This document shows, piece after piece, positions 1-64,000 of a DNA stretch of 64,000 nucleotides. The notes below the pieces were generated by a model that did not search any database, had not been told where the DNA came from, and was given only the letters and a program-made list of their open reading frames with translations. The DNA is from Cryobacterium sp. PH31-L1 (GTDB lineage: Bacteria; Actinomycetota; Actinomycetes; Actinomycetales; Microbacteriaceae): contig NZ_JASISM010000004.1 of the NCBI RefSeq assembly GCF_030063145.1, positions 248,001-312,000 on the forward strand, in the 5' to 3' direction. Made by a program: the position numbers and the translations under genes. Each line of letters opens with the position of its first letter. The first letter of the stretch is position 1.

Positions 1-128
1 AAGCCGTCAGCCACGTGTATAACTCCCTATTGTTTGCCTACCCGTCAACTTTAGCGGCGTGCGCGGGGTTGTCCGTCGGTCTGCCTCGAGACCGGGCGTG
101 CGTTCATGCACCGGCGCGGTTTGGGTAC

Positions 129-151
129 AAAAAAACCCCGGCGAACCGGGG
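129..151 (-). terminator. Rho-independent terminator after the tRNA cluster
   Basis: On the minus strand a six-base GC stem (CCCCGG/CCGGGG, 136-141 with 146-151) with a four-base loop is followed by seven T residues (129-135). It lies 37 bases beyond the 3' end of tRNA-Val(GAC) and so closes the three-tRNA transcript. Confidence 0.85.
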
Positions 152-187
152 CTTCTGTGTGAACTACATTCTGTACAAACTACTCTG

Positions 188-259
188 TGGGCGATACTGG
201 GATCGAACCAGTGACCTCTTCCGTGTCAGGGAAGCGCGCTACCGCTGCGCCAATCGCCC
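188..259 (-). tRNA. tRNA-Val (anticodon GAC)
   Basis: The acceptor arms GGGCGAT (5' end at 259) and ATCGCCC pair. The anticodon stem CTTCC/GGAAG closes the loop CTGACAC, giving anticodon GAC. The T-arm GGTTCGATCC is intact and the discriminator is A. The 3' CCA is not encoded, so it must be added after transcription. A second valine tRNA with anticodon CAC and nearly the same body is at 977. Confidence 0.95.
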
Positions 260-322
260 AAGATTCTGGGAACTGCTCATTCTGTTGTACATGCTCATCT
301 TCAGGACGTGCTCAAAGAATGG

Positions 323-393
323 AGGTGGATACGGGATTCGAACCCGTGTTAACGGCTTTGCAGGCCGCTGCCTCGCCTCTCGGCCAATCCACC
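323..393 (-). tRNA. tRNA-Cys (anticodon GCA)
   Basis: The acceptor arms GGTGGAT/ATCCACC pair, and the anticodon loop CTGCAAA gives GCA. The length of 71 bases and the U discriminator fit tRNA-Cys. The T-arm GGGTTCGAATCCC is perfect and CCA is not encoded. It is the middle gene of a three-tRNA minus-strand cluster. Confidence 0.95.
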
Positions 394-466
394 ATGTGGG
401 TTCACACCATATGGGTTCATACCAAACGAATTGGAACCGGCCAATTGGCCGATTCCAGTTCATTTG

Positions 467-538
467 AGCGGATGACGAGATTCGAACTCGCGACCCTCAC
501 CTTGGCAAGGTGATGCGCTACCACTGCGCCACATCCGC
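467..538 (-). tRNA. tRNA-Gly (anticodon GCC)
   Basis: The acceptor arms GCGGATG/CATCCGC pair, and the loop TTGCCAA closed by TCACC/GGTGA gives anticodon GCC. The U discriminator is usual for tRNA-Gly. It is the first gene of the cluster in the direction of transcription. CCA is not encoded. Confidence 0.95.
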
Positions 539-539
539 A

Positions 540-940
540 ACTGTCCGCATTTCTGCGTACTCAGAGACTCTAGCTGAATAGCAAGACGGAAACCAAACCG
601 AGCCGTCTACGGCGTGTTGCGCGGTGTGCTGCGGAGGCCTTCGGGCTGACTCGGCTGCCCTGGCATCGGGTCGGGCGAGCGCGGGAGCTGCGCCAAACGC
701 GGGAGTTGCGCCAGTCCGTGGGAGTGCGGTCCTGGCCGCAATACCCGCGTAACTCGAGGTTCGGGAGCCGCGCCAGTGAGCTCGAGCTTCGCCTCCCGCG
801 CTGCGGCGCAACTCCCGCGCGCCCGGAAATTGAGCTCGACCGCGCTCAAAAAGGGCCTTCATCCGCCCATGGCCGCACACGCCACACCGGGTGCGGGGTC
901 GATGTGCGGCGACACTCCACTCTGGGCTAGTATCAAAAGT
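540..940. repeat. Gene-free stretch with short GC-rich repeats
   Basis: No credible gene is visible in these 400 bases; the open frames have no family resemblance and no ribosome site. The stretch holds copies of a 14-15 base unit, consensus GCGGGAGYTGCGCCA: direct copies at 681-695, 699-713 and, less exactly, 762-775, and an inverted copy at 805-818. The first two are spaced 18 bases apart. The unit is too short and irregular for CRISPR. It resembles the small dispersed repeats that gather between genes and can form hairpins. Confidence 0.6.
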
Positions 941-967
941 CGCAAGGCAAATTTTAGTTGCCTTGCG
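941..967. promoter_or_regulatory. Perfect inverted repeat in front of tRNA-Val(CAC)
   Basis: CGCAAGGCAA (941-950) and TTGCCTTGCG (958-967) are perfect 10-base arms around a 7-base A/T-rich centre. The repeat ends ten bases before the tRNA and lies after a possible -10 box TAGTAT (928-933). It could be a leader hairpin of the precursor tRNA or a protein-binding site; the sequence alone does not decide. Confidence 0.5.
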
Positions 968-976
968 AATGCAATT

Positions 977-1049
977 GGGCGATTGGCGCAGCTGGTAGCG
1001 CGCTTCCTTCACACGGAAGAGGTCGTGGGTTCAAGTCCCGCATCGCCCA
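977..1049 (+). tRNA. tRNA-Val (anticodon CAC)
   Basis: The acceptor arms GGGCGAT/ATCGCCC pair. The anticodon stem CTTCC/GGAAG closes the loop TTCACAC, giving CAC. The discriminator is A and, unlike the three tRNAs upstream, the 3' CCA is encoded (1050-1052). It is a single-gene transcript with its own terminator. Confidence 0.95.
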
Positions 1050-1054
1050 CCACG

Positions 1055-1082
1055 AAAACCCCCTTTTACGAGGGGGTTTTTT
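1055..1082 (+). terminator. Terminator of tRNA-Val(CAC)
   Basis: The stem AAAACCCCC/GGGGGTTTT (1055-1063 and 1072-1080) is followed by T residues directly after the tRNA. It is a typical intrinsic terminator. Confidence 0.85.
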
Positions 1083-1147
1083 GCATTCCCTACGCCTGCG
1101 CGCACGACAGCGGGGAGAGCAGCCTGGGGCAACCTAGTCTGAGAGAC

Positions 1148-1861
1148 ATGGACGTGCTTCTCGACATCTGGCAGCGCATGACGACACCGCATGCCGGGCT
1201 GGAACCCTTCGCGGCCTGGCTGACCGTCGTGGCGGCCGCCGTGATCGTGCTGTTTCCGCCGGTGTGGCGCCTCGCCCGCCACGCCATAACGATCGTGCAC
1301 GAGGGCGGCCACGGTGTTGTCGCGGTGCTGAGCGGTCGGCGGCTGGGCGGCATCCGCTTGCATTCGGACACGTCAGGGCTCACGGTGAGTCGCGGGCGCC
1401 CGAGCGGACCCGGCATGATCTTCACCCTCCTGGCGGGATACCCGGCGGCTGCGCTGCTCGGCCTCGGTGCGGCCTGGCTGCTCAGCCTAGGCTACGACGT
1501 GGGCCTGCTCTGGGTACTCCTGGTGCTGTTGACCCTGCTGCTCGTACAGATTCGCAACTGGTTCGGACTGTGGTCGGTGGCCGCAACCGGCGCCCTGGTT
1601 TTCGGGGTCTCCTGGTTTGGCTCCCCCCAGGTGCAGGGGATTTTTGCGCTGCTCGTCACGGTGTTTGTGCTCCTCGGCTCGCTACGCACGTCGCTCGAGC
1701 TGCAGCAATCCCGATCCAGGCGGGCGGGCTCCGCATCGGATGCCGACCAGCTCGCGAGACTCACCCACATTCCCGGAATCGTCTGGGTTGCCGTTTTCCT
1801 CCTCGTGCAACTGGGCTGCCTCACCCTCAGCGCACGCCTGCTCGGCTTCATCCAAATCTGA
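1148..1861 (+). CDS. M50-family membrane metallopeptidase
   Basis: A 237-residue polytopic membrane protein of the M50B-like peptidase family. After a first hydrophobic helix comes HEGGH (about residue 55), a version of the HExxH zinc-binding motif of site-2-type proteases. Several further membrane helices follow, and then a short polar stretch before the last helix. Such enzymes cut substrates inside or next to the membrane, but nothing here names the substrate. The reading frame is open far upstream; I chose the ATG at 1148 because the upstream part is tRNA and terminator. A TAGTCT box ends seven bases before this ATG, so the transcript may have almost no leader. Confidence 0.8.
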   Translation: MDVLLDIWQRMTTPHAGLEPFAAWLTVVAAAVIVLFPPVWRLARHAITIVHEGGHGVVAVLSGRRLGGIRLHSDTSGLTVSRGRPSGPGMIFTLLAGYPAAALLGLGAAWLLSLGYDVGLLWVLLVLLTLLLVQIRNWFGLWSVAATGALVFGVSWFGSPQVQGIFALLVTVFVLLGSLRTSLELQQSRSRRAGSASDADQLARLTHIPGIVWVAVFLLVQLGCLTLSARLLGFIQI

Positions 1862-1897
1862 GTACCGTACGCAGCCAACCGTGGCAGGGTTGTTTAC

Positions 1898-2542
1898 ATG
1901 ACAAAAATTGCGATCATCGGCGGGCACGGAAAAGTTGCCCTCCACCTGGCCAGCTTGCTGACGGCTGACGGCCACGACGTCAGCTCACTCATACGCAACC
2001 CCGAGCACGCCGCCGACGTGAGCGCGACCGGTGCCACGCCGGTCGTAGCGGATGTCGAGAATCTGACCACAGACCAGCTCGCGGCCGCACTGGTCGGGCA
2101 CGACGCTGTGGTCTGGTCGGCCGGAGCCGGCGGAGGCAGCGCGGACCGCACCTACGCGGTCGACCGGGACGCGGCCATCCGCTCGATCAATGCCGCCGCG
2201 CAGGCTGGCATCTACCGGTACGTCATGGTGTCCTATAAGGGGTCACGTGCCGACCACGGCGCCTCCCCCGACGACGGCATGTTCGCCTATTACGAGGCCA
2301 AGGCCGCCGCGGACGACTACCTGCGCGCCACGTCGCTGAACTGGACCATTCTCGGCCCGAGCGCGCTGACTCTGGACGCGTCGACCGGCGCCATCACGGT
2401 CGGACCCGACTCCTCCGGCACCACGTCACGCGAGAACGTGGCACTCGTCACCGCCGCCGTGCTGGCCAACGACAACACCGTGGGCCGGTTCATCGAATTC
2501 ACCGACGGGGACGTGCCGATTAATGACGCCATCGCTGGTTAG
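1898..2542 (+). CDS. NAD(P)-binding SDR-type oxidoreductase
   Basis: A 214-residue protein with an N-terminal Rossmann dinucleotide motif (IIGGHGKVA, residues 5-13) and the layout of the atypical short-chain dehydrogenases of the NmrA/YwnB group, which bind NAD(P)H and act as reductases or redox sensors. A central segment carries the YVMVSYKG strand. The usual Tyr-x-x-x-Lys pair is present as a YYEAK stretch near residue 131. Substrate unknown. It follows the M50 gene by 36 bases on the same strand, so the two may be cotranscribed. Confidence 0.8.
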   Translation: MTKIAIIGGHGKVALHLASLLTADGHDVSSLIRNPEHAADVSATGATPVVADVENLTTDQLAAALVGHDAVVWSAGAGGGSADRTYAVDRDAAIRSINAAAQAGIYRYVMVSYKGSRADHGASPDDGMFAYYEAKAAADDYLRATSLNWTILGPSALTLDASTGAITVGPDSSGTTSRENVALVTAAVLANDNTVGRFIEFTDGDVPINDAIAG

Positions 2543-2562
2543 TAAGGGGTTCAGCGCCGGAG

Positions 2563-3294
2563 TCAGGCGCCACGACCGAACCAGGTCGTGACGCCGGGCG
2601 AATAGAGCACGGAATCCGGCGCACGATCGGCGAGACCGGCGAAACCGGCGGCGGCCAGCAGCGTGTCGTCGAGGCTCACCAGCACGGCAGGATACAACGG
2701 CCACGGCTCGTGGTGGTTACGCAGGTGCACGATGCGACCACGGATTCTCGTGAACAGCGCCCAGCGCGCCGTCAGAAAGTCAGCCAGCGGGTCGTCCGCC
2801 ACGGCGACAGCTCCGGGGCGGGCTACGACCTCGGTGCGAATGGTCGCGGCGCCGTGGCGGGTAGAGGTATACCGGTACTGGCCGGAGTTCACCCGCAGGC
2901 GTGTGCGCGACCAGACGTAGGGCAGCGAGAACAGAGCCCGGGCGGCCAATACGGCCGCGAGACGGCTCGCCTCGAGCGACACGAACACGACACCGCGACG
3001 TCCCTGCGAATCCACGGCATAAAGCCGCACATTCACTTCGACGAAGGTGCCGAAGTATGGGATAGGCGGGCTGCCGAGGATGGTCGCGCGATCGAGCACG
3101 AAGGGAATCAGGCCGACCCAGCTCGAACCGTCGTATTCGTCGGGCACCAGGCCAGCGGGCAGGAGCGGCGCAACCAGCGCGGCATCCACTCGCCAATGCA
3201 GGAAAACCAGGTTCGACCAGCGCTGACTCGCCACGGCCCGTCCGGCCAGCGGCGGCGCGATCGCTGAAATGGGGTAGGCCCCGGCGTTCGTCAC
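2563..3294 (-). CDS. DUF2071 (YqjF-type) protein
   Basis: A 243-residue protein of the DUF2071/YqjF family. The N-terminal part (WSNLVFLHWRVD, then LLPAGLVPDEYDGSSWVGLIPF) is the family signature. The fold is acetoacetate-decarboxylase-like, but no enzymatic activity is established for the family and I assign none. The start is a GTG preceded by GAGAGG. It converges with the SDR gene, 20 bases away. Confidence 0.8.
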   Translation of the reverse strand: MTNAGAYPISAIAPPLAGRAVASQRWSNLVFLHWRVDAALVAPLLPAGLVPDEYDGSSWVGLIPFVLDRATILGSPPIPYFGTFVEVNVRLYAVDSQGRRGVVFVSLEASRLAAVLAARALFSLPYVWSRTRLRVNSGQYRYTSTRHGAATIRTEVVARPGAVAVADDPLADFLTARWALFTRIRGRIVHLRNHHEPWPLYPAVLVSLDDTLLAAAGFAGLADRAPDSVLYSPGVTTWFGRGA

Positions 3295-3460
3295 GTGTTT
3301 CCTCTCTCAGAGGTCTCAGGGTACTCGCCGGGCACCCACTTCGCCTGTTGATCGCCCGGGAATGCGGGACCCGAGGCCGCCCCGCTCAGCAATCGCGGAG
3401 GAGGCCTGTGTAAACATGAAGAAGACGAAATCGTCGACATAGAACAGATGAGGGAGACGG

Positions 3461-4642
3461 ATGCCGGGCTCGACCGTTCTCGACCTCTTCCTGATTCTGG
3501 TCCTCTTTGTTGCCCTCGTTAACGGCTACCGGAGCGGACTGCTGCAGAGCCTCACCGGAATTGTCGGAGCGGTGCTCGGCGGCATCGCCGCTTTCTTCGT
3601 GGTTCCGCTCGTCGGCGGCTGGATTCCTGCCCCGGAGTGGCGCACCCCCGGCACCATCGCGGTCGCCGTTCTGCTCGTGCTCATTGGCCACTCCCTCGGT
3701 GCATCGGCCGGCGGCATGGTCGGACGCCGAAAGAAGCGATCTCCCTTCGGCACGATCAATCGGGTGCTCGGCGCGGCCTTCGCTGCCGTCGCCTCCGCGC
3801 TCGTGGCATCGATGGTGGCGTTCAGCATCGGTGCCCTCGGCATTCCCTTTCTCTCCCCCGCAATCGCCTCATCCACCGTCGTCTCCGGGATTGACTCGCT
3901 CACTCCCGACCCGGTGAAATCACTGATGGCCGAGCTGCGCTCGGTAGCCGTGCAGCAGGGGCTGCCGCGCATTGTCGACGCGTTCACCGGACCGACACCG
4001 GATGCCGCCGAAGCCGATACCAGCAGCCCGGCGCTGGCCGTGGCCGCGCAGTCGGTCGTGCGCATCACCGGAACGGCCTACGCCTGCGGACAGAGCCAGT
4101 CCGGCAGCGGTTTCGTGGTCTCTGACGGCCGAGTCATCACCAACGCGCACGTCGTCGCCGGAGTAGGCCAGCCCGTCGTAGAAACCCCGGCGGGCGAATC
4201 GATGGCCGGGGAGATCGTGTATTTCGACCCGGTCGACGACCTCGCCATCATTGCGGTGCCTGGCCTCGGCGCTGTACCACTCACCATCGGTGCTAATCTC
4301 GCTGCGGGCAACGGCGCCGTCGCCGACGGGTATCCGTTCGGCGGACCGTATGTCTCCGACCCGGCGCAGGTCATCTCGATCGGCACCATCAGCGTCGCCG
4401 ACATTTATGGCCAGGATCCGACGCCCCGCCAGGTGTACACCGTGGCATCCGACGTGCAGCAAGGGGAATCTGGCGGGCCGCTGCTGAGCGAATCCGCTCA
4501 GGTCGTTGGCGTCATCTTTGCCAAGGCCAGCAACACCGAGAACGTCGGCTATGCCCTCGCGCTCGAAGAGGTTCAGCCGGTCATTAGCCTTGCGCCCGGC
4601 CTCGGCGCTCCGGTCTCCTCCGGTACCTGCGTTCGCGGCTGA
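3461..4642 (+). CDS. marP: MarP-type membrane serine protease
   Basis: A 393-residue protein with a CvpA-like membrane part (four hydrophobic helices within the first 130 or so residues) followed by a periplasmic trypsin-like domain. The catalytic triad is visible: His in VITNAHVV (about 229), Asp in PVDDLAII (about 260) and Ser in GESGGPLL (about 336). These positions match the arrangement in mycobacterial MarP (Rv3671c), which protects the cell against acid and oxidative stress by processing cell-wall enzymes. Two Cys residues (about 209 and near the C terminus) may form the disulfide known in the family. Start: ATG after AGGGAG (3451-3456). A very short open frame with its own GGAGG lies just upstream (3416-3442). 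Confidence 0.9.
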   Translation: MPGSTVLDLFLILVLFVALVNGYRSGLLQSLTGIVGAVLGGIAAFFVVPLVGGWIPAPEWRTPGTIAVAVLLVLIGHSLGASAGGMVGRRKKRSPFGTINRVLGAAFAAVASALVASMVAFSIGALGIPFLSPAIASSTVVSGIDSLTPDPVKSLMAELRSVAVQQGLPRIVDAFTGPTPDAAEADTSSPALAVAAQSVVRITGTAYACGQSQSGSGFVVSDGRVITNAHVVAGVGQPVVETPAGESMAGEIVYFDPVDDLAIIAVPGLGAVPLTIGANLAAGNGAVADGYPFGGPYVSDPAQVISIGTISVADIYGQDPTPRQVYTVASDVQQGESGGPLLSESAQVVGVIFAKASNTENVGYALALEEVQPVISLAPGLGAPVSSGTCVRG

Positions 4643-4690
4643 GCCGCGGCATCCGCTTCGCTGGAACAGCCGCCACGGCATGCACCGATA

Positions 4691-4736
4691 AGGGGCGGTA
4701 CAGAGCCGGGGTCACCCCGTTCTCCATACCGCCCCT
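4691..4736. terminator. Bidirectional terminator between marP and amt
   Basis: Perfect 10-base arms AGGGGCGGTA (4691-4700) and TACCGCCCCT (4727-4736) lie between two converging genes; a smaller CCGGGGTCACCCCG hairpin sits in the loop. No strong T tract, so terminator function is inferred from position. Confidence 0.6.
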
Positions 4737-4763
4737 GTGCCCGAGTCGAGCGGGAGTCAGTCG

Positions 4764-5990
4764 CTAGACACGCTCGAGGGCGTAGCCCTCTTCGCCGTGC
4801 ACGCTCGTGTCGATCCCGGCCAGTTCGTCTTCGTTCTTGATGCGGAAGCCGATGGTCTTCTCGATCGCGAAACCGAGAACATAGGCAACGACGAAGGAGT
4901 AGGCGAGAACGGCGAAGGCTGCGATGGCCTGCACGAGGAGCTGGCTCAGGTCACCGCCGGTGAACAGCCCGGTACCAATGGCAAAGAAGCCGAGGTAGAG
5001 GGTTCCGATGACGCCACCGACGAGGTGGATGCCGACGACGTCGAGCGAGTCGTCGAAGCCGAGCTTGAACTTGAGTTCAACGGCGAGGGCGCAGACGGCA
5101 CCGGCGACGGCACCGAGCAGCAGTGCCCAGCCGGGCTCGAGGTTGGCGCAGGCCGGCGTGATAGCGACCAGGCCGGCGACTGCACCGGAGGCGGCGCCGA
5201 CCGAGGTTGCCTTGCCGTCCTTGAACTTCTCGACGAGCATCCAGCCGAGGATGGCCGCTGCCGTGGCACCGAGGGTGTTGACGACGATGATGCCGACGTT
5301 TTCGAGGCCGTTGAGCCATTCAGCTCCGGCGTTGAAACCGAACCAGCCGAACCAGAGGATGGAGGCGCCGATGAGCACCAGCGGCACGTTGTGCGGCTTG
5401 GTGATGCCCTTCTGAAAGCCGACGCGCTTTCCGAGTACCAGCGCGAGAGCGAGGGCTGCGGCACCGGCGTTGATGTGCACGGCGGTACCACCGGCGTAGT
5501 CGATCACAGCGATGTCACCGAGGCCGAGAGTCTCGCCGAGTTTCATAATCCAGCCACCGCCCCAGACCCAGGCTGCGACGGGGAAGTACACGAGGGTCGC
5601 CCAGACGCCGGCGAAGATCATCCACGAGCCGAACTTGGCCCGGTCGGCGACGGCACCGCTGATGAGGGCGACGGTGATGATGGCGAAGGTGGCTCCGTAA
5701 GTGGCGCCGAGAAGGTCTATACTCCCGGTCTCGCCCATCGCCAGCTTGCCGAGGCCGAAGTCGGAGAACGGGTTACCGGCGAATTCCGTGGGGCCGTTGA
5801 CGGCGCTCATGTTGAAGCCGTAGAGGATCCACAGGACGCTGATCAGGCCCAGCGCGCCGAAGCTCATCATCATCATGCTGATGACGCTCTTGGCCTTGAC
5901 CAGTCCGCCGTAGAAGAAGGCGACACCTGGTGTCATAAACAACACGAGTGCGGTGGCTGTGAGCCCCCATGCAATGCTTCCGGTATCCAT
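4764..5990 (-). CDS. amt: Ammonium transporter AmtB
   Basis: A 408-residue Amt/Rh family channel with about eleven membrane helices, which conducts ammonium or ammonia into the cell. The pore twin histidines are visible in GGTAVHINAG (about 161) and VVGIHLVGG (about 315). The C-terminal tail with GFRIKNEDELAGID is the region that normally contacts the PII protein GlnK. No glnK or glnD follows, so the PII partner must lie elsewhere. The ATG at 5990 is preceded by AAGGA at a good distance. A large inverted repeat lies 45-81 bases upstream. Confidence 0.95.
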   Translation of the reverse strand: MDTGSIAWGLTATALVLFMTPGVAFFYGGLVKAKSVISMMMMSFGALGLISVLWILYGFNMSAVNGPTEFAGNPFSDFGLGKLAMGETGSIDLLGATYGATFAIITVALISGAVADRAKFGSWMIFAGVWATLVYFPVAAWVWGGGWIMKLGETLGLGDIAVIDYAGGTAVHINAGAAALALALVLGKRVGFQKGITKPHNVPLVLIGASILWFGWFGFNAGAEWLNGLENVGIIVVNTLGATAAAILGWMLVEKFKDGKATSVGAASGAVAGLVAITPACANLEPGWALLLGAVAGAVCALAVELKFKLGFDDSLDVVGIHLVGGVIGTLYLGFFAIGTGLFTGGDLSQLLVQAIAAFAVLAYSFVVAYVLGFAIEKTIGFRIKNEDELAGIDTSVHGEEGYALERV

Positions 5991-6034
5991 AGATTGTCCT
6001 TACGCGTCGAATGTGCAGGGTGTAGCGCGAGGTG

Positions 6035-6071
6035 ACCCACCTCGGATACGGATCAAGTATCTGAGGTGGGT
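6035..6071. promoter_or_regulatory. Inverted repeat upstream of amt
   Basis: Arms of 14 bases (6035-6048 and 6058-6071; ACCCACCTCGGATA against TATCTGAGGTGGGT) pair with one mismatch around a 9-base centre. The repeat lies between the 3' end of zapE and the start of amt. There is no T tract after it in the minus direction, so an operator for amt or an mRNA-end hairpin of zapE are both possible. It matches neither the GlnR nor the AmtR consensus that I know. Confidence 0.5.
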
Positions 6072-6144
6072 GTTACAACCAACGTTCCGTCGTGTTTCGT
6101 ACCGGTTACGAGCTTTGGCGAATTGTTAACGCCAGATTTCCGGG

Positions 6145-7248
6145 TCAGTCGGTGTGCAGCGGCAGCTCTCCCGTGGTGAGGGCGACCATGCGCGACTGGG
6201 AGCGCTGGTATTTCTTGCGGTACCCGCCGGCCATCATCTCGTCGTCGAAGACCTCATTGAGTGGGCGCCCGCTGGCGACGATCGGAATCTCGGCGTCGTA
6301 GACCCGGTCGATGAACGCCACCAGCCGCAGGGCGTCTGACTGGTCGGTGAGCAGAAAAACGCCGCGCAGGGCGATGACCTCGACGTCGCGAATGACCTTG
6401 ACGTACTTCGACGGATGCACGGTGCCGAGGTGACGAATCAGAGAACCAAAGTCGTCTTCGGTGACCTTGGAACCGCGACCGAGCAGGGTGTTGACCAGGT
6501 GTTCACGTGCCTCAGGCTCCACCGCCACGGCCTGGCCGGTGACATTGCGGCGACGGTAGTCGAGGCCGTCGATGCGCAGGGTCTCGAAGTTGGCACTCAT
6601 GGCCGAGATCTCGCGCAGAAAGTCCTGGGCAGCGAATCGGCCCTCGCCGAGCGAATTGGGCGGGGTGTTCGACGTGGCGGCGACGCGGGTGCCGGTGGCA
6701 ACCAGTTCGCCGAGCAACCGGGTCATCACCATGGTGTCGCCCGGATCGTCGAGCTCGAACTCGTCGATGCAGATGAGCTTCGCGCTGCGCAGTTCCTTGA
6801 TGGTCTCCTGGTAGCCGAGCGCCCCCACCAAGGCCGTGTACTCAATGAAAGTTCCGAAATATTTCGGGCCGGTCGCGGCGTGCCAGAGCGCGGCGAGCAG
6901 GTGCGTCTTGCCGACACCGAACCCACCGTCCAGGTAGATGCCGGGCAGGTCGTCCTTGGCCTGGCGGCGGCGGGAGAAGAACCCGGCGGGACGAGGGTTC
7001 ACGAACTCCTTTAACTTTTCGACGGCCGCGACCTGCGACGGGTAGTCATGATCGGGCCGGTAGTTCTCGAACGAGGCGTGTTCAAACTGGGGAGGCGGCA
7101 CCAACTCGGCCACGATTTCCCGGCCCGTGATGCTGGGGGTTCGCTCGGCCAGTTGCGGAACCGTGTGCTGTGCCTTCTGGTGAGCCTCTGGTGCCATGGG
7201 AAACGCCCGTTCTCGTTCTGTTGCTGCGAATGCGCTGAATGCCGGCAC
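6145..7248 (-). CDS. zapE: ZapE-like cell-division ATPase (AFG1 family)
   Basis: A 367-residue AAA+ ATPase of the AFG1/ZapE family. Walker A is GFGVGKTH (about 112) and Walker B LICIDEFEL (about 163), followed by a Sensor-1 segment with ATSNTPPN. In E. coli ZapE acts on the Z ring; in mitochondria AFG1 supports protein quality control. The role in this organism is inferred. I chose the GTG at 7248 because a TAAACT -10 box ends exactly six bases before it, which fits a leaderless message. An internal ATG at 7197 has no clear ribosome site. Confidence 0.85.
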   Translation of the reverse strand: MPAFSAFAATERERAFPMAPEAHQKAQHTVPQLAERTPSITGREIVAELVPPPQFEHASFENYRPDHDYPSQVAAVEKLKEFVNPRPAGFFSRRRQAKDDLPGIYLDGGFGVGKTHLLAALWHAATGPKYFGTFIEYTALVGALGYQETIKELRSAKLICIDEFELDDPGDTMVMTRLLGELVATGTRVAATSNTPPNSLGEGRFAAQDFLREISAMSANFETLRIDGLDYRRRNVTGQAVAVEPEAREHLVNTLLGRGSKVTEDDFGSLIRHLGTVHPSKYVKVIRDVEVIALRGVFLLTDQSDALRLVAFIDRVYDAEIPIVASGRPLNEVFDDEMMAGGYRKKYQRSQSRMVALTTGELPLHTD

Positions 7249-7254
7249 CGCGTA

Positions 7255-7260
7255 AGTTTA
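7255..7260 (-). promoter_or_regulatory. -10 box of zapE
   Basis: TAAACT on the minus strand, then six bases, then the GTG start. Confidence 0.55.
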
Positions 7261-7331
7261 AGTGGTGGGCCAGCCAAGCCTAATCCGCGGTCAACCCGAA
7301 TCCGTATGCATCCGGTCCACATGGAGGTTAT

Positions 7332-8237
7332 ATGTCTGCCCCGTTCGATCCGACCGAGAAGTTTGCCGCCTACGCCCACCCGTCCAAATTGGTTTCGACC
7401 GAATGGCTGGCCGAGCACCACGGTGACGCTGGACTGGTCGTCGTGGAGTCCGACGAAGACGTTTTGCTCTACGAGGTGGGGCACATCCCGGGCTCGGTGA
7501 AGATCGACTGGCACACCGACCTCAACGACAAGGTCAACCGTGACTACATCGACGGCGCTGCCTTCTCCGCGCTCATGACCAGCAAGGGCATCGCCCGCGA
7601 CAGCACGGTCGTCATCTACGGCGACAAGAGCAACTGGTGGGCCGCCTACGCCCTCTGGGTATTCACTCTGTTCGGCCACGACGATGTTCGCCTTCTCGAC
7701 GGCGGACGCTCCAAGTGGCTCGCCGAAGGCCGCGAGATCACCACGACGGCATCGCCGGTCACCCCAACGGATTACCCTGTGATCGAGCGAAACGATGCCC
7801 CGATTCGTGCGTTCAAAGCGGATGTTCTCGCTCATTTCGGCAACCCGCTCATCGATGTGCGCTCCGACGAGGAATACAGCGGCGCCCGCACGACGATGCC
7901 CGCCTACCCCGAAGAGGGCGCCCTGCGCGGCGGCCACATTCCGTCCGCCGCCTCGGTCCCGTGGGCCAGGGCCGCGGCCACCGACTCCACGTTTCGTACC
8001 CGCGCCGAACTCGACGGCATCTACCTGGGCGAAGCCGGCCTCGCCGAGGGCGACGACGTGATCGCGTATTGCCGGATCGGTGAGCGCTCGAGCCACACCT
8101 GGTTCGTGCTGACCCACCTGCTCGGGTTCGACAACGTGCGCAACTACGACGGTTCCTGGACCGAGTGGGGCAACGCCGTGGCGGTGCCGATCGCGGTCGG
8201 CAGCGCGCCCGGAACTGCACCGGCGCCGCGCCCGTGA
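7332..8237 (+). CDS. Thiosulfate/3-mercaptopyruvate sulfurtransferase
   Basis: A 301-residue protein with two rhodanese domains. The N-terminal domain (residues 20-135) lacks the catalytic cysteine, as usual. The C-terminal domain carries the active loop CRIGERS (about 246), whose Cys takes up the sulfane sulfur as a persulfide. The CRxGxR[S/T] type loop is that of thiosulfate sulfurtransferases (actinobacterial CysA2/SseA group). Start: ATG four bases after GGAGG (7323-7327). The stop overlaps the start of the sufE-like gene, so the persulfide carrier and a SufE-type acceptor are made together. Confidence 0.9.
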
Positions 8238-8662
8238 GCATGGACCTGCTGAATGAGATTCGCGAGGACTTTCTCGCGCTCGAGCAGAAGGACCGTTTGC
8301 TCCTGCTGCTGGAGTTCGCCAACGAGCTGCCCGAACTTCCGCAGAAGTTTCAGGACCACCCCGATCTGCTCGAACGCGTCGTTGAATGCCAGTCCCCGGT
8401 GTTCATCTTTGTCGAAGTGGATGCCGACGGCGCGTTTCACCTGCACGCGACAGCACCGCGGGAGTCGCCGACCACTCGCGGGTTCGCGTCGATCCTGGCC
8501 CAGGGCCTGGACGGCCTCAGCGCCGAGGAGGTGCTGGCGGTTCCCGATGACTATCCGCAGTCGATCGGTCTGAGCGAGGCCGTTTCTCCGCTGCGCCTGC
8601 GCGGCATGAGCGCGATGCTCGGCCGGGCCAAACGTCAGCTGCGGGATCGCCTCGCCGCCTGA
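8234..8662 (+). CDS. sufE: SufE-family sulfur acceptor
   Basis: A 142-residue SufE protein. The family passes persulfide sulfur from a donor enzyme to Fe-S or other acceptors through one cysteine, seen here as ECQSPVF (Cys about residue 51). The GTG at 8234 overlaps the stop of the upstream rhodanese (GTGA); an ATG two codons later (8240) is also possible. The pairing with a rhodanese rather than a SufS-type desulfurase is common in actinobacteria and suggests that the rhodanese is the donor, which is inference. Confidence 0.88.
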
Positions 8663-8671
8663 ATCTCGGCC

Positions 8672-9877
8672 TCAGGAGCCCGGGAGCGCGGCCAGCCAGG
8701 CCGCGATCGCGGCGTCCCACCGGGCGGGATCGTAGTTCCACAGTTTGGTATGGCGGGCTTCGCTGAACGCCACGAAAGTCACCGTGTCGGGCCGGAGCCC
8801 GGCCAGCCGGCGCGATCCGGTGGCCGGCACGAAGCCGTCGTCATCGCTGTGCAGCAGCAGAATGGGTCCATGCAGGTCGCGCGCCCTGGCCACAAAGTCG
8901 AGCCGCTTGAAATCAATCGGCTCGGTCTGCCCGGTGAGGTGCCTGGCCCAGCCTGCCCCCAAGATTGCGACCGCGCCGTGGGCGATCAGAACCGGCAGCC
9001 GCCGGTCTCTCGCCTGCGCTTTGACCACGTCGGTCCAGTCGATTACGGGAGATTCCAGCACGACACCGCGGATCAAGTGCGGGTGCGCGCTGCGGGTGAG
9101 GGTCTGCAGCACCACGGCGCCACCCATCGACCAGCCCATCAACACAATGCTCGTCGCCCCGTGCGCTGCGGCGTAGTCGATTGCAGCGTCCACGTCGGGC
9201 CATTCGGTGTCGCCGAGGCCGTACCGTCCGTCAGCGCTCGCCGGGGCGTCGCCGTCGTTGCGATAGGAGACGAGCAACGACGTGTAGCCGGCCGCGCGAA
9301 AGACCGGCACCGCCCGCAGTGCCTCCTCGCGGCGCACCGCCCGGCCGTGCACCTGAATCACCCACCGTGTCGACCGCGCTGCAGTATCCGCTGGAAAGAT
9401 CCAGGCGGGAGCTGGACCCAGGGGTGCGGGGACGGCGACCTCGGTCCACTCGACGTCCAGATCGGCGGGACTCGTGAAGAGCCAGCCGCTGAACCGGCCA
9501 CGGCGCGCCACCTGGAGGTCACCGTAGTCGACAGCGAGGATGCGCCGGGTGACGGTCGTCGCCGTGCGCGCGGTGACCTCACCGACCCGGGCGTGGCCGG
9601 TGCCGCCGTTGAAGAAGAAGCTGTAATCGCCAGGCAGCACGGAATCGCGGTGGCGTTTCAGCGAAATCGTGCCGTTCGCCAAATCGACCGCGACGACCCT
9701 GGTGTCATCGGTCCGCGCTGTCGGCGGGGTGACGATGGTCTTGGCCATGACCGCAGAGAGCACGCCGACGGCGCTGGCAAGAACAAGGGCGGAACCCGCG
9801 ACGACGATACCGGTCACGCCGAGAATCGCACGCGGAACGTGGTGGTTACGCCCGTTTGGCGGCTGTGGGTCGTGCAT
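8672..9877 (-). CDS. Membrane-anchored alpha/beta hydrolase
   Basis: A 401-residue protein with one N-terminal membrane helix (about residues 17-40), a roughly 100-residue beta-rich region, and a C-terminal alpha/beta-hydrolase domain of the BAAT/FrsA-like serine aminopeptidase type. The nucleophile lies in GWSMGG (about 249), the acid in SDDDGFVP and the histidine in EARHTKLW. It is probably an extracytoplasmic esterase or peptidase of unknown substrate. The ATG at 9877 follows GGAGG by five bases. It converges with sufE and is divergent from the DUF3000 gene. Confidence 0.8.
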   Translation of the reverse strand: MHDPQPPNGRNHHVPRAILGVTGIVVAGSALVLASAVGVLSAVMAKTIVTPPTARTDDTRVVAVDLANGTISLKRHRDSVLPGDYSFFFNGGTGHARVGEVTARTATTVTRRILAVDYGDLQVARRGRFSGWLFTSPADLDVEWTEVAVPAPLGPAPAWIFPADTAARSTRWVIQVHGRAVRREEALRAVPVFRAAGYTSLLVSYRNDGDAPASADGRYGLGDTEWPDVDAAIDYAAAHGATSIVLMGWSMGGAVVLQTLTRSAHPHLIRGVVLESPVIDWTDVVKAQARDRRLPVLIAHGAVAILGAGWARHLTGQTEPIDFKRLDFVARARDLHGPILLLHSDDDGFVPATGSRRLAGLRPDTVTFVAFSEARHTKLWNYDPARWDAAIAAWLAALPGS

Positions 9878-9929
9878 GTGCACCTCCGACTGGTCGGCGT
9901 GCCTCACGGACAACACCCAGAAAAAACTC

Positions 9930-9935
9930 TAGTCT
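9930..9935 (+). promoter_or_regulatory. -10 box of the DUF3000 gene
   Basis: TAGTCT, then six bases, then the GTG start at 9942. Confidence 0.6.
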
Positions 9936-9941
9936 GCAGAC

Positions 9942-10532
9942 GTGCCCGAAACAGATCAATCGCTTCCCGCGGAGTTTTCCGCGGCATTGACCGCGATTCG
10001 TGGCGCCACGAGCCGGGCCGAATTAGTCGTCACGGAAATTGCCGCGCCCGCCCAGCTCGCGCCGTATTCGATCGCGCTCGCCGCGAATATCCGGCCGGTG
10101 CGGCACGGCAGCGACTCCGATCTGGGGACCGGCCGCTTCATTCTGCTCTATGACCCGGAGGAGCCCGACGGCTGGAACGGAGCCTTTCGCGTGGTCTGTT
10201 TCGCGCAGGCACCGCTCGAGGTGGAGATCGGCCTCGACCCGTTTCTGGCCGAGGTCACCTGGGCCTGGCTCGTCGATGCCCTGGACTCCCGCAAGGCGAA
10301 GTACACCGCGGCCTCCGGAACGTCGACTAAAATAATCTCGTCAGGCTTTGGCGAACTCGCCAAACAGGGGGATGGCGCGCAGATTGAGCTGCGCGCGTCG
10401 TGGACGCCCCTGGATCACAATCTCACCGCCCACGTCGAGGGCTGGGGCGAGCTGCTCTGTATGCTCGCCGGCCTCCCTCCCGCTGGGGAAGGAGTCAGCA
10501 TGTTGTCAGCACGCCGAGCAGCCCGTGGCTGA
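9942..10532 (+). CDS. DUF3000 protein
   Basis: A 196-residue protein of the actinobacterial DUF3000 family, function unknown. It has no signal peptide or membrane helix. The segment FRVVCFAQAPLEVEIGLDPFLAEVTWAWL is characteristic in composition, with a Trp-rich helix. The GTG at 9942 is preceded by a -10 box and no ribosome site. Its end overlaps the ribonuclease D start by eight bases, a linkage common in actinobacteria, so a role near RNA metabolism is possible but not shown. Confidence 0.85.
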   Translation: MPETDQSLPAEFSAALTAIRGATSRAELVVTEIAAPAQLAPYSIALAANIRPVRHGSDSDLGTGRFILLYDPEEPDGWNGAFRVVCFAQAPLEVEIGLDPFLAEVTWAWLVDALDSRKAKYTAASGTSTKIISSGFGELAKQGDGAQIELRASWTPLDHNLTAHVEGWGELLCMLAGLPPAGEGVSMLSARRAARG

Positions 10533-11748
10533 ATCGCAATCCAAGCAGAGCACCGTCCAACACCAGGTCGTTGACACCCGTGAGGCCTACCTCACCGCGA
10601 CAGCCGCCCTGGCCGCCGGTAACGGGCCGGTCGGGGTCGACGCTGAGCGGGCATCCGGCTTCACCTACTCGCAACGCGCGTACCTGATTCAGATCTATCG
10701 CCGCGGCGCCGGCACGTTTCTGTTCGACCCGCCGCCGATCGGCGATTTCAGCGAGCTGAACGAAGCGCTGGCCGATGAGGAATGGGTTCTGCACGCCGCG
10801 AGCCAGGACCTCGCCTGCCTGCGCGAGGTCGGCCTCGACCCGGCACACATCTTCGACACCGAGCTTGCCGCGCGGCTGCTCGGTATTCCGCGGGTCGGCC
10901 TCGGCACCGTGGTGGAAGAGCTGCTCGGAATCCACCTCGCCAAGGAACACTCGGCCGCGAACTGGTCGACCAGACCCCTGCCCGAATCCTGGCTCGTCTA
11001 CGCCGCCCTCGACGTCGAGCTCCTGCCCGACCTGCGCGATCGCATGGTCGACCTGCTGGTCGAGTCCGACAAGACCGAGATTGCCGCCCAGGAATTCGCC
11101 GCGACCCTGGCGAAGGAGGCCAAGGCCGCCCGAGTCGACCCGTGGCGACGGCTGTCGGGTCTGCACTCCCTGCGCAGCCAGCGCAACCTCGCTGTCGCCC
11201 GGGAACTCTGGTTGGCCCGCGACGAGTTCGCGCGCGACGTGGACGTCTCCCCCGGCCGTCTCGTGCCCGACGCATCCCTGCTCGCTGCCGCCCGGGTCCT
11301 TCCGGCGACCCGGCAGGCGCTCTCCGACCTGCGCGAATTCAACGGTCGGGCGAGCCGCAACGAGCTCGACCGGTGGTGGGCTGCGATCCAGCGCGGCCGC
11401 GCCACCGCGGACCTGCCAGCGCTCAAGGCGAGCAACGACACCCTGCCACCGCCTCGGGCGTGGGCCGACCGCAATCCGGAAGCCGACGTGCGCTACAAGG
11501 CGGCGCGTGCTGCGCTCCAGGCCCTCTCCGACGAGGTCGCGATTCCCCTGGAGAATCTACTCACGCCCGACTTTCTGCGTCGGGTGGCTTGGACGCCACC
11601 AGCGCCGCTGGATGCGGCATCCGTTGCACAAGCGTTGACCAATTTGGGAGCACGGCACTGGCAAGTTGACGTGACCGCACAATTAATAGCGGATGCTTTT
11701 GTAGAAGTTCCACAAACGGCCGACCCGGCCTCGGATCTGCAGTCGTAG
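10525..11748 (+). CDS. rnd: Ribonuclease D (HRDC-containing 3'-5' exoribonuclease)
   Basis: A 407-residue DEDD-type exonuclease. Exo I is VGVDAERA (about 36), Exo II HAASQDL (about 94) and Exo III YAALDVELL (about 160). An HRDC domain covers about residues 208-285 and a second helical domain follows. RNase D trims the 3' ends of tRNAs and other stable RNAs. The chosen GTG at 10525 overlaps the DUF3000 stop; the open frame upstream of it is only the shadow of DUF3000. It is translated together with DUF3000. Confidence 0.92.
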   Translation: MAESQSKQSTVQHQVVDTREAYLTATAALAAGNGPVGVDAERASGFTYSQRAYLIQIYRRGAGTFLFDPPPIGDFSELNEALADEEWVLHAASQDLACLREVGLDPAHIFDTELAARLLGIPRVGLGTVVEELLGIHLAKEHSAANWSTRPLPESWLVYAALDVELLPDLRDRMVDLLVESDKTEIAAQEFAATLAKEAKAARVDPWRRLSGLHSLRSQRNLAVARELWLARDEFARDVDVSPGRLVPDASLLAAARVLPATRQALSDLREFNGRASRNELDRWWAAIQRGRATADLPALKASNDTLPPPRAWADRNPEADVRYKAARAALQALSDEVAIPLENLLTPDFLRRVAWTPPAPLDAASVAQALTNLGARHWQVDVTAQLIADAFVEVPQTADPASDLQS

Positions 11749-11860
11749 AAACCGCCAAACGATTCGGGCGGCCATTTCTGCCACCCTAGGATCGGGGAAG
11801 ACCCTGCAGATGCGCTGCGCCAAGCAGTCGTACCTGTGTGAATCACCTACGGGAGGCATT

Positions 11861-13066
11861 GTGGCCGAGAGAGCTGAAGTCGTTTTTGTGGACGGAGTTC
11901 GAACCCCGTTCGGACGCGCCGGTGAAAAAGGCATGTACTGGAACACCCGAGCCGATGACCTCGTGGTCAAGGCGATTATCGGGCTGATGGAACGTAACGC
12001 CGGCGTCCCGCCGGAACGCATCGACGACGTCGCGATCGCGGCCACGACCCAGACCGGCGACCAGGGACTGACCCTGGGACGCACGGCCGCCCTGTTGGCC
12101 GGCCTGCCGAAATCGGTTCCCGGTTTCGCCATCGACCGCATGTGCGCCGGGGCGATGACCGCCGTCACCATGATGGGGTCGTCGATCGGCTTCGGCGCCT
12201 ACGACCTCGCCATCGCCGGCGGCGTCGAGCACATGGGGCGCCACCCGATGGGTTTCGGGGCCGACCCGAACCCGCGATTCCTCTCCGAGCGGCTGGTCAG
12301 CGAAGACGCCCTCAATATGGGCGCGACCGCCGAACGCATCCACGACCGGTTCCCCTCGTACACCAAGGAACGCTCTGACCGGTTCGCGCTCCGCAGCCAG
12401 CAGAAGGTCGCCGCAGCCTACGAGGCCGGAAACATTCAGCCCGACCTGATTCCCGTTGCCACGCGCAGCGAGTCCGGCTGGGGTCTCGCGACCCGGGACG
12501 AGGCACCACGCCCGGAGACCACGCTCGAGGGCCTCGCCGGCCTGCGCACACCGTTCCGGTCGCACGGCCGGGTCACGGCCGGCAACGCGTCCGGCCTTAA
12601 CGACGGCGCATCCGCTTGCCTGCTGGCGAGCGGCACCACGGCCATGGAACTCGGCCTCGGCGTAAAAATGACGATGACGAGCTTCGCCTTCGCCGGCGTT
12701 GAACCGGAGGTGATGGGCCTCGGTCCGGTGCCCTCCACCGAGAAGGCGCTGCGCAAGGCCGGCCTGTCGATCACGGACATCGGCCTGTTCGAGCTCAACG
12801 AAGCCTTCGCCGTGCAGGTCATCTCATTCCTCGACCACTTCGGTATCGACGACGAAGACCCCCGCGTCAACGAATACGGCGGGGCGATCGCGCTGGGGCA
12901 TCCGCTCGCCTCCTCGGGCGTTCGCCTGATGAACCAGCTCGCCCACCAGTTCGAGTCGCACCCCGAGGTGCGCTACGGCCTCACCGCCATGTGCGTCGGC
13001 CTCGGCCAGGGCGGCTCCGTAATTTGGGAAAACCCGCACTTCAACAAGAAGGCAGCCAAGCGATGA
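11861..13066 (+). CDS. fadA: Acetyl-CoA acyltransferase (thiolase)
   Basis: A 401-residue thiolase, the last step of beta-oxidation, cutting 3-oxoacyl-CoA with CoA. The acylated Cys is in DRMCAGAM (about 96), the NEAF motif at about 318, the basic His in GHPLASSG (about 348) and the second Cys in MCVGLGQG (about 379). The GTG at 11861 follows GGGAGG (11851-11856). The stop overlaps the start of fadB (ATGA), so the two subunits of the trifunctional complex are coupled. A possible -10 box TAGGAT is seen near 11791. Confidence 0.95.
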   Translation: MAERAEVVFVDGVRTPFGRAGEKGMYWNTRADDLVVKAIIGLMERNAGVPPERIDDVAIAATTQTGDQGLTLGRTAALLAGLPKSVPGFAIDRMCAGAMTAVTMMGSSIGFGAYDLAIAGGVEHMGRHPMGFGADPNPRFLSERLVSEDALNMGATAERIHDRFPSYTKERSDRFALRSQQKVAAAYEAGNIQPDLIPVATRSESGWGLATRDEAPRPETTLEGLAGLRTPFRSHGRVTAGNASGLNDGASACLLASGTTAMELGLGVKMTMTSFAFAGVEPEVMGLGPVPSTEKALRKAGLSITDIGLFELNEAFAVQVISFLDHFGIDDEDPRVNEYGGAIALGHPLASSGVRLMNQLAHQFESHPEVRYGLTAMCVGLGQGGSVIWENPHFNKKAAKR

Positions 13067-15228
13067 CCGACTACAGTTCCCTCGATTTCTCCTCACTCGT
13101 CGCGATCTCGGCCGACGAGGTCGTCACGCATTCCTTCGTGCGCGACGTGCCGCTCTCGGGCGGCCGCACCCTGGCCCTGGTCACCCTCGACAACGGGCGC
13201 GACCACACCCGGCCGAACACGCTCGGCCCGGTCACCCTGCTCGAATTCGCCGCCACCATGGACGAGCTGACAGCCCGTGCCGGGCGCGGGGAGATCCACG
13301 GTGTCGCCGTCACCGGCAAGCCCTTCATCCTCGCCGCCGGCGCCGACCTCAGCAAGGTCGCCGAGATTCCGTCGCTCGAAGCCGGCCAGCTGCTCAGCCA
13401 GCTCGGCCACCACGCCCTGGGCAAGCTCGACACTCTCGGCGTGCCCTCGTTCGTGTTCATCAACGGGCTCGCGCTCGGCGGCGGCCTCGAAATCGGCCTG
13501 AACGCCGGCTACCGCACCGTCGACGCGGCCGTGCCCGCTATCGCACTGCCCGAGGTGTTTCTCGGCCTGATCCCAGGCTGGGGCGGCTCCTACCTGCTGC
13601 CCAACCTGATCGGCATCGAGAACGCCCTCAAGGTCATCATCGAGAACCCGCTCAAGAACAATCGCACCCTCACCGGAGCGGATGCCCTCGCGCTGGGTAT
13701 CGCGGATGTCATGTTCACGTCGGCGCGGTTCCTTGAAGACTCCATCGATTGGGCCGACGGCGTCATCGCCGGCACGACCAAGGCGGCCCGGCCCAATGTG
13801 CCCGGCAAGATCGAGCGCCTGGTCAAGTGGGACGTCGCGGTCGGCATCGCCCGCAAGATGCTGGTGAACCGTATCGGCGAGGTTGCGAAGTCGCCGTATG
13901 TGGCGCTCGACCTGCTGCAGGCGGCCAAGGGTGGCACCCGCGCCGAGGGCTTCGAACGCGAGGACGTGGCCCTGGCCGGTCTCATCGCCGGCGACCAGCT
14001 GCAGGCGAGCATCTACGCCTTCAACCTCGTGCAGAAGCGTGCTAAGCGCCCCGCGGGAGCGCCGGACAAGAAGCTCGCCCGCCCAATCACCAAGGTCGGC
14101 GTGATCGGCGCGGGCCTTATGGCCAGCCAGTTCGCCCTGCTCTTCGTGCGTCGCCTGCGGGTTCCGGTGGTCATCACCGACCTCGACCAGGCCCGCGTCG
14201 ACAAGGGAGTGGCCTACATCCATGGCGAGATCGCTGCCCTCGAGACCAAGAGCCGCATCTCAGCGGATGAAGCCAACCGGCTTCGCGCCCTCGTCACCGG
14301 CACGACCGATAAGTCGCTGTTCTCGGATGCCGACTGGGTGATCGAGGCCGTTTTCGAGGAACTCGGCGTCAAGCAGTCGGTCTTCGCCGAGATCGAGAAG
14401 TTCATCTCGCCCGAGGCCATTCTGGCCACGAACACCTCGTCGCTGTCGGTCGAGCAGATCGGGTCGAAGCTGACCCACCCCGAGCGACTGGTCGGTTTCC
14501 ACTTCTTCAACCCGGTGGCGGTCATGCCGCTCATCGAGGTGGTAAACACCCCGCAGACCGACCAGGTCACCCTCGCGACCGCGATGGTGATCGCCGGCAA
14601 GCTGCGCAAGAACGCGGTGATCACCAGGGACACTCCCGGCTTCGTCGTGAACCGTGTGCTGGCCAAGCTGCTCGGTGAAGCCATGCACGCCGTCGACACC
14701 GGAACCCCGTTCGAGGTCGTTGAAGCCGCTGTCGCGCCGTTCGGGCTGCCGATGACCCCGTTCGAGCTGCTCGAGCTCGTCGGCCTCACCGTGGGCGCTC
14801 ACGTGCTCGACACGCACCATGCCGCGTTCCCGGACCGGTTCTTCGAGAGCGACAACCTGCACAAGCTCGCCGATCACGGCAAGATCCTCGAGCGCGATGG
14901 CAAGGGGCGCCGCACCGGTTTCGACAAGGGCGCACTGAAGATCGTCGCCGGCGGCAGCACACCGATGACGGCTGAGCAAATTCTGCAGCGGGTCGAAGAC
15001 GGCCTCGTCGACGAGACCAAGCGGATGCTGGACGACGACGTGGTGCACGCGGCCGAGGACATCGACCTGTGCATGATCCTCGGTGCCGGCTGGCCGTTCC
15101 AGATGGGCGGGATCACCCCGTACCTCGACCGGGTCGGCGCGAGCGAGCGGGTCTTCGGCGGAACGTTTCACACCCCGCCGATCCGCGGGATCGGCGCTGC
15201 GGTACCGGCGGCAACCGCTCAGCACTAG
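13063..15228 (+). CDS. fadB: Fatty-acid oxidation multifunctional protein (enoyl-CoA hydratase / 3-hydroxyacyl-CoA dehydrogenase)
   Basis: A 721-residue fusion. The N-terminal third is a crotonase-type enoyl-CoA hydratase with the oxyanion segments AAGADL and LALGGGLEIG and a catalytic Glu in LPEVFLGLIPGWGG. From about residue 345 comes the NAD-binding domain (GVIGAGLMA, a GxGxxA form of the usual GxGxxG), then FHFFNPVAVMPLIEVV with the catalytic His, and a duplicated C-terminal dehydrogenase domain. With FadA it performs the hydration, oxidation and thiolysis steps of beta-oxidation. Confidence 0.95.
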   Translation: MTDYSSLDFSSLVAISADEVVTHSFVRDVPLSGGRTLALVTLDNGRDHTRPNTLGPVTLLEFAATMDELTARAGRGEIHGVAVTGKPFILAAGADLSKVAEIPSLEAGQLLSQLGHHALGKLDTLGVPSFVFINGLALGGGLEIGLNAGYRTVDAAVPAIALPEVFLGLIPGWGGSYLLPNLIGIENALKVIIENPLKNNRTLTGADALALGIADVMFTSARFLEDSIDWADGVIAGTTKAARPNVPGKIERLVKWDVAVGIARKMLVNRIGEVAKSPYVALDLLQAAKGGTRAEGFEREDVALAGLIAGDQLQASIYAFNLVQKRAKRPAGAPDKKLARPITKVGVIGAGLMASQFALLFVRRLRVPVVITDLDQARVDKGVAYIHGEIAALETKSRISADEANRLRALVTGTTDKSLFSDADWVIEAVFEELGVKQSVFAEIEKFISPEAILATNTSSLSVEQIGSKLTHPERLVGFHFFNPVAVMPLIEVVNTPQTDQVTLATAMVIAGKLRKNAVITRDTPGFVVNRVLAKLLGEAMHAVDTGTPFEVVEAAVAPFGLPMTPFELLELVGLTVGAHVLDTHHAAFPDRFFESDNLHKLADHGKILERDGKGRRTGFDKGALKIVAGGSTPMTAEQILQRVEDGLVDETKRMLDDDVVHAAEDIDLCMILGAGWPFQMGGITPYLDRVGASERVFGGTFHTPPIRGIGAAVPAATAQH

Positions 15229-15267
15229 CGAGAACCGGGCCCGGTCTGCCGACCGGGCCCACCTTAC

Positions 15268-15303
15268 GAAAGCGGGCCCATGATTGATCATGGGCCCGCT
15301 TTC
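15268..15303. terminator. Strong bidirectional terminator between fadB and dxs
   Basis: Perfect 16-base arms (15268-15283 and 15288-15303, core AAAGCGGGCCCATGA) around a TTGA loop. Both ends are flanked by A or T runs inside the stem. A second GC-only palindrome, tandem CGGGCC units, follows at 15304-15323. It separates converging genes. Confidence 0.85.
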
Positions 15304-15336
15304 CGGGCCCGGGCCCGGGCCCGGTAGTAAATGCTG

Positions 15337-17286
15337 CTAGTCGCGACGGGTTACCTTGATGGCACCGGTGTCGGTGTGGTCGGCCGGCAGCGGCCTGGCG
15401 TTCGGAATCTTGCTTCCGAGCACCATGGCAACGACATCGCGAGCGATGCGTTGCGGGGTGAGGCCGACCCGCTCGAGAATTTCGGCACGGGTACCGTGAT
15501 TGAGGAACTGGTCGGGCAGGCCGAGTTCGGTCACCGCCGTGTCGACGCCGGCCTCGCGCAGATCCTGACGAATTCGCGTGCCGATCCCGCCGACTCGAAT
15601 GCCATCTTCGATCGTGACGACGATGCGGTGAGCGGCGGCGAGGGTGATGATGCTCCGCGGCACGGGAACGACCCAGCGTGGGTCGACGACGGTGGCACCG
15701 ATCCCCTGCGCTGCCAGCCGGTCGGCCACGTCGAGCCCCATCGCTGCCATCGGACCGACCGTCACGATGAGGACATCCTGTTGGGTGGCTTCCTGAAGCA
15801 CGTCAACGCCGTCGTCCAGACGGCGAATGGCATCGAATTCGCGGCCGACCGTACCCTTGGGGTTGCGCACCACCGTCGGTCCGTCGTCGACCGCGACGGC
15901 CTCGGCCAGTTCCTCACGCAAACGAATGGAGTCGCGCGGCGCAGCCAGACGAATATTGGGAACGACCTGCAAAATGGCGAGATCCCACATGCCGTGGTGG
16001 CTGGGACCGTCCGGTCCGGTGACGCCGGAGCGGTCGAGCACGAAGGTGACGCCGGCTTTGTGCAGGGCCACGTCCATCAGCACCTGGTCGAAAGCCCGGT
16101 TGATGAACGTTGCGTACAGCGCCACGACGGGGTGCAGGCCACCGAAGGCGAGCCCGGCGGCACTGGTGACCGCGTGCTGCTCGGCAATTCCGACGTCGTG
16201 CACGCGGGACGGAAAACGCTCGGCCATCTTGTGCAGCCCGGTGGGCCGCAGCATGGCGGCGGTGATCGCGACGATTCGATCGTTCTCGATGGCCAGTCGC
16301 AGCAACTCATCGGCGAAGACCGAGGTATACGATTCTGCGCCGGGTTCTTCGACCGATTCCCCAGTCTCCGGGTCGATCTGTCCGACGGCATGGAACTGGT
16401 CGGCATCGTCCCGCACCGCGGGATCGTACCCCTTGCCCTTTTGGGTGATGGCGTGCACGATGACCGGCGCGCCGTAGCCCTTGGCTTGGGCCAGGGCCTC
16501 TTCCATCGCGTGCACGTCGTGGCCGTCGATGGGGCCGATGTATTTGATTTCGAGGTTCGAGTACAGGGCCTCATTGTTGGTGACGCGGGCGAGGAACCCG
16601 TGCATGCCGCCGCGAACGCCACGCCAGACGGCGCGTCCGGGCGCACCGAGGCGATCGAACACGTCCTTGCTGGTGAGGTAGGCATCCCGGTAGCTGGCAC
16701 GAGTGCGGATGGTGTTGAGGAATCGGGCCATACCGCCGATAGTCGGAGCGTAGGAGCGCCCATTGTCGTTGACGACGATGATGAGCTTGCGGGTGTTGTC
16801 ATCACTGATGTTGTTGAGCGCTTCCCAGGTCATTCCCCCGGTCAGTGCTCCATCGCCGACGACGGCCACGACGTGGCGGTCGTTCTGGCCGGTGATCTCG
16901 AAGGCCCGGGAGATGCCATCGGCCCAGGACAGCGAGCTGGAGGCGTGCGAACTCTCGACGATGTCGTGCACGGACTCGGACCGCTGCGGGTAGCCGGCCA
17001 GACCACCCAGCTGCCGCAGCTTGCTGAAGTCCTGCCGCCCGGTGAGAAGCTTGTGCACGTAGGACTGGTGCCCCGTGTCGAAGACGATGGCATCGGTCGG
17101 CGAGTGAAAGACCCGGTGGATGGCGATGGTCATTTCCACCACACCGAGGTTCGGCCCGAGGTGCCCACCGGTCTTGGAGATCTCCCGCACCAAAAAGGCG
17201 CGAATCTCCGCGGCCAGCTGCGGCAATTGCTCTTTCGAGAGACCATCGAGGTCCCGGGGACCGTGAATCGTCTCCAGAAGAGTCAT
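15337..17286 (-). CDS. dxs: 1-deoxy-D-xylulose-5-phosphate synthase
   Basis: A 649-residue thiamine-diphosphate enzyme that condenses pyruvate and glyceraldehyde 3-phosphate, the first step of the MEP isoprenoid pathway. TPP-binding motif GDGALTGGM (about 153), conserved FDTGHQSYVHKLLTGR (about 81), and transketolase pyrimidine and C-terminal domains (VGPMAAMGLDVADRL). The ATG at 17286 is preceded by AAAGGA at eight bases; the open frame extends a further ten codons without a ribosome site. It is a single gene closed by the terminator at 15268. Confidence 0.95.
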   Translation of the reverse strand: MTLLETIHGPRDLDGLSKEQLPQLAAEIRAFLVREISKTGGHLGPNLGVVEMTIAIHRVFHSPTDAIVFDTGHQSYVHKLLTGRQDFSKLRQLGGLAGYPQRSESVHDIVESSHASSSLSWADGISRAFEITGQNDRHVVAVVGDGALTGGMTWEALNNISDDNTRKLIIVVNDNGRSYAPTIGGMARFLNTIRTRASYRDAYLTSKDVFDRLGAPGRAVWRGVRGGMHGFLARVTNNEALYSNLEIKYIGPIDGHDVHAMEEALAQAKGYGAPVIVHAITQKGKGYDPAVRDDADQFHAVGQIDPETGESVEEPGAESYTSVFADELLRLAIENDRIVAITAAMLRPTGLHKMAERFPSRVHDVGIAEQHAVTSAAGLAFGGLHPVVALYATFINRAFDQVLMDVALHKAGVTFVLDRSGVTGPDGPSHHGMWDLAILQVVPNIRLAAPRDSIRLREELAEAVAVDDGPTVVRNPKGTVGREFDAIRRLDDGVDVLQEATQQDVLIVTVGPMAAMGLDVADRLAAQGIGATVVDPRWVVPVPRSIITLAAAHRIVVTIEDGIRVGGIGTRIRQDLREAGVDTAVTELGLPDQFLNHGTRAEILERVGLTPQRIARDVVAMVLGSKIPNARPLPADHTDTGAIKVTRRD

Positions 17287-17416
17287 TCGTCGTCCTTTCA
17301 CGTCGTATGTTGCCACGACTGCTCATCAAACCAAACCAGCGCGCAGACTCGAATGAATCGAGTCTACGCGCCGGTGTCGTACTGGTGGAGCGCCCGCCAG
17401 CGGCGCGCGTGCCGGT

Positions 17417-20263
<2,847 letters not shown>

Positions 20264-20343
20264 AATGCCCTCTCCGTTGTGGGAGCCGACGGGATACCGG
20301 CGGCAATCCTCAATTCTTGTGGCAGGCACAGCCTCGTGCCAGC

Positions 20344-20358
20344 AAGGCAAGCCTAACC
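20344..20358. promoter_or_regulatory. Candidate DtxR/IdeR iron box upstream of acnA
   Basis: AAGGCAAGCCTAACC resembles the core of the DtxR/IdeR consensus (TTAGGTTAGCCTAACCTAA). The right half is perfect and the left half has changes; by my alignment about 13 of 17 positions fit. Its place in front of an iron-sulfur enzyme gene makes iron control plausible. Confidence 0.4.
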
Positions 20359-20473
20359 AGCGGATGCCGGGGGCTGCCTTTTTCCATCGAGTTGCGCTGG
20401 TGAATTCTCACCGAACAACTATCTTGACGTCGAGATAACTCTAGCAGGGCGAGGAGGTCTCCCCCGTCGTCAT

Positions 20474-21292
20474 TCAGACCGCGTCAGCGGCATCCGTTTT
20501 GCGATAAACCGATCGCACCATGAGCCAGGAGACGACGAGTAGCGGCGCGTAAAGCGGGATGCCCATGAGCAGCTTCATCGAGGCGAGCAGTTCGACGTTG
20601 TCGGCCAGGTAGAGCGGCAGCTGCACCGCCAGACGGCCGAGAAATAGGCCGGTCCAGCACAGGGTCAAAATGGTCAGGACCCGACGCTTGCTCGCGTTGA
20701 GGCGCCAGGCGACGCCGTCTCCCATTAGAAACCCGACGGCCACGCCGATGAGGGGCCAGCGCACCAGTACCGAAATGAGCAGGGCGGCACCGTATCCGGC
20801 GTTGGTCCACAGGCCAACCAGAAAGAAGTCGGACGGCTTGCCCGAAAACAGGGCCAGCGCAACGCTTATGGCGGTTCCGACCAGGCCGCCGAGAGCCGGG
20901 GTCGTGGTCTGCTTGGTGATCGCGCGCAGGACCACAAAGACCACACCGATCACAAGGGGGGCAATCAGCGACGGCAACAACGTGCCGATCGGATCGCTCG
21001 TCACATCGGTGGACGGGTCGATGGTGAGCGAATAGGTGACCAGAAAAACCAGGCCGGGCAGCACTGCTTCGACCAGGCCGCGGATGCCGCCCATCGCCTT
21101 CATCAGTGCTTGGCCGCTGATCGGCTCTCCCTCCGTCGCCGCACCGAACCCGGCGCGGCGGGCCGCTCCGGCCATCGACTCGGCGAACAATGCGGAGGTG
21201 GACGGCGGTACGGCGGCCTCCGGCGAGCCTGGTTCAGCAGGCACGACTGGCAGCTCCGGCTGATCGGGCTGGTCTTTGGCGGTGTCACTCAT
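20474..21292 (-). CDS. DUF3159 membrane protein
   Basis: A 272-residue protein of the actinobacterial DUF3159 family. An acidic, Pro-rich N-terminal tail (about 60 residues) is followed by about six membrane helices. The family has no established function; some members resemble the intracellular septation protein A group. It is 18 bases downstream of the DUF3710 gene and ends the dut-DUF3710-DUF3159 transcript. Confidence 0.85.
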   Translation of the reverse strand: MSDTAKDQPDQPELPVVPAEPGSPEAAVPPSTSALFAESMAGAARRAGFGAATEGEPISGQALMKAMGGIRGLVEAVLPGLVFLVTYSLTIDPSTDVTSDPIGTLLPSLIAPLVIGVVFVVLRAITKQTTTPALGGLVGTAISVALALFSGKPSDFFLVGLWTNAGYGAALLISVLVRWPLIGVAVGFLMGDGVAWRLNASKRRVLTILTLCWTGLFLGRLAVQLPLYLADNVELLASMKLLMGIPLYAPLLVVSWLMVRSVYRKTDAADAV

Positions 21293-21310
21293 GGCGTGGC
21301 AAGACGCCGG

Positions 21311-21940
21311 TCAGACTGCGGCGGTTTCAGTCGCGCCGGCCGGGGTAGAGGGCATGCGCAGCGGAATGAGGTCGCGCGGCGGCATCGGGGTCGAACCGCG
21401 CACGACAACGATACTGCGGAACAGGTCTTCGACCTGCAACGCGGCATCGGGATCGATGGCGCCCTCACCGGCGATAACGCCGCGCAGGAACCAGCGCGGG
21501 CCGTCGACGCCGATGAAGCGGGCAAGGCGCGTGACGCCACCGGCTTCCTGGCCGGCCGCGACCGGGATTTCGGCGACGAGCTCCGGGCCGAACGGTCCTT
21601 CTCGCGGAGTGGTGGTGCCGCCCTGCTTGCCGATCTGGTCGGCGATCTGGTCGCGGATCTCGTGCCACAGGCCGCTCGAGCGCGGTGCGGCAAACGGTTG
21701 AACCTGCAGGGTGGAACCGGCGAAGTCGAGTCCGATGGCCACGACCCGCTTGCTGCCCTCTTCAATTTCGAGGCGCAGGTGCAGTCCTTCGCGAGGCAGA
21801 ATCTTAATCCCGCCGAGGTCGACGTACGGACGTACCGGGTTGGCCTCCGACTCGTCGAGCGGGCCCTCGGTATCGCGGTCTTCAGGTGCCGATTTCGGCA
21901 TGGATTCGGGGATCTCCCCCGAGTTCGTGAGGTCACTCAC
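21311..21940 (-). CDS. DUF3710 protein
   Basis: A 209-residue soluble protein of the actinobacterial DUF3710 family, function unknown. After an acidic N terminus come the conserved segments GLWHEIRDQIADQI and RFIGVDGPRWFLRGVI. The start overlaps the dut stop (ATGA), so translation is coupled to dUTPase. This order next to dut is widely kept in actinobacteria. Confidence 0.88.
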   Translation of the reverse strand: MSDLTNSGEIPESMPKSAPEDRDTEGPLDESEANPVRPYVDLGGIKILPREGLHLRLEIEEGSKRVVAIGLDFAGSTLQVQPFAAPRSSGLWHEIRDQIADQIGKQGGTTTPREGPFGPELVAEIPVAAGQEAGGVTRLARFIGVDGPRWFLRGVIAGEGAIDPDAALQVEDLFRSIVVVRGSTPMPPRDLIPLRMPSTPAGATETAAV

Positions 21941-22434
21941 CGGTTATCTCCTGTCTGCGGGGCGGCTGCGCCCGGCATTGGTGCATTTTCTTGAGTGCGC
22001 GGCAGAACGCCGGTCGAGCCGAAACCGCCCTCACCGCGCTGGCTGCCAGGCAGCTTGTCGACGGCGATGAACGTGGCGCGGGCGACCGGCATGACGATGA
22101 GCTGGGCGATGCGATCGCCGACTGCGATGGTGAACGATTCGTTCAGGTCGGTGTTCAACAGGGCCACCTTGATTTCGCCGCGGTAGCCGGCATCCACTGT
22201 TCCGGGAGCGTTGACGATGGTGATGCCGTGTTTGACGGCCAGACCGCTGCGGGGAACGACGAACGCCGCAAAACCATCGGGAAGGGCGATCGACACGCCG
22301 GTCGCGACAAGTGCACGGGTTCCAGGGGCGAGCTCGAGAGCCTCCGCCGCGTGCAGGTCTGCCCCGGCATCACCGGGGTGTGCGTAGTTCGGGAGGATGG
22401 ATGCCTGGATCAGGACTTCGACGCTTTCTGCCAC
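21937..22434 (-). CDS. dut: dUTP diphosphatase (dUTPase)
   Basis: A 165-residue trimeric dUTPase that hydrolyses dUTP to dUMP, keeping uracil out of DNA. Motifs in order: AGADLHAAE (1), RSGLAVKHG (2), APGTVDAGYRGEI (3, with the Tyr that selects uracil), GDRIAQLI (4) and RGEGGFGSTG (5, with the final Phe/Gly loop). The GTG at 22434 has a TACCCT box ending six bases before it, so the message is probably leaderless. The promoter overlaps the 38-base gap to the divergent DUF3093 gene. Confidence 0.95.
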   Translation of the reverse strand: MAESVEVLIQASILPNYAHPGDAGADLHAAEALELAPGTRALVATGVSIALPDGFAAFVVPRSGLAVKHGITIVNAPGTVDAGYRGEIKVALLNTDLNESFTIAVGDRIAQLIVMPVARATFIAVDKLPGSQRGEGGFGSTGVLPRTQENAPMPGAAAPQTGDNR

Positions 22435-22440
22435 GTGTCG

Positions 22441-22446
22441 AGGGTA
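22441..22446 (-). promoter_or_regulatory. -10 box of dut
   Basis: TACCCT on the minus strand, then six bases, then the GTG start. Confidence 0.55.
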
Positions 22447-22472
22447 GTGCAGTTATCTGATCGAATAGAGCC

Positions 22473-22925
22473 ATGCCTGATTACCGTGAAAAACTGTGGC
22501 CCAACGCCTGGGCCTTCATCGTCACCGCTCTGGTGATACCAGCGAGCATTCTCGTGCTCGTGCCGATCTCCCTGTTCGCCGGCATTGTCACGGCCGCTGT
22601 TCTGTACGGCGGGTGTGTGGTGCTGCTCGTGCTGGCCTCACCGGTCGTGCGCGTGCAGAACGGCGAGCTGGTCGCCGGCCCCGCCACGATTTCGACCGCG
22701 TTGCTCGGCGAAGCGATTGTCTTCGAAGCGGCCGAAGCCACCCAGGAGCGTGGTCCCCGGCTGGATGCCAGGGCCTGGCTGCTCATTCGCGGGTGGATCG
22801 CCCCCGTCGTGCGTGTTCCCATCGTGGATGCGACAGATCCGGCGCCGTACTGGGTCATCTCCAGCCGTCACCCAACAGAGTTGGCCGCCGCGATCAATGA
22901 ATCGCGAACGGCCAACGTGGGGTAA
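22473..22925 (+). CDS. DUF3093 membrane protein
   Basis: A 150-residue protein of the actinobacterial DUF3093 family. Two membrane helices (about residues 12-60) are followed by a soluble PH-like domain containing LLIRGWIAPVVRV and ending in the conserved YWVISSRHPTELAAAI. Function unknown. It is divergent from dut and convergent with the DUF4193 gene. Confidence 0.85.
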   Translation: MPDYREKLWPNAWAFIVTALVIPASILVLVPISLFAGIVTAAVLYGGCVVLLVLASPVVRVQNGELVAGPATISTALLGEAIVFEAAEATQERGPRLDARAWLLIRGWIAPVVRVPIVDATDPAPYWVISSRHPTELAAAINESRTANVG

Positions 22926-22935
22926 AAGCTGAAGC

Positions 22936-23229
22936 TTAGGAGTCGCACTCCAGGCAGACAGTGCCGAGCTTGGTCTCGTGTCCCATCTGCGAGCGGTGCT
23001 TCACGAGGAAGCAATTCACGCAGGTGAACTCGTCGGCCTGCGCGGGCAGAACGACGACATCGAGGTCCAGGTCGGACAGGTCGGCGCCCGGAAGGTCGAA
23101 CCCACCGGGGTTGTCGGAGTCGTCGACATCAACGCTGCCGGACATCTTGTCTGGCACACGTTCCTTAAGGGCCTCGATCGACTCAGAGTCGTCTTCAGTC
23201 TTTCGGGGTGCGTCGTAATCGGTTGCCAT
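22936..23229 (-). CDS. DUF4193 zinc-ribbon protein
   Basis: A 97-residue protein of the DUF4193 family: an acidic N-terminal half rich in Asp (LSDLDLDVVVLP) and a C-terminal zinc ribbon with paired cysteines CVNC and CLEC. Function unknown. I start at the ATG at 23229 (MATDYDAP, the usual N terminus of the family); another ATG two codons upstream is possible. Confidence 0.82.
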   Translation of the reverse strand: MATDYDAPRKTEDDSESIEALKERVPDKMSGSVDVDDSDNPGGFDLPGADLSDLDLDVVVLPAQADEFTCVNCFLVKHRSQMGHETKLGTVCLECDS

Positions 23230-23429
23230 GCCCATCCATTTCAGTTACGCCGATAAACGAAATCGGCGGGCACAGTTTCCAACAATCCGGACGGAATAGC
23301 AAACCGCCCGCCAACCTTTTTATTCGGACACGAAGAAACAACTTGCGGCACGCCCGGCGTATTCCCGCAAAAAGGCACCAACCCGTGGCAGTCTTGCAAC
23401 CAACGGTAATCGCGAGAGGGCTTGTCTTC

Positions 23430-24563
23430 ATGCAGGAATTGAAGGTTATTGGGGTTGAGAACGGTGCGCTGCTCGCAGCGTCCGAAGATGGCGACCGGTA
23501 TCGCATCGCCATTGACGAGGTTCTCCAGTCCCGGCTTCGCCAAACCCAGACGGAACGAGTCAACGCTCCGAAACTCTCCCCGCGGGAAGTCCAGGCGCAC
23601 ATTCGCTCCGGCATGTCCGCCGAGGATGTTGCCGCGGTCACTGGCGCATCGCTCGAATACGTGCGCCGGTTCGAAGGCCCGGTCGTGGCGGAACGCGAAT
23701 ACATTGTCTCCTCCGCGTTGAGCGTTCCGGTGCACACCGCCATCGATCCGGACCCGATCGACGAGAACGTCAACTTCGGCAGCGTCATTCGGGAGCGCCT
23801 CGCCTCCCTCGGTGCCACCGGTGAGCGCTGGGCGAGTTGGAAGGAGCCCGGCGGCGGGTGGATCGTCAAGCTGTCGTTCACCGCCGACGAGATCGATCAC
23901 GACGCCCGCTGGGGTTTCGAACCGAAGAAGAATTCCCTGTCGCCGGTCGGCAGCGAGGCCGTCGCACTGTCCCAGCAGGGCGAGCTGAAGGGCTCCCTGA
24001 TTCCGCGCCTGCGCGCTGTCGGCTCGGAGACGAGCGACGCCGACGTGTCGCGGTTCGACAGCAACGCCTTCAACTTCAAGGAATCCCTCGCTGACGAGAT
24101 TTTGAACGACACCAGCCCCAACCTGGAGGCAGTGCCGTACTCCCGCTCTCTGAGCCGGGACGACGCGGTGTCCAAGGCCGCGATCAAGCGCGCTGCCGAG
24201 CCGGCCTCGAACATGAGCGAAACCGCCGACCTTCTGGAATCCCTGCGTCGCCGCCGCGGCGAACGCGAGGCGGCGTTGAGCGGGGAGGCGGCATCCGTTT
24301 TGGTGCCGGTACCCGCACAGCCGTTGCGCCCGCGTCGGGCGACACCGGCCGACGCTGCCGGCACGGAGGCAGCGGTCACAGATGAGTCCAGCGCCGCGCC
24401 CGCCACCACGCCGGAGCCGACCGGCAACGCCTGGGCCAACCAAGCCGCCAGGGCGCAGGAACGCACCAACCACGGCCGCACAACACCCAAACGCGGCCGA
24501 GCCTCGATGCCGAGCTGGGACGAGATCGTGTTCGGCGCTCGCACCGACGACGACCTCGGCTGA
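23430..24563 (+). CDS. sepH: SepH-like cell-division protein (DUF3071)
   Basis: A 377-residue protein. The N-terminal DUF3071 domain (residues 1-165) contains a helix-turn-helix-like stretch (REVQAHIRSGMSAEDVAAVTGASLEYVRRFE) as in SepH, a regulator of FtsZ assembly in Streptomyces and mycobacteria. The rest is long, acidic and disordered, with a conserved end (MPSWDEIVFG). The ATG at 23430 is preceded by GAGAGGG. The open frame further upstream is not conserved and lies in the promoter region. The cell-division role is transferred from the family. Confidence 0.85.
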   Translation: MQELKVIGVENGALLAASEDGDRYRIAIDEVLQSRLRQTQTERVNAPKLSPREVQAHIRSGMSAEDVAAVTGASLEYVRRFEGPVVAEREYIVSSALSVPVHTAIDPDPIDENVNFGSVIRERLASLGATGERWASWKEPGGGWIVKLSFTADEIDHDARWGFEPKKNSLSPVGSEAVALSQQGELKGSLIPRLRAVGSETSDADVSRFDSNAFNFKESLADEILNDTSPNLEAVPYSRSLSRDDAVSKAAIKRAAEPASNMSETADLLESLRRRRGEREAALSGEAASVLVPVPAQPLRPRRATPADAAGTEAAVTDESSAAPATTPEPTGNAWANQAARAQERTNHGRTTPKRGRASMPSWDEIVFGARTDDDLG

Positions 24564-24574
24564 GCCCAACCCAG

Positions 24575-25261
24575 CTAGCCGGCCAGCCAGGTGTAGCGAC
24601 GCTGCGGGCGGCCGGTCTGGCCGTAACGCAGGCTGACCGACGCCTGACCGGCGGTTACGAAATACTCCAGGTATTTGCGAGCGACTACGCGCGACAGGCC
24701 GAGCAGTTCGGCGCACTCCGACGCGGCCAGGTCCGGGTCGCTGGCCGCCAGCGCGGCACCGGTCAGCGCCGCGGTCTCCTTGCTCAGGCCTTTCGGCAGG
24801 GCGGAGACCTCTCGGTCGACCGGCCGAGCGGACGCCCGCCCTAAGGCTTGGTCGAGATCGCTCTGGCTGAGGTCGCCGCTGCTTCCGAGCAGTTGACGGC
24901 GCTCGGCGTACCCGACCAGCCGAGACTGCAGCTCGGTGATCTTGAACGGTTTGAGCAGGTAGCTCACGATGCCGCCCTGCAGCGCGGCGGTGACCATCTC
25001 GGCTTCCCGGGCGGCGCTGAGCACGAGGAAATCCACGTTGCGCCCGGCTTCTCTCGACTGACGAATTACGTCGAGGCCGGTCATATCTGGCAGGTACATG
25101 TCAAGGAGCACGAGCTGCGGGGCCTTATGATCAATCTGGGCAAGCGCGTCGGACCCAGTCGCCGCGACGCCGATCACGGTAAAGCCGCGCTGCTGCGCCA
25201 CGATGCGTTCGTGGGCGCGTGCCACCATGAAGTCGTCGTCGACGATGAGCACGTCACACAC
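24575..25261 (-). CDS. Response regulator of the CitB/DcuR type
   Basis: A 228-residue response regulator. The receiver domain (residues 1-115) has the acidic pocket in VDDD, the phosphorylated Asp in LLDMYLP (about 53) and the Lys in LLKPF (about 103). A C-terminal helix-turn-helix follows, with LSRVVARKYLEYFVTAG as the recognition region. I chose the GTG at 25261, not the ATG at 25276: AGGAG lies seven bases before the GTG, and the ATG has no ribosome site. The start overlaps the kinase stop by eight bases. It probably controls the divergent tctCBA operon. Confidence 0.88.
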   Translation of the reverse strand: MCDVLIVDDDFMVARAHERIVAQQRGFTVIGVAATGSDALAQIDHKAPQLVLLDMYLPDMTGLDVIRQSREAGRNVDFLVLSAAREAEMVTAALQGGIVSYLLKPFKITELQSRLVGYAERRQLLGSSGDLSQSDLDQALGRASARPVDREVSALPKGLSKETAALTGAALAASDPDLAASECAELLGLSRVVARKYLEYFVTAGQASVSLRYGQTGRPQRRYTWLAG

Positions 25262-26933
25262 GGGTTTGCTCCTCATCCACGGTCGACTGGGCCGGGTCGA
25301 TGGGGAGCAGGGCCTCGAACACTGTGCCATTCTCGTTCTGATAGCTCACCGTTCCCCCCCGTCGCGTCGCAACGAGGCGCACAATCGCGAGTCCGTAGCC
25401 ATGAGTATCGGCGGCGCCCGGCGCCGATTTGCTAGTCACGCCCACGTCGAACACGTGGTCGACCAGGGCGTTATCGATGCCGGGTCCGGAATCCCGCACC
25501 CGCACCCGCACGGCACCGGGTGGCGCGCCGGTCTGCACATCGAGACGCACGCTGCGCTCACGGGCTCCGGTCACCGCGTCGAGCGCGTTGTCAACCAGAT
25601 TTCCGATCACCGTCACAAGGTCGCTGGACAGGTCTGCATCGATCCGGCTCAGGGCAGACTCAGCCGACAGCACGAGAGTCGCCCCGCGTTCGCGCGCCAG
25701 CGAGGTCTTGGCGATCACGAGTGCGGCCACGGCCGGCTCCTGCAGGCGGGTCAGCACCGAATTATCCAGCTCGGTGCGGTCGCGCGTAACGGCGTCGACG
25801 TATTCGACCGCGGCATCGGTGTCGCCGAGCTGCATGAGCATTGAAATGGTGTGCAGCCGGTTGGCGAACTCGTGGGTTTGCGCGCGCAGGGTGTCGGTGG
25901 CCTGTCGGCTGCTGCCCAGGTCGTGCTGCAGCGTGACCAGCTCGGTGCGGTCGCGCAGGGTCGTGACGACCTCTGGCCGCGACCGGGGCGGGTAGATGAG
26001 CGTCCGGTTGAGCACCAGCAGCACCCCGCGGTTCACAAAGACGCTGTCGATCTCGCCGACATCCTGCTGTCGCAGCGCCAGCACGGCTTCGGCGTCGAGG
26101 CCGACCGCGTCGATCGCCCGGCCTTCGGCGTCAGCCGGCAGACCGAGCAGGGTGCGCGCGCTGTCGTTGGCGAGCGTTATTCGTCCGTCGCTGTCGACGG
26201 CGATCACGCCTTCCCGAATGCCGTGGATCATCGCATCCCGATGCTCGACCAGCCGGCCGATCTGCTCCGGCTCGAGGCCGAGGGTCTGGCGTTTGACCCG
26301 GGCAGCCAGCAATAGCGAACCGGCAATACCGAGCACCCCGGCAACCCCGACGTAGGTGAGCAGGTTCGGCGCCGCGCTCGCGAGCAGCTCGGCCACGGCC
26401 GGGAACTGCCGGGCGGCGACGACCGACCCAACGACCTCTCCCGAGTCCGCGATCACCGGCACCTGCGCGACCACGTAGTCGTTCGTGCCGATCGGGGCGA
26501 CGCCGGCCCAGGCGGCGTCGGACTCGTCGGGCGTTGGATCGATGGCAAGAACGGCCCCGAGCAGTCTCGGATCGGCCGGTGAGGCGATAATGCGGTCGGC
26601 GGCATCCGTAACGAGCAGCTGGTCGACCCCGGTTGTCGTGCGGAGCGCCTCGACCGGCAGGGAGAATTGCTGGGGCACAGCTCGGCGCTCGAGCAGGCTG
26701 CGCACGAGCGGGTTGGCGGCGGTGTACTCCGAGACCGTCAACATACGTCGCTGGGCGCCGCTGGTGAAGCTGCTGCGGGACTGCTCGAGCGAGATGGCCG
26801 TAACGGCGACGAGCACGAGGGCGATCAGGCTTAATTGAAACAGCAGGAGCTGCCGGGTCAGGCTGAGGCGGCTCGAACGGATGCCCGGCCCGCGCGGGCG
26901 CGGCATCCGGTCTCGTCGATCGTCTCTGGCCAT
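25254..26933 (-). CDS. Sensor histidine kinase of the CitA/DcuS type
   Basis: A 559-residue kinase. TM1 (about 28-48), a periplasmic Cache-type sensor domain (about 50-180), TM2 (about 184-205), a PAS domain (about 230-320), then the H box HEFANRLH typical of the HPK5/CitA group, N box NLVDNALDAV, and G boxes DSGPGID and HGYGLAIV. These kinases sense C4-dicarboxylates or citrate outside the cell. With the response regulator and tctCBA next door, a tricarboxylate or dicarboxylate ligand is likely. Confidence 0.9.
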   Translation of the reverse strand: MARDDRRDRMPRPRGPGIRSSRLSLTRQLLLFQLSLIALVLVAVTAISLEQSRSSFTSGAQRRMLTVSEYTAANPLVRSLLERRAVPQQFSLPVEALRTTTGVDQLLVTDAADRIIASPADPRLLGAVLAIDPTPDESDAAWAGVAPIGTNDYVVAQVPVIADSGEVVGSVVAARQFPAVAELLASAAPNLLTYVGVAGVLGIAGSLLLAARVKRQTLGLEPEQIGRLVEHRDAMIHGIREGVIAVDSDGRITLANDSARTLLGLPADAEGRAIDAVGLDAEAVLALRQQDVGEIDSVFVNRGVLLVLNRTLIYPPRSRPEVVTTLRDRTELVTLQHDLGSSRQATDTLRAQTHEFANRLHTISMLMQLGDTDAAVEYVDAVTRDRTELDNSVLTRLQEPAVAALVIAKTSLARERGATLVLSAESALSRIDADLSSDLVTVIGNLVDNALDAVTGARERSVRLDVQTGAPPGAVRVRVRDSGPGIDNALVDHVFDVGVTSKSAPGAADTHGYGLAIVRLVATRRGGTVSYQNENGTVFEALLPIDPAQSTVDEEQTRV

Positions 26934-27001
26934 AAGAAATAATGGCTCATTGCGGGGTCAAACCGAAATTGCCCAGGCCAGCCGGTACGCAACCACAAGC
27001 T

Positions 27002-27032
27002 ACACAACGTTCACTAACGCCACAAGTTGTGT
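27002..27032. promoter_or_regulatory. Candidate operator in the kinase-tctC intergenic region
   Basis: The arms ACACAAC (27002-27008) and GTTGTGT (27026-27032) are perfect inverted copies with a 17-base spacer, lying 73 bases before the tctC start in a 172-base divergent gap. Two-turn centre spacing fits a dimeric response regulator. Confidence 0.4.
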
Positions 27033-27105
27033 CGGATAGCTCTCACCACGCAGGCTGATCCCGGCCGGCAAAGACGCTCGCCAGAAATCGAAGAGGATTT
27101 GAAGC

Positions 27106-28125
27106 ATGCCAATCACAGCACGCACCATGCGCCCCCGTCGAACGGCGGGCACAATTTTTCTAGCCGGGGCAGTCGTTCTGGCCCTCAGCGCCTGCGGAGT
27201 CACGAGCGCCAAGAACACCGAGGCCGCAGTAGGCGGCCCGATCGAGAACCTTCAGGTCATGATCCCCAATGCCCCGGGTAGCGGTTATGACGTCACCGGC
27301 CGCGCCGCGGTCAAGGTGATGGATGACCTGGACCTCGCCACCGGCACCGAGGTCACCAACCTGGCCGGCGCCGGCGGAACCGTTGGCCTCGCCCGGACCC
27401 TGACCGAAACCGGCAACGCCAATTTTCTGCTCATGATGGGCCTCGGCGTCGTCGGCGCCGCGTACACCAACGAGGGTGACGCCAAGGTCGCCGACGCGAC
27501 CCCGATCGCTGGCCTGATCGAAGAGGCCGGCGCCATTTTCGTCGCCGCCGACTCCCCGTACCAGACCATCGATGACCTCGTCACCGCGTGGAAGGCCGAC
27601 CCGTCCACTTTCGCCGTCGGCGGCGGTTCCTCCCCGGGCGGCCCTGACCACCTGCTGCCGATGCAGCTCGCGGATGCCGTCGGCATCGACCCGACCGCCG
27701 TCAACTACGTCGCCTACGACGGCGGCGGCGAACTGCTCCCGGCCATCCTCGGCGGCAAGCTGCAGTTCGGTGCATCCGGCTACGGCGAATTCCTCGAGCA
27801 GGTGAAGTCGGGCGACCTGCGCGTGCTCGCCGTCACGAGCGAAGAGCGCGTTCCGGTCATCGACGCCCCGACCCTGACCGAAGAGGGCATCGACCTGGTC
27901 TTCACCAACTGGCGCGGACTCCTGGCAGCACCGGGCCTGACCGACGCGGAAATCGCTCGTCTCGTTGACGCTGTCACCGCCATGCACGACAGCCCCGAGT
28001 GGAAGCAGGTTCTGGAAGACAACAGCTGGACCGACGCCTTCATCACCGGCGATGACTTCAGCACCTTCCTCACCGAGCAGGACACCCGCGTCGCCGACGT
28101 GCTGAAGACCCTGGGCCTGGTCTAA
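27106..28125 (+). CDS. tctC: Tripartite tricarboxylate transporter substrate-binding protein
   Basis: A 339-residue lipoprotein. The signal peptide ends with the lipobox LSAC (Cys about 30). The rest is the TctC/Bug fold: PNAPGSGYDVTGRA near the N terminus, then a segment around GGGSSPGGPDHLL that contacts the ligand carboxylate. It delivers citrate or a related acid to the TctAB channel. GAGGA lies eight bases before the ATG. First gene of tctC-tctB-tctA, divergent from the two-component genes. Confidence 0.93.
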   Translation: MPITARTMRPRRTAGTIFLAGAVVLALSACGVTSAKNTEAAVGGPIENLQVMIPNAPGSGYDVTGRAAVKVMDDLDLATGTEVTNLAGAGGTVGLARTLTETGNANFLLMMGLGVVGAAYTNEGDAKVADATPIAGLIEEAGAIFVAADSPYQTIDDLVTAWKADPSTFAVGGGSSPGGPDHLLPMQLADAVGIDPTAVNYVAYDGGGELLPAILGGKLQFGASGYGEFLEQVKSGDLRVLAVTSEERVPVIDAPTLTEEGIDLVFTNWRGLLAAPGLTDAEIARLVDAVTAMHDSPEWKQVLEDNSWTDAFITGDDFSTFLTEQDTRVADVLKTLGLV

Positions 28126-28127
28126 GC

Positions 28128-28667
28128 ATGACCGCCCCCACTACAGACGCGGAATCCGGGCTGCAGGGCCGCCTGCAGGGTCGCCTGCACGGTCGCTCCG
28201 AGCTCGGAGTCGCCGCCCTGCTCGCCGTAATCGCGATCGTGATCGCGGTCGACACCGCGAACATCCGTCACACCGCCATCAACGCCGGCGTGATGGGACC
28301 ACAGGTTGTTCCGACGATCATTGCGATCGGCCTGGGCCTGTGTGCGATCGCCCTGGCGATCTCTGTGCTGCGGGGCGGCCACGCCGACGCCGAAGACGGT
28401 GAGGATATCGACCTCACTCAGAAGGCCCACTGGCCCACCGTCTTCGGCCTTGGCGGCCTGATTCTCGTGTTCGCCCTCACCATGGACTTTCTCGGATTCG
28501 TCATCGGCAGTGCGCTGCTGTTCTACGGCTCCGCCCTGCTGCTCGGCTCACGGCGCTTCATCTGGGCGCTCGTGATCGGCATTCTTCTCGCCGTCGGAAC
28601 GTTCTACGGCTTCGTACTGGGCCTCGGCATCAACCTGCCGGCCGGCCTGCTGACGGGAATCCTCTAA
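28128..28667 (+). CDS. tctB: Tripartite tricarboxylate transporter small membrane subunit
   Basis: A 179-residue protein with four membrane helices and the TctB layout. The N terminus before the first helix holds a threefold 12-base repeat that reads [12 protein letters not shown] (28159-28196), unusual for the family and probably a local duplication. It begins two bases after the tctC stop, and its stop overlaps the tctA start (TAATG). Confidence 0.9.
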
Positions 28668-30271
28668 TGGAAAACCTGACCCTGTTGATGGAGGGATTCG
28701 GCAACGCGCTGACCCTGCAGAACCTGCTGTTCGCCCTCATCGGTGTGCTGCTGGGCACCGCCGTCGGCGTGCTGCCCGGAATCGGCCCGGCCATGACCGT
28801 GGCGCTGCTGCTGCCACTCACCTATGCGCTCGACGTGACCGGGGCGCTGATCATGTTCGCCGGAATCTACTACGGCGGTATGTATGGCGGGTCGACCACC
28901 TCGATTCTGCTCAATACCCCGGGCGAATCCTCGTCGGTGGTCACAGCGCTCGAGGGTAACAAGATGGCCAAGGCCGGCCGCGGCTCACAAGCACTCGCGA
29001 CCGCCGCAATCGGCTCCTTCGTGGCCGGCACCCTGGCCACCATCGCCCTCGTTTTCGTCGCTCCCTTCGTGGTGGCGATCGCGATCGGACTCGGCGCTCC
29101 CTCATACTTCGCCATGATGGTCTTCGCTTTCGTAGCGGTAAGTACCGTGCTCGGCTCGAGCCGCATTCGTGGGCTCGCCTCGCTGTTCATCGGGCTGACC
29201 ATCGGCCTGGTCGGCCTCGACGTCACCACCGGCCAGCCGCGGCTGACCTTCGGGCAGCCACTGCTCTCCGGCGGCATCGACGTCGTCGTCATCGCCGTCG
29301 CCCTGTTCGCCGTGGGTGAAGCCCTCTGGATCGCCGCGCACCTGCGCCACGGCACACCCCCCACGATCCCGGTCGGGGTGCCGTGGATGGGCAAGGACGA
29401 TTGGAAGCGGTCCTGGAAACCGTGGCTGCGCGGCACGGTCATCGGCTTTCCATTCGGTGCCATTCCGGCGGGCGGCGCCGAGATTCCAACCTTTCTGTCG
29501 TACGTGACGGAGAAGAAGCTGTCCAAGCATCCGGAGCAGTTCGGCCACGGCGCCATTGAGGGCGTGGCCGGCCCTGAGGCGGCCAACAACGCCTCAGCGG
29601 CCGGCACGCTGGTGCCACTGTTGACCCTTGGACTACCAACCACGGCGACCGCCGCGGTGATGATCGCCGCATTCAACCAGTACGGCATTCCCCCGGGACC
29701 GCTGCTTTTTCAGACCCATCCGGTGCTGGTCTGGACGCTGATCGCAAGCCTGTTCATCGGCAACACGCTGCTGCTCGCCCTCAACCTGCCGCTCGCACCA
29801 CTCTGGGCGAAACTGCTGCGCATTCCTCGGCCGTACCTCTATGCTGGCATCCTGTTCTTCGCAACGCTTGGTGCCTACGCCGCTGACATGCAAGCATTCA
29901 ACATTGTGCTCCTGCTGCTTCTGGGCGCACTCGGCTACATGGCTCGGCGCTTCGGGTTTCCGGTGCTGCCGATCATCGTCGGCGCCATCCTCGGCCCGGA
30001 GATGGAACGCCAGCTGCGCCGCGCACTGCAGATCAGCGCCGGGGACCCGGCCGCACTGCTGAGCGAACCGCTCGCGGTTGTCGTGTATACCGTTATCGTG
30101 GTGTTCCTCGTGGTTCCGCCGGTGATCAAGGCGCTGCGTCGTCGGTTCGGTCGTGGGGCAGGGCCGACTGACGGGCCCCCGGAAGAGGAGTTCGATGCCT
30201 TCGGCACCCAGACCTCCGATGGTAGCGCCCGGGTGATTCGGGCCGTGCGCCCGAGTCGGCGCGGAAAGTAA
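28667..30271 (+). CDS. tctA: Tripartite tricarboxylate transporter large membrane subunit
   Basis: A 534-residue TctA family permease of about eleven or twelve helices. The family motif around [20 protein letters not shown] (about 66-85) and the second half-repeat [20 protein letters not shown] (about 305) are clear. A charged cytoplasmic tail of about 45 residues ends the protein. It forms the sodium- or proton-coupled channel with TctB. Confidence 0.95.
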
Positions 30272-30316
30272 CGCGAGCGTACTTCACGCCTGGGCGAATG
30301 CGGCGCGGGAGTTGAG

Positions 30317-30322
30317 CATACT
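30317..30322 (+). promoter_or_regulatory. -10 box of the winged-helix gene
   Basis: CATACT, then six bases, then the ATG start at 30329. Confidence 0.5.
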
Positions 30323-30328
30323 GGTGTC

Positions 30329-31471
30329 ATGCCAGCTGCTCTCTCCCTCGCCGACGTCGTTCGTCTGCGCCTCTGTGCCCAGGGTCTGGCGGGCGACCCG
30401 TTGGCGAGTGCCGTCGAAGTCGCCGAGCGGATGCTGGCGGTGCAGGCCCAGGACTACCCGGCCGGACAGTGGGCCCTTGGGGTGCGCTCCCCCGGCACGA
30501 CGCGCAGTCAGCTGCAGACATCCGTTTCGACGGGTGAAATCGTGCGATCCTGGCCGATGCGCGGCACGCTGCACTTTGTGCCGGCCCGGGAACTGGGCTG
30601 GATGCAGGGCCTGACGACCCCACGGCTACTCAAGAAGACCCGCACCATCAACGCGCGGCTCGGTCTCGACACGGCCGTGCTGGAGCGGGCGCGGGAAGCC
30701 GCGATCGCCGCCCTGACCGGACAGAAACAGCTCAGCCGGGCCGACTTCATGACCATGCTGCAGGCGTCCGGGCTGTCGACCGACGGCCAGCGCGGCTACC
30801 ACATGATCGCGCACCTCGCCCTGACCGGAACCCTGTGCTGGGGCCGCCAGATCGGCACCCAGCAGGGGCTCGTGCTGCTCGACGAATGGGTGCCGAACCC
30901 ACGCAGGCTCGAGCGCGACGAAGCCCTCGGCGAATTCGTGTACCGCTATTTTCTGGGCCACGGTCCGGCGACCCTGGCGGACTTCGTCTGGTGGTCGCAG
31001 CTGACCGTCGCCGACACGAAAATCGGCCTGGCCGTGGCTCGGGAGCGCCTCACCGAGGTGCAGGTCGACGGCGGCGCCCATTTTCTCTCCGACGAAACAG
31101 CGGATGCCGCAGCGCCGGCTGGCCTGCGCCAGCACACGCCGGTGCTCGCACTGCCCGGGTTCGACGAGTATCTGCTCGGGTACCGGGATCGCACGCCCGT
31201 GATCTCCACCGAGAACCTCACCCGGGTTGTTCCCGGGCTGAACGGCATCTTTCTGCCGCTCGTAGTCACGAACGGGCAGATCGTGGGCACCTGGGTCAAG
31301 AAAATTTCCGCGGTGGGGGTCACCGCCGAGGCCGCGCTGTTCGAGGAGCCGAGCACAGCCGCGGCACGGACGAGGGCGGAGAAGGCGCAGCGCGGCTTCG
31401 ATCGGGCCGTCACCGACTACGCCAGGTTTCTGGAGCTGCCGGTTCGGCCGGTACCGACGCCGAACCGGTGA
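30329..31471 (+). CDS. AlkZ-like winged-helix DNA-binding protein (HTH_42)
   Basis: A 380-residue protein of the HTH_42 superfamily, whose studied members AlkZ/AlkX are DNA glycosylases that remove bulky alkylation damage or interstrand crosslinks. The QxQ motif used for catalysis in that family appears as VQAQD (about 36-40). Three winged-helix units are expected; RGTLHFVPARELGWM and the C-terminal PGFDEYLLGYRDR are family hallmarks. It could repair DNA or protect against a DNA-damaging product; no toxin cluster is nearby. Confidence 0.82.
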   Translation: MPAALSLADVVRLRLCAQGLAGDPLASAVEVAERMLAVQAQDYPAGQWALGVRSPGTTRSQLQTSVSTGEIVRSWPMRGTLHFVPARELGWMQGLTTPRLLKKTRTINARLGLDTAVLERAREAAIAALTGQKQLSRADFMTMLQASGLSTDGQRGYHMIAHLALTGTLCWGRQIGTQQGLVLLDEWVPNPRRLERDEALGEFVYRYFLGHGPATLADFVWWSQLTVADTKIGLAVARERLTEVQVDGGAHFLSDETADAAAPAGLRQHTPVLALPGFDEYLLGYRDRTPVISTENLTRVVPGLNGIFLPLVVTNGQIVGTWVKKISAVGVTAEAALFEEPSTAAARTRAEKAQRGFDRAVTDYARFLELPVRPVPTPNR

Positions 31472-31506
31472 GAGCCGGCATCCGTCTCACTGTGCGGTCT
31501 ACGGGT

Positions 31507-31512
31507 TAGCCT
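31507..31512 (+). promoter_or_regulatory. -10 box of the FUSC gene
   Basis: TAGCCT, then six bases, then the GTG start at 31519. Confidence 0.5.
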
Positions 31513-31518
31513 TGACCA

Positions 31519-32562
31519 GTGAAACTAACCTCGGCCCTGCGCATCTCCAAACGACTCCCGATGCTGCAGGTCGTCAAGATGGCCGTCGCCGTCGGCCTGG
31601 CCTGGATCGCCTCCCAGCTGCTGCTACCGAGCGACCTCCCCATTTTCGCTGCGATCGCGGCCCTGCTCGTGGTGCAGCCGAGCGTCAATCAGACCCTCGG
31701 CCGCGCGATCGAACGCACCGCCGGGGTCATCGGCGGCGTCATCATCGCCTCGTCGATCGGGTTCTTCCTGGGCGAGTCCAGCTGGGTCGTGCTCGGCACG
31801 ATCGTGGTGAGCATCCTCGTAGCCTGGGCGCTGCGACTGTCACCGGTGTCGGCCAGTCAGATTCCGATCAGCGCCATGCTCGTCCTCGCCCTCGGCGCCA
31901 CGACGCCCGGCTACGCCCTCGACCGCATCTTTGAGACCTTCATCGGCGCGGGAATCGCCCTGATCATCAATGCGCTCATCGTTCCCCCGGTGCTGGTCGC
32001 GCCCGCACGCGACGCCGTCGGCCTGCTGGCTCGCGAGCTGGCCGACACCTTCGACCGCATCGCGCAGGCGCTGCGCACCGCGCAGACACCGATCGACCTG
32101 ATGGAGCTGATGATCAAGGCCCGGCTGCTGCGGCCGATGCTGGTGTCGGCGGAGAAGGCCATCGCGCAGGCCGAGGAGAGCCTCATGCTCAACCCGCGCA
32201 AGGCCAAGCTGCGGGTGGCGCTCGACGCCGATCACGACATGATCGTGCGGCTGCCGACGCTCGTGACCCGCGCGATCGGCATGACCCGCGCCCTGCACGA
32301 TCACTACGACGAGTCGCTGCAGTACGAGCCGAGCGTTCAGGCCTTCTCCCGGGAGCTGGCGCGGGCGGCGCACGACCTGGCGCTACTCGCCCGAGCGGAG
32401 GGCGACCCCTCGGTCGTGCCGCAACCGCTGGCGCCCGAAGTGCTCGCCCTGACCGCGCCGCTGCGCATCGTGACGCCGCACCCCGACCACTGGATTCTGA
32501 TCGGCTCACTCATGGAAGACCTGCGCCGGGTGCGCGAAGAGATCGTCGGCGACCGCGCCTGA
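31519..32562 (+). CDS. FUSC-family transporter (aromatic acid exporter-like)
   Basis: A 347-residue membrane protein: about six helices in the first 160 residues, then a helical cytoplasmic domain. The N-terminal QVVKMAVAVGLAWIAS and LLVVQPSVNQTLGRAIERTAGVIGG match the FUSC/ArAE family (YccS/AaeB-like), which export aromatic acids or other compounds. It is half the length of the Gram-negative proteins, with only one membrane unit, as is common in actinobacteria. Substrate unknown. Confidence 0.8.
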   Translation: MKLTSALRISKRLPMLQVVKMAVAVGLAWIASQLLLPSDLPIFAAIAALLVVQPSVNQTLGRAIERTAGVIGGVIIASSIGFFLGESSWVVLGTIVVSILVAWALRLSPVSASQIPISAMLVLALGATTPGYALDRIFETFIGAGIALIINALIVPPVLVAPARDAVGLLARELADTFDRIAQALRTAQTPIDLMELMIKARLLRPMLVSAEKAIAQAEESLMLNPRKAKLRVALDADHDMIVRLPTLVTRAIGMTRALHDHYDESLQYEPSVQAFSRELARAAHDLALLARAEGDPSVVPQPLAPEVLALTAPLRIVTPHPDHWILIGSLMEDLRRVREEIVGDRA

Positions 32563-32571
32563 GCGCGGTCG
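32550..32571. terminator. Terminator between FUSC gene and glnQ-like gene
   Basis: Perfect 9-base arms CGACCGCGC/GCGCGGTCG around CTGA, including the FUSC stop codon, between converging genes. No T tract. Confidence 0.5.
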
Positions 32572-32583
32572 CGGTCGGGCCCG

Positions 32584-33312
32584 TTAGAGCACCTTGGAAA
32601 GGAAGTCCTGGGTGCGCGCTTGTTGCGGGTTGCCGAACAGCTCGGCCGGGGTGCCCTCCTCGACGATGACGCCGTCCGCCATGAAGATGACCCGGTCGGC
32701 GACCTCGCGGGCGAAACCCATCTCATGGGTGACGACGACCATGGTCATGCCCTCGGCGGCCAGGTCGCGGATGACCTGCAGTACCTCGCCGACCATCTCG
32801 GGGTCGAGCGCGCTCGTCGCCTCATCGAACAGCATGATATCGGGGTTCACTGCCAGCGACCGGGCGATAGCCACACGTTGCTTCTGGCCGCCGGAGAGCT
32901 GCGCGGGCCGGGCCGTCGCCTTGTCGGCGAGGCCTACCCGGTCGAGCAGTTTCAGTGCGGTGGTGCGGGCATCCGCTGTGGATTCCTTCTTCAGCTCGAC
33001 CGGGGCAAGCATGATGTTCTGCAGCACGGTCATGTGCGGAAACAGGTTGAAGTGCTGGAACACCATGCCGATGTGCTGACGCACCTCGTTGAGATCGACC
33101 GTTTTGTCACCGAGGTTGAAGCCGTCGACGATGACCGTGCCGGCGCTCAGCTCATCGAGCTTATTGAGGCAGCGCAGGAAGGTGGATTTACCGGATCCGG
33201 AGGGGCCGATGACGCAGACGACCTCACCCTCCAGAATCTCGACGTCGAGGCCTTTGAGTACCTCGTTGGAGCCGAACGACTTGCGGAGACCCGTGACGCT
33301 GATCTTGCTCAT
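32584..33312 (-). CDS. Polar amino-acid ABC transporter ATP-binding protein
   Basis: A 242-residue GlnQ/HisP-type ATPase. Walker [10 protein letters not shown] (about 36), Q-loop FQHFNLFPH, signature [12 protein letters not shown], Walker [13 protein letters not shown], and the switch His in VTHEMGFA. It energises the import of a polar amino acid. Its ATG overlaps the stop of the fused binding protein-permease gene, so the two form a two-gene importer. Confidence 0.93.
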
Positions 33313-34820
33313 TTGTTGAACCTCTTGTCGAGCTTGTTGGAGAGCATGGTGAGCAGGTTGATGACGATGAAGTACAGCGCGGCCACGATCAGCAGGGTCT
33401 CACCGGTGCGGAAGTTCGCGGCATAGATCTGCTGGCCCTGGTAGGTGAGTTCGGCGAATCCGATCACGGCCAGGAGCGAGGTGTCCTTCAGGGTCATCAC
33501 GAACTGGTTGATGAACGACGGCGTCATGATCTTGACGGCCTGCGGCAGCACGACGCGGCGCATTGTCGTGACGTAGCCGAGGCCGAGGCTGCGACCGGCC
33601 TCGGTCTGGCCCGGGTCAACCGACTGGATGCCGCCGCGTACGATCTCGGTCATGTAGGCACCGGCATTGAGGCTCAGGGTGAGCACACCGGCGGTGAGCA
33701 CGTCGATGGACTGCCCGGTGAGTTGCGGCAGGCCGAAGTAGAAGAAGAATGCCTGCACGAGCAGCGGGGTGCCGCGGAAGATGCTGACGTAGACGCTTGC
33801 GATGCCGCGCAGCACACGGCTCTCCGAGACCTTGAAGAAGCCGAACAGCACACCCAGCACGAGGGCGATCACAATGGAGAGCGCGGTCGCGAGCAGGGTG
33901 AGACCGAGGCCCTTCATCAGGGCGGGCAGGCTGTCGCTCAGCAGGCCGAAGAAACCGGATGCTGCGACGGGTGCCGGCTGCTCCAGGTAGGAATCAAGAA
34001 TGGCCTGGTACTCGCCGTTGCTCTTCAGTTCGGCCAGCCCGGTGTTGAAGGCGGCGAGCAGTTCTGGGTTCTGGCCCTTGTTCACGGCGAAGCCGTAGGA
34101 ACTGCCCTGTTCCTTCTCGGTGACCGACTTCAGCCCGTTGTTCTGGCTGATGCCGTAGGCGAGCACGGGGTAGTCGTCGAAGACCGCAACGGAGTTGCCA
34201 GCCTTGACGTCGTCGTACATGGTGGCGGAGTCGGCCAGGGCCTTGACGGTGAAGCCGTACTCGTCCTTGATCGAATTGGCGAAGGTCTCGCCCTCACTGC
34301 CGCGCTTGGCGACGACGGTCTCGCCGGCCAGGTCGGCGTACCCGGTGATCTTCGTGTTGTCCTCGGCGACGGCCATCTGCACGCCGGAGTCGAAGTACGG
34401 GTCGGAGAAGTCGAAGATGAGCTTTCGCTCGTCGGTGATCGACATACCGGCGATCACGCCGTCGACCTGGTTGGACTGCAACGCCTGCAGAGCAGCGTCG
34501 AAGCCGAGCGACTTGATCTCGACGGTGAAACCCTGGTTCTTCGCGATGTCGCGAATGAGGTCCATGTCGATGCCGGTCAGTTCACCGTCTTTGCGGTACT
34601 CGAACGGTGCAAAAGTGGTGTCGGTGCCGATGATGTAGGTTTCGCCGGTGACCGCAGTGTTCGGCTGGGCTTGAGGCTGGCTGGCGGCTGCGGCGCTGAT
34701 GCCGACGAATCCGCCGGCGAGAGCCAGCAACGCAGTGACGGCGACCGCGAGCTTTCCCGACCGGAATTCAGTTATTTTGCGCAAAGGAGAACCATTTCTT
34801 GTCGTACGACCTGCTCGCAC
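33309..34820 (-). CDS. Fused substrate-binding protein and permease of an amino-acid ABC transporter
   Basis: A 503-residue fusion. Residues 20-48 are a signal or membrane anchor; 55-285 are a type-II periplasmic binding protein ([21 protein letters not shown], then SITDERK and SDPYFDSG). The HisM/GlnP-type permease covers about 290-503, with the ATPase-contact loop in [22 protein letters not shown]. The binding domain is thus covalently fixed to each permease, giving two receptors per dimer, as in lactococcal GlnP. The start is uncertain: a GTG at 34820 or a TTG at 34784, neither with a good ribosome site. Confidence 0.9.
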
Positions 34821-34859
34821 CTGGCGGCTACAGGGCTGTTCGCGCCGATCGACGCTGAT

Positions 34860-34880
34860 CTACCGGGTAGCGGATGCTAC
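34860..34880. promoter_or_regulatory. Overlapping palindromes upstream of the ABC transporter
   Basis: CTACCGGGTAG (34860-34870) and GTAGCGGATGCTAC (34867-34880) overlap about 40 bases before the transporter start. It is a possible repressor site, weak evidence only. Confidence 0.3.
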
Positions 34881-34958
34881 ACACCTGTCGAAAGAGCCTA
34901 CCTCGGGCGCGCCCCACCACGGTTTTCACCGATCTTCAGGCCGGTCAGGCAGATGTGT

Positions 34959-35993
34959 CTACGAGCTGACGGCAGCGTGCGCATCGATCCACAGGCCCAG
35001 GAGCACCGCCGCGGCTGGACCGGTGCTTGCTTCACGAAACCCGGTACCGGCCCAGAGGGCGAGCCCGTCGGCATCATTGCGGCGGGCGGCATCCGCTCTG
35101 AGGCCCTTGGTGAGGTGATGCACCTGCGGATACTCGTGCGCCGCGCTGGCATCGTGGGCGGTGATGAACGCGTTGCTCAGGCCTCGCGCCGGCCGGCCGG
35201 AGAATGCCCGGGTGACGACTGTATCGGTGAATCGCACATCGACCAGGGCGTCCTGGTGGGCAGGGTTCGCGCCAGACTCTGCCGTGCGCAGAAATGCCGT
35301 GCCGAGTTGCACGGCCGCGGCGCCGTTGGTCAGCAGCGACGCGATCTGCCCGCCCGAGTGGATGCCGCCCGCCGCGATCAGCGGCAGCGTCACCACCTCG
35401 CGAATCGCGATCAACAGCTCACCCAGCGGCATCACGCCCGGTTCGTCGCTGGTACTGAACGTCGCCCGGTGCCCGCCGGACTCCGGCCCCTGCACGCAGA
35501 GCGTGTCGACGCCACGGGCTTCGGCCTGGAGGGCTTCGGCCACCGAGGTGACGGTGGCGATCAGGAACGAACCGGCCGCGTGCATCCGCTCGACGGCGTC
35601 GACAGGAGGCAGGCCGAAGGTGAAGGAGACCACGGGAACCTGGAGGTCGATGACCACGTCCACCTTCTCGGCGAACCAGTCGGTGTCGGCGTCGGCGATC
35701 TCGCCGAACGTGGCGGCGGGGTACTCGCGGGCGAGCGCATCGCGGTAGGTCTCGACGGCGCCGCGGTCCGTGATCGGTCGCTGCGGAATGAACAGGTTGA
35801 CGCCGAAGGCGTGCTCGGAGCGCTGCTTCAGATCGGCGATCTGCTCGGCCAGGGTCGAGGGCGTCTTGTAGCCGCCTGCAAGAAAACCCAGGCCGCCGGC
35901 CTCGCTCACGGCGAGGGCGAGGTTCGGAGTCGAGGCTCCGCCGGCCATCGGGGCAGCAATGACGGGAATCTCAAGGGCTGTAAGGGTGAACAC
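34959..35993 (-). CDS. Nitronate monooxygenase
   Basis: A 344-residue FMN enzyme of the nitronate monooxygenase/2-nitropropane dioxygenase family, which oxidises alkyl nitronates such as propionate 3-nitronate. Seen: APMAGGASTP near the N terminus, QGPESGGHRATF with the active-site His (about 176), and the phosphate-binding LIAAGGI. The GTG at 35993 follows GAGGAG by six bases. A repeated ATCTATTG motif upstream suggests regulation by a small dimeric repressor. Confidence 0.88.
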   Translation of the reverse strand: MFTLTALEIPVIAAPMAGGASTPNLALAVSEAGGLGFLAGGYKTPSTLAEQIADLKQRSEHAFGVNLFIPQRPITDRGAVETYRDALAREYPAATFGEIADADTDWFAEKVDVVIDLQVPVVSFTFGLPPVDAVERMHAAGSFLIATVTSVAEALQAEARGVDTLCVQGPESGGHRATFSTSDEPGVMPLGELLIAIREVVTLPLIAAGGIHSGGQIASLLTNGAAAVQLGTAFLRTAESGANPAHQDALVDVRFTDTVVTRAFSGRPARGLSNAFITAHDASAAHEYPQVHHLTKGLRADAARRNDADGLALWAGTGFREASTGPAAAVLLGLWIDAHAAVSS

Positions 35994-36003
35994 GGAAACT
36001 CCT

Positions 36004-36050
36004 CAATAGATTAGACCGCTGTTCCATCTATTGGAATAATGATCTATTTG
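36004..36050. promoter_or_regulatory. Inverted and direct ATCTATTG repeats upstream of the nitronate monooxygenase
   Basis: CAATAGAT (36004-36011) and ATCTATTG (36026-36033) are perfect inverted arms with a 14-base spacer; a further ATCTATTTG follows at 36042-36050. The arrangement resembles an operator for a MarR- or TetR-like repressor. No such regulator gene is adjacent. Confidence 0.45.
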
Positions 36051-36143
36051 GCGCCAAGCGCTGGCGGCGGGCCCGAATCAGCCCGTCCCCTCTTGCACCT
36101 TGGCACAGATCGGGACGGCGCCATGACCGCTGGGGCATCCGCT

Positions 36144-36400
36144 CTAGAGTCGCACCGACCCGGCCATCGCTTTCAACCGTTTCCGATAGTCCTTCCACCA
36201 TGCCGCGTCGGCGGGTCTCGATGGTCGCGGCGGAGTGCTCGCCGACCCTCCGGTACAGGTCGGTCACCCAACCCCTGGATTGCTCGGGCGTTGCCCACAT
36301 ATCCGCATTGATCTCGGCCTCATCGTGGAGCCAGGGCAGTGCCTCACCGACCAGAGGACAGGTAGTGCAGCAGCGACGGCGTGCACCGCGGCGAGTCCGT
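36144..36400 (-). pseudogene. Remnant of a DinB-like (DUF664) gene
   Basis: One minus-strand frame reads LVGEALPWLHDEAEINADMW and goes on to about 36217 with TDLYRRVGEHSAATIE, which looks like the middle of a DUF664/DinB-type protein. The frame then breaks; a different frame continues with ADAAWWKDYRKRL, which resembles the C-terminal helix of that family, up to a TAG at 36144. The section between, which should carry the metal-binding His residues, is missing. A third frame upstream holds TPSLLHYLS, possibly the earlier part. I read this as a decayed gene. Apart from this remnant and the repeats at 36004-36050, I see nothing in 35994-36717. Confidence 0.45.
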
Positions 36401-36705
36401 CGACCTGTGGCTCGACAGCACGGACTCACGCCCGGCGTGACTCCTCCGAGGGCTCGCGGTCGGGCTCGCCGACGAGGAGGAGGTTCACGGGGCGAGAGGA
36501 CGACATCGGCCCGATGGCCTGGCCGCACCGGCGGCGATACGACACGTTCCGCCCCGTGGACGTTGAACGTCAACGTCGACACGACAACTTCGGCCCGTGA
36601 GCGCCCGCCAAGGGGTCGAACATGGCATCTCGCCAAAACGATGGGGCCGGAGTGGTCATCTCGCGGTAACGCAACTCGACCGCAGCTCAGGCCGTTCGAG
36701 ACGCG

Positions 36706-36711
36706 TAACTT
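36706..36711 (+). promoter_or_regulatory. -10 box of the phosphotransferase gene
   Basis: TAACTT, then six bases, then the ATG start at 36718. Confidence 0.55.
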
Positions 36712-36717
36712 TAGAGC

Positions 36718-37614
36718 ATGAATTCCGTCTCCGTCTCCCCCGGCGTGTTGGAGTGGGCCGCCCGCGAGCTTGCCGTCAGCGAGCTCCACTGGGTGCGCAC
36801 GCTTCCCGGCGGCACCCACGCCACCACGAACGTCATCGGCACGTCCACGGGCAGCGAGTTCGTGCTGCGCCAGTTCCCACCCGGTGATGACGCTGTGCGC
36901 CGCGAGATTGAAGTGCTCGCCGGGCTGGGCGATCTTGGTGAGCTGGCACCGCAACTGCTCGCCGCCGACCCAAGCGGTGCCCAGAACGCATACCCGCTCA
37001 TCGTCACGACGCTGCTGCCCGGTCGGGCTTCAATCACCCCGCAGGACCCGGAGGACTTCGCACGGCAACTCGGGGAGGCGCTGGCGCGCATCCACGCTGT
37101 GGCCGTTGATACGTCGCTCCCCGACCTGTTCACCGAGCCAGCGGCCACGTCACCGCTGCACGCGGTCTGGACAGAACTCCGCGATGCACCCCGCGTGCTC
37201 ACCCACAACGACTTCTGGTCTGGCAATACTGTCTGGCATGAGGGCCACCTGACCGGGATCGTGGATTGGTCGGGAGCCGGACGCGCGCCGCGCGGCTACG
37301 ACCTGGCTTGGTGCCGCCAGGACCTTGTCTTCCTTTACGACGTTACGGTCGCCGAGGAATTCACTCGCGCCTACGACGACGCCTTCGGCTCCCCCACCCC
37401 CGAGGTCGGCCGCTGGGACCAGTTCGCCGCCCTGAAGGCCTACCCCCGGGTGGAAACCTGGGCGCCCAACTATCAGGACCTCGGCCGCACCGACCTCGAC
37501 GGTGCCGAACTGCGTCGACGCCTGACCGAGTGGATACTCCTGCTGGCTCGTAAACGAAGCAGGGCCCCACCGAAGTGGGGCCCGCTCACGAGAAAGCTAC
37601 GGGTTACGCGTTGA
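36718..37614 (+). CDS. Aminoglycoside phosphotransferase (APH)-family kinase
   Basis: A 298-residue protein with the APH/choline-kinase fold. The catalytic loop HNDFWSGN (about 162) and the metal-binding DWSGAGRAP (about 183) are intact. Such enzymes phosphorylate aminoglycosides, macrolides, homoserine, fructosamines or other small molecules, so the sequence does not prove antibiotic resistance. Oddity: the last 17 or so residues are read through the terminator hairpin of the converging yceI gene, and the stop lies inside yceI, so an earlier stop may have been lost. Confidence 0.8.
   Translation: MNSVSVSPGVLEWAARELAVSELHWVRTLPGGTHATTNVIGTSTGSEFVLRQFPPGDDAVRREIEVLAGLGDLGELAPQLLAADPSGAQNAYPLIVTTLLPGRASITPQDPEDFARQLGEALARIHAVAVDTSLPDLFTEPAATSPLHAVWTELRDAPRVLTHNDFWSGNTVWHEGHLTGIVDWSGAGRAPRGYDLAWCRQDLVFLYDVTVAEEFTRAYDDAFGSPTPEVGRWDQFAALKAYPRVETWAPNYQDLGRTDLDGAELRRRLTEWILLLARKRSRAPPKWGPLTRKLRVTR
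37562..37583 (-). terminator. Terminator of yceI inside the APH reading frame
   Basis: GGGCCCCAC (37562-37570) and GTGGGGCCC (37575-37583) form a perfect 9-base stem with a CGAA loop. On the minus strand a partly T-rich stretch follows. It lies 21 bases after the yceI stop. Confidence 0.65.
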
Positions 37615-38164
37615 GCGCGGCCTGCAGTTCGAGCGTGATGGTGACCTTGTCGCCGAGCAGCATGCCGCCGGTCTCCAGGGCAGCGTTGTAGGTGAGGCCG
37701 AAGTCTTCGCGGTTGACCTCGGTCTTGGCCGTGGCACCGAACTTGTAGTTGCCGTAGGGGTCTCCACCGAAGCCACCGAACTCGAACTCGAACGTGGCCG
37801 GCTTGGTGACGCCCTTGATGGTGATGTTGCCGTCGACGAGGTACTCGTCCTTCACCATGCGCACGCCGGTCGACACGAAGTCGATGGTCGGGTAGGTCTC
37901 GGCGTCGAAGAAGTCGCCGGTGCGCAGGTGACCGTCGCGGCCCGGCTCGTTGGTGTTGATCGAGACAACCTGGGCGGACGCGGTGACGCTCGTCTGCAGG
38001 GGGTTCTCGCCGGTGACGAAGGTGGCGTCGAAGTCATCGAACGTGCCCTTGACCTTGCTGATGACGATGTGGCGAATGCTGAAGCTGACGGAGCTGTGGG
38101 TCTTGTCGATGGTCCAGGTGCCGGCCTTGTAGCCCGGGATGCTCAGTACGTTGGTGTCGCTCAT
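37604..38164 (-). CDS. YceI-family protein
   Basis: A 186-residue protein of the YceI lipocalin-like family. Members bind long isoprenoid or amide lipids. Seen: AGTWTIDKTHSSVSFSIRH near the N terminus and KGTFDDFDATF. There is no signal peptide, so this one is cytoplasmic, as in many actinobacteria. The ATG at 38164 follows GAGGAGA by six bases; the open frame further upstream is promoter. A palindrome shared with the LLM oxidoreductase gene lies 50 bases upstream. Confidence 0.92.
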   Translation of the reverse strand: MSDTNVLSIPGYKAGTWTIDKTHSSVSFSIRHIVISKVKGTFDDFDATFVTGENPLQTSVTASAQVVSINTNEPGRDGHLRTGDFFDAETYPTIDFVSTGVRMVKDEYLVDGNITIKGVTKPATFEFEFGGFGGDPYGNYKFGATAKTEVNREDFGLTYNAALETGGMLLGDKVTITLELQAALNA

Positions 38165-38210
38165 AGAAGTTCTCCTCAAGTTTGTGGGCCCAGGAATTGT
38201 CGCCCTCGGA

Positions 38211-38228
38211 TACATGCAAGTGCATAGA
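38211..38228. promoter_or_regulatory. Palindromic operator candidate in the yceI promoter
   Basis: TACATGCAAGTGCATAG contains the perfect palindrome ATGCA-AG-TGCAT (38214-38225), 50 bases before the yceI start. Its reverse complement CTATGCACTTGCATGTA matches the site at 57441 in 14 of 17 positions. Confidence 0.55.
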
Positions 38229-38358
38229 AGACGGTCGTATTCCCCAAAAGACAAATATTCATGTCCCCCTATTCGGGCGTTCAGACGAGACCTAAACTCA
38301 GCCCGACCGAATAGGCTCACCCTGTCACGGGGTTCTGCGTGTTCATTGGGAGGTAGCG

Positions 38359-39156
38359 GTGAGGAGACGACGCTCACCGAGCATGCAGGGGGTCGCCGGC
38401 GAGGGCATCCTGATCGCTGCCGGAGGCCGCGCCATCCTGCTGCAGCTGGCCAATCCGCCGATCGGGCACGGTGTGGCCGACCACAGCGACTTCGCCGCCC
38501 GGCCGCTCGACAGACTGAACGGCACCCTCAGCTACGTCTACGCGATCGTGTTCGGCAATGCCGAACAGGCCGAAGCGATGACCGCTCGAGTCAACCACGC
38601 GCATGGTCCGGTGCACTCCGAAGGCACGACCCCAAAGTACAACGCCTTCACCCCCAAACTGCAGCTCTGGGTCGCCGCAACGCTGTACGAATCGGCCACC
38701 CACCTGCACGGCCTGGTCTACGGGCCCCTCGATGACGACACCGCCGACGCGGTCTACCGGGAGTATTCCCGCCTGGGCACGTCGCTGCAGGTGCCGCCGC
38801 AGCTCTGGCCGAGCGACCGGGCGGCATTCGGTCGCTATTGGAACGAGCAGCTGGCGCTCCTCACCACGGATGCCGCCACTCGCGCCGTCGCACACGAGCT
38901 GCTGCACTCCCGCACCGCCCCACTCTGGTACCGCGCCGCCCTCCCCCTCGCCCGGCTGATGACCGCCGGGCTGCTGCCGCCAGAGGTACGACGACTCTAC
39001 GATCTGCCCTGGTCTCGGCGACGCGAGCGCCGGTTCGAGCGGGTGTTGGGCGGCATCCGTTTGATCTATCCGCGCTTGCCTCAAGCGCTGCGCCACTGGC
39101 CGAAGAATCATTACCTGCGCGCCCTCCACGCTTCCGCGCTGGCGCCGGTAGTGTGA
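38359..39156 (+). CDS. DUF2236 oxygenase (MpaB/latex-clearing-protein family)
   Basis: A 265-residue protein of the DUF2236 family, which includes the heme enzymes MpaB and latex-clearing protein. Typical segments: GGRAILLQLANPPIGHGVADHSDF (about 20-43), then NHAHGPVHSEG with family histidines, and LWVAATLYES. The substrate cannot be told from sequence. The GTG at 38359 follows GGGAGG. A neighbouring Lrp-type gene follows after six bases on the same strand. Confidence 0.82.
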   Translation: MRRRRSPSMQGVAGEGILIAAGGRAILLQLANPPIGHGVADHSDFAARPLDRLNGTLSYVYAIVFGNAEQAEAMTARVNHAHGPVHSEGTTPKYNAFTPKLQLWVAATLYESATHLHGLVYGPLDDDTADAVYREYSRLGTSLQVPPQLWPSDRAAFGRYWNEQLALLTTDAATRAVAHELLHSRTAPLWYRAALPLARLMTAGLLPPEVRRLYDLPWSRRRERRFERVLGGIRLIYPRLPQALRHWPKNHYLRALHASALAPVV

Positions 39157-39162
39157 AAGCTC

Positions 39163-39651
39163 ATGACGCAGCCGCAGACTCCCCACCCCGGACTCGACAG
39201 CACTGATCGCCAGATCATCGCCGAGCTCAGCCGTGACGCCCGCCTCTCCATGCGTCAGCTGGCCCTGCAGGTGCACATCTCACGCACCGCAGCCCACACC
39301 CGGGTACAGAAACTGATCAGCCACGGTGTGATCACCGGTTTCGGCGCCCAGACCGACCGCAAGGCGCTCGGTCTCAACGTGTCAGCGCTCGTCGTCGTGA
39401 AGATCGGCGACGTGGCCTGGGGTGAAATTGCCGCGCAGCTTGCGCAACTGCCCTTCGTCGAGAAGGCCCAGGCCGTGAGCGGCGACATCGACATTATTCT
39501 CACCGTCAGCGCGCCCGATCACGAGCAGCTCAGCCAGGCCATTCTGCGCGATATCCACACCATGCCGGGAGTGATCTCGACCCGGTCACACCTGATTCTC
39601 GACGAGATCACCGGGCACGCTCCCGGCGCCACCCCGGACGCCTGGCACTGA
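39163..39651 (+). CDS. Lrp/AsnC-family transcriptional regulator
   Basis: A 162-residue regulator: an N-terminal winged helix (LDSTDRQIIAELSRDARLSM then RQLALQVHISRTAAHTRVQKL) and a C-terminal RAM ligand-binding domain with a VSGDIDIILTV strand. It lies 110 bases upstream of bkdABC in the same orientation. In other bacteria Lrp-type BkdR activates this operon in response to branched-chain amino acids, so the same role is likely here. TAGTGT ends eight bases before the ATG. Confidence 0.88.
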   Translation: MTQPQTPHPGLDSTDRQIIAELSRDARLSMRQLALQVHISRTAAHTRVQKLISHGVITGFGAQTDRKALGLNVSALVVVKIGDVAWGEIAAQLAQLPFVEKAQAVSGDIDIILTVSAPDHEQLSQAILRDIHTMPGVISTRSHLILDEITGHAPGATPDAWH

Positions 39652-39672
39652 TTCACGAGTTTTCACAGCCGT

Positions 39673-39702
39673 TTGGCCGCCGTCTGGCAGCGGATCGGCC
39701 AA
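39673..39702. promoter_or_regulatory. Candidate Lrp/BkdR site upstream of bkdA
   Basis: TTGGCCG (39673-39679) and CGGCCAA (39696-39702) are perfect inverted arms, 23 bases centre to centre, 59 bases before the bkdA start and just after the Lrp gene. Confidence 0.4.
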
Positions 39703-39760
39703 TCGTTCACAACTGCGAAAAAGAGCAACCGCGCCGATAAAAAGGGCGCACCATTACCTC

Positions 39761-40903
39761 ATGAGCCTCAATGTCGAGAACCCGAGTTTGACCGCCGTTC
39801 TGGCACCCCCACCGCTGCGTTTGATCGACGATCAAGGCCGCGCGGTGCCGCAGCACGAGAGCGGTGGATTCCGCCTGCCGACCGTGGAGACCCTTCTCGA
39901 TCTGTACCGCCAGATGGTCGTGGCCCGCCGATTCGACGTGCAAGTGACCGCCCTCACCCGGCAGGGCCGCCTCGCCACCTACCCCTCCGCGCTCGGCCAA
40001 GAGGCCTGCGAGATCGCCGCGGTCGCGTCGCTCGCACCGCAGGACTGGCTGTTTCCCACCTACCGCGACAGCATCGCGCTGCTCACCCGCGGCGTCGAGC
40101 CGAAGGATATTCTCGCCTCCTTCCGAGGCGACTGGCACAGCGGCTACGACTACCAGCAGCACCGCATCGCCCCGCAGGCCACCCCCCTAGCCACCCAGGC
40201 GCTGCACGCCGTCGGCCTCGCCACCGCCGCGAAGCTCAAGCGCGACGACACCGTGGCCCTCACCCTGCTCGGTGACGGTGCCACGAGCGAGGGCGACGCC
40301 CACGAAGCATTCAACTTCGCCGCCGTCTGGCAGGCCCCCGTCGTGTTCGTCGTGCAGAACAACCAGTTCGCCATCAGCGTGCCGCTCGACAAACAGATGG
40401 CCTGCCGCACCATCGCCGACAAGGCGATCGGCTACGGCATGCCCGGCTACTACGTGGACGGCAACGACGTCGCCGCCATGTACGCCGTCATCTCAGCGGC
40501 CATGGACCTCGCCCGCAGCGGCGGAGGGCCCACGCTGATCGAGGGTCTCACCTACCGCATCGAAGCCCACACCAACTCGGATGACCCGACCCGCTACCGC
40601 ACGACCGCCGACGTCGACCTGTGGCGCGGCCGCGATCCGATCGAACGCCTTGAGAAGTATCTCGTCTCCCAGGGAGCGCTCACCGAGGAGGTACGGGCGT
40701 CGATTCTGGCCGACGCCGAGACTCTCGCCACCACCACCCGCGAGTGCATGACCGAGCAGGCGGTCATCGATCCGCTCGAACTGTTCGAGCACGTCTATTC
40801 CACTCCGCGGTCAGCCCTGGCCGAGCAGCGCGCCTTTCTGGCGACCGAACTCGACGGCGATGCCGCGGCATCCGCCATAGCCAACGAAGAGAGCGCCCGA
40901 TGA
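39761..40903 (+). CDS. bkdA: Branched-chain 2-oxo acid dehydrogenase E1 alpha
   Basis: A 380-residue thiamine-diphosphate subunit. The TPP motif runs from GDGATSEGD (about 168) to VVQNNQFAIS (about 197); a phosphorylation-loop-like region carries RIEAHTNSDDPTRYR. With E1 beta it decarboxylates the 2-oxo acids of valine, leucine and isoleucine; pyruvate is an alternative substrate that sequence alone does not exclude. Its stop overlaps the E1 beta start (ATGA). Confidence 0.9.
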   Translation: MSLNVENPSLTAVLAPPPLRLIDDQGRAVPQHESGGFRLPTVETLLDLYRQMVVARRFDVQVTALTRQGRLATYPSALGQEACEIAAVASLAPQDWLFPTYRDSIALLTRGVEPKDILASFRGDWHSGYDYQQHRIAPQATPLATQALHAVGLATAAKLKRDDTVALTLLGDGATSEGDAHEAFNFAAVWQAPVVFVVQNNQFAISVPLDKQMACRTIADKAIGYGMPGYYVDGNDVAAMYAVISAAMDLARSGGGPTLIEGLTYRIEAHTNSDDPTRYRTTADVDLWRGRDPIERLEKYLVSQGALTEEVRASILADAETLATTTRECMTEQAVIDPLELFEHVYSTPRSALAEQRAFLATELDGDAAASAIANEESAR

Positions 40904-41919
40904 GCCCGCAGCAGACCCTGGAAACCGGCACTGCGGTGCGCGCACCCGAAAGCCTCACCATGGCCGCGGCGCTCAATGCGGCCATTCGCGACGCGATGGT
41001 CGATGACCCAACGGTCGTTCTGTTCGGCGAAGACGTCGGACCGCTCGGCGGCGTGTTCCGGGTTACCGACGGGCTCTACGCCGAATTCGGCGAGACCCGG
41101 GTGAGCGACTCACCGCTGGCCGAGGCCGGCATCGTCGGCACCGCGATCGGCATGGCCATGTACGGCCTGCGCCCGGTCGTCGAAATGCAGTTCGACGCGT
41201 TCAGCTACCCGGCGTTCCAGCAGATCGTGTCGCACGTGGCGAAGATGCGCAACCGCACGCGCGGCAAGATCCCGCTGCCGATCGTCATCCGCATCCCCTA
41301 TGCCGGCGACATCGGCGGGGTCGAGCACCACTCCGACTCGTCCGAGGCCTACTGGACGGCAACCCCAGGACTCACCGTGGTGAGCCCGTCGAACCCGGCC
41401 GACGCCTATTCCATGCTGCGCGAGGCAATTGCGAGCGACGACCCGGTCATCTTCATGGAGCCGAAGAGTCGCTATTGGAGCAAGGCCTCCCTCGCGCTGC
41501 CCGTGCAGACCGAGCCCCTGAACCGGGCCGTCGTGCTGCGGGAGGGCACCGACGTCACGCTCATCGCGTACGGTCCGACCGTGAAGACGGCTCTCGCCAC
41601 CGCCGAGCAGGCCGTGGCCGAGGGGCTCTCGGTCGAGGTCATCGACCTGCGCTCGCTGTCGCCGTTCGACGACGAGACGGTGGGGGCATCCGTTCGTAAG
41701 ACCGGTCGCGCCGCGATCGTGCACGAGGCCGCCCAGTTCGGCGGGTACGGCGCCGAGGTTGCCGCCCGCCTGACCGAGCGCAACTTTTTTTACCTGGCCG
41801 CGCCCATTCTGCGCATCACCGGCTTCGACATTCCGTACCCGTCGCCCAAACTCGAGGAGTACTTCTTGCCCACCCCCGACCGCATCCTGGCCGCACTCTC
41901 CACCTGGGAGTGGTCCTGA
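40900..41919 (+). CDS. bkdB: Branched-chain 2-oxo acid dehydrogenase E1 beta
   Basis: A 339-residue transketolase-type beta subunit: LFGEDVGPLGGVFRVTDGL (about 42-60), ADSPLAE-like VSDSPLAEAGI and the cofactor-side GGVEHHSDSSEAYW (about 140). The ATG at 40900 overlaps the bkdA stop; the frame is open upstream only as a shadow of bkdA. The stop overlaps the E2 start by one base (TGATG). Confidence 0.92.
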   Translation: MSPQQTLETGTAVRAPESLTMAAALNAAIRDAMVDDPTVVLFGEDVGPLGGVFRVTDGLYAEFGETRVSDSPLAEAGIVGTAIGMAMYGLRPVVEMQFDAFSYPAFQQIVSHVAKMRNRTRGKIPLPIVIRIPYAGDIGGVEHHSDSSEAYWTATPGLTVVSPSNPADAYSMLREAIASDDPVIFMEPKSRYWSKASLALPVQTEPLNRAVVLREGTDVTLIAYGPTVKTALATAEQAVAEGLSVEVIDLRSLSPFDDETVGASVRKTGRAAIVHEAAQFGGYGAEVAARLTERNFFYLAAPILRITGFDIPYPSPKLEEYFLPTPDRILAALSTWEWS

Positions 41920-43391
41920 TGAGCCGCGAATTTCTGCTGCCCGACCTCGGTGAGGGTCTCACCGAAGCCGAGATCGTCGCCTGGCTGGTCGCTCCTGGAG
42001 ACGTGATAGCCATCGACCAGGCCGTGGTCGAGGTCGAATCGGCCAAGTCCATCGTGGAACTGCCGTCGCCCTACGGCGGCGTTGTGGCGAGCCTGTTCGG
42101 TGAGCCAGGGCAGGTCATCCACGCCGGTCAGGTGCTGTTGACGGTTGCCGATGCCGAGGCTGCAGATGCTGGCGACGCACCGGGTACACCGGTCGCCGTC
42201 GGCGTTCCCGCCGCCATGGCGACCGCCGCCCCGACCGAGGGGTCCGGCGCCGTGCTCGTTGGCTACGGAACCACCGAGAGCACCCGACCAGCGCGGCGAG
42301 TTGCGGCCGGCCGGTTCGGCGCCCCGCGGGCAGCGGATGCCCCCGCACCGGCAGCTCCGTCCGCACCGACACCGCCGGTCGCAGTGACGCGCGCCGAGCG
42401 CCCGACCGAGGTGGCGGCATCCGTTTCTCTCGCCGCCGTTTCAAGCGCGGATGTTTCGCCCAGCACGGTCGATCCCATCCGCAGATCCCCCGTCGTGTCG
42501 CCGATCGTACGCCGACTGGCGCGCGAGAACGGGTTTGATGCCAGCATGCTGGCCGGAAGCGGACGGGATGGTCTCGTGCTGCGCAGTGACGTCGAGGATC
42601 ACATTCACCACCTCAGCATGCCGGCTGCAATGCCGGGCGCGGTACTACCCGCGGTGCCGGCCCAGCCGAGCGCGCCCGCACCCGCCGCCTCCGACGTGAA
42701 TGCGGATATTCGCATTCCCATTTCCGGGCTGCGCAAGGTCGTCGCGGAGCGACTGACCACGTCGCGGCGGGAGATTCCCGAGGCCACCATCTGGCTCGAC
42801 GTCGACGCGACCGCCCTGTTCGCAGCGCGAGATCAGCTGCTCTCAGCCACCGGAGAGCGGTTCAGCGTGACGGCGCTCATCGCGCGATTCGTCGTGGCCG
42901 GCCTGCGGCAGTTTCCGGTGCTGAACTCCTCGGTCGACAACGCGAGCCAGGAGATCCTGCAGCACGGCGCCGTGAACCTCGGCATTGCCGCGCAAACCTC
43001 GCGCGGGCTGATGGTCCCGGTCATTCACGGCGCACACGCGATGAGCACCCGGCAGTTGCGCGACGCCATCGCCGCCCTCGTGGCCCAATCCCAGGGCGGC
43101 ACCTTCGCGCCGAGTGCGCTGACCGGCGGAACGTTCACCCTGAACAACTTCGGGTCGCTCGGCGTCGACGGTTCGGCGGCGATCATCAACCATCCGGAGG
43201 CGGCGATCCTCGGCATCGGGCGCATGATCGAACGGCCGTGGGTCATCGATCACGCACTCGCGGTGCGTTCTGTCGTTGAGCTGTCGATGGTATTCGATCA
43301 CCGTGTCTGCGACGGCGGAACCGCCGCGGGGTTTCTCACCTACGTGGCCCGCTGCATCGAAAACCCGGTGAGTTTGCTCGCCGATCTGTAG
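41919..43391 (+). CDS. bkdC: Branched-chain 2-oxo acid dehydrogenase E2 (dihydrolipoamide acyltransferase)
   Basis: A 490-residue acyltransferase. One N-terminal lipoyl domain (residues 3-75) has the lipoylated Lys in ESAKSIVE (about 43). A long Ala/Pro-rich linker follows, then an E1/E3-binding domain (VSPIVRRLARENGFD, about 192), a second linker, and the catalytic domain with FDHRVCDGG (about 460). No E3 (dihydrolipoamide dehydrogenase) gene is in the operon, so a shared E3 is expected elsewhere. Confidence 0.93.
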   Translation: MSREFLLPDLGEGLTEAEIVAWLVAPGDVIAIDQAVVEVESAKSIVELPSPYGGVVASLFGEPGQVIHAGQVLLTVADAEAADAGDAPGTPVAVGVPAAMATAAPTEGSGAVLVGYGTTESTRPARRVAAGRFGAPRAADAPAPAAPSAPTPPVAVTRAERPTEVAASVSLAAVSSADVSPSTVDPIRRSPVVSPIVRRLARENGFDASMLAGSGRDGLVLRSDVEDHIHHLSMPAAMPGAVLPAVPAQPSAPAPAASDVNADIRIPISGLRKVVAERLTTSRREIPEATIWLDVDATALFAARDQLLSATGERFSVTALIARFVVAGLRQFPVLNSSVDNASQEILQHGAVNLGIAAQTSRGLMVPVIHGAHAMSTRQLRDAIAALVAQSQGGTFAPSALTGGTFTLNNFGSLGVDGSAAIINHPEAAILGIGRMIERPWVIDHALAVRSVVELSMVFDHRVCDGGTAAGFLTYVARCIENPVSLLADL

Positions 43392-43402
43392 GGGTACAAA
43401 AG

Positions 43403-43435
43403 AAGCACCTTCGCATGGGGCATGCGAAGGTGCTT
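43403..43435 (+). terminator. Terminator of bkdABC
   Basis: Perfect 14-base arms (43403-43416 and 43422-43435, AAGCACCTTCGCAT) with a GGGGC loop, followed by TTGTTGT. It lies 11 bases after the stop. Confidence 0.85.
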
Positions 43436-43493
43436 TTGTTGTCATCGACGGCGCGGGGTGACGCCGGGAGGATGAGCGGGGTGACGCGGTGAA

Positions 43494-43667
43494 TCAGACG
43501 CCGACCGCGTTTATTGCCAGCTGGCCGCGCACCGAGGTGACGCGCACACTGGTGTGGTCGCATCCGGAACACTTGAGAATGTAGACGGGAAGTGAATTAC
43601 GCTCGGCGTGGGCCGGATTCGGGCTCAGTCGGGCTTGTGAACGGCAGAAGGGGCAAGTGAGTGTCAT
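43494..43667 (-). CDS. 57-residue zinc-ribbon protein
   Basis: The small minus-strand frame begins MTLTCPFCRSQARL and ends QLAINAVGV. It holds the cysteine pairs CPFC (residues 5-8) and CSGC (33-36), the spacing of a zinc ribbon. GGAG lies five bases before the ATG, and codon use is like that of the neighbours. I do not recognise a named family. It stands alone between the bkd terminator and the divergent DUF2079 gene. Rubredoxin-like or rRNA/tRNA-binding ribbons have this form, but no function is claimed. Confidence 0.7.
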   Translation of the reverse strand: MTLTCPFCRSQARLSPNPAHAERNSLPVYILKCSGCDHTSVRVTSVRGQLAINAVGV

Positions 43668-43779
43668 TCGATCTCCGAGTGTGCCGTTGTTTGGGGCACG
43701 TTCTCAGTGTGTCGCCTGCCTCGCCGGTCGCCTAGGGCCAAAGGTCCCGCGCTGCTACAGAAATTGGTGGGGGGTGCGT

Positions 43780-43785
43780 TAGCGT
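43780..43785 (+). promoter_or_regulatory. -10 box of the DUF2079 gene
   Basis: TAGCGT, then six bases, then the ATG start at 43792. Confidence 0.5.
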
Positions 43786-43791
43786 TGTCGA

Positions 43792-45186
43792 ATGAGGGGA
43801 ATCCGCCGCGGCCAGCTCCGGACCGCGCTGGCTCCGCTCGTGCTTCCGGCCGGTGTCGGACTCGTGACGACCGCGCTGTACACGGTGTTCTCGGCCCTGC
43901 AGTGGCGCAGTTTTGCCGCACCGTCCTGGGACCTGGGAATTTTCACCCAGCTGGCCCGACAGTACGCGGCACTTCAGGCGCCCATCGTCACGATCAAGGG
44001 CGATGGTTTCAACCTGCTCGGTGATCACTTCCACCCGCTTCTGGTGCTGCTCGCACCCGTTTTCGCGGTCTTCCCGCACGCTTTCACCCTGCTGGTCGTG
44101 CAGAACGCGCTGTTCGGCCTTGCTGCCGCCGCCCTCACCTACGCGGCGGTTCGGCTGCTCGGCCGACTCACCGGCACGCTGTTCGGGTTGGCCTTCGCGT
44201 TCAGTTGGGGTTTGCAGGGTGCAGTCGAAGCACAGTTCCACGAAATCGCCTTCGCCGTACCACTGCTGGCGCTGTCACTGACCGCCTTTCTGGGGCGTCA
44301 GTGGGTGGCCTGCCTGCTCTGGGCGATGCCGTTGGTGTTCGTCAAGGAAGACCTGGGGCTCACCGTGGCCGCCCTGGGCATCGTGCTGGCCGTTCGCAGC
44401 CGGCATCCGCTCGGCGTGTGGCTGGCTGTCTGGGGCGTGGGCTGGTTCGCCCTGGCCAGCCTGGTCATTCTGCCGCTGCTCAACCCGAATGGCGCCTGGG
44501 CCTATGCGAGCAGTATCGACCCGCTCCGCATTCTGCAGGACCCGGCCGCACTCTTTCAGCCGCAGAAGAGCGTGACCGTGCTGCTGCTGCTTGTGGCGGG
44601 CGGGCTCATCGCCGTGCGGTCCCCGCTGGCACTCGTGTTGCTGCCTACTCTGGCTTGGCGGTTCCTGTCGGACAATTCGGGCTACTGGGGTCCGACCTGG
44701 CAGTACAGCGCCGTGCTGATGCCCATTCTGTTTGCTGCCGCGCTCGATGGAATCGCGCTCGCTCTTGGCAGCCTGCAGGGCTGGATGCGCCGATACGGGC
44801 GGCTGGCGGCATCCGTTTCGATTGTCGCAGCGCTCGTGCTCGCCACTACGCTGCCGCTGTTCAAACTGGCGGATGTCCCAGCCCATTTTTCGACGCATCG
44901 CGCCGCCGCTGCGACCGCCGCCCTGCGAGGTGTGCCCGACGGGGCGCTGGTCGAATCCGACATCGGGCTGATGAACTATCTCGTGGAACGAACCGATGTC
45001 TACTGGCTCGGCAATGAGAATCCGCTGCCGGACTATCTCGTGATCGATCTCGCCGCCGGCGGACTGCCCGCCGAGTGGACGTCAGTGCAGGTCGTTGCCC
45101 AGGCGCTGCACCCCGGAGTGGAATTCACCACGATCCATGCCGCCGGCGGCTACGAGGTGGCGCGCCGCGACGCCGCTGCGCCCTGA
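43792..45186 (+). CDS. DUF2079 membrane protein
   Basis: A 464-residue polytopic membrane protein (about ten helices) of the DUF2079 family, related to GT-C glycosyltransferases. The motif SWDLGIFTQLARQYA (about 43-57) carries the conserved acidic residue in the first outer loop, and DGFNLLGDHFHPLL follows. The family is predicted to move sugars from polyprenyl carriers, but no activity is established. It has no obvious partner genes. Confidence 0.8.
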   Translation: MRGIRRGQLRTALAPLVLPAGVGLVTTALYTVFSALQWRSFAAPSWDLGIFTQLARQYAALQAPIVTIKGDGFNLLGDHFHPLLVLLAPVFAVFPHAFTLLVVQNALFGLAAAALTYAAVRLLGRLTGTLFGLAFAFSWGLQGAVEAQFHEIAFAVPLLALSLTAFLGRQWVACLLWAMPLVFVKEDLGLTVAALGIVLAVRSRHPLGVWLAVWGVGWFALASLVILPLLNPNGAWAYASSIDPLRILQDPAALFQPQKSVTVLLLLVAGGLIAVRSPLALVLLPTLAWRFLSDNSGYWGPTWQYSAVLMPILFAAALDGIALALGSLQGWMRRYGRLAASVSIVAALVLATTLPLFKLADVPAHFSTHRAAAATAALRGVPDGALVESDIGLMNYLVERTDVYWLGNENPLPDYLVIDLAAGGLPAEWTSVQVVAQALHPGVEFTTIHAAGGYEVARRDAAAP

Positions 45187-45251
45187 TCCCTTTCCGTCCA
45201 CTTCCCGCGCTGTACTTCGCGACCCACGGCACCGTGGACTGGGCCCGGGCG

Positions 45252-46247
45252 CTAGTGCGCCGTCGGGTTCGCGGCCCTGAGGGCGGTCAGCAGGGCCGCG
45301 GCGCCCTGCGGGTCGTCGACGGTCACGGCGAACTGGTTGCCCCGCCGCAGATTCACCACGAGGGCCGGCCCGCCACGCATGACCACGGCAGAGCGTCCGC
45401 CGGTCAGGCGGTATCCCCAGCCACCGGATCGCAGCGGACTCACGGCATCGGCGAACGCGGACTCCATCTGGTCGAGCGGCACCTGCTTCAAACGGATGCC
45501 GAGCAACCGCGACACGACGCGCAGCCCACGTTGGTCAACGCTCACCCGAACCTGCACGAAGAGCAGCGTGACCAGGAAGATGAGAACGACAATCGCCGCC
45601 GCCATGGCGCTCGCCGAGGTCGCACCGGTCAGCCCCTCATCGCGCAGTTGGGCTACGATTCCGATGGCCCCGCCGACCACGATGAGCCCGCCGATCGCAG
45701 CCATGACCGGGCTCGTCACGACTTTGCTCCAGGTTGCGTCGGGATCGGCTGTCGCTGTCGCGGAGGAAGTCTCCGGGAGTTCCGTTACGGTCGCCGGGGT
45801 CACCCATTTCTGGGCAATCAGAAACGGCAGCAGACCATACCCGCAGGCGGCGAAGGTGAGCAGCACCCAGGCGCCCATTTTCGGTTCCGCAGGGCCGGCA
45901 GCGACGGTGATGCCGGCCGTGGTCAGCCACAGGCTCGACGACAACCCCGCCGCGGAACCGAGCCCGAGATAGATCTGGCGGCGATTGGGCGCACCTCGCT
46001 CGCGGAGCCAGTAGGTGGCCAGAATTGCGGCGCCCAGACTCACCACGAGCGCGACCACGGCCATTCCCCAGGTGGGCATCGTCGAGCTCACCGCGCCATC
46101 ACGCCCCCACTGCCGTGGCAGCACGCCCGGCAGGCGATCGATCCACAATAGCCAGGTGACGACGGCCGCCACGAATGGCACCCACAGAGTCAGTGCCGCA
46201 GCGATATCCCGCGGGCTGGTCGGTGCCGAACTGTTCACCAGTGTCAT
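45252..46247 (-). CDS. DUF1648-type membrane protein with PH-like end
   Basis: A 331-residue membrane protein. Its first part has the DUF1648-like segment WLLWIDRLPGVLPRQWGRDG; four to six helices follow. The C-terminal 100 residues form a soluble PH-like domain (VRVSVDQRGLRVVSRLLGIRLKQVPLDQM). Function unknown; it may be a membrane or cell-wall stress protein. The ATG at 46247 has GGGGGAC just upstream. The longer open frame begins in the promoter. Confidence 0.7.
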   Translation of the reverse strand: MTLVNSSAPTSPRDIAAALTLWVPFVAAVVTWLLWIDRLPGVLPRQWGRDGAVSSTMPTWGMAVVALVVSLGAAILATYWLRERGAPNRRQIYLGLGSAAGLSSSLWLTTAGITVAAGPAEPKMGAWVLLTFAACGYGLLPFLIAQKWVTPATVTELPETSSATATADPDATWSKVVTSPVMAAIGGLIVVGGAIGIVAQLRDEGLTGATSASAMAAAIVVLIFLVTLLFVQVRVSVDQRGLRVVSRLLGIRLKQVPLDQMESAFADAVSPLRSGGWGYRLTGGRSAVVMRGGPALVVNLRRGNQFAVTVDDPQGAAALLTALRAANPTAH

Positions 46248-46491
46248 GAGGTCCCCCCGATCGAGTGCGGGCAGACCAGTCCGCCTTCGCACTCCTTCCA
46301 TCCAAGCACAGACCAGAATCGCCCGAACCAGTGCCGCGCCGCGCATCGGCGGTGCCTCCCACGGTTGTCACCCGAGACCTGATCGCTTGCAAAACATTTC
46401 TTTGGGTATTCTCTTCCGGACTCGGTCGATTTCGGGCATATATGCGTGATTTTTTCTCGGAAATGTCGGTGGTCGGGTGTTGAGTTGAACC

Positions 46492-48180
46492 ATGAACAAC
46501 CTCGCGATGGAGCTCACCCGGGCGGCGGAGGCCGTCGCCGCGCTCGGTTGTTCCAGCGCTTCGTTCAACACCCTGACCGATGCGCAGGTGCTCGCGGCTC
46601 GCGGTCCGATCGCCGACCTGCTGCGACTAAGCAACACGGTCGCGGCTTTCCTGGCCGGAACGATCGCGCAGCGTTCCAGGCACGAGCTGGGTCAGTCCGG
46701 TCTGGCCGTCCGGCACGGGTTCGGTACCCCGACGCTGATGGTGCAAGACGCTACCGGACTCAGCCGTATGGAGGCCGGCCGACTGCTGGCCGTCGGCGTA
46801 CTCATGAACGGCACTGATACCGCCGAACGGCGGGCAGCGGATGCCGCTCGAGAAGCCGAGCGGGTCGCGAAGGCGACCGCCGACGCCCTCGCGGAAGCCG
46901 AGCGCGCAGCCGAGCGGGACGCCGTTCGAGAGGCGGAGCGCGCGGCGGCGTGGGCCACGCTGCACCCCGATCTGCCGCCACTGCCCATGGCTGCGCCCCG
47001 CCCGGTACCGCCCCCGGTTCCCCAGGGTCCCGTGGTGACCGTGGAGCCGGTGGTGGTGCCCTGGCAGGCACCAATTCTGCACGCTGTCACCGCCGGTACA
47101 CTCTCGCCCGGCGTCGGCGACGCCCTACTACGAGGTTTGGGCACACTGGATCAGGCCATCACCGCCGAGACGCTGGCCGCCGCTCTGCGCCTGTTGCTGG
47201 TCGAGATGCCGGGCAAGAACACGGAGCAGGCCTACAAGCGGGCGCGGCGCCTGCGCGACGACCTCGACGCGGCGGGCATCCAGGCTAGGGAGAAGCAGGC
47301 CCGCGATGACACGACCTGGTCGTTGTGGCGGCGCGCCGACGGCATGGTCACCCTGCACGCCCTGTTGGCTCCCGAGCAGGGAGAAACGTGGATGGCCACC
47401 TACGACGCCCTGACCAGTCCAGGTCGCGGCGGCGTGCGGTTCGTTGACCGGGAACGAGCCGAGTGGGCGCAACGAGTGAAGGACGACCCGCGCACCCTGG
47501 ACCAGATCGCCGCGGACTCCTTCACCCAACTGCTCAAGCTCGGCACCGACGCCGACCCGAACACCATGTTCGGCGGGCGCCGCCCGGTCGTGCAAATCAT
47601 CGTCACCGAACCCGACCGCCCCACCACCATCCCCGACCCAACAACCGGCCCGACGGCCGGCCCCGCCGCTGGCCCCGCCCCCGAGGCTGGCCCGGCCCGC
47701 ACCACAGGCCCGGCCCCCGAGGCTGGAACCACGGAGAGCGGCACTACGACCAGCGGCACGTCGGGGAGCCGAACCGCCACATCAGCCTTCGGTTACCTCG
47801 AGGGCAACCCCGCTCCGGTGTCGGCGGAGACGATCGAACGGCATCTCTGTGACACCGGCCACCTCGGAATCCTGTTCAGTCAGTCCGGCCAACCCCTCAA
47901 CGTCGGACGCGACGAACGTCTCTTCAACCGCGAACAACGCCGGGCCCTCGCCGCGCGCGACGGCGGCTGCCGCTGGCCCGACTGCGACCAACCACCCTCC
48001 TGGACAGAAGCGCACCACATAAAAAATGGGTTGATCAGGGACTTTCCAACATCGATTTCGCCATCTCCCTGTGTGCACACCATCACATGCTGCTACACAA
48101 CCGACACTGGACGATCTACCTCCAGAGCGACCAATATTGGCTACAACCCCCGATCGAAATCGACCCCAAACAAACGCTGA
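46492..48180 (+). CDS. DUF222/HNH endonuclease protein, frameshifted near the HNH motif
   Basis: A 562-residue frame. The N-terminal DUF222 domain (about 1-330) includes ARGPIADLLRLSNTVAAFLA and an Ala/Glu-rich coiled coil. A Pro/Thr/Gly-rich linker follows (about 380-425), then the first half of an HNH nuclease (REQRRALAARDGGCRWPDC, then PPSWTEAHHI). After HHIKN the frame runs into unrelated residues and stops at 48180, while the correct HNH continuation lies in the -1 frame. DUF222/HNH genes are abundant in actinobacteria and behave like selfish elements. The start has no clear ribosome site. Confidence 0.75.
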   Translation: MNNLAMELTRAAEAVAALGCSSASFNTLTDAQVLAARGPIADLLRLSNTVAAFLAGTIAQRSRHELGQSGLAVRHGFGTPTLMVQDATGLSRMEAGRLLAVGVLMNGTDTAERRAADAAREAERVAKATADALAEAERAAERDAVREAERAAAWATLHPDLPPLPMAAPRPVPPPVPQGPVVTVEPVVVPWQAPILHAVTAGTLSPGVGDALLRGLGTLDQAITAETLAAALRLLLVEMPGKNTEQAYKRARRLRDDLDAAGIQAREKQARDDTTWSLWRRADGMVTLHALLAPEQGETWMATYDALTSPGRGGVRFVDRERAEWAQRVKDDPRTLDQIAADSFTQLLKLGTDADPNTMFGGRRPVVQIIVTEPDRPTTIPDPTTGPTAGPAAGPAPEAGPARTTGPAPEAGTTESGTTTSGTSGSRTATSAFGYLEGNPAPVSAETIERHLCDTGHLGILFSQSGQPLNVGRDERLFNREQRRALAARDGGCRWPDCDQPPSWTEAHHIKNGLIRDFPTSISPSPCVHTITCCYTTDTGRSTSRATNIGYNPRSKSTPNKR

Positions 48181-48398
48181 TACCCCTGCCCAGCAAGAAC
48201 CCGCTCATGGCCGAACACCTCCGGCCCGACGAGCTTCTACCGACGCCCCCAGCGCCGGCCCCGCAGACAGCCACCCGTCACGAGATGGCGATCTCGACCA
48301 ACGAAACGGGAACGACCCGACACCGGGTCACCCGCACGACGACTGCCAAAACTGAACAGCGCAGCTCCCCGCAGCCGTGCGGCCGGCACCGGCGATAG
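48021..48398 (+). pseudogene. HNH C-terminal part in the -1 frame
   Basis: From TGG at 48027 the -1 frame reads WVDQGLSNIDFAISLCAHHH and continues to a TAG at 48398. It supplies the rest of the HNH metal site (CAHHHMLLHN) and a tail ending in RHRR. The switch point is six A residues forming A AAA AAT (48021-48027). This may be a lost base, a sequencing error in the run, or a true -1 frameshift site. Confidence 0.65.
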
Positions 48399-48481
48399 CT
48401 GCGCGTCCCGGGATCGCGGTCTCGACCGACTCGACCAACGAGACGGAGACGACCCGACACGGGGTCACCCGCACGACGACT
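48293..48481. repeat. 52-base imperfect direct repeat
   Basis: 48293-48344 and 48430-48481 match in 48 of 52 positions, beginning CTCGACCAACGA and ending CACCCGCACGACGACT; the period is 137 bases. The first copy is in the HNH tail and the second after its stop, so a local duplication has occurred at the end of the gene. Confidence 0.75.
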
Positions 48482-48542
48482 ACCTCCCCATGGCCCCCAC
48501 ACCACGTCGTGAATGCACACCCGCCGAAGGACGACGGGATCG

Positions 48543-49289
48543 CTACCGTTTGCGACGGGCGAGGAAGGCATCCATTCGGCTGAACTTGGCCTCCGACTCG
48601 AACAGAATGGACTGGGCCGTGTTATCGACGAGCGGATGCGCCGCTCGGGGAGCATGAAAGACCTCCTTGGCGAGGCGGGTCGCCAGAGGGTCCTGCGCCG
48701 CAATGCGGTCGGCCAACGCGTGCGCGGCGGCCAGCAGGTCGTCGGGGTCGTGCACCTCGGTAACCAGGTGCACGGCCAGGCACTCCGCGGCGCCGAGGAT
48801 GCGCCCGGCCAGGATGATCTCTTTCGCCACCGGCTCCCCCACCAACTCTGCCAGGCGCCAGAGCGCTCCGGCCGCGGGAAGAATACCGAGCGCGGTCTCG
48901 GGGTTGCCGAGCCGGGCGCTCGTCGAGGCGATGCGAAAGTCGGCGGCGTAAGCCAATTCGGCTCCGCCGCCGAGCGCCCAGCCGTCGATCGCGGCGATGA
49001 CCGGCATCGGCAGCTGCGCTATGCGGGAAAACAGCCCGGAGTTGATGCCGAGCAGGGCGTCGTCCCGGCGGCGTTCGCGCAGCTGGGCGATGTCGGCGCC
49101 CGACGCGAAGACGCCGTTCGCGCCCGTGATGATCAGGATGCGCGGCTGCTGCTCGAGCTCAGCGCAGACGGCATGCAGCTCGTCGATCATGGTCTGGTCG
49201 ATAGCGTTGCGCACGTCGGGTCGGTTGAGTTCGACGTGCACCCGGTCGGCGCGGCGTTCAATCGTGAGGGTGATCGGGGTATTCGTCAT
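48543..49289 (-). CDS. Enoyl-CoA hydratase/isomerase
   Basis: A 248-residue crotonase-family protein. The oxyanion-hole segments are FASGADIAQL (about 62) and GWALGGGAELA (about 104-114), with Glu in GGGAELA and in NPETALGILP (about 135), so both catalytic acids of a hydratase are present. Likely a stand-alone hydratase in fatty-acid or amino-acid breakdown. The ATG at 49289 lies nine bases after GGAG. Confidence 0.88.
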   Translation of the reverse strand: MTNTPITLTIERRADRVHVELNRPDVRNAIDQTMIDELHAVCAELEQQPRILIITGANGVFASGADIAQLRERRRDDALLGINSGLFSRIAQLPMPVIAAIDGWALGGGAELAYAADFRIASTSARLGNPETALGILPAAGALWRLAELVGEPVAKEIILAGRILGAAECLAVHLVTEVHDPDDLLAAAHALADRIAAQDPLATRLAKEVFHAPRAAHPLVDNTAQSILFESEAKFSRMDAFLARRKR

Positions 49290-49349
49290 TGCGGACGTCT
49301 CCATTGAGGTCGGTGTTGGGAAGGATGACGGGGGTCGTGTCCAGAACAG

Positions 49350-49835
49350 CTACGCGTCGGGAGCGGAGTCGGGTGCCCCGGTCGGGAACACACGTTTGTA
49401 GCTTCGACCATCGGGCAGAGTCACCGTGCGACTGACCAGGGTGCCGCGCCGAACCTGCAGATAAATCGCCTGGGCGCTCACTCCACGTGCGGCGGCAGCC
49501 TCGGCGACGGACAGCCCGGGGAGGTCGGTGGGCACGCTGCTGGGTCGCACGGATCGTTTCCGGCCGGCTGCCAGGCGGGCGCTGATCTCGTCGTCAGTGC
49601 CGCCCCAACGCCATTTGGCCGCTGGCGATTTGAGACCGGTCGCGTCGGCGATCTCATCCCACGACGTATCTGCCGCGACAGCATCGCGCACCGCTGACAG
49701 AGTTGCCGGGTCCTGATCGAGCGCGGCCTGCAGCGAGCGGATGGCGCGCAACCGGTCCAGGGGCGCGGCATCCGGTTGCAGGTTGAGCAGGTGCTCGAGC
49801 GCGGTGGCTGTCATCGGCGACAGAAACGATCCCAT
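49350..49835 (-). CDS. Putative DNA-binding protein with two helix-turn-helix regions
   Basis: A 161-residue protein that I cannot name. Residues 51-70 (SWDEIADATGLKSPAAKWRW) look like a helix-turn-helix. A second (LSVAEAAAARGVSAQAIYLQ, about 105-125) resembles the MerR/excisionase type, followed by a basic strand ending YKRVFP. The ATG at 49835 follows GAGAGGA by six bases. It ends the treXYZ region, 58 bases after treZ on the same strand, and could be cotranscribed with it. Confidence 0.65.
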   Translation of the reverse strand: MGSFLSPMTATALEHLLNLQPDAAPLDRLRAIRSLQAALDQDPATLSAVRDAVAADTSWDEIADATGLKSPAAKWRWGGTDDEISARLAAGRKRSVRPSSVPTDLPGLSVAEAAAARGVSAQAIYLQVRRGTLVSRTVTLPDGRSYKRVFPTGAPDSAPDA

Positions 49836-49893
49836 GCCTGATCCTCTCTGCCGCCTGTTCGTGCAGCAGTCAGCCCCATCTTGCCAGATACGA

Positions 49894-51648
49894 TCAGGCC
49901 AGAACGACCACCGAGTGCGGTGCCAGCTGCAGGGCGTTGGGCAGCCGCCCCTGCACGGCGTCGCCCTCGGCCGCAAAGGACAGCCCGATGTCACCGCCTC
50001 CGGCCGGAACCCGCACCGGCCGGGTGCCCAAATTGATGAGGATCTTGGTGCTGCCGCGGTGCAGCCGCAACCACCCGGCTGCCGCATCGAATTCCACGGC
50101 GATCTGGTCAAACCGGGGATCGGTGAAGTCCGGGCGGGTGCTGCGCAAAACGGCCAGGTCGCGATAGAACTCGAGCAGTCGAGCATGTTCCGGTTCGGCG
50201 GCTTCGTTCCAGTTGAGCTTGGAGCGCTCGAAGGTCTGCTCGTCTTGCGGGTCGGGGACCAGCGCCGGATCCCAGCCCATGCGGGCGAACTCATTTATGC
50301 GACCTCGGGCCGTGGCAGCGCCGAGCTCCGGTTCAGGATGCGAGGTGAAGAACTGCCACGGTGTCGTGGCTCCCCACTCTTCGCCCATGAACAGCATCGG
50401 TGTGTACGGCCCGAGCAGGGTCAACGCGGCGGCTATGGCCAACTGGCCGGTATCGAGCTGCTCGCTCAACCGGTCGCCGACGGCGCGGTTGCCGATCTGA
50501 TCATGATTCTGCGAGGCGACGACCAGCCGCCAGGTGGGCATGCGCTCGAGGTCGATGCGACGGCCGTGCGTGCGCTCGCGAAAGCTCGAGTAGGTGCCAT
50601 CGTGGAAGAACCCGTGGGTGAGCACCTTGGCGAGGGCGTTGAGGGGCTCGAAATCGGCGTAGTAGCCGGTCGTCTCGCCGGTCAGGGCGACGTGCACGGC
50701 GTGATGAAAATCGTCGCTCCACTGCGCGTCGAGGCCATAGCCGTTGGCCTCGCGCGGCGTCACGAGCCGAGGGTCGTTGAGATCGGATTCGGCGATCAGC
50801 GTGCGCGGCCGACCGGTTTCGGCGCTGAGCGCTGCGACCTCGACGGCGAGCTGCTCGAGCAGGTGGGTGGCGCTGGTATCGCGCAGGGCGTGCACCGCAT
50901 CGAGGCGTAGCCCATCGACGTGGTAATCGCCGAGCCACATCAGTGCATTGTCGAGAATGTACCGCCGCACCGGGTCGGAGTGCGGACCGTCGAGATTGAG
51001 GGACGAGCCCCAGGTGTTGCCGGCCGCCTCACTGAGGTACGGGGCGAACTGAGGCAGATAGTTGCCGCTGGGCCCCAGGTGGTTGTAGACGACGTCCTGG
51101 ATGACGCCGATGCCGCGCTGGTGGCAGGCGTCGACGAAGTTCTGGTACCCGGCCGGGCCGCCGTAGCCCTCGTGCACGGCGTACCAGAGCACGCCGTCGT
51201 AGCCCCAGTTGTGCGTGCCGTTGAACGCGTTCACCGGCAGCAGTTCGATGAAATCGACGCCGATCGAGTGCAGGTGGTCGAGCCGGCTCGCGGCCGCCTC
51301 AAAGGTACCCTCGGCCGTAAACGTTCCCACGTGCAGTTCGTAAATGATTGCTCCGGCGAGCTGGCGGCCGGTCCAGTCGGTGTCCTGCCAAGCGTGGGCC
51401 GAGGCGTCAAAGGTGCGCGAGAGGGCGTGCACGCCGTCGGGCTGGTGCCGCGACCGGGGGTCGGCGAACGGTCCGCGCCCGTCCACGATGAATCCGTAGT
51501 CGATCGGCCCGCTGACCGTGGGTTGAGCGGATGCCGGCAGCTCCCACCACCCGTCGTCGCGCGCTGTGAGCTCGAGCCGATCCGGGCCGAGTTGCACCTG
51601 CACGGCGTGCGCGTTGGGCGCCCAGACTGCAAATTTCTGATCGTTCAT
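49894..51648 (-). CDS. treZ: Malto-oligosyltrehalose trehalohydrolase
   Basis: A 584-residue GH13 enzyme that releases trehalose from the end made by TreY. An N-terminal E-set domain ([15 protein letters not shown]) is followed by the barrel with [10 protein letters not shown] (nucleophile Asp, about 237), LIAESDLND (acid Glu, about 268) and [10 protein letters not shown] (about 381). The ATG overlaps the treY stop (ATGA). Last gene of treX-treY-treZ. Confidence 0.95.
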
Positions 51649-54035
51649 GCGTGTCGTCCTGTGTGGGTAGTGACGGGATTTCGGTCATCGACGGCCATCA
51701 GGAGAGCCACCGGGTAGTGCGCGAGCACCTGGGCGACGTCGAGGTTCGGGCCCTCGAAGCGCTCCTGTGTGACCAGATCGATATAAGCGCGCCCGGACAA
51801 GGCAATCGTCGTGTCCCCCCAGCCGCCGTTCAGGTGCAGCCCGATCGGCAATCGGGTGGCCAGGGTGATCGCTCCCCCGCGATCAAACGCCACGAGGTGG
51901 CTCGCCCCGGACCCGAAGACCGGAACCGGGGCGTAGCGGACGAACAGGTCTGGTCGGTCGCGGCGCAGCCGCAGGGCCCGGGCGGTGACCAGCAGCTTGG
52001 CGGCACCTGTCTCTTCTACCTCGGGAAACCATCCGCTGTCGATGCGGGTCAGCAACTCGCGGCGCAGCGTGTAGTCGACCGGGCGACGATTGTCGGGATC
52101 GACGAGCGATGTCTCCCACAATTCACTGCCCTGGTAGACGTCGGGAACGCCCGGCATGGTCAGCTGCAGCAGTTTGAGTGAGAGCGAGTTACTCCACCCG
52201 GCCGGTCGCATCCGCTCGACGAGCGCAGCAATCAGATCGTGGGTCGGCCCCGGATCGGTGGCACCTCTGACGAGGTCGCTCAAGTTCGCTTCGAAGTCGG
52301 CGTTCTGCTCGGTCCAGGTCGTGGAGGTTCCGGCCTCACGCGCCGCCTTGAGCGCGTAGGCGGTGAGTCGCTCGCGGCTGGCCGGCCAGGCGCCGACGAT
52401 GGACTGCCAGAGCAGGTTCTCAAACGGTGCGTCCCCGAGCGGATGCGTCGCCCGCAGCTGGTCGAGGGCGGCCTCCCACTCGGCGGGGATCTCGGCGAGC
52501 ACCGAAATGCGGGCGCGCACGTCTTCGGCGCGTTTGGTGTCGTGGGTTGACAGGGTCGTCATCGACCGCGGAAAGCCGGCCTGACGCGCTTGCTGCCGGC
52601 CGTGAAACTCCGCCACCGTCACGGCAAACTCGTCGGGGTCGGCGCCCACCTCGTTGAGCGAGGTCAGCCGACCGAACCGGTAGTAGGCCCGATCTTCGAC
52701 GCCCTTGGCCATCACCATGCCGGAGGTCTGTTGAAAACGCACGGCCGCCGGATGCCCGGGCTCGCCCAGCAGGGGCAGCAGCCGGTCGATTTCGGCCTTC
52801 AGCTCGGGGCGGTGACTGACCGATCGCTGCGCCGCCAGCTTCAGGTCGCCCTGACCGAGGGGCAGATAGGAGCGGTAGACCGGGAACCAGGCGAGTAGTT
52901 CCGCCACGGCGTCGGCGGTCGTGTCGGTCTCCTCGTCGTTCGGTACCAACCGGGCGATGCGCAGCACTTCCGAGCGCAGGATGCCGTCGGCCACCGCACG
53001 CTTGTTGCGAAAGACCAGATCAGTCCAGGCGATGGTGTGACCCTGCAGCCGTGATTCCAGGGCGTCGAGGGCCTCTTGGCCGGCCGGATCGACGAGCACC
53101 CGGTCGACGTCGGCGAGAGCGTCGTACCCGGTCGTCCCGGCCGTCGCCCAGCTCGTGGGAAGTTGTTCGGGCCCTTCGAGAATTTTCTCGACCAGCACGT
53201 ACGCCGCGTCGGTGGCGCGGCGCAGGGCTTCGAGGTAGCCGGCTGGGTCGGCGAGGCCGTCCGGATGGTCTACCCGGATGCCCTGCACCAGGCCGTCCTT
53301 GACCCAGCGCACGATCTCGCGGTGCGACTCCTCGAACACCCAGGGCACCTCGACCCGAATGCCGGCCAAACTGTTCACGGCGAAGAATCGGCGATAGTTC
53401 AGCTCCGCGTCGGCGCGGCGCCAGTTCACCAACTCATAGTGCTGCCGGTCGTGCACCTCCGCCGGGCTGGCACCGTCGTCGGCCGTTCCGGGGGCCACCG
53501 GATAGCGGTTGTCAAAATAACGCAGCTCGCCGTCGACCAACTCGAGCCGGTCGAGCTCGTCCCGGCCAGCGTCACCGCTCTGAACATCACCGAGAACCGG
53601 AATGCGGATTCTGCCGTTGCCGAACTCCCAGTCCACGTCGAAGGCTTCGGCGTACCGTGACCGTTCGCCGTTCTGCAGCAGGTTCCACCACCAGGAATTT
53701 CGCCGCGGCGTGGCCACGCCCACATGGTTGGGCACGATGTCCACGAGCACGCCCTGCCCGACCCGATGCGCAGCAACGGCCAGACGACCCAGGGCATCCG
53801 CCCCGCCCCGTGCTGGGTCGACCAGGGAGTGGTCGACGACGTCGTAACCGTGTTCCGATCCGTCCTCCGCCTTCAACAGCGGCGACAGGTAGACCCAGTC
53901 GGCACCGAGATCGCGAAGGTAATCGACGATCTCAGCGGCCGCATCAAGGTCGAAACCCGCCGTGATCTGCAGGCGGTAGGTGGACAACGGCGCGACGACG
54001 GGCACCGTCACGAAAAGATCTGCGTCAAGGGTCAC
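51645..54035 (-). CDS. treY: Malto-oligosyltrehalose synthase
   Basis: A 796-residue GH13 intramolecular transglucosylase that turns the reducing end of a maltodextrin into a trehalosyl unit. Seen: STYRLQI near the N terminus, [13 protein letters not shown] (nucleophile Asp, about 251), [13 protein letters not shown] (acid Glu, about 280) and [17 protein letters not shown] (about 495). The GTG start lies ten bases after the treX stop. Confidence 0.95.
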
Positions 54036-54045
54036 CGAACGGCCC

Positions 54046-56232
54046 TCAGCTGTGGCCCGGCAGGGTGATCAAACCGGTGGCACCGGCCAGTGACGCGGCG
54101 ACGGAGTGATCCGGTGCAACTTCGGGTTCGTGATACGCGCGCAGCACCACGAGGGAGCGACCGGCCACGGTCTGGATGGCTCCGGCCGGACGTGCGATGG
54201 AATCGGCCCCCTCACCGGCGGTGTCGACCACAATTTCCCAGGCCGGGGCATATTCGTCGGCCGGCAGCTTGAATTCTACGTCTTCGGCGTCGGCGTTGAA
54301 CAACAGCAGAAAGTTGTCGTCGGTGACCTCCTGACCGCGCACGTCTCGCTCACGGATTCCGTTGCCGTTGAGAAATTTGGCGACCGTTCGGGCGAGGTTT
54401 TCGTCCCAGTCTTCCGACGCCATCGGTTCACCATCGGTGTTGAGCCACACGATATCGGGCAGCGATTCGCCCGCGACCCGCTTGCCGGGGCGACCGTCGA
54501 AGAAGCGACTGCGCCGAAACGTGGGGTGCTCGCGGCGGAGGCGGGAAACGGCCGCCGTGAATTCGATCAGCGGCACATCCGCTTCGTCCCAGTGCACCCA
54601 GGTCAGCTCGGAATCCTGCGCGTAGGTGTTGTTGTTACCCTGCTGGGTTCGGCCCAGCTCATCACCGTGCAACAGCATCGGAACCCCCTGCGACAAAAGC
54701 AGCGTCGCGATGAAGTTGCGTGCCTGCCGCGCGCGCAACCCACGAATCTTCGGATCATCACTGGGACCTTCGACGCCCGAGTTCCAGGAGCGGTTGTGCG
54801 ACTCGCCGTCTTTGTTGTCTTCGCCGTTGGCGTCGTTGTGCTTCTCGTTGTACGACACGAGATCGGCGATGGTGAAGCCGTCGTGCGCGGTGACGAAGTT
54901 GATCGACGCCATCGGCCGGCGCCCGGAGTGCTCGTACAAGTCGGCTGATCCGGCGACGCGGGAGGCGAATTCGCCGAGAGTGGATGGCTCCCCCCGCCAG
55001 AAATCACGCACGGTATCGCGGTACTTGCCGTTCCATTCCGACCACTGGGAGGGAAAATTGCCGACCTGGTAGCCGCCGGGGCCGACGTCCCACGGCTCGG
55101 CGATGAGCTTGACCTGGGAGACGATCGGGTCTTGCTGCACGAGCTCGAAGAAGGTGGAGAGCTTGTCGACCTCGTAGAGGTCCCGGGCCAGCGCGCTGGC
55201 CAAGTCGAACCGAAAGCCGTCGACGTGCATCTCAAGCACCCAATAACGCAGCGAGTCCATGATGAGCTGCAGCACGTGCGGGTGCCGCACGTTAAGGGTG
55301 TTGCCGGTCCCGGTGTAGTCCATGTAGTAGCGCTTGTCGTCGTCCATCAGGCGGTAGTAGGCCTCGTTGTCGATGCCTTTGAACGACAGGGTCGGACCCA
55401 TGTGGTTGCCCTCGGCGGTGTGGTTGTACACCACGTCGAGAATGACCTCGATGCCCGCGGCGTGCAGGCTGCGCACCATTCCCTTGAATTCCTGCACCTG
55501 CTGGCCGAGGTCACCGGTGGAGGAATAGGCGTTGTGCGGCGCGAAGAATCCGATCGTGTTGTAGCCCCAATAGTTGCCCAGTCCCTGCTCCACGAGGGTG
55601 CCGTCGTTGACGAACTGGTGCACCGGCATCAGCTCGATGGCGGTCACACCGAGTTTTTGCAGGTGGTCGATCACCGACGGATGCGCCAGGCCCGCGTAGG
55701 TGCCGCGCTGGGTCTCTGGCACGGACTCCTGCAGTTTGGTGAGCCCCTTCACGTGTGCTTCGTAGATGAAAGACTCGCTGTACGGCGTGCGGAGGGACCG
55801 GTCGCCGGTCCAGTCGAAGAACGGGTTCACGACAACGCCGAGCATCATATGCGAGGCGGAGTCCTCGTCGTTGGGCGAGTCCGGATCGTCGAAATCGTAG
55901 GAAAACAACGACGGGTCCCAGTCGATGGCCCCGGTGGTGGCCTTGGCGTACGGATCAAGCAGCAGCTTGTTCGGATTGGCTCGGCTACCGGCCGCCGGGT
56001 TGTAGGCGCCGTACACCCGATACCCGTAGCGTTGCCCGGGCTGCACGAGCGGCAGGTAGCAGTGCCAGATAAAAGCGGATGATTCCCGCACGTCGACCCG
56101 CGTCTCACCCCCGTCTTCGTCGATGAGACACAGCTCGACACGTTGAGCGGCTTCGCTGAACAGGGCAAAGTTGGTACCGCTCCCGTCGAACGTAGCGCCA
56201 AGGGGGTAGGCGGTTCCGGGCCAGGTTTCCAT
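54046..56232 (-). CDS. treX: Glycogen debranching enzyme (TreX/GlgX)
   Basis: A 728-residue GH13 isoamylase-type debranching enzyme. An N-terminal CBM48 domain (YPLGATFDGSGTNFALFSEA) precedes the barrel with VDGFRFDLASAL (nucleophile), LIAEPWDVGPGGYQVG (acid) and TAHDGFTIADLVSYNEKHN. It removes branches from glycogen to give linear chains for TreY and TreZ. The ATG at 56232 follows GAGGAG by five bases. First gene of the operon; its promoter is bracketed by an inverted repeat. Confidence 0.94.
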   Translation of the reverse strand: METWPGTAYPLGATFDGSGTNFALFSEAAQRVELCLIDEDGGETRVDVRESSAFIWHCYLPLVQPGQRYGYRVYGAYNPAAGSRANPNKLLLDPYAKATTGAIDWDPSLFSYDFDDPDSPNDEDSASHMMLGVVVNPFFDWTGDRSLRTPYSESFIYEAHVKGLTKLQESVPETQRGTYAGLAHPSVIDHLQKLGVTAIELMPVHQFVNDGTLVEQGLGNYWGYNTIGFFAPHNAYSSTGDLGQQVQEFKGMVRSLHAAGIEVILDVVYNHTAEGNHMGPTLSFKGIDNEAYYRLMDDDKRYYMDYTGTGNTLNVRHPHVLQLIMDSLRYWVLEMHVDGFRFDLASALARDLYEVDKLSTFFELVQQDPIVSQVKLIAEPWDVGPGGYQVGNFPSQWSEWNGKYRDTVRDFWRGEPSTLGEFASRVAGSADLYEHSGRRPMASINFVTAHDGFTIADLVSYNEKHNDANGEDNKDGESHNRSWNSGVEGPSDDPKIRGLRARQARNFIATLLLSQGVPMLLHGDELGRTQQGNNNTYAQDSELTWVHWDEADVPLIEFTAAVSRLRREHPTFRRSRFFDGRPGKRVAGESLPDIVWLNTDGEPMASEDWDENLARTVAKFLNGNGIRERDVRGQEVTDDNFLLLFNADAEDVEFKLPADEYAPAWEIVVDTAGEGADSIARPAGAIQTVAGRSLVVLRAYHEPEVAPDHSVAASLAGATGLITLPGHS

Positions 56233-56295
56233 GAGACTCCTCGGGATGAAGATGGGACACGGTCAGGTGCGACAGAGGCGACAAGACAGCGCCGA

Positions 56296-56358
56296 CGGAT
56301 GACCGAATCACGCTTGGAGAATACGCTACAGGCATCCGCCGACATATCCGGTCATCCG
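56296..56358. promoter_or_regulatory. Widely spaced inverted repeat around the treX promoter
   Basis: CGGATGACCG (56296-56305) and CGGTCATCCG (56349-56358) are perfect 10-base inverted copies, 53 bases centre to centre. Between them, on the minus strand, lies a -10 box TATTCT (56318-56323). One copy is upstream of the promoter and the other near +6 to +15, the layout of a looping repressor or two-site operator. Confidence 0.5.
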
Positions 56359-56375
56359 AGCCGCTCCGGGCAGGC

Positions 56376-57410
56376 TTAGCCGAGTTGTTCGCGCACGAGA
56401 GGTGCGACCCGGGTACCAAAGAGCTCGATGCTGTTCATCAATTTCTCATGTGGGAGCGTGCCGATGCTGTACTTCAGGTCGAACCGGCTGAGCCCCAGGC
56501 CCTGCACCACCGTGGCGATCTTCGTGGCCACGGTCTCGGGTGAACCCACGAACACGGCGCCGTTGGGGCCAGCATCCTGCTCGAAGCGTTCCCGAGTGGC
56601 CGGGCCCCAGCCGCGTTCCCGACCGATGCGGTTCTGCATCGCCTCGTAGTGCGGCCACATTTCGTCGCGAGCCTGAGCATCCGTCTCGGCGATATAGCCG
56701 GGCGAGTGCTCACCGATCGGCAGCGTGGGCTTCTCGAACTGCGCCAGGGCGCGGTGGTAGAGGTCGACGAGAGGCGCGAAGGCGAGCGGCGCACCGCCGA
56801 TGATGGCGAGCATGAGCGGCAGACCGTAGTGCGCGGCGCGAATGACCGACTCAGGGCTGCCGCCCACACCGATCCAGGTCTTGATCGATCCGGACTCGGT
56901 CGGAGGAAACACGGTCTGGTCGTTCAGGGCTGCCCGGGTCTGGCCGGTCCAGGTCACCGGCTGTTCCTTGAGTAGTTCGGTGAACAATTCGAGCTTCTCC
57001 TCGAACAAGTGCTCATAGTCACCGAGGTCCAGGCCGAACAGCGGAAAGGATTCGGTGAACGAACCGCGCCCGAGGATGACCTCCGCGCGCCCGCCCGACA
57101 CCGCGTCGAGCGTGGCGAAGCGCTGGTAGACCCGGACCGGGTCGTCGGAGCTGAGTACGGTCACGGCTGAGCCCAGTCGAATCCGGCTGGTCTGGCCGGC
57201 GATCGCGGCGAGCACCACTTCGGGTGCTGAAACGGCGAAATCGGCGCGGTGGTGTTCGCCGATGCCGAAGAAATCCAGGCCGACCTGGTCGGCCAGCACG
57301 GCTTCGGCCACGACGTTGCGCAGCACCTGTGGCTGAGCCAGCGGCCGCCCGTCGGCGTCGAAGGTAACGTCGCCGAAGGTATCGAGTCCCAGTTCAAGTT
57401 TGTTCGTCAC
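56376..57410 (-). CDS. LLM-class flavin-dependent oxidoreductase
   Basis: A 344-residue luciferase-like monooxygenase. Seen: GLDFFGIGEHHRADFAVSAP (about 44-63), IRLGSAVTVLSSDDPVRVYQ (about 77), VILGRGSF and the C-terminal VGSPETVATKI. It is an FMN- or F420-dependent enzyme of unknown substrate. A palindrome almost identical to that before yceI lies 31 bases upstream of its start, suggesting a shared regulator. Confidence 0.88.
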   Translation of the reverse strand: MTNKLELGLDTFGDVTFDADGRPLAQPQVLRNVVAEAVLADQVGLDFFGIGEHHRADFAVSAPEVVLAAIAGQTSRIRLGSAVTVLSSDDPVRVYQRFATLDAVSGGRAEVILGRGSFTESFPLFGLDLGDYEHLFEEKLELFTELLKEQPVTWTGQTRAALNDQTVFPPTESGSIKTWIGVGGSPESVIRAAHYGLPLMLAIIGGAPLAFAPLVDLYHRALAQFEKPTLPIGEHSPGYIAETDAQARDEMWPHYEAMQNRIGRERGWGPATRERFEQDAGPNGAVFVGSPETVATKIATVVQGLGLSRFDLKYSIGTLPHEKLMNSIELFGTRVAPLVREQLG

Positions 57411-57439
57411 GCGGGTACAGCCTCTCAGAACGAGTCTTT

Positions 57440-57457
57440 TCTATGCACATGCATACA
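57440..57457. promoter_or_regulatory. Palindromic operator candidate before the LLM oxidoreductase gene
   Basis: CTATGCACATGCATACA (57441-57457) contains the perfect palindrome ATGCA-CA-TGCAT. It matches the reverse complement of the yceI site in 14 of 17 positions. Confidence 0.55.
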
Positions 57458-57589
57458 CCGGTTGAACCTCGGCCCGGCCGCTGTTATTCCGTTTCACCCA
57501 GACTCGCACGGTTGAAAGAACCGTGCGATCTGCCGGAGCGGCCAGAATAGAACCAGGTGCCGTGCGGCACCCGAAGAATGGAGCCAGCC

Positions 57590-57970
57590 ATGACCGAATC
57601 CGAGCTCATCACTGCCTGGGTGAAAGCCCGCGGACACATCATCGCGTCCCAGGCCGCGCCGACCTTCCTGCTCACGGCCATCGTGGGCTTTCTCGCCCTG
57701 GGCCTCGGAGCGACAGAGCTCTCCGTGCGCATCGCCGCGGCGGGCATCCTGCTGGCCTCGGGCATTTTCGGAGCTTTGGCCCAGATTGCCGCAGCCAATG
57801 AAGGTCTCGCCGTCATTACCGACCTGCGTGGCCTGGAGACGCCAACCGCTCTCACTCGGAGCATCGTGACCATGGCGCCCTGGGTCAATGTCGTGCGATT
57901 CGTCACGCCGGCGATTTTCGTCATCGTCTACATCGCGCTGCTGGCCGCGCTCTTTCTGACCGCTCGCTGA
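57590..57970 (+). CDS. Small membrane protein of unknown function
   Basis: A 126-residue protein. A short polar N terminus (MTESELITAWVKARGHI) is followed by helices at about 25-45, 48-68 and 98-124. I recognise no family. GGAG lies six bases before the ATG. It is the only plus-strand gene between 48.2 and 64 kb and converges with the PGPGW protein gene. Confidence 0.65.
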   Translation: MTESELITAWVKARGHIIASQAAPTFLLTAIVGFLALGLGATELSVRIAAAGILLASGIFGALAQIAAANEGLAVITDLRGLETPTALTRSIVTMAPWVNVVRFVTPAIFVIVYIALLAALFLTAR

Positions 57971-57987
57971 GCGCGCCGGCGGTCAGA

Positions 57988-58323
57988 TCAGCCGGCCACC
58001 GGACGGTCGCAACGCGAACGCCACCAAGCCCAGACCCGCATGACAATCCGCTTGAGGAATCCGCCGAGCCGACGCGCTGAAGCGAATTCCGTTCCGAGCA
58101 CGGCGAGTCCCAAGAAAACGATCACCCACCCCGGTCCTGGCAGGGGAATCAGAATTATGCCGATAACAACAATCACCGTGCCGAACAGCCCGACCCCGAG
58201 GCGATAGGCGAAGAGTAGATAGGGGTGCCCGTCAACCCACGCACGAGCTCGTCGCAGGGCCCGCCGCACCGGATACCGCGGGTCACTGCCACCGGCGATA
58301 TCGCGGGAGAGATGCTCAGACAT
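57988..58323 (-). CDS. TIGR02611/PGPGW-family membrane protein
   Basis: A 111-residue protein with a basic N terminus, two membrane helices (about 37-58 and 62-80) joined by the LPLPGPGW turn (about 60-67) that defines the family, and a basic C terminus. Function unknown. Confidence 0.85.
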   Translation of the reverse strand: MSEHLSRDIAGGSDPRYPVRRALRRARAWVDGHPYLLFAYRLGVGLFGTVIVVIGIILIPLPGPGWVIVFLGLAVLGTEFASARRLGGFLKRIVMRVWAWWRSRCDRPVAG

Positions 58324-58374
58324 CTTCCAAATCTAAGCCAGATTTCTGGGAGGTGGCCGCCCGCCTGGAAGTGG

Positions 58375-58770
58375 CTATGTGAAGTTCAGGCTGTCTGGAT
58401 CAGCATCGAGGTAATACCATTGGCGGTCAACCTTGAGAAAGCGACTCACCTCATTCTGCTGGCCCGCTATGCCGTCTTCGCGATAGTGCGCTGTAAATTC
58501 CACGACGCCTTCTCTATCAAATAGGCCGCCGCGTTCTGTGCGCACGATATCGAGCCGCCGCCAGGATATCGCCGAGTCGAGTTCGACTGATTGCGGTCGG
58601 GTCAGCGGATGCCAGGTGTGCAGGAGATACTGCGCGTCACCTCGGCAGAAAGCGCTATACCGGGACCGCATGAGCCATTCGGCCGTTGGCGGTACAGCGG
58701 TACCGCTGTGAAAGCGGCCACAGCAGGCGGAATAGGTGTCCCCACTGAGGCAGGGACACCGTGGATCCAG
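58375..58770 (-). CDS. YchJ-family protein without a standard start codon
   Basis: The frame contains the YchJ/UPF0225 N terminus RCPCLSGDTYSACCGRFHSG (the SEC-C-like cysteine set), then WLMRSRYSAFCRGDAQYLLH, and ends in a cystatin/NTF2-like half with YYLDADPDSLNFT. The conserved part begins upstream of the first ATG (58671), yet between it and the lsr2 stop (58794) there is no ATG, GTG or TTG in frame. CTG at 58770 or ATC at 58776 are the closest candidates; I give the CTG. Translation could be coupled to lsr2. Role of the family is unclear. Confidence 0.7.
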   Translation of the reverse strand: MDPRCPCLSGDTYSACCGRFHSGTAVPPTAEWLMRSRYSAFCRGDAQYLLHTWHPLTRPQSVELDSAISWRRLDIVRTERGGLFDREGVVEFTAHYREDGIAGQQNEVSRFLKVDRQWYYLDADPDSLNFT

Positions 58771-58793
58771 CGTGATGGTCTGATCGGGCTCTG

Positions 58794-59135
58794 CTAGGAC
58801 TGCGCCTGGGCGTAGGCCTCGCGCACGGTGCCGGCGATGCGTCCGCGGTCGGAGACGGCGACGCCGTTGGCGGCAGCCCAGGCACGTATGGCCTGAAGCT
58901 CGGCCCGGTTTGAACCGGCCGAACTGGTGCCGCGTGGCTTGGCGGGCACATAGCCAACGCGTCGGGAGACATTCGTGTATGGCTTGATCGCGGCGCGAAA
59001 TTCAGCGAGGTTTTCGGTGGACAGATCAATCTCGTACGATTCACCCTCGAAGGCAAAGGACACAGTTGCTCCTGAGCCATTTTCGATAACGGTGCCGTCG
59101 AGGTCATCCATCAGCTGAACCGTGGTCTTCTTCAT
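58794..59135 (-). CDS. lsr2: Lsr2 nucleoid-associated protein
   Basis: A 113-residue Lsr2, the actinobacterial H-NS-like silencer of AT-rich and foreign DNA. The N-terminal dimerisation domain starts MKKTTVQLMDDLDGT; the C-terminal domain has WAAANGVAVSDRGRIAGTV with the RGR hook that enters the minor groove. The ATG at 59135 is nine bases after GGAG. The upstream 150 bases are AT-rich and hold two ATACATTCG copies (59162, 59177), a possible site for autoregulation. Confidence 0.93.
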   Translation of the reverse strand: MKKTTVQLMDDLDGTVIENGSGATVSFAFEGESYEIDLSTENLAEFRAAIKPYTNVSRRVGYVPAKPRGTSSAGSNRAELQAIRAWAAANGVAVSDRGRIAGTVREAYAQAQS

Positions 59136-59292
59136 TCTGAGATTCTCCAATGAGGTGTCGAATACATTCGGGATGGATACATTCGCCTGTGGCGATAACC
59201 ACTAACGAATTATGGCTGCCCATCTCTTTTTCCGATACCCGCCACGCGGTATTTCTTTTGGATTCACAACTTGTACGATGCGGATCACAAAA

Positions 59293-59321
59293 AAATAGCC
59301 CCGACGATGTCGGGGCTATTT
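59293..59321 (-). terminator. Terminator of tRNA-Ala
   Basis: Perfect 13-base arms AAATAGCCCCGAC/GTCGGGGCTATTT around GAT, with further T residues on the minus strand, 7-10 bases after the encoded CCA. Confidence 0.85.
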
Positions 59322-59330
59322 CATATTTGG

Positions 59331-59403
59331 TGGATCCGAGGGGATTCGAACCCCTGACCCCCTGCATGCCATGCAGGTGCGCTACCAGCTGCGCCACGGA
59401 CCC
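59331..59403 (-). tRNA. tRNA-Ala (anticodon GGC)
   Basis: The anticodon loop ATGGCAT closed by CCTGC/GCAGG gives GGC. The acceptor arms GGGTCCG/CGGATCC contain the G3-U70 wobble that is the identity mark of tRNA-Ala. Discriminator A; the CCA is encoded (59328-59330). Confidence 0.96.
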
Positions 59404-59476
59404 AGATTGTTGTCTCGAATTGCTCCGAAACAACTTTGTTAGCTTACAACACAGATTGGGATCTGCGAAACCGAAG

Positions 59477-59890
59477 CTACTCCGCGACCTCGTCAGAAGC
59501 CTCATCGTCAGCTTCATCTGAGGTCACTTTGGCCGGAATCCCGGTGGGAATGACGGGACAGTCCTTCCACAGGCGCTCCAGGGAATAATACTGGCGCTCT
59601 TCCTCGTGAAAGACGTGCACGACCAGGTCCCCGAAGTCTACGAGCACCCAGCGGCCGGCAGCACGTCCCTCACGACGCAGCGGCTTGTGGCCGGCCTCGA
59701 TGAGCTTGTCCTCAATCTCGCCGGCAATGGCTACAACGTTGCGCTCCGAGCGCCCCGTGACGATGAAAAAGATATCGGCGAGGGGAAGCGGGTTGGAAAC
59801 GTCGAGGGCAACGAGATCTTCGCCTCCCTTGGAGTCGGCGGCGGCGACGGCGATGCTGAGCAGCTCGAGGGCGTGGGGTGACGTGGTCAT
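59477..59890 (-). CDS. rsfS: Ribosomal silencing factor RsfS
   Basis: A 137-residue RsfS/Iojap protein that binds uL14 and keeps the ribosomal subunits apart when nutrients are scarce. Seen: VALDVSNPLPLADIFFIVTG, then RSERNVVAIAGEIEDKL and LVDFGDLVVHVFHEEERQYY. An acidic tail (DEADDEASDEVAE) ends it. AAGGA is seven bases before the ATG. It follows nadD and the repeat protein gene in the usual actinobacterial order. Confidence 0.94.
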   Translation of the reverse strand: MTTSPHALELLSIAVAAADSKGGEDLVALDVSNPLPLADIFFIVTGRSERNVVAIAGEIEDKLIEAGHKPLRREGRAAGRWVLVDFGDLVVHVFHEEERQYYSLERLWKDCPVIPTGIPAKVTSDEADDEASDEVAE

Positions 59891-60014
59891 GAATGAATCC
59901 TTGAGATTGTGCCGGAAGGCGTGAATGCGCTTGTGGCGATGATGGGGGGAACAAAGGAAGGCAGGCCAAACGGGCTTGCGAAAGAGGAGGGAGTAAGGCG
60001 GGAAACTGCGGCCA

Positions 60015-61133
60015 CTAGTACGCGCCCGACAGGTAGCCGATCACGAAGAGTGCCAGAACGCTGACGGCCAGCGCGGCTGTCGCGATGACCAGAATCATCG
60101 GCAGGGAGGCACGCTGCTTCCGGGGCGGGGTCAACATACCCCGCGTCGACGCGTGCGTACTCACGGCGCGGCTGGCACTGACCGGGGCCGAGTCGCCGCC
60201 TAGCTGATCGGCGTCGAGTTGGTCCATCATGTGGTCCATCTCGGACGAATCGAACAGATTCGGGTGAGCGCCGGTCGAGCCGAGACTGCGCGGCAGGTCG
60301 AACGAACCGGTGATCATGATCTCACCCGTATTGGAAATGGGATTCACGCTGCTGGGCTGGTGAGGAATCGAGGGCAGAATGAGAGCGTTCGTGGTCGTGG
60401 GAATACCGCCGGCACCGATACCGCGATTGATCAGTTCGTCGAGCGACTGGTCGGGCTGCGAGACTTCGACTCGCGGGGCATCCGCATCGACCGACCAGTG
60501 TCCGATCGGCGGTGTCCATCCGGTCTTGTCAGTGATGGTCGGATCCGCGGACTCGATCGGCTCGGCCACGATCGGCTCGGCGTACATCTGCTCGGGTTCG
60601 ACCGGGTCGACGGCGACCGGCGTGGTCGCCACGGGCTCGATCAGCTCCGCCTCGACCAGCTCGGCGTCGACCGGCTCGGCGTCGACCGGCTCGGCGTCGA
60701 CCGGCTCGGCGTCAACCGGCTCGGCGTCCACCGGCTCGGCGTCTGTGGGCGCGCCGGCGGCGGCCCCGAAGTCGCCAGTATTGAGAGCCTGTTCCTCGTC
60801 TTCACGTGCGTGTAGTGCGCGCAATTCCCGACGACTCAGGGTGTGCGCCGCCGGAGCCGATCGGTCGGGCTCGGCTGCACCCGGGGTGGGAATCAGATTC
60901 ACAGTGTCCTGAGACTCCTGCGGATCGGGAGCCGTGTGGTGCCGGCTCGTTCGCCGTGATGTCGGGGTCTGTGCCGATGAAGCAAACGATGCCGGGCGAA
61001 GCGCGGCCGGGGTCAGCACCGGAATGTCGAGGGTCGGGATTGCGTCGTTGGCAGTGGCGGCTTCGTCACCCTGTTCACGCGCACGTTCGCGCGCCTGACG
61101 TCGGCTGAGCGGCTGAGGGTCTCCCGACGTCAT
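60015..61133 (-). CDS. Low-complexity membrane protein with VDAEP repeats
   Basis: A 372-residue protein with a charged N terminus ([17 protein letters not shown]), a long disordered middle, a run of five-residue VDAEP repeats (about residues 130-165), and one C-terminal membrane helix (about 347-369), so most of it lies on one side of the membrane. No catalytic domain is visible. The same kind of protein sits between nadD and rsfS in related genomes. Its ATG overlaps the nadD stop. Confidence 0.7.
60652..60742. repeat. 15-base tandem repeat inside the VDAEP gene
   Basis: About six copies of the unit GTCGACCGGCTCGGC (plus strand) lie in tandem, three of them identical. In-frame copy-number change is likely by slippage. 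Confidence 0.8.
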
Positions 61134-61723
61134 GCCACACTCCGATACAGATGATGCTTTGAGATGTACTGGACAACCCCGTCGGGGACCAGGTACCAGA
61201 CCGGGAATCCCCGATTAACCCGTGCCCGGCAGTCAGTGGACGAAATAGCCAGTGCCGGAACTTCCAACAAGCTTACGTCTTGGTTCGGTAATCCCGAGAC
61301 GCTCAGCTCATGGCCCGGGCGACTCACAGCGACGAAATGTGCCAGCTGCCAGAGTTCGCGGACGTCTTTCCAGCCGAGAATCTGCGTGATCGCATCCGCT
61401 CCGGTGATGAAGAACAATTCGGCATCCGGGCGTTCTTCGTGCAGATCTCGCAGCGTGTCAATGGTGTAAGTCGGGCCGACTCGGTCGATATCCACTCTGC
61501 TCACGGTGAACCGCGGATTGGACGCTGTCGCAATCACGGTCATCAGGTAGCGATGTTCGCCACGGGTGACGCCGCTTTTCTGCCACGGCTGCCCGGTGGG
61601 CACGAAGACAACCTCGTCGAGGTCAAAACTCTGCGCGACCTCACTGGCGGCGACGAGGTGCCCATGGTGGATGGGGTCGAACGTTCCGCCCATCACGCCG
61701 ATGCGCGGGCGACGAACTGTCAC
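61130..61723 (-). CDS. nadD: Nicotinate-nucleotide adenylyltransferase
   Basis: A 197-residue NadD, which makes deamido-NAD from nicotinate mononucleotide and ATP. The nucleotidyltransferase motif [12 protein letters not shown] (about 12-23), [14 protein letters not shown], and [10 protein letters not shown] (about 170, the ISSTxxR motif) are all intact. The stop overlaps the start of the repeat protein gene. Confidence 0.95.
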
Positions 61724-61738
61724 GTTAAAATCAGGCTT

Positions 61739-61954
61739 CTAGTGGCCACCGGTGCCGGTGGTACCACCATGTCCGCCGTGCGCGGCGGCGTAGGCGTCAG
61801 CCTTGCCGCTGTGGCGGTTGGATACATCACGAAAGCTCCACAGCACGACGCCGAGGGCCAGGAACAACACTGCGGCTACCATCGGGTACACGATAAGCGG
61901 CAACGGCAAGGCGATGTGCTCGACCTCGGTCAGCACGGCACTCACAAAAGACAT
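61739..61954 (-). CDS. Small membrane protein with His/Gly-rich tail
   Basis: A 71-residue protein with one membrane helix (about 16-40) and a tail ending in HGGHGGTTGTGGH, which might bind metal. GGAG is five bases before the ATG at 61954. It lies 15 bases upstream of nadD and is probably cotranscribed; similar small proteins occur at this place in relatives. Function unknown. Confidence 0.65.
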   Translation of the reverse strand: MSFVSAVLTEVEHIALPLPLIVYPMVAAVLFLALGVVLWSFRDVSNRHSGKADAYAAAHGGHGGTTGTGGH

Positions 61955-62085
61955 CGGTTCTCCATTCACGCGCCGCGCAGTCGGGCGCGGCCCCAGTTGG
62001 CTGCGACGAGTCGCGCGCCTGACGGCTCACGCCGTCGCCTCATTCTAGCTTGACCGGCGCGCTTGACCGGCACCCGAGTGTGAAC

Positions 62086-63354
62086 CTACGCGCGTACCTG
62101 GCCGGTGCCGCGCACGATCCACTTTGTGCTGGTCAGCTCTGGCAAACCCATCGGCCCACGAGCGTGCAGCTTCTGGGTGGAGATACCCACCTCGGCACCG
62201 AATCCGAATTCTCCGCCGTCGGTGAACCGGGTGGAGGTGTTGACCATAACCGAGGCCGAATCGACCTCGTTCAGAAAGCGCTCAGCGTTCTGCAGGTCGT
62301 TGGTGATGATCGACTCGGTGTGCCCGGTGGAATAGCGACGAATGTGGTCCATAGCCTCATCGAGGGAGTCGACAATCGCCACCGAAATGTCGAGGCTCAT
62401 GTACTCGGTACCCCAGTCGTCGTCGGTGGCCGGGACGGCGGACGGATAGAGCGCGCGGGTGCGGGCATCCGCGTGGACGGTGACGCCGGAGGCCGTGAGC
62501 TTGTCCAACACATCGGGAAGCAGGCGTTCAGCAGCGCTGCGGTGCACAAGCAGGGTTTCCAGAGCATTGCAAACGCTCGGACGGTGCGTCTTGGAGTTGT
62601 GCACGATATCGATCGCCCACTGCTTGGTGGCCGTCTCATCGAGGAAGACGTGCACCACTCCGGCACCGGTCTCGATGACCGGCACCTGGGACTCACGAAC
62701 CACGGTCTGGATGAGGTTGGCGCTGCCACGGGGAATGAGTACGTCGACGTACCCGCGAGCCTTCATGAGCTCGGTGGCGCCGGCCCGGCCGAAGGGATCG
62801 ATGGTCTGTACCGAATCGGGGTTGAGTCCGGCGTCCGTGATGGCCGACTGCACCAGGTCGATGAGTATTCGGTTGCTGTTCTCGGCGGCTGAACCGCCAC
62901 GGAGCACGACGGCGTTGCCGCTCTTCAGGGCGAGGGCGGCCAAGTCGACGGTGACGTTGGGGCGAGCTTCGTAGATGACGCCGATGACGCCGAAGGGAAC
63001 GCGCACCTGACTGATCTTGATGCCGTTGGGCAGGCTGCTGCCGCGCACGACCTGGCCGACCGGGTCGGTGAGCAGCGCGATCTGGTCGACGGAGTCGGCG
63101 AGGGCCAAAATGCGCGGCGCGTCGAGCTTGAGCCGATCGAGTAAGCCGGCACTGAGACCGTTGGTGGCGCCGGCAGCGAGGTCGGCTTGGTTGGCCGTCA
63201 CGATCTGTGTGGCGTGGTCGCGCAGGGACTGCGCGACCATTTTCAGCGCTTTGTTCTTTAGCTCTGTCGACGCTGAAGCAAGCGACAGGGAGGCGGTGCG
63301 AGCGGCCTCGAGGGTGGGCGTGAGCTGGGCTACGTCGTTCAGAGACTGCAACAT
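62086..63354 (-). CDS. proA: Glutamate-5-semialdehyde dehydrogenase
   Basis: A 422-residue ProA that reduces gamma-glutamyl phosphate with NADPH in proline synthesis. Seen: GVIGVIYEARPNVT (about 117), the active Cys in HRPSVCNALETLL (about 262) and FGFGAEVGISTQKLHARGPMG near the end. It follows proB by 46 bases. A TAAACT box ends seven bases before the ATG, so it may also have its own promoter. Confidence 0.95.
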   Translation of the reverse strand: MLQSLNDVAQLTPTLEAARTASLSLASASTELKNKALKMVAQSLRDHATQIVTANQADLAAGATNGLSAGLLDRLKLDAPRILALADSVDQIALLTDPVGQVVRGSSLPNGIKISQVRVPFGVIGVIYEARPNVTVDLAALALKSGNAVVLRGGSAAENSNRILIDLVQSAITDAGLNPDSVQTIDPFGRAGATELMKARGYVDVLIPRGSANLIQTVVRESQVPVIETGAGVVHVFLDETATKQWAIDIVHNSKTHRPSVCNALETLLVHRSAAERLLPDVLDKLTASGVTVHADARTRALYPSAVPATDDDWGTEYMSLDISVAIVDSLDEAMDHIRRYSTGHTESIITNDLQNAERFLNEVDSASVMVNTSTRFTDGGEFGFGAEVGISTQKLHARGPMGLPELTSTKWIVRGTGQVRA

Positions 63355-63400
63355 ACCCCCCAGTTTACGGGAGGCCGCCCCCAGAGACTATTCTCCGCTC

Positions 63401-64000
63401 TCAGGAAATGCGCAGTGCTGACGGTGCCGGAGCCGGTTCGAACCAGGTTCCCACCGGTTCACCGCGCAGCGCCTCGGCCACCAGCCCGGTCGCCGTGACC
63501 AGCACGGCGGTTCCGGCCTGAGCGGCGATACGCGCCGCCGTCACCTTGGTGCTCGCTCCCCCCGTACCGACCCCGTTGACCGCCGTTGCGCCGAATTCCA
63601 TCCCGAGCAACGGGTCACCGGATGCCACGTGGCTGATGCGCTCGGCCCCGGGCAGGTCAGGCGGGCACGTGTACAGGGCGTCCACATCGCTGAGGAGCAC
63701 GAGCAGATCGGCGCCAATCAGGGTGGCAACGAGCGCCGCCAGCCGATCGTTGTCGCCGAATCGAATCTCGTGGGTGGCTACGGTGTCATTCTCGTTGACG
63801 ATCGGAAGAATACGCAGCGCCATCAGGCGTTCCATCGCGCGTTGGGCGTTGCCGCGATGGGTGGAGTTGTCGAGGTCACTCGCCGTGAGCAACACCTGAC
63901 CGGCCACGATGTCGTAACGGTCGAGGCTGTCCTGGTACCGGAAGATCAACAGATTCTGACCAACGGACGCCGCCGCCTGCTGGGTGGCCAGGTCGGTAGG
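63401..64000 (-). CDS. proB: Glutamate 5-kinase, 3' part
   Basis: The last 199 residues of ProB; the gene continues beyond the window at its 5' side. Seen: NENDTVATHEIRFGDNDRLAALVA (nucleotide and glutamate site) and GTGGASTKVTAARIA (the GTGGM-type loop). The protein ends soon after GTWFEPAP, so it lacks the C-terminal PUA domain of the E. coli enzyme. It is the first enzyme of proline synthesis and lies in an operon with proA. Confidence 0.93.
   Translation of the reverse strand, partial: PTDLATQQAAASVGQNLLIFRYQDSLDRYDIVAGQVLLTASDLDNSTHRGNAQRAMERLMALRILPIVNENDTVATHEIRFGDNDRLAALVATLIGADLLVLLSDVDALYTCPPDLPGAERISHVASGDPLLGMEFGATAVNGVGTGGASTKVTAARIAAQAGTAVLVTATGLVAEALRGEPVGTWFEPAPAPSALRIS

Follow-up and report, generated by a model that had tools for sequence, protein, structure and literature searches.

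The window, by which we mean the whole stretch of DNA that was analysed, comprises 64 kb of a 405-kb contig (C28) belonging to a Cryobacterium draft genome of 3.66 Mb in 33 contigs. One of its forward-strand genes carries a DUF222 domain followed by an HNH nuclease motif that is distributed over two reading frames, and this gene lies between two reverse-strand neighbours that are syntenic in C. aureum:

45252..46346, minus strand: upstream neighbour of 364 amino acids, 88% to its syntenic counterpart in C. aureum, with a weak DUF1648 match under the cut-off
46492..48180, plus strand: zero-frame open reading frame of 562 amino acids, with DUF222, then the first HNH half (CRWPDCDQPPSWTEAHHIKN), then residues that do not belong to the family
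47086..47604, plus strand: best-scoring DUF222 stretch (Pfam), residues 199-371 of this open reading frame
48543..49304, minus strand: downstream neighbour, an enoyl-CoA hydratase/isomerase, 97% to its syntenic counterpart in C. aureum

The DUF222 domain scores 46 bits against a Pfam cut-off of 24.4 (E 5.6e-12), and the C. aureum locus shares two further neighbours with the window, a DUF2079 protein (86%) and a further downstream open reading frame (61%). The HNH assignment of the window gene comes from the motif and from the relatives. Among the relatives, the Pfam HNH profile exceeds its cut-off of 21.4 bits in L005 (31), L028 (26) and L032 (21.7), and it stays under the cut-off in L019, L030, L037 and L048, which include nearest intact copies. 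For the intact orthologue, the sole NCBIfam match is far under the cut-off, and there is no PADLOC match, so that an annotation as a defence gene is not supported.

In the zero frame, the first HNH half reads CRWPDCDQPPSWTEAHHI (...EAHHIKN), and the family sequence is left immediately thereafter, with 52 codons following HHI before the stop. The codons ATA AAA AAT at 48019-48027 contain A_AAA_AAT, which is a heptamer of the form X_XXY_YYZ in zero-frame register, and it is in the -1 frame, reading WVDQGLSNIDFAISLCAHHHMLLHNRHW..., that the second HNH half is found; the window copy thus has no complete HNH motif in any single frame. The first 76 residues of this -1 frame match a C. flavum copy at 87%. 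In comparison with near relatives, the first frame change is a net loss of one base within about 48019-48030, and its exact place is ambiguous. The original prediction, made from the letters of the DNA, had described the heptamer at 48021-48027 in the zero-frame register, the resumption of the motif in the -1 frame (WVDQGLSNIDF...CAHHHMLLHN) and a zero-frame end of about 52 unrelated residues, and all of this is borne out. One correction applies to the stretch 48021-48398 that it named: the -1 frame is open to 48398, but it is the family's frame only until about 48246, and what follows is a non-family C-terminus. The features in this part of the gene are as follows:

48021..48027, plus strand: A_AAA_AAT heptamer at the first frame change (sequence and comparison with relatives)
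48028..48180, plus strand: zero-frame tail, out of frame (GLIRDFPTSIS..., from translation)
48027..48246, plus strand: -1 frame with the remaining HNH core (WVDQGLSNIDF...CAHHHMLLHN...NPLMAEHL...), resembling intact copies
48240..48252, plus strand: second net one-base loss, beside a C run (compared with the three nearest copies L048, L050 and L052)
48248..48355, plus strand: C-terminal tail of the family (ADSHPSRDGDLDQRNGNDPTPGHPHDDCQN, then stop) in the third frame (alignment with L048, L050 and L052)
48293..48347, plus strand: 55-nt direct repeat, copy 1 (sequence comparison)
48430..48484, plus strand: copy 2 of this direct repeat (91%), offset by 137 nt

At the second loss near 48246, the sequence contains no X_XXY_YYZ heptamer in register, and the family's tail (ADSHPSRDG...PHDD, with its stop at 48353-48355) is continued in the third frame. 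With a single slip at A_AAA_AAT, the HNH core would be complete again but the C-terminus would stay uncorrected, which means that a single shift there does not yield the full-length protein of the family; the original prediction had missed this second loss, for which one -1 shift is no cure. As the distance from HHI to the stop varies from 64 to 151 codons among the in-frame copies compared, the tail of the family is variable in length, and taken by itself the second loss may do no harm. Copy 2 of the direct repeat lies in a piece whose translation, DQRDGDDPTRGHPHDDYLPMA, is similar to the C-terminus encoded by the syntenic C. aureum gene. In 100-nt blocks beginning at 47792, 47892 and 48092, the window copy is 90-95% identical to the copies of C. 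flavum and C. aureum contig C37, versus 83-88% to the syntenic copy; the blocks beginning at 47992 and 48192 do not show this preference. A recombination between family copies is likely on the basis of these sequence patterns, and copy 2 of the repeat would then be a remnant of it.

What do the relatives look like at the switch point? All named relatives from a protein search belong to Cryobacterium, with C. aureum and C. flavum being closest. The syntenic C. aureum orthologue (L048) has a single open frame of 631 residues, reads HHIKNWADLGLSNIDF and has no run of six A, and an intact syntenic orthologue of this kind is expected for a recently frame-broken copy. The copies nearest in sequence, L052 of C. 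flavum and L050 of C. aureum (contig C37), read HHIKMWSDQG in one frame. Close orthologues that are in one frame and lack the A run are precisely what the original prediction had named as speaking against its proposal of programmed frameshifting.

The family is widespread in the genus, with a match in 56 of 57 genomes, the own genome included (among the matches listed), and it is multi-copy: the own genome alone gave 10 matches, of which some are pieces of one copy. From the fetched loci, we counted 129 distinct copies with a first HNH half; these are a sample of the matches listed, in which copies sharing an identical 150-nt stretch were counted once and own-genome copies were included. Both HNH halves are in one frame in 124 of them, two are shifted to -1 (both in this genome), and in three the second half was not found (L088 and L165, where none is recognisable, and L134, where the match is misplaced). 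L088 (genome G051) and L165 (genome G028) come from other genomes of the genus and have kept their first HNH half. At the switch place, the window copy is the only one of the 129 with AAAAAA, a TGG follows after the next residue in 127, and AAA as the codon before this Trp occurs in none of the copies counted. Of the suggested recent loss of one A, the recent loss thus is the part that fits best, but the lost base need not have been an A, as no counted copy has AAA before Trp and the place of the loss is ambiguous.

The HNH core does not look like an old ruin. Over its 62 codons, Ka/Ks of the window copy is 0.28, 0.24 and 0.21 in comparison with L048, L050 and L052, and among these three intact copies it is 0.29, 0.22 and 0.13. 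When 84 codons are taken, so that the second frame change is inside, the window copy has values of 0.43-0.48, and comparison of the three intact copies with each other gives 0.40, 0.30 and 0.29. As the core is as constrained as it is between intact copies, the losses must be young, and the core must have been under normal constraint until recently.

The best explanation, to which we assign a probability of about 0.73, is that one member of a repeated DUF222-HNH (13E12-type) family has recently decayed through small losses at short runs. One base would recently have been lost in this Cryobacterium lineage just after the HHIK codons, beside the short A run, and another one in the C-terminal tail, beside the C run. 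Ordinary translation would then result in a 562-residue protein that retains DUF222 and is missing the second part of the HNH metal site, and a protein without this part is predicted to be dead as a nuclease. The two frame changes, the intact syntenic orthologue, the relatives counted without the A run and the constrained HNH core are direct observations, and the losses are probably real in the organism and likely to inactivate the protein. Even if nothing is programmed, it is plausible that chance slippage produces traces of a protein with a complete HNH core. The gene would thus be an ordinary frame-broken copy of a repeated family, to be marked in annotations as frame-disrupted and not as a case of recoding.

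It could also be that the gene is intact in the organism and that sequencing or assembly errors at short homopolymers caused the apparent losses; a sequencing error in a homopolymer was the third option of the original prediction. The lost bases lie beside A6 and a C run, the shifted paralogue described below has its switch at a homopolymer (GGGTTTT), and a constrained HNH core would be expected of an intact gene. However, two errors would be needed in the window gene and one more in the paralogue, and the surroundings do not look error-prone. Judged from coordinates, 10 of 287 matched C. aureum genes were flagged in a comparison with the contig, and the window gene is the sole one that is broken into two long pieces; in the other nine, the short piece falls inside residues 1-89, a pattern that would result from starts predicted too far upstream. 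In the reverse direction, 12 of 288 genes were flagged, a few of them with long pieces of up to 144 residues, and some of these may therefore be true frame changes in C. aureum; in a gene set without composition filter, 4 of 55 and 9 of 48 were flagged. An error-rich assembly, considered as the main reading, was not seen across the 405-kb contig, and we regard errors as an unlikely cause. On the minus strand at 58655-59517, the window contains two open reading frames without Pfam match whose C. aureum matches change frame, possibly a further gene that is frame-disrupted or misread.

What speaks most strongly against plain decay comes from the own genome. The close group has four members there, namely the shifted window copy, a second shifted copy on contig C30, a copy on contig C11 that is in frame through HNH, and a relic. 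The relic (C29:35330-35503 of the own genome, covered by L007 and L214) represents the same HNH region, LSNIDFAIMLCAHHHMLLHNR, and its first HNH half is unrecognisable. The second shifted copy is located as follows:

L003:1690-1990, i.e. contig C30 of the own genome (G000), about 315,275-315,575: paralogue with a one-base HNH shift, HNH core complete in the -1 frame

Its zero frame reads HHVENWADLGFPTST, and after GGGTTTT its -1 frame reads SNIDQAILLCVLHHLLLHNRHW. The switch is G_GGT_TTT, again X_XXY_YYZ in register. In each of the two HNH-shifted copies one base is missing, the frame moves in the same direction, and the two sites lie no more than about 30 nt apart in the homologous HNH sequence. 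Both have a perfect in-register heptamer at the switch, in each case at a homopolymer run, and this regularity exceeds what plain decay would lead one to expect. When single-base deletions were simulated in 47 intact copies, which were selected by a stricter pattern than the 129 copies counted above, 51 of the 6003 deletions had an in-register heptamer within reach, as did 3 of the 764 that fell inside runs of three or more. In the case of the window copy the coincidence is a post hoc observation, and the C30 copy provides one fair test. It keeps a frameshifting reading alive, but as both switches are at homopolymers, slippage mutation may explain part of it.

According to this frameshifting reading, ribosomes of this lineage would slip to -1 at A_AAA_AAT, as a programmed event or as a rescue, so that some protein with a complete HNH core is made; a tandem slip would give HHIKNWVDQGLSNIDF, which agrees with the intact orthologue in length and pattern, and the C30 copy would behave likewise at G_GGT_TTT. 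Besides the exact register of both heptamers and their rarity in the simulation, the normal constraint on the HNH core would agree with this. The motif of the window is a rare one: the 313 predicted genes (119,915 codons) of the contig have 192 in-frame X_XXY_YYZ sites, of which 3 are of the type A_AAA_AAN, the window's own one included, and AAAAAAT was observed 3 times on both strands of the window versus 0.72 times expected from shuffles. PMC4066793 reports that 39 of 64 such heptamers shift measurably in E. coli without stimulators, but also that the three best ones, which end in G, reach about 0.3% in E. coli without stimulators, whereas the heptamer of the window ends in T. Shine-Dalgarno (SD)-like elements of the kind used in PMC4066793 are absent from the 30 nt upstream of the heptamer. 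The hairpin that had been suggested downstream was not found either: downstream windows of 50-118 nt, in a test for structures other than pseudoknots, are not folded more stably than shuffles (z 0.85, 0.20, 0.30 and -1.18), the addition of upstream sequence gives z 1.40 versus shuffles, and downstream of the C30 switch the values versus shuffles are 0.64, -0.22 and 0.21. Of the usual features of programmed -1 sites, there is thus the heptamer in register, without conservation (the A run occurs in 1 of 129 copies, and 124 of 129 are in frame) and without a stimulatory SD element or structure. Moreover, there is no heptamer at the second loss near 48246, and even after the slip this loss would keep the C-terminus out of frame. 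Since conservation and detected stimulators are lacking and the gene has a second frame change, programmed frameshifting was rejected as the main reading, and lineage-specific frameshifting or slippage rescue in general appears distinctly improbable to us. Slippage of the RNA polymerase was rejected as well: PMC1088944 describes slippage runs of nine A or T in a large share of genomes and mentions that shorter runs may slip in some bacteria, and the run of the window has six A.

A more specific idea is that the two DUF222-HNH paralogues each gained a -1 site independently, one A_AAA_AAT and the other G_GGT_TTT, at almost the same HNH point for dosage control. Normal translation would then produce a DUF222 protein that is dead as a nuclease, and the complete HNH core would arise from a rare slip, which would limit the dosage of a possibly harmful enzyme in a manner comparable to that of insertion sequences and their transposases. 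We consider this highly improbable. If it were true, it would be a clue to the function of DUF222, which according to Pfam still is a domain of unknown function, and the slippery heptamers at the HNH switch of two paralogues are the one point that deserves a test. That the HNH half was lost by selection or switched off by phase variation while DUF222 was kept is hardly credible, as 124 of 129 copies are in frame and as runs of six A or four T would be short for contingency loci, even though this genome has three complete members of the close group, two of which are shifted within the HNH half after an open frame, and L088 and L165 from two other genomes have no recognisable second HNH half.

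How does this gene compare with known systems? The DUF222-HNH family is of the kind that is called 13E12 repeat in mycobacteria. Like the DUF222-HNH / REP13E12 family of actinobacteria, the gene of the window has DUF222 (PF02720) followed by an HNH motif (PF01844) and many copies per genome, but unlike the family it is frame-broken inside HNH and again in the tail. REP13E12, HNH and DUF222 are named as belonging together in PMC10589994. Judged by titles and the openings of abstracts, we found no literature on frameshifting in the DUF222-HNH/13E12/REP13E12 family. Like dnaX and the genes of the IS3 family with programmed -1 frameshifting, the gene has at its first switch an X_XXY_YYZ heptamer in zero-frame register, but its heptamer is not conserved, stimulators were not found, and the second change occurs without a heptamer. 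Insertion sequence examples of programmed -1 frameshifting are given in PMC4066793. In the pseudogene clusters described in the GeneTack survey (PMC3711429), the frame is lost and the relatives are intact, as is the case here, with the difference that in the present genome a second paralogue has a similar lesion.
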